Below the pieces are notes generated by a model. It was not told the origin of the DNA, did no database searches, and saw only the letters and a list, made by a program, of their open reading frames with translations. The translations under genes and the position numbers were made by a program. A stretch of DNA of 64,000 nt from Glossina fuscipes (lineage: Eukaryota; Arthropoda; Insecta; Diptera; Glossinidae): NCBI RefSeq assembly GCF_014805625.2, contig NW_023998452.1, forward strand, positions 912,308 through 976,307. Direction: 5' to 3'. This document shows, one piece after another, positions 1-64,000 of the stretch (positions are counted from its first letter, which is position 1; each line of letters starts with the position of its first letter).

Positions 1-969
1 TTTCGTTCTTGATTGTCGTTCCCAACAGATAACTCGTAGACTAGTTCGTCCGTTCGCCCGTTTGTCCTCAAAAAACTAAGCACATTGATGTTTTAATGTT
101 TTTTGCATTTAGTTTTAACTATCCTTTAAGATCCTTTCGGTACATTTTCTATACTCTTCTATCTATGAATGCTTACAACTTCAATATGCTAGGCCAACAA
201 TAGGTAAAAATCATTTACTCTTAAGGAATGCAAAGCTCTGAGCTCATTATTATTAAAGCAGTATTACAATATGTACCTTGTGCTCAATAGTGTAATTAAA
301 TTAACGTTACATTACATTAACTTGTATATGTGAGTGAAGTGTGTGTAAGTGAAGTGCAAACTCTTATTACAGAAAACCTCACAAAATTAATTTCCCAAAT
401 ATTTTGCATAAATTAATAATCAAAAGATTTCCCTAGAAATAATAATGCATTTGTAGCGGCATTAGTAAACTTCATTTGTCTGTTTATATGTTACGACAAA
501 AACTTTATTGACTGTAGTCCACTTCTTACATATATTTACTGCTTTTATTAACATCGTCGTCATTTCTATTGTAATTTAATAGAGTCCACTAGAGAAACTT
601 TGCTTTAGGTGTTTAAGGAAAACAAGAGAACCTTTTTACTTTTCTAACATACAATTATAATCAACACATGGAAACAGCTATTGTTAATTACTGGCAACGA
701 GTGTGTAACGTATTCATGTTGTTCACGCAGGCATATATATATATGCTATGTAAGTAAGAAGACGTGTGCGCTTATATACGCACGAGGTTCGTTTAAAAAG
801 CCAAAGCAATTTTTAGTTTTACTGACTTTGTTACCGATTTTGTTGTTTTTTTTTTTTTTTAATTTGCAGAATAGGGAGACATCGCAAGTGAATCTGTTCG
901 GCAAATTTGCAATTTGTGAAGCGAGAATTTGTATTGAAATTCGTTTAGATATCGTATGTGTAAAAAGTG
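1..969. other. A/T-rich gene-free DNA
   Basis: No coding potential, RNA gene or repeat was recognised here. The open frames of 85-121 codons near 700-1050 are low-complexity, run through a poly-T stretch (about 846-860) and overlap the start of the TGTAGCAAG-type array, so I treat them as chance. Confidence 0.6.
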
Positions 970-1765
970 TACCAAATATAGCAAGCAATCTCAGCAACCA
1001 CACAAATTATAGCAAATCCAGCCAGTGTAGCAAGCGTAATAAGTAAAAGCAAATAAAACAACAACTGTAGCAACCAATGCAACAGGTGTAGTAATTACAG
1101 CAAAGCTAGCAAATGTAGCGAGAAAGTATGTAAATATAACAAAGGTAGCATACATAAAATAGTAGAAGGAGCAGGAACTACAATAAGTGCATTGTTACTG
1201 CAAGCAAGAAACTGTACAACAAGTGTAGGGAGCAAACGAATATAACAAGTACAGAACTAAACCCATTAAATATTGCAAATACAGCAAAACTAGTGTAGAT
1301 AGCAAGCGTAGTAAGTGTAGCAACTAAAGTAGCAACTATACCAAATAATCATACCGTAGCATATATAGCGAATGTAGCAAGGATAATAAGAAAATATACA
1401 AACATAACAACCGTAACATGTGCAGAAAATTCGGAAAGCGCACTAATTATGGCGAGAAACTGTAATAAGCGTAGAATGTACAATAAGTGTAGGAACTAAA
1501 GCAAGCAATTGCAGCGACTGCACCATGTATGGATAGTATAGCAAAGACGTTAAGCAAGTGGGGTAAGTAAGCGTAGCAAGTGTAGAAAGCAAGTGTAATA
1601 AATGTAGCAAGTGCAGCAAGCACAGAGAATACGCCAGCAAGCCTAGCGTAGTAACTACGGTAAACGTTTATAGCATATATAGTAATTGCAACAGACACAG
1701 CAAGCATGCGTAGCCAATTAAGCAGGTGTAACATCTTCATGAAGTTACTGTGGGAAAATTGCAAG
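970..1765. repeat. Degenerate short-unit tandem array (TGTAGCAAG-like)
   Basis: About 800 bp are built from imperfect iterations of a roughly 9-bp motif, TGTAGCAAG, with variants such as GTAGCAACT, GTAATAAGT and ACAGCAAAG. Long parts consist of little else (for example around 1310-1340 and 1570-1625). The minus-strand frames through it read as Leu-Leu-His-Leu repeats, as expected from an iterated 9-mer rather than a protein. Flanking DNA lacks the motif. This looks like an old, heavily mutated microsatellite or minisatellite. It has no start or splice signals that would make it a gene. Confidence 0.7.
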
Positions 1766-3310
1766 TGCAGTATGTATTTCGCTTGTTGCGTGCAGCTCTG
1801 TTTAAGCGTTCTTGGCAGAGTTGACGATATTTGTAAACAGAAAAGGAAAGAATTCTTGTGAGACGATATTTCCGCTTAATTTACCCCATATATAGGTTGA
1901 TAGTCATATCATGGAGATCTGCCAATGTTTTTAGTTTGAGTTTGGCGACCGAATGTGAAAGTCTTTAGGAAATTTCGGAATTTTTTCAGAAAACCATTGT
2001 GAAGGCGGGCACTTTCAAATAGAACTTGCTTGAAATTTTGCGCTAAGACAGAGCCGTGGAAAATATTCGAAAAGAGCAGTCATTTCTTTGTCAGAAGCGT
2101 ATGCTTCTACCGACATATAACAATATTGTTATGCCACAGTCACACTTGTCTTTAGACTTGTTTTCGAGTGAGTTTTCTTATTGCTTAAGCTCAACGAGAA
2201 TTGCCGAAAACCGAGCTCAAGAGGGTACCTGCACGAGTTTCGTATTAATGTTTCTTAAGCCAGTAACTGCTTTGGCAAAAGCGTATAATTTTAAAAAGAC
2301 TAATTTTCACACAAATAAGGCGAAGATGGTAAGCGCAACCCCTTTTTAACGAACGAAATTAAAATTTCTTGTGATAAGACGCAGCGAAAAATGTTATTTT
2401 TTAAATCGAACTTTCTCGAAACTAAAAACGAGCAAAGTGAGTCATTATTTCTTATTTACGGTTAGCAGGTAACAGATGCGAAAATGTAGAAATTTAATGA
2501 ATTTTTTAAACGTACTTCGTATGTAGGTGTTCAAATGACCACTTAGACAGCTAAGAATACATTTATATATGCTTGCGTGCACGTATTAAGCTACTAAATA
2601 CACAACTGAATCGTAAAATAGTTAACACAATTATACAATCACATGCACGTAAATACAATTTTCCTTAGAGAATTATAACAAATATTACTTTGAACTTTGC
2701 CTTTCATTTCTTTGCATTGAAAATGAAAAGAAATCTTTTCAGATTATATTCATCATCACTCTAGGAAACCTCAAAGCTGGCGATGCGACTTAAAACCTTT
2801 TGTATTTTATATATAAAAAAAAAAAAAAAACAAAATGGCTTCTTAACATTTTACAATTTTTTTGCGTTGTGTAAAAATTTAATAACAATAGCTAAAGAGA
2901 AGGAGAAAGTAAAGAAAATATAAATTGAAATATTCACTACATACTACATATTTACATATACAACATATAATATATAAATAAATAAACAAGGGTCGCTACT
3001 GTTTACGTAAGTTTGTACAACCTTTATGAAAGTCCTTGACAAAAAAGAGATCCTTTTAAGTTTACAATGTCATTCAAACGTTTATATGTATATAGCGTAA
3101 CTACGCATCTTAACATTATGTGGTGGTCAGTCGGTGCTTCTAGATGTGTTTGCACAAACCTAGCATGGGAGGGTAAGGTAAAGTGAAATAAAAATCATTT
3201 TCAATGAAAAAAACAGTATTTTTTTATTGCTTTCTTTGATTATTTGACCTTTGTGCAGGAGGGTGAGGGTAAAGGCAAAATGCGGTATGTTACGTTTCTT
3301 AAAAAACGCA
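1766..3310. other. Gene-free DNA
   Basis: A/T-rich with a poly-A run at about 2815-2830. An open frame of 97 codons at 2056-2349 shows no recognisable domain and no supporting splice or initiation context. Nothing else was recognised. Confidence 0.55.
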
Positions 3311-3890
3311 AAGCAAGAAAATTATATTCGGCTGTGATCGAATCTTAAGACATCCCTGCTACCTTGACTCTAAAAAAGACAAAAAAAAGTCTATGATGTT
3401 AAATTTTGGTGTTCTATATGGGTAGGCGCAGCTGGTGTAGTTTATGTGTAATGAGTAAAAAGCTCAGAAAGCACGGGTGTTATCTGTATATGTTGCGCTA
3501 GAGGCGTGTCCTTTAACCGATTCAGTCTAGCTTCAATATCAAGCAGCAGAAAATAACAATGCTTCCTATATTTTTTTTTTTTTTATCTATCTGTCAAACT
3601 GCAATGAGATATCAAAACGCTGTAAATGACTTGGCAGTTCCGACCCTTACCTACTAGGCTCTGCGGCATTTCAACGTACCAAATTTGAAAGCATTGTCCT
3701 CGCTTTTATAACCAGGAGAATATTTCCAAAGACATTGCGCCTATGGGTAGATGGACAGACGAATATGTTTAAATGGATTCCGAATTTGACATCGGTCAGG
3801 AAAATATATATACATTCTTTCCTGAGCGCAGTAACCGCCTTGACAAAATGAATATGCTCATCCATCCTTCGTTGCCAGTTATAAAAGCAA
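3311..3890 (+). repeat. Repeat family B copy 1 (DINE/INE-like nonautonomous repeat)
   Basis: It starts with an AAGAAAATTATATTCGGC-type motif and carries a GGACAGACGAATATG-type segment near 3753. It ends with a motif including GACAAAATGAATATGC and a final TATAAAA. The same start and end motifs, in the same order, recur near 25376-26115, 36665-37475 and 49800-50445. The GACGGACATG-type segment and ATACCC blocks recall the INE-1/DINE-1 (Helentron-related) repeats of Drosophila. That family link is an inference from motif style. No protein is encoded. Confidence 0.6.
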
Positions 3891-4477
3891 ATTTATTGGA
3901 AAAACATATGTGCACGTAATAAGATAACTTTTTATTCGAAGAGAAGAATTATTACGAAAATGCATGAAATGAAACTGAAAATGCAAATACGATTGCAAAT
4001 CGAATTGCGTAACAGATCCATATACGTTTTCCGTATATACGAAAATACAAAAAATATTTATCAAAAGGAAACTGATTTTATTTTCGATTTCAATTCACAT
4101 GCGTTTATCATTTGGAATGAATCATAACAACTGATTTATTTTTTATACTCAACATATTTGCATGCACATGCAAACAAGTTGACTTCACCCTAATCTTGCT
4201 ACGTTTTTTCTTTTCTTTTTTTTTTTATAACGAATCATACCACGATTTAACTCACAACCACTTATAAGAATCGTCGAACATTCTTATTTTTGGTTCATTT
4301 GTATATCTAAACAAGCCGTATAGAGGTAAATATAAGAAATGCTGCACAATCCATCTGCCTTATGGAAATGCAATAATGCAATACGATACAATCGGAAAAT
4401 TTGCGCTCAAAATTCAAAAGTGACTCAAAGTCACATCGTGGTTAGATTAGGATTAAACTTTAAACGTACATTTATTT

Positions 4478-4645
4478 CGGCGGATGTATGCAACACCCAG
4501 GAGCACTTGAGATACATCCACCTTTTATTATACTTGTCCGTCCGTCTATCCTGTTTTCTTTTGTTCAAGGTACAGGCCACGAGTTTTGAGCCACTTTTTC
4601 AAGCACTTGTCATATAAATCTCTGCTTGGGAAACTTGATATATGA
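4478..4645 (-). repeat. Repeat family A fragment
   Basis: Shares with the copies at 48125 and 12895 the ordered blocks ATGCAACACC, then a TACTTGTCCGTCCG-type block, then a GAGTTTTGAG-like block. These are the reverse complement of the 3' end of plus-strand family A copies. It is short and diverged. Part of it overlaps a spurious 92-codon frame. Confidence 0.5.
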
Positions 4646-4854
4646 AGAATTGTGGGATAGTGCAGTATACTTAATGGTGCGTCGCTCCCCACTATTGTTT
4701 TCTGAATACAAAGAGAGTAACTCTCTGCGAAATGCGAACAAGTTTTGGGAAAATACGTCTATAGAAGTATATGCTTGAAGCCTTTCATTCTTATTAGAAA
4801 TTCAATACAGAGAAAATAGACTCTAAAACGCTTCAAAGTACTATGGGAAAACGA

Positions 4855-5500
4855 ATAAAAACAATATAGTCGGGCTAGGTCGACTATTAATTACCCTACA
4901 CCGCATTGTCTAACACAATTCTTATTTTTGCCATTGAACACAGAATTTATATCCTGGTTTTATATGAACTTACTATCATGGAACTGTGTATTAACAATTA
5001 GACCCCTTTGCAAATATAGGCTCATTTTCCGGAAGAAGAGTTGCGCCCAAGAGGTTGAAAATTCGTGATACGTGTTCAAAATTCACTTAATTTTTATATC
5101 AAATTATGGGCCAATTTTCATCATAACATATTAAAACTTAAGCTTTCTACTCTGAAAGACCATTTTTTTTCCAGAAAATTCTTAATTTTCGTGAAAATCT
5201 ATATATAAGATCCAAAAAATTAACTAAGTAAATAAGTTAACTTTTTTATCTTAAAATTCTACTTCAGTTTGCCTTATATGAGAGAAGGTTCAAAAAATTA
5301 ACCCAGCCGGAAAAGCGTTGATTTTTGAGTAAAAACGCTTTATAAAAATATGTCAAAAATTGTCACCTGTAGCTTAAACACAAATTGACATAGACGGACA
5401 ACAGACGTACTGACATTTTCTGGATTGATCGGTAGAATAGAATGGATTTAACTTAAGCCCTTCTGCATGTTACATACATCTGGACAAATTTAATACGCTG
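4855..5500 (+). repeat. Repeat family A copy (5' motif GTCGACTATT...CCCTACACC)
   Basis: Begins with TAGTCGGGCTAGGTCGACTA and CCCTACACCGC, the 5' signature also seen at 54795 and 55262. The next about 200 bp align by eye with 54848-55030 (blocks ATTCTTATTTTT, TTATATCCT and GCAAATA-AGGCT in the same order). It closes with a short GACGGACAAC-type block and CTTCTGCATGTTACATAC, the latter also found at 55185. Nonautonomous and non-coding. Confidence 0.6.
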
Positions 5501-5790
5501 CAAGTGATGTACGGTAAGTGATGAACGGAAATCACTCAAGTTATTCATCAACAACTTCTAAATATCGTTTCACGAAACGATGCAAATACTACGAACTTGC
5601 ATGTAAGGTGATCACGGTGATCAGGTGATCTATTGATGGAATTGATTAATTAATGCGAAATAGCAACGTACACAATGGTTAAATTCGATGATTCAGCTTA
5701 TGGTGATTCTGCTCCATCGTAAACCTATTGTCGGTTTTGGTTTCAACGTAAACTAGCAATAGCGGTTGACTGACGCGAAATCATCACTTG

Positions 5791-6062
5791 CATGTCAACG
5801 GTAGGCCGCATACGTTGCAAGATTTGTCGAGGATGCATTGTGTGCACCTCAAATGGATAATGGCATCCACCGCAGTCACCAGATATAGCGCCTTTTGATT
5901 ATCACTCGTGCTGATCAGTACAACATGACCATGGGGTTTCGAAATACTGAGAAAGTGCGGAAATGGATCAATGATTGAATCGCTGCCAAACCAATATCGG
6001 TCTTTCGACACGATATTGCCATATTGCCAGAATGACGGGAAAAGGTTGTAAAAAATGACGCA
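5791..6062 (+). pseudogene. mariner transposase relic, C-terminal part
   Basis: Translation across frameshifts gives mariner landmarks in order. First come the HDNARPH-like residues after the second catalytic Asp (here HVNGRPHT). Next is the third-Asp region, recognisable as SPDIAPFDYH (the motif is normally SPDLAPSDYHLF), then KVRKWINDW, IAAKP and DIAILP. The piece ends near the usual EKV-EN-GKYF terminus. At least two frameshifts and stops break it. In intact mariners this domain carries the last Asp of the DD34D triad. The N-terminal two thirds are absent, and the fragment sits directly left of the ribozyme-bearing element. Confidence 0.75.
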
Positions 6063-6238
6063 AAATATTTTAGTTAATATATTGCTACGAAAATCCCAAA
6101 TCCAGTTAAGTAATTTTCCCTAATAATTAATTCCCTAAAGAAGGAAAAACCAAAGAAGCATTCGAAGGCGCCTCATGCAGCTGCAGGCCGATGAAAACGA
6201 TTAGAGGAAAAGCAGGCTGGGATTCGAAATAAAACCAT

Positions 6239-6251
6239 AAATTTAGGTATA
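6239..6251. repeat. Left target-site duplication of the 6252-7306 element
   Basis: The 13-bp string AAATTTAGGTATA occurs here and again, exactly, at 7307-7319. Both copies sit at the abrupt change from A/T-rich flank to GC-rich element. A 13-bp duplication fits target-primed reverse transcription. Confidence 0.75.
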
Positions 6252-6386
6252 AAAAAAATTTGTGGCAAGGGTTTAACGTGGGTTCCTGTCTGAAAGGCTT
6301 AACCCCACGGTGGCCCAAGCCACTTTTAAGCGTACTACGCCCCCTGGCGAGTTAGACAATCCCCACAGAGTAGGGGCCTAAACAGC

Positions 6387-6491
6387 ACCAGAGTCCAGAA
6401 CAGTTTATTGTGTATGGAACAATAAACCCCACTCTGGTCAATGGCGAGGCCTAGCTGCACTCAATTGTTCCATTTTAGCTAGGAACTCGCC
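6387..6491 (-). other. Tandem long hairpins in the element's 3' half
   Basis: Two adjacent stem-loops. The first pairs 6387-6394 (ACCAGAGT) with 6431-6438 and, inside it, 6403-6411 (GTTTATTGT) with 6419-6427, leaving a 7-nt loop. The second pairs 6443-6448 (GGCGAG) with 6486-6491 and, inside it, 6450-6456 (CCTAGCT) with 6477-6483. All listed pairs are perfect. Such structure near the 3' end of a retroelement RNA could be a recognition site for a reverse transcriptase. That role is inference. Confidence 0.6.
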
Positions 6492-6542
6492 AACCACAAC
6501 CACCACGAGTACTCCCCGAAGGGCCGCACCCAAGCAGTCAGG

Positions 6543-6606
6543 ACTCACAAATTGATCAACTGACTGCTTCCGCCATAAGGCTTCCACTGTGCTGTTGATC
6601 AATTAC
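6543..6606 (-). other. Inverted repeat TTGATCAAC/GTTGATCAA with a competing AAGCAGTCA stem
   Basis: ATTGATCAAC near 6552 is mirrored by GTTGATCAAT near 6594. An alternative stem pairs AAGCAGTCA (about 6533) with TGACTGCTT (about 6561). The two stems share bases and are mutually exclusive, so the RNA could switch between them. Confidence 0.45.
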
Positions 6607-6612
6607 CACCAT

Positions 6613-6843
6613 TACCCGCAGGCATCCGTGACATGTGTTCAAAAGTAAAAATAGGTAAAAGGGGAAAACTTATTCGTCATATCCCCTTTCCATATTTGCA
6701 TGTATTAATTAATTTACCAGACATCTTCTATCAATCGGCCAAAGGGAAGGCCGTCCGTCAATTCCTTTTTGCATTAATAGTATAATTAATTTATTTATTA
6801 CGACTTAAGGACAAAGTCCATCATATACCCGCAGGCATACGTG
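6613..6843. repeat. 18-bp internal direct repeat flanking an A/T-rich insert
   Basis: TACCCGCAGGCATCCGTG (6613-6630) recurs with one mismatch at 6826-6843. The roughly 195 bp between the copies is much more A/T-rich than the rest of the element, as though inserted or created by an internal duplication. Confidence 0.55.
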
Positions 6844-7204
6844 GCTTTGTGAGGCGAGCTTCCTGACCCCCGTGGCTCCCAGTTTGTTTTGCAAAGCCTT
6901 TGGCATACTTTGGGCGGTTGTTAAAACAACCGTACTTGCTTCGGATTCTCCATACTTTCCTGGTTGCCAGCACCAGTGAACTACTTTTCTTCAAGATATA
7001 TAGGTCTCGGGTATTGCACTGATCATGGTAGACTAATCTAATGCACTCTATCATGCACTCGCTAAATTACTACCTTCATCGTACTTAAATACCATTCAAT
7101 ATATTTCCTCGGTAGTAACTAGCTATTGAGTAAGAGCTCTTCTTCCAGCCAACCCCTCCACCATCTCTCAGAAACTCGTCGCCGAGTTAGCAGCCCAAAA
7201 CCTT

Positions 7205-7306
7205 AAACTCTTCTTAGCCGGCCGAAGGCGTTGCCCGGGGATCACCGCTGGGAGGTGAGAGTTTCGGCACATCTATGCTTCCCATCAAAGCATAGTTCAT
7301 CTCCCC
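7205..7306 (-). ncRNA. HDV-like self-cleaving ribozyme at the element's 5' end
   Basis: On the minus strand every helix of the HDV fold appears in order. P1 5' strand is GGGGA (7306-7302). An 8-bp hairpin (7273-7280 with 7288-7295) sits in the P1/P2 joiner. P2 5' is AAACTCT (7264-7258). P3 is CACC/GGTG (7257-7254 with 7246-7243), with loop TCCCAGC (HDV has UCCUCGC). P1 3' is TCCCC (7241-7237). Then comes GGGCAAC (7236-7230), identical to the HDV genomic segment after P1. P4 is a small GCC-TTC-GGC hairpin (7229-7221). The joiner GGCTAAG matches HDV antigenomic, with the expected catalytic C at 7217. P2 3' is AGAGTTT (7211-7205), perfectly complementary to P2 5'. Cleavage would fall exactly at the TSD/element junction. 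The weak point is P1, only 5 clear pairs. Confidence 0.75.
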
Positions 7307-7319
7307 AAATTTAGGTATA
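7307..7319. repeat. Right target-site duplication of the 6252-7306 element
   Basis: Exact second copy of AAATTTAGGTATA. On the minus strand this precedes the first G of the ribozyme. Confidence 0.75.
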
Positions 7320-7577
7320 GTAACATGCTTGTAAAAATGTATATAAATAGAATATTTGTGGAAGGGAGAGTTAGTCGGGCAAGAACATTTGAGCTGAGAA
7401 TACGGCCAAAATAAATTGTGAATAATCGTACATGTAAGAAATATAATTGTAAATAAATACTCCTACTGTTGTGAAAGACAAAGTAGTAAAATAAAAGAAC
7501 TCTCGTACAAAAATGTACGCGATCCAGTGATACGAACTGTATCTTATAAAAGCGAATTTCATAACAGTATATTGTAC

Positions 7578-7641
7578 CAATTTGTTTCAATAAATGCTTT
7601 CTTCAAGTGAAAAGAAAATCAAAATACATACAAGCGCCTAA
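7578..7641 (+). mobile_element. mariner-like 3' terminus, orphan
   Basis: From about CAATTTGTTTCAATAAATG to GCGCCTAA this matches 26560-26625, where the same sequence directly follows a mariner transposase C-terminus. The end, read as reverse complement, begins TTAGGCGCTTG. This resembles the TTAGGTTGGTG-type terminal repeats of mellifera-subfamily mariners. It may be the displaced 3' end of the relic at 5791-6062, split by the insertions between them. Confidence 0.6.
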
Positions 7642-8212
7642 CATTTATGCATGCATGTTTATTACTGTTGACTGCAGTCGGTTGTCTGCCACTCCCTCAA
7701 ACACATGAAAGAATTTTGCTTGTGTTTCACTTAATTTTTTCATATATTTTTTACCGTATTTCATGAACTAAATGGATTTTTTATTAGATTGCTTTTTCTA
7801 TGTATATAAAATGTTTGTAGAAAATTTCTTAATGTTATATAAAAATAATTTGATGAAATGAAATAATTAGGCAACATTTAAATTTAATATAATTGTGGTT
7901 ATTATTGCTTTTATGTAACGTTAAAAGCAAAATATTTTCACATCTCTCCTCTCTGCTATTAGCGAGAGAATGCTTCAATGGGATAACACTAATAAAAAAA
8001 CTCTCTTACTCTCTTACCCTTGCCTAACACATAAATTCAAATTCAAATGTGCTGTTACTTCACTTACACACGCGCTCACTCACATTCGCCCACAAGCAAG
8101 AAAATACAAATAGGAAAACGCAAGGCATTCATCAAACAACTAACTCGAAGGCATTCATTTCTCCCTCATAGATGGCAGCAAATCCCATAATAACAACAAT
8201 GCATACCCGAGA

Positions 8213-8334
8213 ATCAACAACAACAACAACAACAATGAGCCATATATGTAAATAACCTGCAGCATAATTTTAGTATACATTTGATGTTCTATTACCCAAG
8301 AGCGAGCGAGCGAGCGAGAGAGAGAGAGAGCGCG
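8213..8334. repeat. CAA and GAGC/GA microsatellites
   Basis: A (CAA)n tract at about 8213-8234 and a compound AGCG/GA tract at about 8299-8334, followed by further short GA runs to about 8360. Confidence 0.85.
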
Positions 8335-9280
8335 AAAGTAAGAATGAGTTAGAGAGAGAGTAAAGTAAATGCAAACATACACACAAAAACATATATATTA
8401 AAACGCATATGAAAGTAGGATAGGCAAAAACTGACTGACTTTTGTATTATTCATGTGATTAAAACGGATGTGTGCTGCAGTTTTCTGTAATGCTTAACTT
8501 TTCATTGTTGTTATTGTTGTTTTTTGTCTTTTGTTTTTTTTTTTTATTTTAATTCAATGTTTGAGTTTTGCGATTTTATTAAACTAAATGAAATGTATGT
8601 TCACAGGCATTATGTGTTTTACGATGGAACCGGAAACACACGGGCGAAAACAAATGAAATTTACAGCCTATGATTAAATAGAGGAAACCTAAGCGAAGCA
8701 GAAGAAAAAAAAAATAGAATAATAAGACGAAGAAGGCTATATATACGGCAATTTTTGTTTGATTACCGACCGTCTATAGCTACAAGCGAATGCATAAAAT
8801 GATTACTTTGTCTTTGGCTTTTTGGAAATTTTTTTTTTTGGTTATTTCACAAACAACAATTAATGTTAAATCAGCAAACTTAATGCTAATCGTTAATGAA
8901 TTGTGCATCATAAAATATTTAATTAAATAAATTATTAGAAATTACTTATCATATCGTTTTATAAATCCAAACATCTTTCAACTATAGCAGCATAGCTTTA
9001 AGGCATCATTTATCTTTTGAGAAATTCTCAGAAATATTGAGCAACTTATCACTTCACATCACATGACATGACATCACATTTTCGTTGAAAAGACACAGTA
9101 AAGACGCTTAAGTGTTAAACTGTTTAATATGCTGCCAAATCATGTTAGTTTACCATGATTTTATCTTTATGTTTATTTTTTTTTTCTTTTTTTTTCTTTT
9201 TCGTTTACAAAACATAGTAACATTCATCGTTTTGCAAAAGTACAACCAACCAACCATCTAAGCACTCATTGATTCACTTA

Positions 9281-9304
9281 TTCATTCATTCATTCATTCG
9301 TTCA
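9281..9304. repeat. (TTCA)n microsatellite
   Basis: Five to six nearly perfect tetranucleotide units. Confidence 0.85.
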
Positions 9305-9454
9305 TTTATTCAACCATCCATCGAATCATTTTTATATTGAGTTTCGTCTGCAGACATCTAAGGATTTGCCCATTTTATCGTTAGCAATACGGTTCCTTTT
9401 ATTTTGATTTCCTTTTGATCCGTATGCATACGCACATGCATACCTGTATATGAT

Positions 9455-9465
9455 GAGAGAGGGAA

Positions 9466-9512
<47 letters not shown>
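9455..9512. repeat. (GA)n microsatellite
   Basis: Imperfect at the left (GAGAGAGGGAAAGAGA), perfect from about 9480 to 9511. Confidence 0.9.
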
Positions 9513-9516
<4 letters not shown>

Positions 9517-10379
9517 AACTAGTAAAACTAAAAACAAAATTCTCCAAACAGTTGTGTGGACGCGCTACGGTAACGGAAAAGTGAATCGCTCAAGCCAGAC
9601 TGGGAAGGAGAGAAAAAGATGCATAAAAAGGAAAATCAACAAATTGAAAAATTTTCAAAATCAATGAAGCGTGAGAATAGGTAGGTATTATTTTAAGACT
9701 TTTCTTTATATGCATTTAGCATAAGCTACCAAAAAGTGAAGAAATATTTTCCATTTCTCCTTTCCTTGTTATTTTGATATTCAAATTTCTGAAAAGCTAG
9801 ATATCAGTGAAATTCATTGAAATAAATTTGTTTAAAAAACCTCAAAGTTAATTTTACGTATACATATATATGTATATAACATGTTTTGTTCACATGTGTT
9901 TGGTTAGAAAGATATCAGGTATGCATAAATGAATTTATAGCCAAAGGCGGATAATAACTGAACCGCAACATAAGGTAGCAAATGTTTATCGGGCCTTATG
10001 TAAAAGTTGTTCTTATATATTTTTTAAATATTTATTTTGCAAAAGTTTTATTGATTACCCCAACCCTAACTTCAACAGCAACAATGAATTATAGACAATA
10101 ACATGCACAGTGAATGAATTCGCAGCGGGATTTGTTTGTGGTGGCTCACCACTTCGAATACAAAACTGTTACTGATTTGACCGTTAGGTCCGGCTGTATT
10201 TAGATAAGTCTAAATTTCTTTTTTTGTCAATTGAAGTAAATTTGACAACTTTAATCAATAATTTTCTTACCAAGCCTCCACTATCCCAGCTGAATTATGA
10301 CCAAAGTCCCAACCAAAACCAGAACAAAGGATAGATAAACCGATACCCTTGCAGAAAAATAGGGGCAAGGACAATACAG

Positions 10380-11215
10380 AAGTATGGATGGGAAAATCTT
10401 TGAATGCGCGAACATGAAGAGGTTCGCTAGGTCGAACCGAAAAGCCAGAATGAAAACAAAGACAAGCCTAACTAAAGAGATTCGATAAGAAGTGGGGAGC
10501 GAAAATCGATTGGAGGAGCGTATACTAGTCTAGATAGAAGGCTATGCAGAGTAAGCCCAGGTAAACGTACAGAAACTAGAAGATATAAAGCTTATATCAC
10601 TGCAGGCTCAGAAGTTTCGCACAAAGTTTTAAAACGGAAAACGCTGAGACAACGACTATGAATTTTTGACAAAATAATGACTGCAAAAGAACAACAGAAA
10701 AAAGGTATACAACAAGTAACAAGTGTGCGAGTATGAGCTAAACCGCAAAAGAGAACGGGTACAAAAAGAAGAACGAAAGGCCCTACAGAGACATAAGGAA
10801 GAGCTTAAAAGCATACCAAATTATTGATTTAAAGAAAAGCTAAAGGGGGGAAATTAGACTAGAGGGGCCGACAAAAAAGCTGACAAGCGAATGTTCAAGT
10901 GGACTAAGTCAGTCAACGGCAGGCATACAAAGTTACACGGCATTAAATAGAAAAGAGACAGTAGGACTTCGGGCAGAAGTAGCTAATGAGCTACAAATCG
11001 AATTTCTCACGCAAATAAAAGAGAAAGAAAGTGTAAGCCTTCCAGAAAGACGAACAGAAGTAGGAAAGTAATTACATAAAGAAATAAGAGTAGAGATTGA
11101 CTGAAAAATTTATGAAAGCAGATATTCACGTTTAAAAGAACACGCAAAAGTTCGAAGAGAACAGCGTAGACGATGGGACGCACTAAAGTGAATCGAATAT
11201 TGGCCACATACCTAG
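10380..11215 (+). other. Purine-skewed stretch, possibly a decayed coding region
   Basis: The plus strand is visibly rich in A and G with little T for about 800 bp, unlike its neighbours. Plus-strand translation gives charged, Lys/Glu/Arg-rich stretches broken by stops, for instance around 10940-11075 and 11140-11185. That is compatible with a decayed transposon gag-like protein or with a plain purine tract. No domain is recognised. Confidence 0.3.
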
Positions 11216-12894
11216 CGGGAGTCAGAGTTATATGCTAATCAAACTTAACTATCTACGGCAACTGATAAGTACAGTTCACGTTACAAAGGTAATGAAGCAA
11301 TCATCACAACTCTATGCGTTCGTAGTGAAATTGAAAATTACAAAAATATATATTTTTGAAGACTTAAACTAAAAGTTGCATAAGATAAGGATTTTAAATA
11401 GATTTAAATAAAATAAAATTTTGTTTTCTCACTCAGTTTATCGAAGAGAAAGCTGAGATGTTTAAACTTGCTATATAAACTATTTTGATTATATTATTAT
11501 ATTATTATTATATTATTCACTTTTTCTTTTCCAAAAAAAAAAAACATTTAACATTCATAAAAAGTGTTTTTTCTGAAAATTGTGCACCTGAGCTTCAAAA
11601 ACTTTCTAGAAACGATTAACTTTTACAAAATTTGTTTTTTGTTTTTTTTTTTCTTGTTTTTCTTACATTTCATTTCTTCTTATAGACAATTGGTTTAAAT
11701 TTTTCTTTCGTTAAACTTTACACTTCTTCATCATTCCTCAATATATTACATTATAATAGGCTGGCTGTGCGGCAGCTGGATTGGTTCGCCAATGCTATTA
11801 TTCATAAGTCAACATATGGTGTAGAATTACAAAGAAAATTGTTTTAACGGAAAACTGTTTCAGCATGCACTCAAGTGTACGTCCATATTTCCCAGCCAGT
11901 CAGCTAGGATAGCTAGACAAAACAGGTGTGAGTTTTATTTTCATTGTTCGCTTCTCTTTATTCGTGTTTCTAATTTCCTTAGTGAACATAAAACAATTTG
12001 CCAAAGTTTTTACAAAAGTTTTTCTTTTTTATTTATTCATTTTTTTGCCCCTTAAGTCCACTATTAAGGGATGAACAAGTATAGCAAGCAAATTCTGGTC
12101 TTTATACGTAAACTAATTCTTTTGCAAAGAATGCCTCAAAGTAGGCAATCTAAATGTTTAATACTTTTACTCTAAACGTGGATTGGGAAAGATATTAATA
12201 CTCTCTTCGACAAGTATATAACAATAATATACCGTAACTATTAATTAAAAGTAGGCATATCTATATAAATAATTGAAATTCTTCTTTTTCTTTTATCGAA
12301 CGAAATTAAAATAATATTTAAAGTTTTAAAAATTTTGGTATTCGATGCAAAGAGAGCATATCGGTAGATATGAATCATCAACCATAACTTAAGGTAAGAG
12401 CTCGTAAGCAATGTTATTGAATGCGTAATGGAACTCATCTAGAAATCAACAAGTTGCATATTAAGATTGGGAGTTTATATGGCGTTCTTAAATCCTTGTT
12501 AGATGCTCTTTTAACTTTTTTTATGTTCCACATAGTGTGCGATCTGCTTATTCTCCCGTGACATTTTGCGTTTGACGATAAATGACGAGGGCGTATTTCT
12601 TTTCTTTTAAGCAAAGCTTGTTCTCAAAATCATAATCGAATGATTGACAGTTAGAGAACGTTTTAGAGCGTTTATTGCGGCTGTCATGTGATCTACAGAG
12701 AAGGCAAGGGGATTCTTTTATGCAACCCAGAAGGAATTTTCTATCGGAGTTGCAGCAATTTGGCGTCAGCGTAAGTAGGCATTGACGTTTCCTTAAAATT
12801 GCACCCTTTTCAAGTCCTTACTTAGGAGACTACTATCATCTGTGCAAAAGAGATACTTTTTTTCAACTTGCCTAAGGAGGCTTTGTGTTCATAC
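11216..12894. other. Gene-free DNA
   Basis: A/T-rich, with ATT repeats around 11488-11518 and poly-T runs. Nothing else recognised. Confidence 0.5.
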
Positions 12895-13965
12895 CCAACA
12901 CTACTTGTAGTACAGGGTATAGTAAGTTAATGCGGACGTGTGTAGCATCCAGAAGGTCTTAAGATAGACTTACCTTTTATTATACCTAAGTCTCACTATC
13001 CATCTGTACGACTGATGTCTGTCCATGGATTTTTGTGCACAAGCAATTTTTGAGATATTTTGATGAAGTTTGGTGCACAGACGTACTTTGGTCTGAGGGC
13101 GAACGCTTTGGTTCGGATCGATCCACTTTGTGACCACTCCTCATACTACGCCCTATTTTAAAAAGTCGTTTGCCCATACAAAGTCGCTATAGAATAGGAC
13201 GTTATATACGGAAAAATTGCAATTTTTTAAATTTCCTCACAAGACTGGCTAAGAAGTAGTATTTAGGCATTCCGATCTCGTGTGAAAACTTTGAATGGGT
13301 TGCGGTAATCTTTTGAACCAGCTTGCATCTAACCATTCCAAGGGAAGTAGAAGCTTTACATGATAAAAAGGTTTAATTTCCAATATTTGATGATGAAAAT
13401 TAGCTTATAATAGTAAATTAACACAGATATCCGTCTTACCGAATTTGGACTAAGTAGGTCTATTTCTTGAAATGTAAAGTTTTTTATGCCAAAAAAGCTT
13501 ACTTCTTAATTTTTTTGCGATGAAAATTTGTTTATGATGGCAATTAAGTAGAAAAAGTAAGTGAACCTAATTGGAACCGCATGGGTCTATTTCTTGGCCA
13601 CAGCCGATATGAGATGTCCCATGAGTAGTAAGACGTTCCGAAAAAGGGTCAATTTTTAATATTTTATGATGGAAATTAATTCATAGTGGTGTTCCAGGAA
13701 AAACATTAACGGTAGTGAATTTGGATCACATAGGTCTATTTTTAGACCTATGACGCTATGAAGAAGCGAACACTCTTATATGGAAAGAACATCTTCTAAT
13801 CTTCCAATACGTGGGCTTTCATGACATACGTGGGCTTTGCGTGCAAGTAATGTGTACTTTTTGATATATTGTTATCAAAACGAACGAATAACTGTACTAG
13901 ACGAAGTGGTGTAGGATATGCAATAGTCGGCATTGCCCGACTGCAATGTTCTTACTTGTTTAATG
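12895..13965 (-). repeat. Repeat family A, long copy with internal repeats
   Basis: Both ends are recognisable. The right end, read on the minus strand, is AAACAAGTAAGAACATTGC, then GGGCAATGCCGACTATT and CCTACACCACTTCG. The left end is the complement of the ...AAGTGGTGTAAGG end of the copy at 55262-55935, including the CTTAAG and GACAGAC blocks. Inside, three imperfect units of about 125-150 bp each contain GATGAAAATT-like and GGTCTATTTCTTG-like blocks (GATGRAAAT at about 13392, 13519, 13668). About 1.07 kb, no protein. This is the fullest example of family A in the window. The style resembles DINE-1-type repeats. Confidence 0.65.
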
Positions 13966-16900
13966 CGTCGATGTGTTAAGCAGAAACCTTATTAACTGAG
14001 CTAGCAACAAAGTTATTTTAGATTTTTATTGCATTTCCAAAAGTTTCTTTGAAATAAAATATCTCTTACTATTCTCTTCTTATTGCCATTACTAATACAA
14101 TCTTAACATTTGATTCGAACTATCAGACTGGATATTATGCTTTTCTTTTCGGTTAGTTAAGTTACGTTTGTGACTAGTTTCAGGTGTAATTACTAAAAAT
14201 AAAACAATAGGAACAAATTGTGCAACAACCGCACTATTACGTTAGCATGTATACTCGTGATCTATGACATAACATATTCAAAAGCCATTAATAAATGATA
14301 TTATTTACACGTTACGTTATGTGTTGTTTGTGCGAAGTGGTTTACCCAAATTATGAGGAGGAAAGCCTTGGTTAGTCTGTTATGGTAACACATTCTCTTA
14401 CATTGCACTGTTTCTTTCAGAGTTTTTCACTTAGAGTTTATTCCCGACACATCGTTTTGTTTGAATTGAATCTAATAATATAGAGTTTTAGATCAAAGTA
14501 AGTAAGCGCATCTCACCGGCTATTAAGGGTTTTCGAAATTTTACATAGAAGTTAACTAGAGAGCCACAAGACAATGAAAACACGTTTAGTATTTTTTGTT
14601 CACGATACCATTACGTTGAGCTTCGTAGACTGTTATCATTTAAGTCATCACGCTGCGAAGCTGGATGCTCCTCGCTTTGTACACACTGCCGTCTCTCTGA
14701 CGAGATTCAATACTTCAATAACTTAGAAAATTCTTTAGTTTTGCCTTGGCTCACCTTGGCTTACCTTACGTCATCTAGTAGGGGAAGTTATCAGGCTTTA
14801 GGTGGAGGTTCCCGACTTTATGCAGCGAGGAATTGAAGCGGTTATGGGTGACGCCAGTGTGCCCATCATTCGTGTTATCTATAAATACTGGGTGAGCTTA
14901 AACAAAAGGATAGCGTTGTAGAAGCAAATGGTTTTACTTACATAGCACGTTACGACCATAAAATCTTTGTTTACTTAATGTAAAGTGATAAGTGGTCGGT
15001 AAAGAAAAAGTATGTGAATGTAGTATGTCTTTCAGTGAATTTATCCAAGCCTTCTCCTATTATTTACCACTATCTGCCGCCTATTATTTAAATATTTCAA
15101 TGAGATTGGGTTAAAAAAATTGAGGAAATGATGTTCTTGCCAACCCAATAACATTTCTTATTAAATTCAATTCACATTTACGTAAACGTTGAAGAAAAAC
15201 AAAAATGAATTTATAAGCAACGGCTAAAGACTTTGTATTTACTTTGCATAGAGAATTAAGCGAAACCCGCTGAGACGAAAAAGATCCTCTTTTTGATGAT
15301 TTTTTGTTTTTTTTTTTTTTTTTTGCAATACATGTACTTAATGAAGAAGACCTATCAATGTTATGCCATATTTTCTAAATCGTTTAAGATTCAAATAAAT
15401 GTATATGTGCGTTTAGAATAAAAAGGAAAATACCGTCATCATCCTTGTTGATGGTGCCATACGGCATGAATTGCTTTCCTCTTAATCTCAATCAATTTTA
15501 TAACAATATAAATTACGAAATGATGTGGAAAATTTTTTCAAGAAACAGGAAGACGTACAGAGATAACGAGCAAAAGAGAGAGAGAAAGAGATAGGGAGTG
15601 GGGAGTAGAGCACTTACTGTTTGAATAAATAAATGTAAGCTTCTATGTGTGCATGTGTGCGTACACATACATTTGCATATATAAACATATAAGTCAGTCA
15701 ACTGAACTTAAGCAAAATACGTACAAAGAATACTCGAGACATGAATTCAGTTTACTGATAAAACACAAGCAGAGCATTAGTTGAGCATTGAAAAGAAATC
15801 ATTCAAATGTATGTTAAGTTAAATCGGTTTTTGAAAGCAATGCATGAGTACGTGTATGTGTATGTGCAGTTGCTTGAAATTTTACTAAGTTGCGATTTTT
15901 GATACTTGAAATCATAAAAAGTGAGAATGAATTGAAAAACATACGATATTTATTTATTTATTTATTTATTTATGTTTTTTTTTCTGAAAGAAACATACAT
16001 AAGAGAAGCAATGAGCCTCTACTTATATGGATATGTAAATATTTTCAAGTGTCTGTGCGTATTTGCGCACACATTTACACAACACGACAGTTCGCTGTTA
16101 TTTATGCGCGCGTGTTTACATCCCAACATATCAGCGTTTCGAGCCAATTTATTTACTCTCCTTTTGTATCTTATTACAGTCTTACAAAAATGTTGGTGCA
16201 GCGGGCAGGCAAAAGTAGGCTTAAGAATATAGTTATGACGATGGTATTGGTAATACATGTAGTGTAGTGTTGTTTTGTTGCTCCGTTACTTCTTCCAAGT
16301 AAATTTGTAAAAGGGCTTCGTAAGATCGCTTTGTATAAACATGTCTGCGCTTTGCTGATAACACTTTATTACAACATGAGCCACATAGTACCACACAAAC
16401 AACAGCGCTGCAGCACATCACAAAATGGCTAACTGTCTTATTATCTCTGCCGATATACATGCATATGTATACATCACTTACACTTATATGCATACATGAC
16501 GAGCTTATGTATGTCAATCCTTTGTGCAAGCGTGTACATGACTGCTTTCATGCGCGGTATGTGCTTATGACGAGTAACAAGCAAGCAAGCAAGCAAGCAA
16601 ACAAACAAACATCATTCACTTAACTGTATCTAATAGTAAATGATAAGAGTATTTATGTTGGGCGTATATTCCTATGTGTAACTTTTTGCCCTTGTATGTG
16701 TGTATATTTGTATGAGCAATTTAAAGTTCACTTGACTTCATTTTTAAATAATAAAAACAAAATTACTTCAGATAGATAGAATTGCAAAAATAGAATCAAA
16801 TTTGTTTTTCATGCAATAAACTATAACGAACGAGATTAACTGAATTTAAATAGAAACTAAGTGAATAGAAATTTTCTGTGCTGTAGAAGATTTTTTTTAT

Positions 16901-17699
16901 TATTATTCCTAATATATACTATACATTGCCTTTACGATGCAATTTGATAGATTCAATTCATCATTAAGTTTATCATGCAGTGAAAAAAGTCCGTGCCTTG
17001 GAAGAGTTGCCTTACGACGAAAAAGAGTGAATCGATTTACTTACATATTCCATTCAATACCAATATATTTTGCTTAGTATGTATTAAAATTTTTAACTTG
17101 ATCACATAAGAAATTTACTGTAGAGATGTTGACCCGTCGTAGTAATAAATCCTAAAATGCTGTTTATAGGAATCAAAGCCACAAGAAAAGCAGAAAAATT
17201 AAAACTTTGCGCCTTATTGCTGCTGCAGGGCTACAGAAATTTTTCCAAACCATGCTCTAAACTTTATTAATGCAATTTTTCCTTAGCTTGGAACTAGGTC
17301 GTGCGAAACCAACCAAGTTTGGAAATTAGTAAAGTGCCATAATTAGAGAGCTTGCGACGCATTCTCTAAACTAAAAATCGCCAGTTTTTTCTGTATATAC
17401 TGCGATTAATAGTTTTTTGAGTTAACATTTTTCTATGATTTCAGTAAGTAATTATGCGAAGCTTCAAATCTATTGTATTTAGCCATTCACAGAATGTTCC
17501 CTATATTTGTGCGTACAACAGCGGTCTGGAAGAATTGTAGATGGGGAAAGAGGAAAGATTAAAAAATGATTGATAATGATGAAAATTTTGTTCCTCTTTT
17601 AGGCTATGGCTACCATCGTGGGTATGTTCACGGACCCATTAGATGGCTTTTCTAACACAAAGGTTTTTTGAATTTCTATTTTCATTTTAAGGAGCTTAG
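13966..17699. other. Gene-free DNA with simple repeats
   Basis: Includes a poly-T run near 15308-15324, a (TTTA)n tract at about 15948-15974 and AAGC/AAAC repeats at about 16579-16610. The frames of 62-125 codons between 15500 and 16530 overlap one another on both strands, run through the simple repeats and show no domain. Nothing else recognised. Confidence 0.5.
16579..16610. repeat. (AAGC)n-(AAAC)n microsatellite
   Basis: Five AAGC units pass directly into AAAC units. A similar AAGC run occurs at 45393-45412. Confidence 0.85.
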
Positions 17700-18310
17700 A
17701 ACTGAAGAGCAGATAAACACTTAAGTGAAAAAAGAGAGGCATACATTGGCAGTTGATAAGTCTACTAACGAAGGAACAGGCGTACAAGCGAGCTTCTAGA
17801 CATAAGTAGAAACAGACGAGGATATGAAGAGAAATCTTGACGTACGAACAGGCACATTTCAATGTTATGCGCACAGACGGCTACTTCTCTGACGAAACGA
17901 CGGACAGGCGTTTGTCAAATAAAAGCACAGGCATATGCTTTACTAAAAACGTATACGGAAGAGTGTTTAAACGGGTGGAGAAAGAAATAAGCACATGAAC
18001 CGACGGATAGCTGGACAGGTAGGAGGCGGAAAATCTGCTAATGGCTGGGCAACTGAAGCACTCACAAGACGTGTTGGCATACGTAGGACGGAAGGAGGGC
18101 GGCCAAGCAAACGGACGAGCAAACAGGCAGGCAGAGAGTCTACTGATGAGTTGGCAGATGAATGAATAGCTAGACAAACGCAATGAACAGATGAACGGAA
18201 TGGCGAATGAAGGGTTAGGCAAGGAATTTGGGCGATTAGCTGGACAGTCTAGTGGTGAAGGAGCTTAACAAACACGGCTGATCGCGAAAAATACGGACGA
18301 ACGGATTTGA
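17700..18310. repeat. Decayed (GGACAGGC)-like simple tract
   Basis: The plus strand is densely sprinkled with GACGGAC, GACAGGC, AACGGACGAG and GATGAACGG variants. The minus frame (113 codons at 17881-18222) reads as Leu/Ser/Arg/Pro/Cys low complexity, as expected from a degenerated CTGTCCGT-type array. I do not regard it as a protein. Confidence 0.5.
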
Positions 18311-18884
18311 AGACAGAAGACTAAAAAAACTAATAACTGGGTTTGACACAAAACAGAAGAATATAATTTCAAACATGGGTTGAAAGGTTTGAATTTCGAC
18401 GAACAGCTTGGTGGCTACATTCTGTGAATTTAGAAAGCAGAATGGACAAAGTAATTTCCTTAGTTCTCCGGGAAGGTCTTTCAATTATTTTCCAAGTGGA
18501 TTTTAGATTCTGCCCTATAATACTGTATAAAACACTCCTGTATGTAGAGATGAAATATATATGTAAAGGGAACATAATGTTCTGCTCAAACTCAGTTGAA
18601 CTAAGGCTAAAAAGTATGTGTACATTACATTGAATTGAATCTACAAAATAAAAAACAGAAGTTATATTATAAGATTTTACGATGAATACATGTCATCAGT
18701 GCTCAACTAGTTCATTGAAATCAAATGGGGTTTTCAGGAAATGGCAGATTTGTGCTGCCTTTTTATTGATATCGAATAAAAGTTGATTGAATTTTTTAAT
18801 ATATTTATATATGTAATAAAACTCACCCCATAAAAATGTGGAAAATTAAAGGATCGACATTTTTTTATGCTTGATAAACTAAAC
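18311..18884. other. Gene-free DNA
   Basis: Overlapping 68-107-codon frames on both strands show no domain. Nothing recognised. Confidence 0.5.
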
Positions 18885-19095
18885 CAATTGATATATATAC
18901 ATATATATAGGGATATATATGTACAAGTATGTACAAGTATATATATATATATATATGTGTGTATATATAGATAAGAATTTTTTGTATTTGTATATATGTT
19001 ACATGCACAAATATATAGAAATTTTATATAAGAAATAATTAAATAAATACTTTCCATACCCAGAAAACATGCAATATATATATATATACAATATA
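18885..19095. repeat. TA-rich low-complexity block
   Basis: Imperfect (TA)n and TATG runs including ATATATATATATATATATATG near 18938-18957 and TATATATATATA near 19075. It gives a spurious Tyr/Ile-rich frame. Confidence 0.75.
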
Positions 19096-20106
19096 TACAT
19101 ATGTATAGCCAATATTTTATAATTCATACATTTTTAAACTTTAGTTATATTGAATTTCAATTAAAACACTTTGTTTAGAGAAAAGTTTGAAAAACTGTTA
19201 GTAAAACTGATAACAAACGGTTAGTGTTTAGATATAATTTTGTATAAACATGCAGATGATTTTAAATTAACTCTATTCGTTACAGAAAGCGAAGGATATA
19301 TTAAGTTCCATTTTTAGTATGTTTCTCGGCTTCCCGGGTACGATATTTTTAGCCACTTATAAAAGAGAAGGATTTCGAAATCCACGTCACCTTTTACTAA
19401 ATAATCTACATGTCTTCTAAAGCTGGTGGGACCATTGCCTTGCCCGTATAAGTCTCCGATATGTTTTTAAATTTCTTTAATGGAATTTTTTGTAGAAAAC
19501 GATTCATTCTTTTCTGAAGAGTTGTGTGTTTACTGTTTAAGCAAAGGGAAAATTTTGCATTTATCTCGTTAGGAATAATAGACGACCATAGCTGATCGTC
19601 TATAGCGTTCTAATTTGTTTATAATTGAAATTGAAATTTCCAAACTCTCAACTTCAAGTTATGTGAACTTTAACATATTTGCACAATTTTCTTTCTCTGT
19701 AATGAGTTTTAAGGTTTTGCTCAACTCTGTAGGTATAAGTGGATCAGCAGCACAAGTAACGTGTGAAGTAACCAACAACAAAGCGGACATAAAAGTTTCG
19801 AAGCGAATCTTATGTATCCTTTACTTATATATTTATTTTTATATATATATACGCACAGGAACATACATATGTACTTACATATGTGTATATACATTTACGT
19901 TGGAATAATTATTCTTAAGAGTTCGGTAATGAACACAGATGAAGGGCGGCTTAGAAACACTACACTTTAAAACGATAAGAACGTAATATCGTTAAGGATG
20001 CAAAAACTTGTTGGCCAATAAGCTGATATTACCTTTTATTAAAATTATAGAACAATGATGCACATGAAAGCAGAAAATCATAATATTAGTAACAAAGGTG
20101 ATGGAT
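19096..20106. other. Gene-free DNA
   Basis: Nothing recognised. A 97-codon frame at 19615-19908 ends in the translation of a TATA-rich microsatellite. Confidence 0.5.
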
Positions 20107-20240
20107 AATAATAATAATAATAAATAACAAAATAATAACCATACTAATACTAAATAATAATAGAAATAATAGTAAATAATATTAATTAATAATAAAAAAA
20201 GATAATAATAATAATAATAATAAATAATAATAAAATATTA
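20107..20240. repeat. (ATA)n/(TAA)n microsatellite cluster
   Basis: Two nearly perfect tracts (about 20107-20130 and 20203-20236) with imperfect TAATAA between them. It ends about 65 bp before the mariner relic. Confidence 0.85.
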
Positions 20241-20303
20241 AGTGTCGGCGTTTGTGATAGGCGACTTCTACAGGTAAAAATGGCTACCACACGAATCGCG
20301 GTT

Positions 20304-20955
20304 TCATTGCTTGCCAGGCAAAGAAGGAAGACTTTTCTCTGCCGTATTGTGGCTGGCGATGAAAAGTGGATCTACTAATAATATCCTAAGTGTAAACATC
20401 GAGAAAATAGCAGGAGACATCGACTCCCAATCTGAATATTCATTACCAAAAAGTTTAGCTGTGCATATTGTGGTGTAGGGTATTACGAGTTACTAAAACC
20501 GAATAAAACTGTTAATGCAGATGTCTATCGACGTCAATTAACCAAACAGAACAATGCACTATTGGAAACAAGACCAGCAGAAGCGGCTAACAGACGCAAA
20601 GTCATCGTCCTGCATGACAAAGCTGGGGACACGTTCGAAGAGTTGTTAAGGGTACACTCTTGCAGCTTGGATGGGACACCGCACACCGCTGCCACTCGCA
20701 GCGTACTCACTAGACATAGTGCCTTCTGATTACCGCTTGCTCAGGTCAACGCAGCGTGGCTTGACTGAAACACGATTTCACGAACTTGAGGATGTACGAA
20801 AATGGGTCGGTGAGTGAATCACTGCGCAGCCAATGTTGTTCTTTAAACCCGACATGGCTATATTGCCAAATAGATGGGGAAAAGTTCTAGAAAATGATGG
20901 AAAATATTTTGATTCATATATGTCGCACCAAACAGAATCGATTAAAATTAACGCA
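20304..20955 (+). pseudogene. mariner transposase relic with all three catalytic regions
   Basis: Starting in frame at 20304, the translation has RRKTFLCRIV followed by AGDEKWIY (first catalytic Asp). After decayed codons come YYELLKPNKTVNADVYRRQL and then VIVLHDKA (second Asp). A frameshift near 20690-20720 leads to SLDIVPSDYRLLRS (third Asp, DD34D-type), VRKWVGE, MAILPNRWGKVLENDGKYFD, which is the normal C-terminus. Two stops follow GDEKWIY and one stop replaces a Trp-like codon near 20815. It is most like mariner subfamilies with the WEKV-ENDGKYFD end. The N-terminal helix-turn-helix domain is not recognised upstream, where the ATA repeats lie. It is non-functional. Confidence 0.85.
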
Positions 20956-23900
20956 AGCTCTTAATAGTAGCAAATACTAATACTAATAATAATAATAATA
21001 ATGATAATATAATCGTAATAAATGATAAATAGTAGTAAAAATTATAATAAGTGTACCTGTGCAGGCATAACCAAGTGTGCTAAATATTGTTTCAGCGATT
21101 GGCGTCAAGTTCGATACTACAAGTACCAGCCAGCGTCGGCAAAAAGAAACGAGATAGCTACGATAAACTGGGACAGACTTCAATCGGCCGAGCAATCACT
21201 CCATTTCTTTATTTCTTATGTAACTTTAAAGCCTTAGCCTATTACTTAGTCACATAGACACATTTCGTATGCAAAAGGAATTACTACTACATATATGAGT
21301 ACACCAGTCAGCTAAATATATTCAAGGAATTATCGAAGGATTTCAGTTTCAGTGGAAACGCATTCTAATATTTAGCAAAACGAATAGTGTTCCAGGTATT
21401 AATATGAAGGGGTCTTTATTCGATCCAGGGAATTGCAGTCGTTCTATGAAAGAGTGAGAACAAGATCAAGTATTTCCTTTCGATAAATCTGAACTGTATT
21501 ATCGTTCCCACATTTTGTTTCAATTTGTCGGTCAATTGTCGGTAAAAGTAAACATAACCACATTCTGACCATTCGCAATATTTAATTTCTTAGGTAATAA
21601 AAGAAATTCAACTCTTTTCGCTTTCAATATTTGTTTTTGCTTTCCATGAAATAGTAAATACAAATAGACACATTCTAGATAAATTAATACACACACTAGA
21701 CACCACTAAACCTCTGAGCTTTGTCTTAAAGCAAAACATTATAGTTTCATAGGAAGGAAGAAAAATATTGCAACAAACACTGTCAGGTCATGTTAAACAC
21801 ATTTCATCAGATAGAATGTACAGCGGTTTTCTGAAAAGCAGTTGAGCGCTATTATCAAGAAGACAAAGACCTACCGCAAACAAAGAAGAACAAAACCGAC
21901 AACTTGTGCTTTCAAGAATATGTTATCAAAGAAAAATACTGTTTTCTTTTGTAATGCGATAGAAAGATTCCAATGCTATGATGAGTAATGGAATAAATTG
22001 TGATGAGTAGGCATCGAAGAGAAAAAGCTCAACACTAGCATTCAGATTGTAATATTCCTTGCTAAAATGATAACCTTGATACCACAATTTTGATACAATA
22101 AAAACTTGATGTATGTTGGTTATGAGAAAGTTCTAATTATTTGACAACACATCATGCGATAGCTATCCGTTCATATGTCTGCGAAATTATTTACTATTAA
22201 TTTAGTTTAGATAAATCGAAGACATTGCTAAGAAATTTTGGGAGTTTTTTTAACACTAAGTTAACCCAAGTTAACTGAAAGACAACGACAAGTTTAACAA
22301 ATCGTTTTGTCCGAATATATAGTTCACATATTTATAAAGAAAAAACGAACGAAAAGTACATTCATTTATCGATTGTCGTAAATAAGTTTACAAAGCGTGG
22401 ATTTTAAGGGCTGCCGGATAACTTACGTCATATGCTTGTCGGCATTGTATAGTTCATATAAAATGTATATGTGATTGTATAGCATATCTTCGGACGGGCA
22501 ATAACTAAGATGTAAAATATGGATACATGAATTATACTGTATGTATAGGCGAATACATATGCGCAACATTTAACGTTGGGAAAATTTTCAAATGCATATC
22601 ATATTGTCGAACAAAATTAAAATAAACAAAATGTTAATCATACACTCACATGAAAGTTCCATTCGAAACCAGGCAAAATAAAAAAAAAAACATATTTGAA
22701 ATTATTAAAGATAAACGAAGCTTAACCATCAATGACCACTAAATTATCCATTGTATCCGTTGGATATAGCATAACAAACTTCATATGCATTCGACTTTTA
22801 GCAATAAATTGTTTTGGATTATAAAAATGTCTCTCTCTTTGACTTTAACTTTATAGAATGATGCATAAAACTAATTCACTAATTGAAGTTTTATCTTTTA
22901 GCAACATATTGCAATAATAAAAAGAGTTTAAGAAGAGCACACAACAGGTCTAGTCACGAAAGCAAACATTCAATCTACTATATATTTTATGGGCGGATGC
23001 TGTTAAATGCTTCTCTTGGGCAAATAGATATCAAAGTATTGGTCATAATTGTAAATATTGAAAAGGAGAAAATTTCAAGATTGTTGAGGGAAAAGTATCT
23101 AGAGCCCCTTAATCTTAACACAACATTTTGTTTACAATTAAATAAAAAAAATTCGTTTTATTTTTTTTTTTTTTTTTTTTTTAAGAAATTAAGTCACAAA
23201 TTTAATTTGTTTTTGTGTAAGAACAATTTACTTTTTATATATATTACAAAAACAACTCTCTTAAAAAAAAAGACAATGTTAAAATCTGAAAGAATGTACT
23301 TGTGAAAAGTAGGCCTTGCCATGGCTTGTGTAACCTCAATATACTCGCATGAAAGATAGAAAAGTAAAAGAGTAAAGCATTTGCATTGTAACCAACCAAC
23401 TAACCAATTTAAATGTAATCTCTCCACTCCACCTCACCGTAAGAATAATTAAACCTGTACATAACAATATTAGCTTAGAAACCTAGTTAGAGGAGTAGAT
23501 GAAGATAGAATGAGTTCGGTAACCAATGTAAATCTATATAAATATCAAAGAAAAATTGTTGTAAATGCAAACAACTATGCAAGAAACATACGCAGGTAAG
23601 CATAATGAAAATTCTGAGAGTTAAGCCTAGATTCATATGTGGGACACAATAACAACTATCAACATCAATATAACAGCAAGTACTACGCAACAAAATGTGT
23701 ACATAAAAGTACATGGACATGTCATATACGTATTCTAGGTGATTAAATGAATAAACATACAGTTTGTAGGACCAGTGATGAACAGGTAGTAGACTCTTAT
23801 TTTATTTATTATTTTTATTTTTTTATTTTTTTTTTTTAATAATCAAAGTTAACTAACATGCTTGAGTGTATTCATTGTAAAGGTAATTTACAGTTGAATA

Positions 23901-25375
23901 TATTAGGCTAACCTCAGAGATGCGTTAAATGTCAACAGATATATTGTTGATGGTCAGTTGAACTACATTTATGCATGTATATAGTAATGTATACATATAT
24001 TCCTTGTAATAAATTTATTTATTTTTTTTATCTTCATTAAGATTTGATAAAAAAAACAAAACTCTGATAAGAAGGTTACCTAACAGTGCATCGTTCAAAA
24101 CAATCCACGCATGTGTTGATTATTCGAGATATTCCAAGAATGGTGTTCAGCTTAAAAGTATGTCTAGGAGTAATTTTTGCAGTACAGCTTCTAAAATACT
24201 TCTATAATAAGTTTTCTTTTGAAAGAATTTACAAACCAATGACAATACTTTTCTAAAGATAAAAATACAGACCATTTAGGCTATTAATATGTGATGTGTG
24301 TGGGAATCGGCTGCTCTCGGATAGTTGCTGCATTAAAACCATGCTCCATTTCCCTGAATGCCGAACAATTTAAGTAAAAAACTTTCAATATTCTACGACT
24401 ATTTTAAAGATGATAACAAAAAAGCTGACTATCAAGTATCTTGCATGACTTTTCTTAATAGAATTCCTGATCTAACTTCGCCAAGAATTCCATGCTATAC
24501 AAACTCTCGTTTGTAAAGAAGGAAGCCCCTAAGAGTATATGCGTCTTCCCCAATTTCTTTCTTGTTGGCCAACAGCATTTTGAGACATGTATTCTGAAAA
24601 CTCCCTGAATAGGTCGCCATAGAAAATTTAAAAAAACGTAAACCGACTTGGTCTCCTGAGAGTAAACTAGAATTTCTGATCAAAGGATTTATTAACGACT
24701 TATTATACTTGAACAAGTTTTAATCAGACGTTGTTGTTACACAGAGGTTAATTTTCTGTTAGAATGCGTATAAGGGAGGAAGCTAATTAGTATGCCGTTA
24801 GCGTACAGTTTCCCAGAGAATATAAAGTTTTAAAAAATACACAAATTTTTATACCCTACCCCGCTTATTACATAAAATTTCTTAGAAGGACGTAAGGTCG
24901 ACTGCTCACGTCGATTTACAATCACTTTATAAAGCGGTTTAAAGTTGTCTGCCCATCTGTTGGACTAATATTTGCCCATATTTTTTTTTGGATACATTAA
25001 AATATTCTCAAAGTAATCTGACGAGGTTTCAAGCACTTTCGTCATGTTTCTATGTCTCTGTCTTTCATATGTAAAATTTCATTTCTTCATTTAAAGAATT
25101 AAGCAAAAAAATAAGCAAATTTTACTTACGTTCTCTTCCCCGTTCCGACACGTTTAGCTAACAACATTTATTTTGCTGCTCTTGAAGAATTCTCAGCTCA
25201 CAATTTGGATTTCAGTTTAGCGACGAACGTATTTGCCTTTACATTGTTGAATCAATGAATGAGATACGGAATTCGTTAGGACTGTTGAAAATAATTCCTG
25301 TAAATACAGATAAAAGCAAAAAAGGAAAATAAAAAAGAGATCTCTTAAAGAATAAAGTAACAAGTAAAGTAAACG
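20956..25375. other. Gene-free DNA
   Basis: A/T-rich, with a 22-bp T run at 23161-23182 inside a spurious 140-codon frame (22883-23305) and a T-rich block near 23795-23838. A fragment around 24846-25080 (TATACCCTACCCCGC, then GTCTGCCCATCTGTTGG) may be a decayed family A piece. No gene recognised. Confidence 0.5.
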
Positions 25376-26115
25376 AGTAAGAAAATTATATTCGGTTGCG
25401 GCCGAATTTTTTGCATCCATCATCGTTATGCTATAAAAGATTAGAAAAATGGAAAAATATAAATTTTCATACCGTATATTATTCGAGCGGGCGGCGATGA
25501 TTTGTTCTCTTTCTGTAGAATAATATTGTGGAAATTTGCATTGTGTACCTACTGCAATTTACGGACGACAAGCGAAAGACACGCAAAAGCAAAGCAATTA
25601 TCAGCTTTTTGCCGCGCAAGCGTATTGCTGTTGTAGGCTTATTCTTTGACTTGTTTGGGCCATTTTCAAATTCTTTTGGGCGATATATTGTCCTTTGCGA
25701 ACAAGAGAATGTCCATCATAAATATTACATAATTCAGTAAATGCCGCTTAGGATGCATGCTTAGGTGCATTCCGAGTTCGAAACTGGTCGAAAATTTATA
25801 TATTTTATGGGGTTGTTGAAGCTCGCCTCGTCGCGTTAGAAAGCTATTGAAAAAAAAACTTTTTGATACGCTAAACTGTCGGGTAGACACAGTTGAATTT
25901 TCTCGTTCTTGTACAAGTACTACAAAATCATCCACGCAATACACGTTACAACGGACATTGCGCGGACGGACAAGCGGACATGCTTGAATTGATTCGAATT
26001 TAATGTTGATTGTGAACATATACATTTTGTGGGGATTATGAGACTTCCTTCTGGGCGTTGCGACCGTTTTGACAAAATGAATGTAGACCATTAATCCTTC
26101 GGTAATGGGTATAGA
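25376..26115 (+). repeat. Repeat family B copy 2
   Basis: Starts GAGTAAGAAAATTATATTCG, as at 3308. It contains GGTTGTTGAAGCTCG (compare the TTTTTAAAGCTTG block of 36965) and GGACAAGCGGACATGC. It ends GACAAAATGAATGTAGACC, CCTTCGG and GGGTATAG. Two frames of 70 and 141 codons lie across it on opposite strands and are by-products of the repeat. Confidence 0.65.
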
Positions 26116-26124
26116 AATAAAGAT

Positions 26125-26295
26125 TTATTTTACATAAATATTATTACTATTATAATTATTATTATTAATTTACCCAGAGAATAAATTCGAAGACTAAAAG
26201 TCTTAAGGCGCTAGCATGCAAGGCTTTCAGCTTTATTAAAGACACTACTTGACATTTGAACCCATGACCATTGAGTTGCTAGTCGGGACTCAGGC
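26125..26295 (-). mobile_element. Probable tRNA-related SINE remnant
   Basis: On the minus strand a tRNA B-box-like GGTCATGGGTTCAAATG (near 26256-26272) is followed by a body of about 90 bp and an imperfect TAA/ATA trinucleotide tail (26142-26170 region). That order is typical of insect SINEs. A possible A-box-like TAGCAACTCAATGG lies too close upstream to be a normal A box, so the head may be truncated or rearranged. The family is not identified. Confidence 0.45.
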
Positions 26296-26497
26296 GGATT
26301 TTAAATAAATAAACGCGCCAAACACGAATGGTTTTCATTATCTTCAACGCGTTGCCAATTATTGTCGACGAATACTGTAAAATGATTGTAACTCGGAAAT
26401 CTTTCGCGACTATGTTCGAATAAACTAAATAAAATATATTTAATGTGGTTTGGTAAATTGTCCACTACATGTAATTTATAAAATATAGGTGCTTGGG

Positions 26498-26625
26498 AAA
26501 AGATGGGAAAGATGGGAAAAACGTTGTAGGAAGTGATGGAAAATATTTTGATTGAATTTATCAATTTTTCTCAGTAAATGCCTTCTTCAAGGGAAAAAGT
26601 GATCAAAATGCATGCAACCACCTAA
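26498..26625 (+). mobile_element. mariner 3' end with the last transposase codons
   Basis: GATGGAAAATATTTTGATTG encodes the DGKYFD C-terminus seen at 20304-20955. After about 45 bp comes the block shared with 7578-7641 and a terminal CAACCACCTAA followed by TA, the expected mariner target dinucleotide. Read inward, the end is TTAGGTGGTTGCATGC. The remainder of the transposase is missing. Confidence 0.65.
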
Positions 26626-27099
26626 TACATACATGCCGAGAGTGGGGAAAAAATTAGGTAAAAAAATATTTTTATCAAAAGGTATGTCAAAACTATACCA
26701 TACAAAGAAAATATTAGTAAGCAAGACCAGGAGCTTGTCCTAGCTACGTACGCAATTTCTTTCAATAGAAAATTGATCAGTAAATGATCGTTTCAAAGGA
26801 ATGCAATTGATCCCTATTAATAACATGGTGATGTACTAAACACAAACCGGTCGTTAGACAATGCAACAATAAAAACCATACAAGAGTTATCTATGGCGAC
26901 ATTAACAAAACGCTGAACGAATTGTCGTTACGTTGTTTGAATTGAATTTTACGCTCCACAGCACTTGTGACAAAGATGTATGGAGCTCAGGAGCATGTGA
27001 TTGAAATCCGCAAGGAGTTGCATTAGATCTACGTCCTATTATATTAAATAATTCAGAATCGCTTTCGCAATGCAATTAAACAGATCTGTCCATCTGTTA

Positions 27100-27425
27100 C
27101 TCTAGCCACTTGCCTGTAGATGCTTGTATTCAACCCTTCGGAAGCAATGTTAGAGATATTTTCATAAAATTTAATGCAAAGACGTGTTTTGACTTAAAGA
27201 CACACGCTTTTAAAAATGGATTGGATCGGACGATTTTTTCAAGTACAAGGTGCTATAATTTTTGCACGATGTAGATTTATTTCTCGTACCACTTTTCGAT
27301 GAAGAAAGCCTTTCTATGGCAAGAGGAATTAATTAGGTTTATGTTGTGGCAGCAAAAAATAAATAATTTTAAAAGACAATATAATGTGGGATATTTAATA
27401 GTCGGCCTTGCCCGTATATACATCG
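27100..27425 (-). repeat. Repeat family A copy, truncated
   Basis: Contains an AATGGATTGGATCGGAC block also seen at 41357 (AATGGATTGGCTCGGAC). It ends in GGGATATTTAATAGTCGGCC and TTGCCCG, the complement of the family's 5' end (compare 13912-13945). Confidence 0.55.
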
Positions 27426-28418
27426 TGTAAGTTACATTTAGTTAAAAATTCCATTTAATTTATTATTCACAGTTTTTTTTCTCTTTAACCTTTCTTAACA
27501 CTTTTGCAACTTTATTTCGAGAACGTGCCTTAAAATAAACTATACCTCGATTCTTATTCTTATTAATAATAAATATTAATCATAATTTCGACATAGAAAA
27601 CTGTGACAATGACTTTACTCGTACATGCAATTAAGAAAAATGCTTTGCGATAAGCGAGTTTAACCCTTCGCACTCTTACGTTCAATATATTTTGATAGTG
27701 TATTTCTAATACCAACTGCTTTGTTGACATAGAGTGGATATTATATTACTTAATTAAGAAGTATGATGGTAGGCAAAAAAAAAAAAAATTAAGTGTGCAA
27801 AATATCAATCATCTCTTAAGTTAACGGACACACTTTTGGAAGTTCAAGTGAGAATATATTAATAAAGATTCGTTAATAACTGTAAATATGATGTAATATG
27901 TGTAAATGTGTTATAAGAAAAAATCAAATAAAACGCATATGTATATGTATGACACAGTATGGTTAAGTACATGATATTTATCTCATTTCTTCATATGAGT
28001 CACGCAGATACAATACATACTTTAACGTGGTTGGCAGCCTGCGTATATCGGAAAGCAATGTAAATACACGCGCGCTAACATATTTTTGATCTGCAAGAAC
28101 ATAAAACAAGCAAAGCTAAACGCAAATCTATTTAAAATCAAATAAATGTTAACGCACAAAAAAATCATAAACAGCAGCCGTACAGCACAACATCAATAAT
28201 AACAACACCACCACCACCACCACCAATGAAACAGCTACACGCAGGCCGTCGTCATTCAACAACGATGATAAATGCAGCCAGGTAGGTAATAACAATAAAA
28301 ACGATAACAACAAAAACAACAAATTTTAGAATGGCCTTGAAAGTTTTTATGCCTACTACTATAGTTGATGTTGTTAGTATTTTTGTTGTTGGTGTTACTG
28401 ATTTTGAATTTGTTAATT

Positions 28419-28450
<32 letters not shown>

Positions 28451-30084
28451 GCGGCTGCAGAATACTCTCATTGTTAGTTAAATCAAAAAAGCCAGAGAAC
28501 ACCACCACTACCAGTATCAGTATACCGAGACCAATACATTAACAACAACCTTTCAATAAAGTGCAAGCACATCACGCTGTTTGTAGGCTTAAACGTTTTG
28601 TCAAATGTCCCTATGTATGTTTACGTGTGTGTCTGTGTGTTTGTGCAAATATTGAAAGTATCATTTTAATGGTTTAAAATAGTTTTTTTGTTTTTCTTGA
28701 ATTTTGTAAATGTTGTGTGTATTGTACGCATTTTAAATACTTACAAGCGTATGTGTGCAAAAGTCATAAACGCAGTTTAAAAAAAAAAAAACGAAACCAT
28801 TTAACCGAAACAAAACTGACAAAAACAAACAAACAAACGAACAAAAAAAAAAACAACTAAATCCGTTAAGACCGGCGCAAAAAGATTTAAGTTAGAATTC
28901 TATTGAAAGCTTAATGATACCAAAAACAACTGCAACAACAGCGGCATTAGCAGCAACAGTAACAATAAATAAAGCCTAAGTAAAAATAACGTGTGTGCAG
29001 ATCACATCTTTCGCATTATTTATGATTTGCGTTTGCAACACCCTAAAAAGTATTCAATGCGATTGAGTGATTGTATAAAAATCCATAAGAGTGTAAGCGT
29101 ACGTATCGCAAGTATTTATGCATCTACATAGATGTATGTTTTGTATTTGTGTGTATGTGTATATGGTGTGAGCAAATGCATTATATAGACAATGTGTGAC
29201 ACTTAAAGAATAGACTCTTGACTTGCTAAAGGTTAGGCCTCTTAAATTGTTTGTAAAAGCCTGCCTGCATACCTTGTCTATCTGCCTGCTTGCCTGCCTG
29301 ACTGTCTGTCTGTCTTTTTTTTCCATTTTGCTTAGATATTTCTATAGTTATTCCATTGCTCTCCGCTATGCATGGCAATTGTTTAATAATTGTTCTGCTC
29401 ATTTTTGTTCACAGTTCCCAGTTGTATGCATTTAAGTGGTCAATTCAATCATTCATGCATACACATGTCTATACACACACAATGAATGCTTACATACATA
29501 TCTCATTCTATGTGAGTGCATTTATACCATCAATCTTTTCATTTAGTCATGCTGTGTATTAATCTCAAGTTTTTGATAATTTTTGCTTTAAAAATAGTCA
29601 TAAATTTAAAAATGATGAATTTTTCCATTTTTCCATTGAAAGTATAGACAATTATATGTTATGTATTAGATGCATGTAGACAGATGTAAAAGGTATTCCA
29701 AAAAGATTTGATTAAACCAAACTATTATTTATTTTTTTTATTTCTGTAGGCAGGTATTCTCGATTTTGGCCGAAGTCACTACTGTAAGATCTCCATCTGA
29801 TAGCCTTCTGTAGCGTTCATTCTCTTTCACGCGAAGTTTTAACAGCATGAGACTTCGCAAAAATATCACAACGAATTCCAGCTAAAAAGATAAATTTTTA
29901 ATGCCACCAAACGCACAGCTGCTTTTTAATGGATTAAGAAAGTTATGACCAACCCTTCTCCTGGTGAAGTCGATGTAAAACAAACGGTATCCCTTCATGT
30001 TCTGCGCATGAGAACACAAAGTGTTGTTCGTTGGATAGCACATGTGCTCAGAGTGTGAAAAGAAATGCTGTTTGGAGACACGCG
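27426..30084. other. Gene-free DNA with CCA and GTT microsatellites
   Basis: (CCA)n at about 28207-28226 and (GTT)n at 28421-28451, with AAC-rich sequence around them. No gene recognised. Confidence 0.55.
28421..28451. repeat. (GTT)n microsatellite
   Basis: Ten perfect units. The minus-strand frame reads as poly-Asn. Confidence 0.9.
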
Positions 30085-30470
30085 ATCGCACATAGCGATC
30101 AGGCTCAGGTACTCACGGGTGGCGAAGGTGTGTCTAAAGCTTTCGAAATCCTCAAGCATCAGCGTAATGTGGGCTGCGTGATGTATCGAGGGCAAGTTTT
30201 CTGCAGGGATAACCGACACGAGACTTTTACGTCGTTTCCAGCCACTCGTCCTAGAATTATCCACACTTCGTACAACATACTAACGCGACTCTTCGTTCTT
30301 CAGTCACACAGCCCTTCGCTGGAACAATCTGCCGGTAGTTTTTTGTCCCGTTTAGCCAAACGATGACAAGCACCATTTCCATTTTCTATCCTTGTCTACC
30401 TATAAATATTCTTGACCGTCATCGTGCGCGCAGATATAGGGGACATGCCATGAATGGCTAATAAAACAAT
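30085..30470 (+). pseudogene. Non-LTR retrotransposon reverse transcriptase, C-terminal relic
   Basis: The plus strand encodes, across frameshifts, the pattern found downstream of the polymerase domain in jockey/CR1-like ORF2 proteins. First comes a LKHQRNVG block. Then a Pro/Arg-rich spacer (PATRPRIIHTSYN). Then, in another frame, SSFFSHTALRWNNLPVVFCP, matching the family signature S-F-F-R-T-A-R-L-W-N-S-L-P. A short Arg-rich stretch follows (HRARRYRGHAMNG). The 5' part of the polymerase, including the YADD motif, is not present. The element's tail is not clearly identified. Confidence 0.65.
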
Positions 30471-30919
30471 TAAGCAAATAAAAAGAATGTCTACCATGGG
30501 CGTAATCTTTCGTAACGAAGCGAGCAGTGGTAAAGTCTAGCAAGTAAGTGACTACGCCCACCGTCTAATTAAAATAAGCTGTAAGAAAATTTAACCGAAA
30601 ACCGACCTAGCTGGTGATTGGCCATTGCGGGTAACTAAAATAGCGGTGAGATTAGAGCTAACAAATAGGGAGTAAGAAGAGTTATTTGTTAAGTAACATA
30701 CAAAATTATGGGCCGAAGGAGATAATAAGTAGGACAAGGTGTAAAATATAGTAGAGCATAATATCAGCCCGTCCGGTAAGAAAGTTTCGATCGTCCGTCT
30801 GGGTTTCTGCGCTTGGGTTTTTCGAGTGTGACTACCTGCGTAGTGTTTGCTGGATAAAACATGAAATCTCCCTCATTACAGCCGAACTAGTTGGCTTTAC
30901 AATGACACGTACGTCTGTA
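30471..30919. other. Gene-free DNA
   Basis: Nothing recognised. GGGCGTAATC and ACTACGCCCACC near 30500-30560 form only a weak inverted pair. Confidence 0.4.
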
Positions 30920-31125
30920 CATTGCAACGTCAGACCATCTGACCTTTCGACTATATTAATATAATATGTTCTTCCGTCACACAAAAGCGTCTGACCTTGA
31001 CTAAATTACAATGCGACAGTCCGATCTTTTGACTATATGAACATATCATTCCCTTACATAAAAGCGTCTGGCTTCGACTAAATGATTAAAAATATTATTT
31101 TCTGTTACATAAAAGAGATCAAGTT
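30920..31125. repeat. Tandem repeat, about 77-bp unit, 2.5 copies
   Basis: The block ACATAAAAGCGTCTGRC recurs at about 30979, 31056 and, partly, 31106. The accompanying blocks (GACTATAT-AA-ATAT and GACTAAAT) recur in the same order. The third copy is shortened. Confidence 0.65.
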
Positions 31126-32894
31126 TGTAATCGATTTAAGGGATTCAGGGAAGTTTATCGGAAGGGAAAAGGCGAAGCAAGCTTTTCATTTTCTGCATCA
31201 AATTGTTTTGTACTTTTTTGAAGCTTACAAGTACAGTTGTTCAACTGGTTCGCAATAGACCAAAGACTGTTTCCCAATCGGTCTAAGACGCTGCTCACAT
31301 CAATTTATTACTGCATTATGAATATCTCTACTATCGAATGGACTGTGTGTGCTATCGAAAAATCGTATTTTTATTAAAATTTAAACTTAAATAAATTTGA
31401 TGCTTTTATTTTGTTAACATTTTCATTTTTGCTTTAAAAATTATTTTTTTCAAGAGTCTATTTGGAAAATCTCTTTTGAAAATATTGTTTAAAAAGCTTT
31501 CTACATATTATAAAATGCAGACAACTAACTCGCAATGATATTGGAACCATGCTATTATCCCTAATTCCAAACCTTGAAAAATTTAAACTCATGTCACGAT
31601 ATTGAACTTATTAATTCATTTTGGCATACCCAACATTTATTGAATGTGTATGAACTTGTTTTGTTATTTACCAATAAAGTGATTGTTCAACTTATAGAGT
31701 CATTGTTTATGATAATCACAAGTAAGTGTCATGGGAAAATTTTTTTCCTAAAGAAAATTAAATAAAATTAAAAAAATGCCTGCTTTCAGAGATGATTCGT
31801 TGTTTCGTTTGTTATACGTAATTAATTGAAATTAATTGTACAATGAATTGACATTTTAACTAACTAAACTAACAAAACATATTTTAAACACAAGTCAAGA
31901 TAACGTTTAATTTTAATGTAACTTTCATGTTATTTATTTTCTTAATAAGAGATAATATTAGACGTGAAAAGAAAATGAGTCAAAAAAAAAAAAAAAAACA
32001 AAAAGAAAAACATCTTTTAGTCGTACGCGTAACTGAAAAAATTCTTATAAATATTTATTCGCACTTTCTTAATAAGGTGTTAACGTACAGTAATCCCAAG
32101 TGAAAACAAATTAATTAACAACAATTATCTAAAAAACTAAATCTAGCTTCTCCCCTTAATTACATACACATATACATTAGGTTAGAGGGAAAGTGGAATC
32201 GTTTTTGAAAGGAACAAGATTTGAATTAATTTAAAATAAGTTCGAATATTGCCTACGCGTCATTTACGGATCATAGTAGAAAGTCGACACATCACTCAAT
32301 AAGTTCGTAGAATGGCGTACAGATGTCGTCATTTGTATTTTTGTAAACCTATAGAAATGTACGACTTTCGCTTGTACACTAACGGTCGGAATTCATTAAA
32401 TTTTGGCACATTTTGCTGGATACCAACTTTTGTTGGCATCATCTAAAACTCATATGGAATCGTCAATGGTGTTTTTACATCTAGCAATTTATTGAGTAAT
32501 GGGTTATATTAAATGTGCAAATAAATTAATGTCGCTGAAATTGATTGCTTCATAAAACCGGACGCGCTCAATTTTGGTGAAAGTTCAGACAAAGATAAGC
32601 TGGATATTGATGTCTGAACGATTTAAATTTCACTTGTGTGCAAACTATTGTGGTTCAGTGTAAGTTATAGTTTAAAGAAATGCATGTTATTTGTTTTTAA
32701 TTGGATTAAAAAGAGCTAAAGTTACGGAAATGATTATGTTAGTTTAGTGTGAGAATGTAGTAAGCTACGAAACCATTCGAAAACGATTTATAAGAGCTTG
32801 GCCAAGCAATATTTGCTTTGAAAACAATAAAATACCCCACCCTTCTATGCATCTACCTCAAAAGCAAACAAGAAAATAATTTTCAGCTTAGCCT
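31126..32894. other. Gene-free DNA
   Basis: A/T-rich, poly-A run near 31983-31999. Nothing recognised. Confidence 0.5.
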
Positions 32895-33110
32895 GGGAAG
32901 CTTGACAGCACACCGCATATTCCCTAAGCCACGCCCCTTCCGATTGTCCCTTATTCAAGTCGATGACGCCATATTTAATAGCTAAGTGGTTCGCAGAATT
33001 TGGATATGTGCGAAAACGGATCGATAGCTATTTCGCCAAGGGTGTCCATAAGCTACGCGGTGAAAGGCAAAAGACAAGCACGGAACAAACCCATTATACA
33101 TCTTGAAGCG
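32895..33110 (+). pseudogene. mariner transposase relic, C-terminal part
   Basis: Broken plus-strand frames give GWE/AWEA, then a region corresponding to the SPDLAPSDYHLF motif (here APSDCPLF by the most favourable frames). Then come KWFAEFGYVRKRIDSYFAKG and VHKLRGERQK, matching the V-KWLDEWFASK and GIHKLPERWEK blocks of mariner. At least two frameshifts. It is more diverged than the copy at 20304 and probably of a different mariner lineage, since the C-terminal block differs. Confidence 0.6.
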
Positions 33111-36100
33111 ATTTTACTTCCAAGTTGACTACATGCAATTATTCTTGGGCTCTGCTTTCCGATGGGTTTTGTAAATATTTGTCGTTAGTTTTCCGTAAAC
33201 TTTTCTATTTTAAACGGTAATTTACAGAGTCTTTACTTCTAAGAGCGCCTTTTCGAGCTATTCTGCCCCATGTTGAAAAGTAACCAATTTTTTTTTTGAA
33301 CTCAGATTGCTCTTAAATTCTTCTTTTTTTAATTGATCGGCGACAATGATTTCTCGTCAACCTAATTTAAACTTGAAAAATCAGTAACTGTGTCAACGTG
33401 AACATTAAACGTTACGATCTAAGTGTCTAGACTTCATATAATCGAGTTTTTAATAAATGTTGATATATTATCTAATTATATATGAAAAGTGGTTTAGCCT
33501 TAATTTATTTTGTTCTTTTGAGATACCAGCTATTGCAACTTTTTCTTTACATCGTAATTACAGTTATTTGAAATGAACTCGTACAAAGCCCCTTGCCTTC
33601 TAAGCTCTTCATATCATGTCCAGTACATAACTAAAACTAATTAGTATGCAATTGGCAGAAATATAAATATAAACGTAGAAAATAGTTAACAATTTCGTTT
33701 ACGCCAATGCGGAAACATTAACCCATCTCCTCAATCCATATCAATTATTTGTTCAAAGTTATGCAGTACATGTACAGTAAATACTGATAAATATTATTTT
33801 CATATATAAAATTTAAATTTGCATTCAAGCGTTTATTGTTAATAATTATTAGTTTACTATAATAAGTGGAAAATTTCTTAAAGAAAATATTTATGAAAAG
33901 ATATTTTTCATAAATGAAATCCTAATGCAAAATTCTTTAAAGCTTCAGAAATATTTCAAAATGAAACGATTTAATTGATTTCAGTTGAAATTTTAGTAAT
34001 AATTTTGTTTTTTTTTTTTTTTTGAAAACAACTAACAACAGAGATATTGAGACAGCAGGTATGCTGGAAATACTGGGCCAATTATACCTGTAAACTGCAG
34101 CAAAGTTCAAAGCGATTCGATGAAAAAAGCAAAAAACTCCATTTTTTCTTCCTATCCTAAAGGTAGAACCCGATCATGCTTTCCACCATCCTTCCCCTAT
34201 ATTTGCATTAATCTGCAGTTTCGACATCATTTCAAGGCCACAAAACCGCTCCTTTTTATTCAAATCATTCGGTTTCATTCTTTTTTTTTCTTTGGAGATA
34301 TTATGCCTGAAAGTTATTCTCTCGTCGCATCTGTCAAAGACAGAGTTGCACGTTTTTCACTTTACCTGTCGCGAAATGACCGAAAAGATGGTAAAAGATG
34401 GATTTGTACTTCTATAGCCGAATTCATTGCTAACTTGAAAAACTTCACCCCTTTCGTCACTTTAAGTTCTGGACAGAAGCATTCGCTCGTACCACTCTCC
34501 GCCTCATGCTTATTTAGCGATCTCCTCGATAAAATACGCTAACTTATTTCTATTTGGAACTTGCTTTGAAACTTTGAACATGCTTTCTAAAGAGATTTAT
34601 TAGCGTATTAGAGAAGTTAGAAAACAGCTGGAAAGATACGGACGAAGTTATAAGTTCCTGTAAGCTTCTAGCAAAGATTGATTAAAGATTACTAGTCTTT
34701 TTTTAAGCGTTTGGAGAGAAACGTCGGTATTTCTCGAGCAAAATTTCGTTCAAATTATGACTTGTTACGTGGAGAGCTAGCTCAACGCGTCAGTAAAACT
34801 GTAAGAGAGAAAAAATTTTTTCTTTTTCTGAGAAAAATACCTTAGTTTCGCCCTTTAAGTATTCTAACTCTTCCAGGTATCATTAAGTGCCGCAATAATT
34901 AAAATTATTCCACGTTGATCCTTCGGTGTTGGGCAACATAAAAGTACAATTTTACTTAATGATAATGGGGTCATAATTATTAGAATACTGAGATTTATTT
35001 GATTGCATATAAGGCTTTACTTCGTTATTAAGATGAAAACTCTTAAACGAAGAGTAAAAATACTGAGAAAATTATCTGTTTATGCTTTACAAACGGTAAC
35101 AATTTGTACGTCACAAAACTAAGTTAATTAAGTAAGCCCCTCGTGAGCACCAACTAAAAGTGGACATGTTTGTTTTCTCATTCCGTTTGCTGAACACAGA
35201 TATACTAAACTGTAGAAGATTCTGCCGCAGGCCGCAGTTTTATTTACAGGACGCTGTTTAGCACAAACTGCTATTTAGTTTATGTCTGTCCATTCGTCGG
35301 GCTATTTTGGTATATATTTGCAATAAGTTAAACATTGAAACAACTTGAATGGCAACCTTTAAGACATTAGACGATTTAAAAATGAGTGCCTTTAATGGAT
35401 CTATCAAACTTCATACGTTCTTTGTGCTTCATTCCGTATTCAATTCGGATCAATATTCTCTATATGTAAGACTGCGACTGGAAAGCCAGGCTTAACATGT
35501 TATGAAGCCGAACGGGAATGCGCTTTTAACTTTCGGAAGCGCTTTTACTTAACAGAAAATTATCAGAAAAACGATGAGTATACAAAGTTCGTTTCAAAGC
35601 GTAGGTAGAAATTCTTACTTGTTTTGCTGTTATACCTCTTAAGCATTTTCAAAATCACAGCACGTAGATGAACGTGTTATATGTCTATTTTCCTCTTTAT
35701 GTTATTCTATTAATGTTATATTACTTGCCATTAAATGCGAAATATTCTAACTTAGCATCAACAAACAAGCAGCAGCCGCAATAACAACCAACCAGCACTA
35801 CCATTAACCGCAACAACAACAAGTAATTAGAATTAAAACGTAGATTTATAATACAAATTTCCCATACACAAAACGCACAAACACACACACACACACACAC
35901 ACACGGGTACACATGCACACATATGCACACACATGCATATACGTACACAAAATTAATGAATGATAAGAATTTAATGCATTCGTATTAATACAGAAAATGT
36001 AGAAATTCATCTAGCAATGAATGACAGACAGACATATGTGGACGGATTAAAGGTGCGGTATTCCGTCATTTCAAGTATAAGATATGTTTGTAGATTCGCA

Positions 36101-36664
36101 TATCTCGATGTGAATGACATGCATAGAAAATCAATCGAAAAGATGATGGAATATTTTCCAAGAATATTTGTATGTTTTAGATGGGGATATGGGGAGAAGA
36201 GAAAGCCGCTTAAGACTTGTTTCTATCAAGAGAAATGCCAACTTTAATTACTTTAGCAATTTTATATTGAACTACCACTGAACAAACGTAAGACCTCAAC
36301 AGGTTGGAAAATTTCTATCGTTAGGGGCGACTATTGAATATTCTACAACACCGTTGTCAACATAAAATACGAAAGACTCGAATTTACATTTTATCAGAAC
36401 AATCTCTAGATGGTAGAGGACCCGAAAAATAAACTAAACTGGTTTATAACAGTAGGGTTTCTATTTTGGACCAGCTTTCATTGTCAAATAATTCAAGTTA
36501 GGTCTTATGGCTTATTGTCGTTAAGAATATTTATATGAAAAGGCATTAAAAAATCCTACCGTCCGATCATATCTACTTAGCGATCTCCTCGATTAAGCTG
36601 CATTAGCTACCATCCGATTCTTAAATCCTATTTTTTGGCACTTTTCGTTGGTACATATCAACAA
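33111..36664. other. Gene-free DNA
   Basis: Contains a poly-T run near 34007-34023 and a 140-codon frame (34120-34542) with no recognised domain. A 17-bp string TTAGCGATCTCCTCGAT (34514-34530) recurs at 36577-36593, suggesting fragments of one unidentified repeat. Confidence 0.45.
35879..35904. repeat. (CA)n microsatellite
   Basis: Twelve to thirteen perfect units followed by imperfect CACATG repeats to about 35940. Confidence 0.9.
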
Positions 36665-37475
36665 GTAAGTTCGGTCGTGACGGGAATCTTTCATACCCAT
36701 TACCATACCTTTGCCCTAAAAAAGACAAAAAAGTGAAGGAACTAAATACTCATGCCTTATAATATGGAGTGGGCGCGGCTGACTTAAGAGTTTTTGTTGC
36801 ATAATCGTGCCGTTTGAACATTTTAGGCGACTTGCGAATTCTTTTGCAAATCGGTAAATCTTTCATCATTTTCGCGAACAGATGAATGTTTATCACAGGT
36901 ACTACACAGTTGTATTCCAAATTCGAAACTGGGCATGAATTTATATACTTTCTGACGTTTTTAAAGCTTGTTTCTGCCGGTTATAAAGGTATTGAAAAAA
37001 AATCTAATTTTGATAAACTGTAACATGGGATAAGTGAGGGCAATTATTTTGCATTTTTCTATAGGTGCTCTAGGTTCGTCAATAGAATGTGCTTTTGAAT
37101 TTTTGTAGGTTTAGCCGCTACAATTTATGAAAGTAATGATGAAAAAACCAATTTTTTATTCCCTTTTAAAAAACAAAGTTGTTCTTAGTTTACGTAGTAT
37201 TCTAGTTATGTTCTCTGAACGATTTTACCATTTTCAAGACCAGCCTGTGTGCAGAAACTTCCAATGTCTTTGACAAATTTAAAGTCGATAGCTTTACTTT
37301 TGCGACCACAAGAATGTTTACGGTAGACATTTAGCAGACGGACATACGGACAGGCGGACATGCTTAAAACAATTCAGTATTTGACGCTGATCAACAATGT
37401 AAAGACTTTATGGAGCTTGCGCATTTGCGCAAACGTACTTTATCAACCAAGCCCTACGCGTTTGCCATTGTTAGG
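36665..37475 (+). repeat. Repeat family B copy 3
   Basis: Starts AAGTAAGTTCGGTCGTGACG followed by CTTTCATACCCATTACC. The middle has GGGCGCGGCTGACTT and ACTGGGCATGAATTTATAT blocks, and the end has GGACAGGCGGACATGCTTAA. Same order as at 25376. The 3' GACAAAATGAATATG end is decayed. Confidence 0.6.
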
Positions 37476-37935
37476 CGGTGAAGGTCGATTTAATCAACCT
37501 GTTCTTTAATTTTGTATACGTTATTGTGTATTATACACGTTTAAGAGAGAACGCATTCATAAAAAAGTTGTTTTCATTTAAGCCGGCCTTTGTGGAACGA
37601 TTTCAAATCTGTTCGCTAATACTTTTTATGAAGCATCATTAACTGATGATCATGCTCATCCGCCTCATTTTTCGCGACAAATATCTTCGGAGCTTTCTGT
37701 GGTGGGTGTTAGACATGAAAGGAAACTATTTATAACAGTTTTTTGAAATTTGGTATATTACCGAAAAAGGCAGAATGGGAGAACACCCAAATTTGCGGCC
37801 AAACTAGAAAATGTCACCTATGTTCACCTATATCACGTGAATCTATATAAAAGTACTTGTCGAATGAGCAAAATGGTTAAACTTTTCTTTCGGGGACTAT
37901 TTTTAACACCATACTATACTCCACTATAGTGCAAT

Positions 37936-38285
37936 ATATATTAGTACAAAATACACTATACTGTACTCTAGTATAGTACAATATATACTATAGTATATTA
38001 AAATTTAGTACAAAATACCATACACTGTAGCATATTAAAATTTAGTACAAAAGGCTATATACTGTAGCATATTAAAATTTAGTACAATGCACTATATTCT
38101 GTAGTATATCAAAATTTAATACAAACTGCCATATACTGCAGTGTAATAAAATTTAGTGAAAAATACCATGTACTCTAGTATAATAAAATTTAGTACAAAA
38201 TAATATAGAATGTGGCATATTAATTAATTTTTAGTACAAAACACTATATACTGTATTACAGTAGAACTTAGCATAAAAGTGAGAA
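37936..38285. repeat. 37-bp minisatellite, about nine units
   Basis: The core AAAATTTAGTACAAAA starts at 38000, 38037, 38074, 38111, 38148 and 38185, exactly 37 bp apart. A unit follows at about 38226 (41 bp, small insertion) and another at 38263. Two less regular units (about 32 bp) lie to the left, from 37936. The other half of each unit is TACCATATACTGTAGCATATT-like. Sequence has drifted 10-25 percent between units while length is kept. Confidence 0.85.
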
Positions 38286-39299
38286 AGTAATGTTGCTAAA
38301 GCTACGATAACTCGTAAACGGATGATCCAATTAACATGAAATGTTGATAGACGTTGCTTGGAGCTTGACACATTCTAGAGATTATGTAAGTCGTTTTTTT
38401 GAGGTATCGGTCTCCGGATGTTACGATCTCTGTACGTCGCGTAAGCAGGCAAGCTTTAATATTTTACAATATCTAACCCTAAAGGGTATACATTTTTTTG
38501 CATACAAATTCCCCGATACTTTATATAAAGCCTATCAGCTCTTCTTCTTCTACGAATCAGCAGGTCAAAAAGAGATGATTTACTGAGTTTGATACAAAAA
38601 ATTCAACTTTGCTTAGCTATGTTTCAAAATGCTCTCCTAGTTTTGCTTGTCAAAGAATGATTGATAAAAAAAATTGATATAAGAGAAACACATGGAACTT
38701 TAACGTAAAAAAATAATTAATTATTTTGTTTGTTTAAATGATACCAATTATAAAACAATAAGCAAATAATTATAAGAGCGACATATATTGATATGCCGGG
38801 ATATGTGTAAACAACAACATAATAAGCTTGATGCGATATATTTTTACAAGCTCGAAAAAGAAAGTAATTATTCGGGACTACGTTGGAGATTTGCAAGATA
38901 TATTAAAATTTTTCTGACAAAAAGGTAAATAGTTTAATAAAATCTTTATAAAAAAAGAACAAGAAGAAAAACATGAGGTATTAGGAAAAAAAAAAAATTA
39001 ATGATTCTTTTAAGCGGCCTTGCAAGGTCAAGGTTGATGTACAAATTAATGAACTTAGCCTGCGGTTTTACCTTATTCGCAAATGTGTATTAAAATTTCC
39101 AGTAAAAACATTTCCATTAATAACACAACAAAACACATATACGCACACACGTCTTAATCACTAACAAAAAAGCGGCACAACAAACTGTAACCAAATTAAT
39201 GTGGAAAATAGAAAACAACGCATACAATACAAGTAAAAATAATAATAATATAATAGTATTCGCCAATACCGGCTGATATTACGCTTTGGCACTGCGTTT
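38286..39299. other. Gene-free DNA upstream of the candidate gene start
   Basis: A/T-rich. Nothing recognised except short A runs and AAT repeats (about 39234-39250). Confidence 0.5.
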
Positions 39300-39379
39300 T
39301 ATTCGTAGCAAATTGTGTGTTGTATATATTGTTCGTTAAAATTTTGTTATGCTTTTCGTTATACACAAGCACCTGTAAA

Positions 39380-39700
39380 GCGGGTAGCTGACGTCAACTT
39401 CTTCGCTGACTTCATTGTACATAGCGTCGACCAGCAGCAGTCGAAGTCAAGTCAACAGTTATGCGTCGCTCATCAATTGTATGCGGTTGGTCTGCTGCCG
39501 CTATTTCACCGGGCTTAAGCTTTATTATAAACGTCTGTTTGGTTTGGTGTTTATATTCGATTTTTTTTTTTTTTTTTTTTTTTTGCAAAAATTTACACGA
39601 CGTCTCTAACTTTATATCTAAATTTCAATTCACACACAACTAACGTTTATTCACGCTTCAACACTGACTGTGTTAACAACACTAAATCGCGTTATAAAAA
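39380..39700 (+). promoter_or_regulatory. Candidate promoter / transcription start region
   Basis: A locally GC-richer stretch (about 39380-39530, with CAGCAGCAGTCGAAGTC and GCTGCCGCTATTTCACCGGG) stands out from the A/T-rich surroundings. It precedes a T23 run and an A-rich leader. A TATAAAAA at 39693-39700 could serve a downstream start. No initiator or downstream element is convincing by eye. Based mainly on position in front of the ATG/donor at 40006-40027. Confidence 0.3.
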
Positions 39701-40005
39701 TAGTGCAGTGAATATATTAAATATTTTAACACTAGTATAAATAAATAATTAAAAAAAAAAATTTACAATAATAATAAAAAAAGGAAACTAAAGCGAAAAA
39801 CAGAAAAAAACTCGAATATTTAAATTTGTCTTTTATTAAAAGCAAAACAGTACAAAACAATCAATAACCGAATATAAATATTAATAAACAAAAAACAAAA
39901 GTGAAAGAAAATTTCCCGAAAACGGAAAATAATATTTTGTGCGAATTTTAAAAGTATTTTAGTTTTAATTCAAAATAAAAAAAAAAAAATTAAATCGATT
40001 TTAAG

Positions 40006-40021
40006 ATGGTAGAAAAATTAG
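40006..40021 (+). CDS. First coding exon of an unidentified host gene (MVEKL...)
   Basis: The long, strongly A-rich, apparently 5'-untranslated stretch (about 39600-40005) ends in TTTTAAG before an ATG that opens MVEKL. After the next G there is a perfect GTAAGT splice donor (40022-40027). An A at -3 gives an acceptable insect start context. A short coding tip spliced in phase 1 to distant exons is common in long developmental genes of flies. No matching downstream exon could be recognised in the remaining 24 kb, so the intron would be long or leave the window. A chance ATG plus donor is the main alternative. The gene cannot be named from five residues. Confidence 0.45.
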
Positions 40022-40027
40022 GTAAGT

Positions 40028-41111
40028 TTTATAAAAATATATTTATATAACACTTAAATTAAAAAATTAATTTGAACTCGAAACAGCTAGCGCTGTAGTG
40101 AATAAATCGAAATTAAAGAAAAAGGGAATAATAAATTTCTAGATGGCTATGGGACTACGATACATTCACAATTCTTCGATCGATTCAATCGGAACTTATG
40201 AGCCTATGCCGAGAGTTTCTAACAAATTTTTAATTCAAAGGCTGCTACAACTTAAAATCAGTTTTTCTAGAGGTGATCGTGAATAGACCACGTCTATTCT
40301 TAAAATTGATCTGTGCAAAGTTCCAATGCCCTGCTTATATACAATTTTACCATAAAAATTTCAATCGCAAAACAAAAACCCCGCTGGAAAATAGAATATT
40401 GACTCAAATGAGTTATTAGATCAATCAAGAAAATCTTAGAGACCGGCAAAATATTGGGACTCTGAGGTATATGTCTCTTTTTCTTTTTTCACATTTTTTC
40501 GCATACATTAGGGAAATAACAAATATCTGCTAAGTAAGTTTTCTCACCCACCATATGTAAGCTTAGACAACGGGAATGGTATAGAAAACCAAAATTATTA
40601 AGCATATTCCGCTAGGAGCCAATATTTAATGCCGAGTTCTTTGATTATTTTCGAAGCAATTTTATAAGCAGCCTTTGAAAAGGTTCGTCTAAAGATTTCA
40701 TATTTGTTTGCCTAAATTTTTCATATTTGTATCCGCTATATGTGGCAAAATGTTGAGTTACTTCTGTGGTTTTTAACTATTATGAGCATGGCTGTAGGTG
40801 CATTGCATTGCCGTATTTTCTAATTCCATCCGTAGCGTACAAAAAACTTTCTATCCAACTATTTCGAGTTCTTGAAATTATTACGGACCGAGGAATCGAT
40901 ATGCAAGGCTTAAAATCTCTCTCTGATCGACAAAAGCGAAAACACCAATAATTGTTGACGCTTTGGACAGTACTGCAGGCAGAAGCTCTGATCAAGGTAA
41001 CTCCAAAATGTCTTTCTGAATATACGAAATGAAAAGATCTGCGTACGAAAAGACTTGAGAGTTAAGTTTAGAAGGAATCGTTTCGGAATGAACCATTTCT
41101 CCTTATCTTTA
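40028..41111. other. Putative first-intron DNA
   Basis: No acceptor followed by a compatible open frame was recognised. Frames of 61-71 codons near 40766-40995 lie on opposite strands and show no domain. Confidence 0.35.
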
Positions 41112-41480
41112 TACCCTGCATTACTTGAGTGGTGGTGTATATATTGAACGTATGCGGATATATCTTAATAACCAGAAACACTCGAAATGGATGCATTTTT
41201 TATTTAATTGGAATTATTTTCTAATTCGATTGAGAGGCGTCTGCCCATTTGGCTTTATTATATCTGTCCATGTTTCCTACAATTTGCGTGAAATTTTGTT
41301 AGATCTGTTTACGCTGGCATGTCTTGGACCAAGGGTGAACGCCATTGAAAATGGATTGGCTCGGACTATTTTCTATAATATAGCAGAAATTTTTTTGGAT
41401 CTTGATACGTCTGCATGTGTTGGCCCAAAGACGAACTTGAGCGAAGAAAATTCCCTCAGACTATTTGTAGAACGAGTTCA
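41112..41480 (-). repeat. Repeat family A copy, diverged
   Basis: TATACCCTGCATTACTTGAG at the left, a GTCTGCCC/CTGTCCATG block, TTGGACCAAGGGTGAACGCC (compare TTTGGTCTGAGGGCGAACGC at 13087) and AATGGATTGGCTCGGAC (compare 27218) occur in the order of the minus-strand copies. A second TTGGCCCAAAGACGAAC at about 41420 suggests an internal duplication. The 120-codon frame here is a by-product. Confidence 0.5.
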
Positions 41481-41807
41481 CATTTGAAGAATCATTTGGG
41501 GAAAAATATTCCCATCTTCAATTTTACCGGCAATAACTGGCATATTAAATGAATATGGAAAATTTGTATTGGATGATACCATCTTTGAACTCTCTCCCGT
41601 GTAAACGATGTTATAAAAAATAAGCGTTTATATATGGCAACAAAGCTTATTTTGTAGTGTTTTATCGTGGAAATTCGACCGGAATAGCGATTAGGCATTT
41701 AAGTTAACTGTATTAAGTTTCAGCTATATAGATTTGTTCGTCTGATACCATAACCATAACATATATGCACAGGCACGATACTGCTCAGGAAGGATCGTAA
41801 GTCGATG

Positions 41808-41905
41808 TGAAAGACTCCTGCTGGTAGATTATTCCAAAAGCGCGCAGTATGTTCATACCAGGCCCCTGCCGGCAGATTATTCCAAAAGTGCGCAGTAAGT
41901 TTATA
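41808..41905. repeat. 48-bp tandem duplication
   Basis: GATTATTCCAAAAG starts at 41827 and 41875, followed in both by YGCGCAGTA and preceded by CCTGCYGGYA. The two copies differ at a few sites. GC content is higher than in the surroundings. Origin unknown. Confidence 0.7.
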
Positions 41906-44900
41906 CTGCAGGTAGTACGGGGAAGATAGAAAATGTTTCTCAAATATTGATTAGAATTGCTCAAGAGCTAATTTTATTAAGCAATCAGAATAGACAGCCA
42001 ATAGGGTCACACGTAATAGCACAAGTTCAACTTTTGACTTGGAAAACTCACCCAAGTCAACTTGAACTTGGCTTATTGTTACAAGAATAGAGTTTTAAGA
42101 GAGAATTAAATAATAATAATACGAGTATCTTCATATCAAATAATAATAAGTAAATCTGGTTATATATTTATTAGTGTAGATGTGCAGAGAAATTCAATTA
42201 ACCTATACCAAGTATAACGAACATTTAAAATGGTAAAGAAATGAAATAATTGTTTTTTTGGACCTCCTATCAAAATGCGTGATTTCATTTTGGATGCGTT
42301 TACCATTTTCAAGTATTCTCACTTTTATTGTTACTTAACGTGAAAATTTCGGTCAACGTCTGAGATGGTATTGGGACAAATAAGACCACGGCTCGAATTG
42401 CCTTAGTAACATTTATTTATTAATTTTTTTTTTATTAAAAATGAATTTTATTTATGTACATAAAGGATATTATTATCAAAAGGTATTCCTCGCCATTTTA
42501 ACTCCAATTTGCCTGCTACTTTTTTCCTATTTATTCTAAAGCACATTTTTGGACTGAATATAAAGAAGCCTAATCTTAATAAACACATCCGTACCTGGTT
42601 TTCGAAAATATCTTGCTGAAATTGAAAGTTATAGAAGAAAATGTAAAAAATTTTGTCGGTGATTTTTCAGGTCTTTTTAGTTTCCTCTGCATTGTGGACG
42701 TGTTTGTGAACAGATCACCTCTTATTTTTTAAGTTCGTAATTTTAATCGATTAAGAAATGTTTGTAGTAAATTTCATTTTGCTATCCTCATTTTTGTGAC
42801 TGTGGTGCTTCACAAAATTTTGACATTCAAATTGACGGGTTTCCAAAAATTTATTGTTAAAAATATTCTTAGCCAGGGAATAATAGAAAATCTTTGGTTC
42901 GACTTTTAACAAAATTAATAAAATCGAACGGAAAATAGCTTAATTTGAGCTCTTTCTGAAAGGGATATAAAAAAAAAAAATTTACTTGGACTAATTACTA
43001 TTGTTTCTCGCAATACATATTCAAAAAAGCAAAAGTACTTTCAAAAATTAATGATTATGTGGCTAGATAATGCAATAGTTTGTCTCTTAGGATATGTGGA
43101 GTTAATGCACTCTGTATCAATTATTTGTAGAGAGTTTTAATGATATGTAATTTATATCTTTTTTGTGTGTGAAGCAGATTAGCTTTTAAAAATTATCAAT
43201 TGTTTGTTTAAATGGAATACAACACGCAAAGACCGTTTGGTGTTTTTATATTTTTTTTTTTTGCAGATTTCTTTTTACAAATGAAAACAAAGTATAATTT
43301 TTTTTTATAAATTTCAACAAAATTACTAGGCCTTAAAGCCACGCCCTACAAAGCATACGAAAATATATGCCTATTATTTTTGATATAAGATTTGGAATTT
43401 TTATCGATGTAAAGACATGGAGATTAAACCGTAGATGACGAGATGAATGTTTTAATCCTCATCTGGACGCCTTTCTATTTTTTTTTTTTTCAGTTAGAGA
43501 AACAGTATAACTAACCTTGTACACCTACCAAACGTTAACGTCTATCCATTCTTCTATAATTATGTTTTTATCACTCTGTAAATATTGAAAACACAGTGAA
43601 AAATAAAACAAATTAAAACAGACAACCGTAACAATAATCATAAAATGCTGCTTTATTTTATTTATTTTACACGTCAATAGGTAACAAGAAAAAAATTAAA
43701 AATAAAAATAAAAACAAAATACATGAGATATTATTGCAATTTCGCACACAACGTAGTAATCAAATTGATATAACATAATAGGCTACATATGTTGTTATAT
43801 GGCCGGCCATACACGTTGGGCTTATGGACATCAAATTTAAGCTTTAATGTTAATACTTTTTAGTAGCTTAAACAAATTAAATTGTTATGTTCGATAGTAA
43901 ATGATTTTACACGAATGGATTAACTGTTTAAACTTTTTTTTGTGATAGCAAACTCTAATTCCAGATAATTCAACGAATTTAAAATTTAACATTGAAATTT
44001 TGTTTTTCATATAAGATATATAAAAATGTGTGCATTTTAAGGTAAGCATATAAATATTTCTCTGGATTGTAGGTAAAACAATACGCGATTTCTTTATATG
44101 CACCTTAATGGTGAAGTCTTTACTAAGAGTTTTATGAGTTTCTTTAAAACCTTGACCTCTACCGGAACAGCGACATATTTAACTTTTACATGTTTTTCAA
44201 CGACCACACATATAATAATAAATTATATATGAACTTATTGTTTATGGCCAACTGCATTAAAAAAGTATTAAGGCAAGAAAAAGCAAAAAAAAAAAAACAA
44301 TAACATCGTCATAAATGAAAAATGAGAGCGGGAAAATATTGTATTCAACTTAAAACGAATATTGGATGCCTATCAGCAGCAAACCCTTATACGAAGTCTA
44401 AAACAAATAAAAAGTCATTGCATTGAAAGAAAACACCATTAAACGGGGCGTATGAGTATTATGTAATTGACATTTATAGCTTGACCTCTAGTGAAAATAT
44501 CCTAATAAAATGGTAGTGCGTATGAGTAACTCTTAAATAATATTTGTCGAAGTCTTTATTTAATGGACGATCCGTAATGAAAAGAAGAAGACAAGCGGCT
44601 CCTCTTCCTTCGCGTATGAGCAGCAAGGGAAGAGCTTCTAAGCAAAATTTCAGTATAATTGATTTTAAAACAGCCCCGCGTTCCAATAATATTCCATCCG
44701 GTTTGTAAGCAAAAAAAAATTCTAAAATAACCGCGGCGGCATATTACCGTTCTTTACGTCACGTGCCCTTAAAGAAACAAGAAATCTGGGCACGGCTTGC
44801 ACTAGTTTATTACTTTGCTAGCAATACAAATTGAAAACGATAAGTATATGGTTCGCGGTAGCGTATTCTGTAAACTTTACTACTTTGGTACACTTGGGGA

Positions 44901-46664
44901 CCTCAGCCCTCAAGTTTCTAAGCTCATACTTAAACTAAACGAACTATTCTCTGCTTTTCTTTTTTCTCTTCCTCCCCTTAAGAATTATCACCATCTTGCA
45001 GGAACTCCACCAGAGAGGGTCGGGAGGCAAGCAAACTCAGCTGGTATTTCCATTTCTCCAAAATCTTAATCAGCATCTAATACCTGAGGCTACAAAGCAG
45101 CCTCCGGAATTGATACGTGCATGCGTTCTCTCCTAGTTTTGGGGAATTACAAACAATATGTGCAACAAACCATTTTATTGTTAGGCACATTTTTGCTTTA
45201 TCTTTATATCTGATATATTTGTATCATTGCATGATATAAAGTCATGGGATAGTAACTCTTTTCATTACTGTTTCTCTCAGATTTCAATATTAAATTTCTT
45301 TTTGAAAAAAATTTTCCTTTCGATCGAAAACTGGAAATATTTTAATGCCTATGAGAATTAAAGTAAATTTCCGCTCAATCAAAGGGCTACCGTAAGCAAG
45401 CAAGCAAGCAAGTGAGTAAGAACAAGCTCTAAAATTACATAATGGTTAAGTTAATCGCACCTATTTGTTGTGATTGTTATGACTGGTTGTTACTAATGTG
45501 TTATTAGTTTTCAATTTTCTTTGCATTGTTTTCATAGGCAACAGTTAAATGCGAGCAATTTGACGGAAATTATATCTAATGGGGTTTTTTAGAATTTTTC
45601 TTCTTTACTTAACGTTACTTACGAGTCATGTGATAGATATATTTTTGAATTTAATGTTTTTTGTGACAATTTTATTGTTATTGTATTTAAAATTAAAACT
45701 AATTTGGTTGAGTGGTCAGCAGTTAAAGTTGTTTATAATGAAGTTTACAAATTTATTACGACTGTCAGCCACAAATGTTATAATCAATCTTGTTAAGTTA
45801 GTAAATATATGTATATAGCATAACAAGACATCAAAGTTTACTTAATAGCATGATAATATTCTATTGCTTGGAATTCGCCTAAAGGCCTAAGCAATGGGGA
45901 AGTTTGAAATGCAAAAGAGTTCACAATTCTTTACAATTTACCTAAGCAACCGAGAAGTAGTGGTGACGTAAATAATTAGTAGCTAGCAGGCAAGCTTCTC
46001 GATTAACAACAACGAGAGATGAAGTTATACTAGGTTTGCTATACGACTTGTAAAAGTAAAGATCCAAAGAGAGAAACTTGCTATAATTAAGGCTGCTTAC
46101 AGTAAAGGCTAAAGCTTAAGCTGTCTTATATTCCATGAACTAAAACTTACTCCTACACAAAGTTGTAAAATTACGTTTCGTTGCTACAACTGATTATTTT
46201 GGGAGTACAAGAAAGTTTTTCAAGTATGACAATATTAAGAATGCACATCGTGTTCAAGGACGTCCATAATTTCAATGGATATTATATGACAAATATTTAG
46301 CTTTAATATGAAGATGATCAGTGCGCTCTGCATTAGTTAAAAAATTGAAGGAACCGGCAAAAAAAGAGCGGCAAAGACGTCCACGACGTACTCTTCAATA
46401 GTTTACGATCTATAGCAAATTTTCTGCCAACATCTATAAGAGCCACAGAGGAGTTAGAAATAAAAATGATCCCGGTTTTCGTACTGACGTCGTTAAGAAA
46501 TTTTTTTGGTTTTTTGTATTGCTACATGAGATATTCGACACAAAGATATATTAATTTGTTTTTTGTATACCAACCACACAATAAAGGCCCATAAGGGCAC
46601 CGGTAAAGGTGACAAAAAGATCAGAACCTAGAGAATCGGAAAAGAGAAACTAGTGTGCGCATTA
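41906..46664. other. Gene-free DNA
   Basis: A/T-rich with poly-A/T runs (for example 43252-43263, 43480-43491, 44287-44298) and an AAGC microsatellite at 45393-45412. Frames up to 84 codons show no domain. Nothing else recognised. Confidence 0.5.
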
Positions 46665-47462
46665 GACTTTATTTATTTATTTATTCCACTTATACAAGAA
46701 ACTCAGCTAAAACAAATTGGCAGTCGAGTTCAATTGACTCTTAAAGTAAATCTTAAATTAATTAATATTAAAACTTAGTATAAGTGCAATAAAACAAATA
46801 AGAAGGAAAAAAAAAAAGAAAAAAAGGATGTACACAACTAGCGTAGAGTCACAACCACAATCGGTACAGGACCAAATTGCAAGTGAACCCCTAAACTATC
46901 GCAAACATGCATAAGCTTGGCAACCGATAATAGTTAACTACAATTAACTTTCGACTCATAATAACATTTTAAGGTTAAAAGTTAGTTCAAGTACGACATA
47001 GGTAAATCGCGCGTATTAAGCAATGTTGCTTTAATGGACTTTAAAGAGTCCGTTAATGAGATTAAGTGTTAGACGTCATTTAGGTTCTTGCAAACAACTC
47101 TGAGCGGGTTAATCAGTTCGTAATTATATTTGCATTGACTAAGCTTTATCAAGATAAAGTGTCTAGAGAAGCGGTTAGGGACATTAAAGCCTATCTCACG
47201 AAGTAATGTGGGCGAGTCAATTGTACCATTTACTAATTTGATTACGAAGGAAATCCAGTGACGGTAAGGATAACAGAAGCAACCTATTTTCATAGGGTGG
47301 AAGAGGGGCAATCGGGTCCCAACCCAAATTCCTAAGGGCAAACAGCAAGAATTGCTTTTGAACAGATTCAATTGAATCCACATAGCACATATATGAAAGA
47401 GACCACACAGAGGCATACTCAAGTATAGGTCTAAGCATTGCTATTTGAAACCGATACCTTAA
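46665..47462 (-). mobile_element. 5'-truncated non-LTR retrotransposon (jockey/CR1-like)
   Basis: On the minus strand a reverse-transcriptase C-terminal coding segment (47462 to about 47069) is followed by a 3' untranslated region of about 390 bp. This ends in an AATAAATAAATAAATAAA tail (46668-46685). Tetranucleotide-like tails and 5' truncation are typical of jockey-superfamily LINEs. I found no target-site duplication flanking it, so the 5' junction may be further rearranged. Confidence 0.75.
47069..47462 (-). pseudogene. Reverse transcriptase C-terminal fragment, frameshifted
   Basis: From about 47460 the frame reads YRFQIAMLRPILEYASVWS, then IESVQKQFLLFALRNLGW, then LPPYENRLLLLSLPSL. These are the blocks after the catalytic YADD in jockey/CR1-type polymerases (V-RPILEYAS-VWSP, RIESVQKKF--FALR, LPPYE-RL-L--L-SL). 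Near 47240 the frame shifts, and the continuation reads FVIKLVNGTIDSPTLLREIG, FNVPNRFSR and NYELINPLRVVCKNLN before the stop. The catalytic motifs lie upstream and are absent. Confidence 0.85.
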
Positions 47463-48124
47463 CTATATCATTCATAAAAGTTAAGCAATAGTAATAATAA
47501 TAAGTTAAGGAATAATAATCTTTTGTAGCTGGCTTAGAAAAAAATAATAAATCTTAAAACTGACATACCGACAGCTACTATGTGAGGGATTGACCTCAGG
47601 GGAAAATAGCTTTACTGGTATTCGATCTTTTCGAAAATTTTAGTTGTTGCTATACGCCTTAGGGCAATTAAGCATTTTGGTGCCCTCAAACATAATAAGC
47701 ATTTACAGTTAGTTTTAAGAGGGCTACTTTCAGTCCATTAGTAAGGGAAGCGCATTTGTTTCCCTTTCAAATTTTTTTCACTTAGAGGATCATCCCCACA
47801 TGTACAACACGGTGATGTTCAAGACCAAGTGAGGAGTGAGAGGTAGGTAGTAGAGAGAGGTGTTGATTCCATGCCACTGTAGCTAAGACCATAAATCAAT
47901 CGCAATTAAAGTGTGTATTATTGCATTGATGATTTAATCCAGAGGGGAATGTCGACTTAATGGGCGCACTTCTTTGACTACGTGGCTAAAATTACTATTG
48001 TACTACAAATGAAGCACAACATCGAACGACTTAGCCTCGTTCACATTTCCTTGAAACTATTCGAAACCTTTCTAGACGAATAACTTTTTTATGGTTTTAT
48101 ATCCTAAACCATGTATAATGCATT
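47463..48124. other. Gene-free DNA
   Basis: Nothing recognised. Confidence 0.45.
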
Positions 48125-48420
48125 TCGTGAGGAAGTATGCAACACCACGAAGAACTCAAGATAGATCTACCGATTACACCGATTACACCGATCGCGACGG
48201 AATCATTTTCTAAACCGATTTAAGTTTGTCCGTCCGTCTGTCTGTATGTCTTGCTTGTCTTTCTGCTTTCAACCTAGAGGCCGCAATTTATGAGATATTG
48301 CGATGAAATTCGATACCCTGACGTTTTGGGCTCAAGGATAAAAGCTAACTGACCAACTTTTTGTCCACTACCCATATAACATTTTACTTTGAAAAGTCAC
48401 CGTATAAATGGTTGTAGATT
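48125..48420 (-). repeat. Repeat family A copy
   Basis: GTATGCAACACC, CAAGATAGATCTACC, a GTCCGTCCGTCTGTCTG block, GAGATATTGCGATGAAATTC and TTTGGGCTCAAGG follow the order of the minus-strand copy at 12895. A 9-bp ACCGATTAC unit is duplicated near 48168. Confidence 0.6.
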
Positions 48421-49799
48421 GATGTATGGTACTTAATAGTGTTTCTACTTGTTTTTTTCCAATTGTCACTTTATGATAGTAAATATGAGTTGATAGCGTT
48501 AGTTTTGCTAAAGTTACGCGACTCCGTAGTCATTGAAAGGGAGGAAAAGAATGAATGAATAGTTTCCCTCATCTATTATGTATTCATGCATATACACATA
48601 AACATTGCATATATAAATAGGGTTCAAATAGCGAGCATCGACTGCAAATATTTAAAGAAATTCACATAGTTGGTTACCGAGTGTGCTATAACAATTGCTT
48701 AGAATACCGTCAATCTTTCTAGATAACATCTTTGTATAATCAAGTCATTGCTATCATTGCAAAAATAAATAAACCTTAAGTGCTATTATTATTATTATTA
48801 TTACTTTGTTTTTGCATGCAGCTACAGCCATATATACGAAAAACGGTAATGAATTGCCTTACTATATATAAAAATGCAATTAAAAACACATATAAATATG
48901 TTACTTTCAGCTGTTATTGAAAGTAAGCAATTCCGAATGCAGAGCAATAGAGCATTTAGTTGACTCTGTTGTTATCTTTTCATGAAAGCAGGCTTTTGCT
49001 GAAGTCTAGCAAAACAAACCAATCAGTGCAATGCGTCATGAGAAATGGATATTTTCTAAACATATGTATATATATATATAACTGTTTTTACATGAAATTA
49101 TAATTTTACTTAGAATTATTATGAAAGACACCTATAATAATATGTGTGCATGCGCATGTATATGTAATTTAACATCAAAATTATTATGACAGTCATAATC
49201 GTCATTAAGATGATTGCATCATTTTAATTAATTTAGTTTATTGTTCAGGTGCAATAATTTTCTAAGCTTATTATTGTTTATTGACAGTTAATAATTATAG
49301 TGTGTTATGAACACATCTGAATGAATCTTTTGTGTCAGAAATCATTATTAAAAGGGGAAGTGAAGAGTGAAAGCATTACTTTCATTTAATTAAATAAAAT
49401 TTCTTTACGCTTCCTTACGCTATACAAATAACCAAAAATCTTCAATATTCTCATTATGTGCAGCAACTTATAAGTAATAAACAAAAAAGAGAAAGCAACC
49501 TAACTAGATATCTTTTTAACAGTTGCATACATCATATCAAGCATCAAGTTGCATTTCATGTAATGCCGAAGGGATTATAATTAAACAGTACATCTACAAT
49601 TGGAAACATATCCGAAAATACCTTGCAGTCAATCATTCCTTTCGTCTTTTTCATTTACTTCACAATTCAATACATGATTAAAACTACTTACTACAGTTCT
49701 TCAATTATTTCACATTTTAATGCATGATGAACATTGCTTACTATTCGCTGTAAATTAAGTCATTATCTTGTATTCGATTTTAACGAGAGAAAAGCACGA
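48421..49799. other. Gene-free DNA
   Basis: A/T-rich with (ATT)n at about 48784-48802 and a TA block near 49068. Nothing else recognised. Confidence 0.5.
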
Positions 49800-50445
49800 A
49801 AGCACGAAATAAGAAAACTATAATCGCCTTTGACCTGAACTCCTACATGTGTTGGGTATAAAAGGGTATATTTTATTTAAAAAAAAATAAGTGTAAAAAA
49901 AGGAAATTTCGATACTCTCGATAATGTAAAGTGGGCATGGCCAATTTGTTAATTTTTCACAAATATTGTAGAATCAGCCACGAAAAACTTGATTGAAATT
50001 TTTATAGACGAGTTTTTCCTAGTTTTGAGCGATCTTTTGCCTTTGCGAACAACGCTCGTCTCAGTTTATGCTGTACCGTAGACATATTTTCCACACCAAC
50101 ATTCGCCCAAAATCTTCGATGTTTTCACTAAATTTGAAACCGATATCTATCTTACTGTTTTCAACCACAGTCTACATCAGGAGTTTTTAATATTAAAGGA
50201 ATAAATCCCTCAATTATAATATGTGTTAACTATGAAGAAAATTATAATAAATAAACACATGTGCTGTTGCGATTACATTATAAATTTGATCATCTCCAAT
50301 TAACGCGCACCTGGATGACCTAATTCTGCTCATACTAAAATTCTTAAAGAAGTTCCGATTATTCTTGATCAAGTCCCGAAAATAAAATATAATATTCCAG
50401 GCGGGCAGATGGACGGACATGCTTATGCAAATTCTTCATTTTTTT
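49800..50445 (+). repeat. Repeat family B copy 4
   Basis: AATAAGAAAACTATAATCGCC at the start, GTGGGCATGGCCAATTTG in the middle (compare GTGGGCGCGGCTGACTT at 36769) and GGGCAGATGGACGGACATGC near the end. Same orientation as the other three B copies. Confidence 0.55.
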
Positions 50446-52451
50446 TTGGCAAAACGAGTTTATGTCCAACCTCTCGATAATGGATGTGAAATTATGTTTT
50501 ATTCAAGCTACTATTCATTCATTGTCTTCTTTTCATACGAGAAGACGCTAAGCAGTCAGGCGTTTCTGTCTAAAGAATGGTAGTTTATTAAAGTCGCTAC
50601 GAGACGATGCATAATAAATATATGTTTTACAAATTATGAATAGACAATGATTTCTAATATGATAGGATATTCGTCAAATGGCGATGAACTGAAAGGCAAT
50701 TTGAAGAATCTGCAATGATAGCGGAAGGAAAAGCAATTTAGTGCGAGAGACAGTCTAGCCACGTAAATCCAAGAATAACAATTTGTGGCTAATTCTATCA
50801 AAGGGCTTATTAAGATTAGTTTACATAAAAACCATCTGTGAGCCTTACATCAGGACCTTAAGCACATTGCAAGTAAATTCAAAGGAGGCTAGTGCTAATG
50901 CTTGATCTGCGTTTCAGAAGAGCATGCTAGCAAAAGGAAATGATTGGCACACAGTATTGTTATTGCGTTAAATTGAATGCGCTCGTAATACATTACATCT
51001 GGCGACAATTCTATGGTTTTCAAAAAATCTATAACCGTTTCCAAAAGGTTGCTGTTCTTCCTCATAATGTTGTAGTTGTTCGCCCATCTTTAAATGAACT
51101 GTGAAAGATACATGCAACAGAGTGGTGAAGGTATTACTGGAACGCTTTCACGAATAGTCGAAAGGAGATGCATCTAGACCTTTGGGCAAAAGGATTCCAC
51201 AGCCGCTATACCGCCTCGCCGGAAATAATTATTCTACGAATAAATAAACAATTATTTATTTGGCATATTGGAATGGAAGAAGTATTAAAATAAAGTTTAG
51301 TTGAAAAAATCTGAAATTCAATCACGCCCACCAAGCGCGTCACAACTACCGCAGGGCACGAAAACGAGGGAACTAAACTAACTGTTTTGGGGAAAATAAT
51401 TTTTCTCTTCTCTTTCGACTGTGGTCAACATTTTCGTGCATAGTCTTCTGAAATGTGAAGAAATCTTCAACTTAGCGTAAGCATAGCGTAGCTTAGAGTA
51501 GATTCTCAGCTAAGCTAAGCAAGTTCAATATTGGAGAAGAAAGCTTCAGCACTGGCTCAGAAATTTGGAAAAATACTTCCCCACGACATTATACGCCTTC
51601 AAAGCAGGTATTGGCCTGAAAAAAGAAGCGCAAAAATATATTACGCACAGTATTCCCCCGCAATTAACAAAACGCAAACATGGACCTGAGATCTTGAAAC
51701 CGCTTTTACGAGAGCTTGCCTTTATCTCAATAACGTGCATATTTGAATCAATTATACCTTTGATGGACTCTTTACAGGAACTATTAGTTAGTACTTAACA
51801 AAGAAATTTTATTCTTACAAAAGTAAATGCAGCTATAATTATATCGCTTAATGTCTAACTGAGTGATGTCATCAAGTGATCAAATTTACAGAAAATATTT
51901 CAAAAATTGCTAAATACTGAAGACAGAGACATTAATCAATAAATGCTAGCTTTGATGCTTAAGAAAAATTCATTAAAATTAAAGCAACACTGACGTCATT
52001 TACTGTAAATAATGTGTATATGCCGTCGTTAACCCGAAACTATACAAGTTGCTTTTTAAAGAATAAAGTAATAAGCATTGACTACATTTCTTATCTGGCC
52101 GCAAAGTACGATATTACGGTCTAGACTTGTTGTTGTTATTGTGTAGAAATTCTCTAATATATTCATTCACAACTTCCGACATTTAACCCTGAAATTTGCT
52201 TGCCTCACTTATTTAGCAATATCTTCGCTTACAAATCTCTGAGCCAACCAAGCCACACAAGTCAAGCCAAGCCAGGTATATATTATTTTCACATTCATTG
52301 CACAACAAACAAGCGCTTTATGTTAGTATCCTAAATAGATAACTGAAAGAAGGAGTGCTTCGTACAACTATTTACTCACTTCAATTATCAGAGCTTGAAA
52401 GAAAGCAATACATTCAACCAAGAGGTTTACATTGTTGTATATCTAATATAA

Positions 52452-52501
<50 letters not shown>

Positions 52502-53429
52502 AACATTTTCTATACAATGTAGGATGTGTTTTACACGAGAGTTAAGTGCATTTACTAAACTAACCTCTACCTATATATATTTATTATTTCTTATAGTAAA
52601 TTCATTTGTTTAGAGTTTTGGTCAGTTTATTGTTGTTGTTGTTGCTGTTGTTATTGTGTTATATATTTTCATGTACATACGTTACAAACAAATTTTACGT
52701 TTAGATATTTTCTATACATTTTGTGTAATTTATGACTTGACGTTTTTCTTTCTTTTCTTTTTTTTTTTATTCTTTTGCTTCAACTTATTTCTCTTTCGTC
52801 ATGAAATTGCAAATTTAAAGAAACAAAAAAAAAAAAACAAAAAGAGTTGAAAAAAGAAATGAAAACAAAATTGCTATTCTAAAACAACATCGAGTAATGT
52901 TTTTGCGCTATAAAATATTCTTTTATATTTCTTTCATGCACGTGTACGTTGTTAGAAAAGAAGCTTGAAATGCCTCTTTTTCTTTTTCACTTTTTGTTGT
53001 TGTTGTTGTTGTTTTATTAATGCGAACTTAAAAAAGGAATGAAAATATTCTAACAAAAATTGTGAAAAGTTGCAAAAATTTAAATTTAAGAAAACTTTAT
53101 TTTACCTTAAGAGAGAACTTATGGCCACAAATGAAAAGCATGTATTTTAATTAAAATAATTTAACCTTAGGCTCTAAAAAATGGCTTTTTTTATCACTTT
53201 CTTTACAAAAACGCCAAAAAAAAACAAACAGAGACTTTATAATATATACATGTAGATGCATTCATCGCCAATATTCCAATAACACTGAGAAACATCTGTG
53301 CGTTGTTTTCATTTCCTGGCGCATTTAATTTGCCCTTCAAACAATTTTAAAAGCTTATATAATCGAACGAGGCCGGCAATCCAATTCTCGTATAATAAAA
53401 TTCTTCACCTGTTTTCTGAAATATTTTCC
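50446..53429. other. Gene-free DNA with microsatellites
   Basis: Contains (AT)n at 52456-52497, GTT tracts at about 52630-52655 and 52995-53013, and A/T runs. Frames up to 77 codons show no domain. Nothing else recognised. Confidence 0.5.
52456..52497. repeat. (AT)n microsatellite
   Basis: About 21 perfect AT units. Confidence 0.95.
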
Positions 53430-53720
53430 ATGTAACTACTTTTACAGTACAAGGTGCTGTATTGGTAGGGATTGGAAAAAAATCCAGCCCATTTTCAACA
53501 GAGTTCGTGGTTGCATGAAAAGTTGTCTGCTTATGTCATATCTAGAAAATTTCAATTTATAATTTGAGCATAAAAAACATGGACAAGCTTGAGAGAGATA
53601 AAAGGACGGATGGACAAAGATGGTTAAATCAGAATGACTTCCCGAATCGATTGATATAAAGCAAGAAGAATTATCCTCAACTTACTTCCGGCGTTACATA
53701 TATCTTTTATTTTCACAAGC
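53430..53720 (+). repeat. Repeat family A fragment
   Basis: ACAAGGTGCTGTATTGG near 53450 matches ACAAGGTGCTATAATTT at 27244, which lies in a minus-strand copy. A GGACGGATGGACAAAGATGG block is shared with 54348 (GACAGATGGACAAAGATGC). The orientation of the first block relative to the rest is uncertain. Confidence 0.4.
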
Positions 53721-54239
53721 ATAGCGTAGCCGTATCATAAAGGACTGTAAAGTACACACAAAAAAATTTTCTTCAGAAGCTAAGATAAACAAACAGGTCT
53801 GATAAACTCCCTCCATTAGCCATATTTTTCTCTTTTGTCACAGCGTTAAATGTTGCAAATTTTTAAGGACATTTTTTCGTGTTTACTGAAGCGCAAAACT
53901 CATCTATTGTTCAAGAAATATCCTGGTGGCCAAAGTTCCCAAAAGAAGTGAATTGAGACAAATCCTTGAGAATCTGCCAGGAACTCTTTATTCATAAGCA
54001 AACCTTTGCAATTTCTTCTATAAATTTCTATTTAATGTGGTAGAAAGTCGCCAGTTTAGTTAAATAACATACCGTATAATTAAAAGAGTCAATACGTTAT
54101 CTCAATTAATGTGTAGAATACAAAAAGTGTTCGTTTTAGACTGAATTCAATCTACAAGATTAGAGTTTACTAACACCTAAACGTATTTAATTTAATATAA
54201 TACGGAGAAAAGCATCTATAGTTAATTATATAGAAACGT

Positions 54240-54480
54240 TTCAAAATAAAGCTTTATATAGGGATTGCTCGAGAAAACGGTCCAGGCTCAACGATTTTTA
54301 AAGGCGTTTCATCGAAACATTGAACACAAGCAAAGAAGACTGACAGATGGACAAAGATGCTTAAGCCAAATCGGAATATGATTATGAATTGTTCGATGTA
54401 ATAAATATTGGGTCTATCTCAACACCTTCATGGTGCACACATCCGTAGAAGTGGTGTAGAGTAGAAAATTGTACATATAA
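54240..54480 (+). repeat. Repeat family A fragment, 3' part
   Basis: GACAGATGGACAAAGATGCTTAAG, a GGGTCTATCTCAACACC block and a terminal AGAAGTGGTGTAGAG match the 3' end at 55785-55925. Confidence 0.55.
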
Positions 54481-54794
54481 GTCGAAAGGAATTATTTTAT
54501 GTGCAAAACAAGGTAAATGGAAAACAACCATAAATTTACTTCTTTTTAGTTATTTACTGAATATTTAAAATAAGCAACAAATTTAATAAAACATATGACA
54601 AAAATAACAATTTAATCATAGTAAACTAAAAAAAAAGAGTGATTCAATTAATTTTAAAATAAGAAAATTAAACGTAAAAACTTATGTATTTCATAGAAAT
54701 ACCACAAAAAAGTGCTCTCTCTCTTCTTTCAAATAAAAAAACTTATAATTTGTATTTATTTTTTGTTTACAACATGTCGTAAATGTTAGAAAAC

Positions 54795-55230
54795 AAGTGA
54801 AAATATTATAGTCGAGCTAGACCGATGGTTAAATACCCTATACACAATTCTTATTTTTCCTACCGAAAACAAAAATTATATCCTATTTTTATTGGAACTT
54901 CCTATTATGGAGTCTTTGCAAATAAAGGCTTAGTTTCTGAAGGAACCTTGTGTACCCAAGCGGTTCAAAAATTGTGGTACAAAATTCAGCATATCGGAAA
55001 AATCTATCGCATCCAAAAAATAGGACGAGATGGTCCAAATTTGGTATAGTTAATTTTTTTTTATTTTAAATTACTATTGTGATCCGATTTTCAACACGAA
55101 AATTTGAGTTTTTTGCCATACGAATTTCGGTGTTCGTCATTTGAGTGGACGTTCAAAAAATTGCCCTAGCCGGTCCAAAGTTTCTGCATGTTACATACGT
55201 CCTCACAAACTTTATATACCCTGTACAACA
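54795..55230 (+). repeat. Repeat family A copy
   Basis: AAACAAGTGAAAATATTATAG, then GTCGAGCTAGACCGATGG, then CCCTATACACAATTCTTATTT, aligning with 4855 onward. It ends near TTCTGCATGTTACATACG, as at 5461. The spurious 74-codon frame here is repeat-derived. Confidence 0.6.
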
Positions 55231-55261
55231 ATTGGTTTAGGACATAATTAGCGTATTGCAA

Positions 55262-55935
55262 ACAAGTAAAAAAATTATGGTCGACTATTACCTACCCTAC
55301 ACCACTTCGCCTAATGGGAATTCTTATATGCGGTGATATTCAAAGAATAGACCTACGTGGTCCAAATTCGGTAAGCCAGATCTCTTTACCAACTTACTAT
55401 TATGAGCCATTTTTCATCACGAAATATTGGAAATTCGACTATATAAAGCTTCGGTTTCCTTAGGAATGATTATATGAGAAGAGACTCAAAAATTTGCTCC
55501 AGCCGGTTCAAAGTTTTCACATCAATTTAGAATGTCGATATACTTTCATTTAGCCACCTTTGCCGAGAAATTTTGAAAATTGGAAATTTCTTTCTTATAA
55601 TGACTTGTCAGAATGGGGCGTTAGATGGAGAGTGAATGAAAAAGTAGACCGATCCGGACCACTTTCATCAAGGCGTTCATCCTTGGGCCAAAGTACATCT
55701 GTGCACCAAATTGCATCAAAATATCTTAAAAATAGGAACCGGCAGCTTGAACACAAATATACCTGGCAGACTTCAAATGGACAGACAGACAGACAGGCTT
55801 AGTTCAATCTAGAAAATGATTCTGAGTCAATCGGTATAACAAAAGGTAGGTCTATCTTAAGCCCTTTCGGGTGTTCCATGCGACCGTATTAACTTAATAT
55901 ACGCTGTCTTACAAGTGGTGTAAGGTATAATGAAT
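55262..55935 (+). repeat. Repeat family A copy with both ends
   Basis: Begins AAACAAGTAAAAAAATTATG, then GTCGACTATT and CCCTACACCACTTCGCC. Contains the AATAGACCTACGTGGTCC block (the complement of those inside 12895-13965), and a GACAGACAGACAGACAGGC block. It ends AAGTGGTGTAAGGTATAATG. The GTGGTGTA end is roughly the complement of the TACACCAC start, so the repeat has short, imperfect subterminal inverted motifs. Confidence 0.7.
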
Positions 55936-58900
55936 TAGAAAAAAGTGCTTATAAAACTTGGTGGTATAAAAAATTTATGATATTAACGCTTTTTTCTGGA
56001 CAATTTTAAAGGGACCAAAGAATTGTATGGTTTTCATTTACATTATTTTAAAATGATAAATACCCGTTAAGTACCTCTCTGAAATGAACAGCGTTTCACT
56101 CAGCTGGCTCGGGTCGAATTGAATCGGGTTAGAAGAGCTTTTTCTCGAATTTCGAATTCTTTTTTAATAAGTTGAGTCTTTTGCTTTAGTGATTGATCAA
56201 AATCGTTCGAAGAATTATTGATCAAAGAGAGCGAAAATAAATGCGAAGCTCAGTACATACTAGATAAGCTTAGGCTATCTTTAATACTTTCACGTTCAAT
56301 AATAATATTCCGTTTATTCACCGAAACATTACCCCGAGTATAAAGGTGGAACCAAAGGTGGAAAGGTGGAATTCGTAATAATCGCAAGGTGGAATTAGCG
56401 CAAAATACCTGTAGTTGTCTTAATTTTTTGTTTGTTTCATTAAACCCACATTTGTTCATTAACCCTGCCTCTTTGTCAATTATTCTACTAGTGTGACCAC
56501 TACCGTAGTTGAGTGAATTTATTAGCATGCCTGATCGTCTGTACTTATAGTCTAGTACTATAATCAGCCAATCTCATCAGCATCCGTCTGATTCCTAATT
56601 GATCCGCCTATTCGTCAGTCTATTTTATTGTATTTATACATGAAATATAAGCTAATAACCAGCCGTTACGCACTAACGTTTTAAGGACAAACTATTTAAA
56701 TGAGTTACGCAAAGTAGGGAAAACCTATACAGAGAATAAGCTTATATATACATATAATGCAATTTGTTATTTATTTTAACATTAAACTTTCATTTCAAAA
56801 ATTTAATTTGAAAATTAAATTTAAAATTAATTTTTTATTAGGACTTCACAGCGAAATTCGTCTAGCGTCAGCAATATAGATAATAAGGAGTAAAAATTCA
56901 CACAGTTCATTAACAACTCTTCCCCAATAAGGATCGGTTTTACACTACGATGAATTACTGAATGTGATACAAAAAGTATCAACAGAAAACTATAATGCAA
57001 GGGTTGATATCGTGAGTACCTCAGATTCGCCTTATGATGAATGCAACTGCGTAAAGAAGCAATCTGAATCGTGTAATGGAACCGTCCATTGCAAGCAAAC
57101 AATAAGCATCATTAAATTGTTTACATGACACGCGAAAAAGAAAAAAAGAGTTCATAATTAGTCCTACATTGAGACAACTTAAGAAGACGGAAATTATCTG
57201 CGACTTTTGACAGAATGTTAAATCAAGCAAAAATGATGACGAAAAATCTCTTTGAATAAATTTCATTAAAAAGTCTATTTATTTCATTAAAAAGTCTATT
57301 TATTATAAAAAGTCTATTTAAAGGCCTTCCACGTTCGAAATTAGATAAATTGATCAGAAGTAAACGATGTTGGTAAGGATTTGTTAGTATCCCATCGTGA
57401 ACCACGTAAGACAAGTGTATCCCATGTATGTTAATCTATCTGTCAGTTATCGTTAAAAGTCAACGTCTATTCGGTAATGTATCAGTGTGTCCGTCGGTTA
57501 GTTCACTACTAACTATAATTGTTGAACTGATCACTAGATATTTTTTATTTTTATTTTTTTTTTTACGATACATGCCATACATATATCGTCCGTTTTTCTT
57601 CATCGAAAGAAACTAAGTTTTTCATCACTCTTACGACAGGAAGGCTAATGTAGTGCTTGCATTACATTACGTATTGCTCGCCACGCGCCTATAGTTCGAT
57701 ATGAGTTCTTTATCTATCCAAAAAAAATATAAGCTTCACTTGGAAAATGTATTTTTAGCTTAAAATGTATCGTCAAAGTTACAAATTGTTATTATTGCAC
57801 TTTTATCGCATTGGTTTTAAAAATGCAAAAAAAATTTACTTAATTATATTTAGTTTTTCATTGCTAGTGCAAAAGTTATTATAAGAAAATAAATTGCAAG
57901 TAAGTTAATCCGATAACAAATATTGAAAAGAAAATTCCTTTCTTCCCTTTCAAGTAAAAAGTAACAGAAAATTTTCTACTACTTAAGTAGTGTTAGCAGC
58001 TTAACTATATACAGTAAATGGAATTTTATCAGAGCAGCAGAGTAAGGCGCGGCGAATGTAATAAATAAAAATCTCATTCAAGCATTGCCGAGTAATTAAA
58101 GAGTGTGAACGAACAGCCAAACGGTCCGTGCGTCGTTCTGTTCATGTTCGCTTGCTTGTCTAACTAAGTTATCTTTGCTTTAAGAAAATTACGATAAACT
58201 ACGATAAATTGCGAATGCATTTAAATTAGTTTTCAATGCACACTGCACTCTGCATTCTGATGTTTGTTTAGAGTATATATGCGATGTTAATTAATGATTA
58301 AATTTTCAAACAAACATTTATCAATGTTTAAGTATATAACGGACCGTAAAGTGTACGTATACATTGTAAGCACAAAGGTGATTAAAGACTTTTTCTAATA
58401 TAATGTGCACAAATACACTTACTTACAAGCGTTGCCGTTGTTCTTGGCGTTGGCAGTGATAGCGGTTTTTTGTATTTCGTTTCATAACTGTGATTGACAG
58501 GCGATGTTTTTTTTTTTTTACCGGTATTATTACTTTTTGTAAGCCGATATAAAACCAATAACTCAGAGATTTCATTGAACTTGAATTTAGCGATTAATCT
58601 ATGTCCGCTTTACAACGAACTTAACTTGTCTTGCTTGAGTTAATTAATTTAGCCTAAGGAGTTAATAAGTACAAGTGCAGTGCCAATGACGTGACCTGAT
58701 CCAAGAACCAGAAGGAAAAATAAATATAACTCTACTGAATTCACAGCAGACCTGAAATTGCGTAGGCCTCTACGGAATTATCGATTGAGTTCACAAAACA
58801 GCAAAAATTGCAATGCGGACTTAAGCATGGACAAATCGGTATTGTGATAACTCAAATTTATATGAGAACCATAGGTTGTTTATTTAGGAGGTTGCCAGTC

Positions 58901-59711
58901 CAAATTGTCTTTAGATTTTCTTCTCATATTGGTTTTATAAGATTGGTAGAAGGTAGACAAAGACGAATTAATCAGAATTGAGATTCTCGCTAATTCTCCA
59001 CTGAAATCTGGCAAGAATGACAAGCTGCGCTTTTTTATTCATACACGGGTAATAGCAGGCGTGGCATGAGCAAATGGTGACTCCAACAAGAATCGAGTGT
59101 AAAGGGAAGATCAGGATGTGCTACCTGAGAAATGCATATAATAGGTATCTGAAGGCTTGGAGAATGCGATGGTGGTAATTAAATAAATTTTAATTAACCA
59201 AAGGAATCGAAATAAACTGTGAAGCTACTATCCCAATAAGCACTGCTGAGGTGCCATTGACTAGAGGCTCCCTGCGTAGAACCTAACTTCCTTTATCTTT
59301 ATTACTTCCATGGTCTATCACAAGCTCCCAAATTCATTCATGGATGTCAAGAAATGAGAACTTCCTGCATGAAAGGTTTCGAAGCCAATAACAGGACCAC
59401 AATGTAGGTTTAAATCCTTACAGTATGACTATTCTGCGATTTAATCCGAAAGATCATGATGATTAAAAGTCTGAAGCTGAATTGCTTCCCTATGCCAATA
59501 TAATCGATGTATGAATTTCATATCGCCGTTTTCTGAGAGAGTGTGTAAACATCACGTTATGGCGCTGAGAATAAAAGTTTTTAAGTTATATGCGAGTGTT
59601 TACGCTGAGACAGTGAAGTGCACGCAGTATACGTATGCTTGAACTTTGAATAGGCGTGCTTCTATGCTAAAAAAACGCCTTTGCGAAAAACTTCCTAAAA
59701 TGGGTAATTGA
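55936..59711. other. Gene-free DNA
   Basis: Small repeats only: AAGGTGGAA four times at about 56344-56395, and a 21-bp unit at 57268-57317. Poly-T at about 58507-58519. No gene recognised. Confidence 0.5.
57268..57317. repeat. 21-bp tandem repeat, 2.5 copies
   Basis: TTTCATTAAAAAGTCTATTTA twice, then a shortened TATAAAAAGTCTATTTA. Nearly identical units suggest a recent slippage event. Confidence 0.8.
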
Positions 59712-60312
59712 CTGAAACAATATTTGCCGAATAAGCCCTACAGGTACGGCTAAAAGCAAGTCCTATGGCATATACATCTCGTTTCGCAGTGAATCCCGGA
59801 AAAGGAGAAAGCAAGTATAGACTAGCAGATGAGTCAGATTTGGGAGTCACCAATAATGACGTCTTACGATTAGTGAAAGTGATACTAAGAGTTAGGAATC
59901 ATATAGTGATTTTCGATAATCTTCACGTATCATTACCTCTCACATACTACTACTTTATCGACACAGGAGTCCATTGTGTCCGAACTATACAACAGAATAG
60001 ATTGCCTAATTGTAGAGTCACAGACAAGAAAGATCTAATGAAGGCGACGATTCGTAGCTTATGAGGAAAGCGTTTCGCAACGTGATGGTGTTGACTTTTC
60101 ACCAATGGTGTGGTTGTTACTTTATTGTCTGCGTACATTGGCTCGTTGACAATATCTGTCCATATGAAAAGCGACTAAAGCACAAGGTCGATATTAAGAG
60201 TGAACTTGGATGGACAGCTAATTAGGTCGCTATCGCACAGTAGTCAAGGCCGCAAACGATACCTCCGCCTATTCCATCATCTATTTGACTTTGTCATACT
60301 AAGTAATGTAGG
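59712..60312 (+). pseudogene. piggyBac-type (PGBD-like) transposase relic
   Basis: LKQYLPNKPYRYG at 59712-59750 matches the conserved -LKQYMPKKP-KWGFK- block. After a stop and frame change, GKGE...SDLGVTNNDVLRLVKVI and HIVIFDNLHVSLPLTYY follow (family: DLG-NVVLRL and the FDNFFTS block with the second catalytic Asp). Then comes TGVHCVRTIQQNRLPNC (family: KGI-ATGTIR-NRLP-C). Further on VVVTLLSAYIGS and a KHKVDIKS are weak matches to the segment before the third Asp. GRKRYLRLFHHLFDFVIL near 60248-60300 matches the RW-WRIFFHLLDLA block. Stops, frameshifts and missing N- and C-terminal parts show it is dead. No TTAA-flanked ends were identified. Confidence 0.8.
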
Positions 60313-63300
60313 GTATAAAAGACATTACAAAAGCTTAACAATAAAATGCTTGAGATTGTCCGCGTAGTATCGGATGAACACGTCCGCGTATCTAGAACAA
60401 TTGGTTTTTGGTTTCGTTTTGCTTAGCATACAGAGTCGCAATTTTCCCTTGCAACCAGCTGACGCCATCTTTTTCGTTTACCCGGGATTCCTGGCAATCA
60501 AAATTCGGCCTTTAGCGAGCTGAACTTTTTAAGTGGCCTTTTCTTTGAACTAGGTTTCCACACTATAAATCTTAAATGATGGGCATTCCATGTTCGGCTC
60601 GTAACGACCGTAGCTTTACAAGTTGCTTGGGCTTTTGCCATTAAATTGCAAAACAGATTTTGATTTCGTTAATGAATTTTTTTTTGTTAATTAAATTAAT
60701 TTTTTTAATAGCAATTAAAAAAATTTGTCCTGCACATTTATATTACTGTTGCGGTGTTTTTTTATTTTTTTATTTTAATATTCAAATCCCCATGAGAACA
60801 ATATGATGAACAGCGAAATATAAATCAAGGAGGAGATGATTCTATGGAAATCATTAATGAGGTTTAAAGAAAAAACAGCAGCAATGACAACAATAAAAAC
60901 ATTAATAAAAAAGAACATTTTTTACAATTTGCTTATTTGCATATATGTTATCGTTTAATAATAAATCACACCGAGCTTAAGATTAAACAAATAATAATAA
61001 AAATAGTAATAATAATAATAATAAAACAAATCTTTTAAAAAGTAATGAAACACATCTTCCTAAAAACGTGACTCTCGAGTTATTTGTTGACATGATTTTG
61101 ACATGATTTCCTATCAGTTTTTACTCAACAAACAAACAAACAAACATACGTAAATAAATTTGACAAGCAAACCAGTTAAACATGAATGTGACTACGAATG
61201 TGTGGCCTGTGTGAACTTGAAATTGTTTTCTGTTTTTATTTATTAAACACAGCGCGATTATTTGTTTTCTTTTTATATTTAGATTTAATATTGGCTTATT
61301 AACAAGTTATTCTTATAAGTCTCAACAATACGTACGTATGAATCAGCACAAGATTTACTTAATTGTCTGACTATTTTATTTTATTTTGTTTTTTTTTTTT
61401 CTTTTTATTTTGCATCTTTTAATAACATTTTAATTCAATAGAAATAAACATAAATGTTGTTGGGAACCTAGGACAAGGTAAATAAAATTAAGTTGACCTA
61501 CTTTGATGTTTTAATCTGATTTCATATTAAACTTATACGCTTGAATGGCAAGGTTTCTTCAAGCCTGATGCGCGGACTCAAGGTGGCAAGCATCGATGCA
61601 CAATCTTTCCTATAGATAGAAAAGGAGAAACTAAATATTCAAGTGCTTAGTGCAAAATGTCGCAAGGATGACAATTTCCCGGCCGCTTTCAAGCTTTTTT
61701 GCCTTGAACTTTATGTATGGACCTCTCGTAATCGTAATATTCGCTGAGCAGCTGCTTGAAGAGCTGGTCGCAGTTTATCGTAGAAAAAAAAATCGTTTTA
61801 ATGGCTTTTATTGGTACTTCTAAGCTATTTGGTTCACTGTTGCTGGTATATCGAACGAAAGCTACTATATTGGTCCTCCTTCTTTTCCAAGGCCAACAGC
61901 TTCTTGGCTCGAAATGTTCTTTAAGCTCGACATCTTTCTAAGCCTACTGCCCCGAAGTTCTCTCGTCTCTCTGATTGTCCAGGATTAACTGATTATTTGA
62001 ATGATTCGATTAAACAGTAATGTATTACATTGAGGATATCGAGCTGTTTTAGAAAGAAATATAGACGAGAGCAACACCGGGCAGAGTGAAATCGAACGAG
62101 TATTTTTTCTCTGAGATTTTTATTAGTAAAAAGTGCTTAGCTGAGTATTTCTCTCATCATTCGATTTACTTTTCAGAAGAAACGCAGGCCTTTTGAAGAA
62201 ACTTATTTGCAAGCCAGTCACTTTAACTTGTACATAATTCTCGAGATGTTGCGCGTGAGAATAAGTGTTTGTCGTGCGGGTCCAAGCCTAGTAATTACAA
62301 GGCACACAGCACCAAAATCAAGCGAAGCACTCTTAACCCTAATCCGTACACGTGTTGTTACAACTAATTCTACGACAATGTGCCTCGCAGGCTCACAGAC
62401 AGAAAGATACTCCGTATCTTGCACAGGAAGGAGCCAATCGACCCAAAAGTTAGAATAGAGAGGCGTCGACGAACTGGGCATAACAGAACCTCAGTAAAGA
62501 ACTGAATAATTTCTGCACGGGTTATGAACTAAATCAAAGTTTACGAGGAACTTGAGTCGACTAATAAAAGTGTTGGACAATTAACTTTGGTTCAAATCTA
62601 GATTATAGTAGTTTTTCACCAAACGCCACGTGCAAATTGATCACTCGTAGTCAAGTGATACTGTATGAATCAGACCTTAACCCTCACCCGTCAAACACAG
62701 CGCACTGTTTGTGTCCCAAACCGACTTGGTTTTACTGCTAGCAATGAACTTAGACTAAAGATTTCCAGGATTGATTGATCCCTAGGTCGTACGCGATACT
62801 TTGTGGTAATATTAAAACGCTAGAAAAAACCAATATCTCCTGGATGTTTAGGTTGTTTAAAGACCCTTTTTTTTCCGCATCGATTACCTTAAGGAAATAC
62901 AACTATACCGTTGACCATGATATGGACTATTGCTGCTCTTAACTGCGCCCAATGGAAAAATTTTCAATTTTCATAATACGGAGATTAAAAAAAATCGCAA
63001 TTTGCGATAGCGATGATATCAACAATCATGGAAGTTTAAGCGACCTTCCGGGCATTGGGTAAAACGTTCGAATATACGAAAAGTTGTTATTCATTTCCGT
63101 CGCTCGTCCTAAAAAAAACGAATTGTCTACAATGACTTTGAAAGAAAAAAAATCCAATTTAGCGACACCTACGTTTGTTTTTTACTTATTTCTATACCTT
63201 TATGACTGGTTAGTTTAAGGTGCGACAGGTTAAACCAATACTTAATGAATTCATGTTTAAAGATGAAGATGAATTTTACAGTGATATCAAAAACTTGTTT

Positions 63301-64000
63301 TCATGTTTTTTGCTTTTGCTTTTTAATTATAAACTTGGCAAAGATTAGTCAATGCTGTCCGTAAGAGGGCTACTTGCTAATTGTTGCCTTAACAACTAGT
63401 TTGTTTATTCGAACGCTCTCGGCTAATTCTGGCTAATAAAACGATCACTTAATACGCAATGTTTTATGAAAAAATTTTATTTGAAAAAGTAAAAACAAAA
63501 CAAAAGGCAGGTGAGGGCTTCTATGTTGCATAGTCATATCCTCATCACATTTTCTATTCACGCGAAATAAAAGATTGAAACTTAAACAGATCAACTCGTT
63601 AAGTGATTTTAAGCTGACTTACTGCACTTTTGTAAACTTTTCTCTTTTATTCGGTACACATCAAGCGTAATCAAGTCTGACAAACATTTATTATGCTTAG
63701 AGTATAGGCAGTCAATGCTTACTCGGTAAGATGGCGCACACTCCCTCTCTCTTTCTTTTGCCTTCATTCATTCTAATCGTCATACTGTGTTACGTATATA
63801 GGGAACTTCGTCGGATAAATGATCGATCATATTAAGAGAGAAAAGTAAATATCATCAACAGCGAACCTCGTTTTATGCGGTTCGATTTTTTAGGAAAATG
63901 TGTGAGATGAAGTTCATTAGTTTCCATGTCGAGCTAGTTGTAATGGTCCGGAAGATAGGTCAGTGTGCTTGATGTTGCCGCGATCGTACGTGAATTCGAA
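60313..64000. other. Gene-free DNA
   Basis: A/T-rich with an AAT microsatellite (about 61004-61023) and a CAAA run (about 61129-61146). Opposite-strand frames of 83 and 87 codons at 62207-62481 cover the same DNA and show no domain. Nothing else recognised. Confidence 0.5.

Follow-up and report, generated by a model that had tools for sequence, protein, structure and literature searches.

The 64-kb stretch of Glossina fuscipes DNA analysed here (the window, 64,000 nucleotides) carries on its minus strand, from position 7306 to 6252, what is very probably (a probability of roughly 0.83) a young copy of a non-LTR retrotransposon that is dispersed, non-coding, and non-autonomous, with its first ca. 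102 nucleotides forming an HDV-like self-cleaving ribozyme. The family is best read as a dispersed analogue of the Drosophila rDNA SIDEs. An earlier note on this DNA had placed an HDV-like ribozyme at a transposon/target junction; the layout at the junction is confirmed and that reading is supported, and, beyond it, the element is found to represent a non-coding, multi-copy, non-autonomous family.

The element and its copies in the genome

The element is 1055 bp in size (6252..7306, minus strand, 5' end at 7306), its limits being given by the flanking target-site duplications (TSDs) and by the genomic copies; in the element numbering used below, position p corresponds to window position 7307-p. 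It is flanked by an exact 13-bp repeat, AAATTTAGGTATA on the plus strand, located at 6239-6251 on its 3' side and at 7307-7319 on its 5' side. An exact repeat search of the window finds no matches of this string other than these two, which confirms the direct repeat described in the earlier note, and the first ribozyme base, 7306, directly adjoins it, also as described there. A protein-coding element was ruled out, as the longest stop-free run in the six frames of the window copy is 81 codons.

A search of the genome (366 Mb, 709 contigs) with the 1055-bp element gave 990 candidates, the best 40 of which were scored; 39 copies were fetched with their flanks, the window copy being the 40th. Positions ca. 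1-1050 are spanned by 33 of these best 40 of 990 copies, at 96-99% identity, and the short form itself therefore spreads, since so many copies have the same ca. 1050-bp form and there is no long frame. Divergence from the majority sequence is low, 0.57-2.0% in 34 of the 40 (best of 990 candidates), and the rows farthest from it are for the most part 5'-truncated copies whose aligned sequence includes flank. The usual 3' end reads ...CCACAAATT, while the 5' end falls on base 1 in 29 of the 40 and within the first five bases in 34 (best of 990), which is an upper estimate of the share of intact 5' ends, because the ranking, both here and for the relatives described below (best 40 of 872), favours full-length copies and under-samples the 5'-truncated ones. 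TSDs of at least 8 bp accompany 32 of the 40 copies and those of at least 12 bp accompany 25, compared with 11 (at least 8 bp) and 1 (at least 12 bp) among 1560 mismatched pairs of 5' and 3' flanks. Of the 32 copies whose TSD reaches 8 bp, 20 have base 1 directly after the duplication with no extra letters, and 25 have nothing separating the duplication from the element, so the copies place the element's end where the earlier note had predicted it. The copies occupy varied targets on many contigs. Such constant ends and target duplications, set against the flank control, are those of non-autonomous non-LTR elements.

Two other traces of mobile elements were seen in the window. A transposase remnant at 59735-60064 matches PF13843 (E 3e-5), a piggyBac-type domain, and a frame at 47217-47462 resembles by eye the C-terminal region of an ORF2 from a Jockey-type LINE, with no Pfam match at E 0.01.

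Layout of the ribozyme

Read 5' to 3' from 7306 to 7205 on the minus strand, the element begins with GGGGA, the J1/2 hairpin, AAACUCU, CACC, UCCCAGC, the 3' strand of P3, UCCCC, GGGCAAC, P4, GGCUAAG, and AGAGUUU. By sequence and by descriptor, this is the HDV nested double pseudoknot order P1, P2, P3, P1.1, P4, where P1.1 is possible by sequence (CC in L3, GG after P1). The helices and named strings of the earlier note, among them the P3 loop UCCCAGC, GGGCAAC following P1, and the GGCUAAG joiner, all lie where it had put them, with small corrections to the spacing of P2, the length of the hairpin, and the form of P4 that are given below.

P1 (element 1-5/66-70) pairs GGGGA at 7302..7306 with UCCCC at 7237..7241 in five Watson-Crick pairs; it begins at the junction, and cleavage is predicted just before 7306 from the sequence and the 5' ends of the copies. 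There are five pairs in the window family and four where base 5 is U, while the P1 of HDV-like ribozymes is put at about 7 nt in PMC3774820. The J1/2 hairpin (element 12-20/26-34; 7273..7295) has nine pairs, one of them G-U, instead of the eight counted earlier. The P2 strands AAACUCU (7258..7264) and AGAGUUU (7205..7211), element 43-49/96-102, are perfectly complementary, as claimed, and are 46 rather than 47 nt apart. P3 (element 50-53/61-64, CACC/GGUG) with its loop L3, UCCCAGC, occupies 7243..7257, and the joiner GGGCAAC starts at element 71.

P4, a peripheral helix in HDV-class ribozymes, lies at 7219..7230 and has the family form CGGC-UUCG-GCCG. The window copy departs from it by a private G-to-C change at 7228 (element 79), where G stands in all 35 fetched copies that reach this position (L010-L044), and its P4 is either a mismatched version of the family helix or takes a 3-bp GCC/GGC register, the latter being the form given in the earlier note. 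Because of this private change, the window copy may cleave less well than its family would. Between P4 and the 3' strand of P2 lies GGCUAAG; J4/2 is GCUAAGA (7212..7218), with the candidate catalytic C, assigned by position and descriptor, at 7217 (element 90).

Related families

At the locus L024 a copy of the window family is followed, in the same target, by a second element of 705 bp. A search with the latter gave 872 candidates, of which 40 were scored (104 match rows), the main matches among these best 40 being 73-92% alike, and 39 related places were fetched. The ribozymes were sorted by eye into four types, A (the window family), B, C, and D. Type B is characterized by GGGGUGA, an L3 that is mostly UCCAAGU, the joiner GGAAA, a P4 of CGGU-UCG-ACCG, and GCGAAG, which forms J4/2 in types B and C; in type C the J1/2 hairpin is shortened, and type D is close in its letters to the window family. 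The related copies start at base 1 in 32 of 39 cases (best-scored of 872 candidates) and carry TSDs of at least 8 bp in 26 and at least 12 bp in 18 of the 39, whereas 5 of 1482 mismatched flank pairs reach 8 bp. A partial ribozyme-like stretch, alike in its 5' half only, adjoins a B-type element at L065:1027-1136.

Sequence comparison revealed a segment at element 748-815 (6492..6559, minus strand), with the block CUUGGGUGCGGCCCUUCGGGGAGUAC, that is common to three otherwise diverged families. It is identical in 59 of 68 positions to a third family, that of L041, which has a clear likeness to the window element in this segment alone, and from element 766 on, 91 of 124 positions are identical to the C208 element. 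The L041 family and the L024 element also have in common a stretch near the 3' end of the latter. The segment is a possible functional core, and the CUUGGGUGCGGCCCUUCGGGGAGUAC block is perhaps a signal bound by the donor protein.

Strength of the HDV-like match

The search with covariance models suggested in the earlier note gave a divided answer. No Rfam family matches the window at the gathering score, while at a loose threshold RF02682 (HDV-F-prausnitzii) is the best model for a 321-base stretch, where it aligns to 7273-7205 with 26.6 bits (cut-off 44) and E 0.004; across the whole window (4227 families) its E value is 0.8 and several miRNA models on low-complexity sequence or simple repeats rank higher. 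RF02682 is also the best model for four submitted loci, one copy of each of the types A, B, C, and D, with 31.9, 26.4, 26.4, and 33.8 bits, respectively, all below the cut-off of 44, and in each of them it matches in the corresponding position. The likeness to this model, named for a bacterium, extends over P3, the joiner, P4, and J4/2; the window sequence differs from it in scoring below gathering, in the 5' strand of P1, which the model's alignment skips, and in the inserted J1/2 hairpin. RF00094, RF01787, and RF01788, further HDV-type Rfam models, do not match the stretch or the whole window at E up to 10.

An HDV descriptor, with helix lengths chosen with this site in view, has its sole match on both strands of the window at 7306-7205, and it matched 14 times in 300 dinucleotide-shuffled windows and 15 times in 5000 shuffled elements; a looser descriptor found the site together with five other places in the window. 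The minimum-energy z-score, from a program that does not treat pseudoknots, is an ordinary 0.16. Taken alone, the HDV-like fold is suggestive; that it falls on the insertion junction is a further and independent argument for it.

Conservation of the helices was followed in an alignment of 50 rows (A1), a chosen subset from which near-identical and badly broken copies were excluded. The share of paired cells is 84.0% in P1, 95.9% in P2, 95.5% in P3, and 94.1% in the J1/2 hairpin; over all helices it is 92.8%, against 35-56% when the partners are slid. Two-sided changes are present in three of the nine pairs of the J1/2 hairpin and absent from P1, P2, and P3 among the 50 aligned rows, and the fifth pair of P1 fails in 25 of them. 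The cells with two-sided changes number 18 against 2.5 in shuffles, yet the control slid by +1 has 19, and the pairs with such changes number three both in the alignment and in that control. Two of five measures are ordinary in comparison with the shuffles, with two-sided pairs being as high in 80 of 500 and further pair types in 175 of 500.

Since MAFFT misplaced P4 between the types in A1, this helix was counted by anchored parsing, which kept 73 of 79 ribozyme entries, one L069 ribozyme having been entered twice. Those left out were L041, L042, and L045, whose matches start beyond base 7, and the unparsed L064, L080, and second L065 piece; setting aside four rows of odd length left 39 A/D-type and 30 B/C-type entries. 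The fourth pair of P4 is C-G in 36 of the 39 versus U-A in 29 of the 30 (with one L069 ribozyme counted twice), and P4 is complete, with its four pairs, in 36 of the 39 and 22 of the 30 entries, respectively. What sets the two ribozyme types apart here is a single change, which enters the count through many related copies. The earlier note had proposed to look for compensatory changes in P1 and P2; they are seen in the J1/2 hairpin and P4, which covariation appears to support, while the case for P1 and P2 is one of conservation and position. Within the related families, agreement with the L024 element is 92.3% for the ribozyme core, only slightly above that of the remaining element (82-92% in downstream 50-bp windows and 95% in the last partial one), and the J1/2 loop is less conserved (78.2%).

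Targets, promoter, and donor

The commonest TSD length is 14 bp, shared by 10 of 32 window-family copies and 6 of 26 relatives (16 of 58 together). Of 79 copies, 60 could be parsed at the 3' junction, which begins with CTG in 38 and with CTGT in 27, while CTG makes up ca. 0.9% of window positions. Among copies found by their 5' motif, T precedes G1 in 22 of 28 window-family members and 12 of 28 relatives. At L024 (4397-6168) and L032 two elements of the ribozyme families sit in one target, with the duplication between them. A CTGT-type target and a 14-bp duplication may be like those of R1 at its 28S target; three papers found by a literature search for the R1 target sequence are, to judge by their titles and the starts of their abstracts, on other subjects. 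The TSD length and the CTG preference fit target-primed reverse transcription by an enzyme with an R1-like endonuclease preference. It is worth adding that five of the 79 copies (the window copy, L019, L043, L072, and L074), spanning different ribozyme types, have in or beside them a similar flank, TATACCT..., in some of them TATACCTAAATTTATGG, which is either a repeated preferred target or the product of flank duplication.

Neither the window element nor the L024 element contains Pol III A and B boxes that make up a credible pair. The best A box of the former has one mismatch (at 826) and its best B box two (at 287), those of the latter have two mismatches each (at 221 and 75, respectively), and in both elements the A box comes after the B box; a Pol III SINE was ruled out on account of these poor boxes in the wrong order.

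Possible donors were sought among LINEs with an endonuclease (PF14529 profile, 150 scored of 1575 candidates, 12 hand-picked) and with RNase H (PF00075 profile, 150 scored of 442 candidates, 14 hand-picked), neither sample being chosen specifically for R1-, LOA-, RTE-, or R2-like elements. In the 12 endonuclease LINEs, neither the 5' side, over 4 kb (best E 0.4), nor the 3' side (best E 0.25) bears a clear likeness to the element, and among the 14 RNase H LINEs no 3' side matched it; an autonomous partner with ends in common was found at none of these 12 and 14 loci. Among the endonuclease LINEs, a relaxed HDV descriptor matches L096 and L097 weakly, at a single place in each, and the remaining ten nowhere. 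Scans of viral contigs with one 3'-end pattern and two ribozyme patterns found no match. An 18-base 3'-end pattern matched a single viral contig, L001, which was dismissed as a chance hit, since the alignment covers only 19 bases and the contig's frames are phage-like to the eye.

The simplest cycle is probably one of co-transcription, release by the ribozyme, and retrotransposition in trans. The element would be read through within a longer host transcript, and the ribozyme would cut just before the first G to leave an RNA with the exact 5' end of the element. The 3' region of this RNA would be bound in trans by the reverse transcriptase/endonuclease of another element, the donor enzyme would nick CTGT-like targets, and target-primed reverse transcription would produce the duplication of ca. 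14 bp. In this scheme we infer four things, namely the RNA cleavage, the absence of an own promoter, the target-primed reverse transcription, and an R1-type LINE as the donor.

Alternative explanations

Points that weigh against a ribozyme are the Rfam scores below the cut-off, the short P1, the lack of two-sided changes in P1, P2, and P3, and the slid +1 control that equals the observed count; P1 mismatches have been reported in PMC3774820 to weaken such ribozymes and proposed there as a cause of lost activity. One objection, that the HDV-like layout is a coincidence in a G+C-rich repeat, would draw on these scores, on the 14 descriptor matches in 300 shuffled windows, and on the z-score of 0.16, and is nevertheless highly improbable in view of the independent match with the insertion junction, the ranking of RF02682 as the best model in one copy of each of the four ribozyme types, and the compensatory change in P4. 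It is less far-fetched, and still unlikely, that the ribozyme is a decayed fossil, its fold inherited from an active ancestor, with present copies being transcribed from a promoter of their own into RNA that has ceased to cleave. P1 is short and its fifth position is unpaired in half of the aligned rows (25/50), and the window copy has its private change in P4. Against decay speak the precise base-1 5' ends in copies that are ca. 1% diverged, the retention of all four P4 pairs in nearly all A/D-type entries, though in a smaller share of the B/C type, and the lack of a good pair of Pol III boxes.

A different doubt, to which we likewise give little credence, concerns the element and not its ribozyme, namely that it is a remnant, either internally deleted or complete at its 5' end, of an autonomous LINE of the LOA, RTE, or R2 kind with a 5' ribozyme instead of a member of an established non-autonomous family. 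Ribozymes of this sort are published for R2 and for elements of the R4, L1, and RTE clades (PMC3774820), and non-LTR SIDEs are described as rare (PMC3414825). The recurrence of the one ca. 1050-bp form in 33 of the best 40 copies, the lack of a long frame in the window copy, and the lack of a clear likeness among the 12 endonuclease and 14 RNase H LINEs sampled favour instead the family of short, non-autonomous elements with a 5' ribozyme.

Relation to known elements

LOA/baggins elements also carry 5' ribozymes, and LOA-like elements are among the carriers listed in the earlier note. For the other two carriers that it named, R2 and RTE, the ribozymes are published (PMC3774820), and the ribozymes described there in R2 and in the R4, L1, and RTE clades resemble the present one in the cleavage predicted at the element/target junction and in the HDV-type active-site letters; they sit in protein-coding elements, unlike the present one with no long frame. 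R2-type ribozymes vary in their cleavage site according to the same source.

The nearest likeness is to the Drosophila rDNA SIDEs, which are described by Eickbush and Eickbush (PMC3414825) as having a 5' ribozyme and, in the R1-driven kind, 14-bp duplications. The present set looks as if it were built like a SIDE. Both are short and non-coding and start exactly with an HDV-like ribozyme, and SIDEs are moved by the proteins of another element, as proposed here. The 14-bp target duplications and the tandem insertions with the duplication between them recall the R2/R1 hybrids, arrays of tandem insertions separated by a duplication being described for R1 and R2/R1 SIDEs (PMC3414825). In contrast to the SIDEs, which are located in 28S genes, the copies here number dozens, occupy dispersed targets, and fall by eye into four ribozyme types.

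Short non-autonomous non-LTR elements, several of them with 5' HDV-like ribozymes, are also described in trypanosomatids (NARTc, RIME, and SIDER, related to L1Tc/ingi; PMC4035085). These differ from the present family in the type of genome and in the 5' sequence, and NARTc and RIME are truncated forms of known autonomous elements, while the present family has no partner among the LINEs sampled. Among the matches listed in searches of the open-access ribozyme and retrotransposon literature, with few subscription papers covered, there was no dispersed animal family of this kind.

A wider and more tentative idea, which we hold at somewhat less than even odds, is that the families form a guild of promoterless 'SINE equivalents', several short non-coding families out of rDNA in which the ribozyme replaces the Pol III promoter by excising them from whatever host transcript contains them, spread genome-wide by an R1-type enzyme that has been relaxed from the 28S site to dispersed CTGT targets. 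As a dispersed, apparently recently active set of multiple families, they would allow a test in nature of whether a SINE-like parasite can do with a ribozyme in place of a promoter, and they provide dozens of natural HDV-like variants, with records of their 5' ends, for structure-function work.
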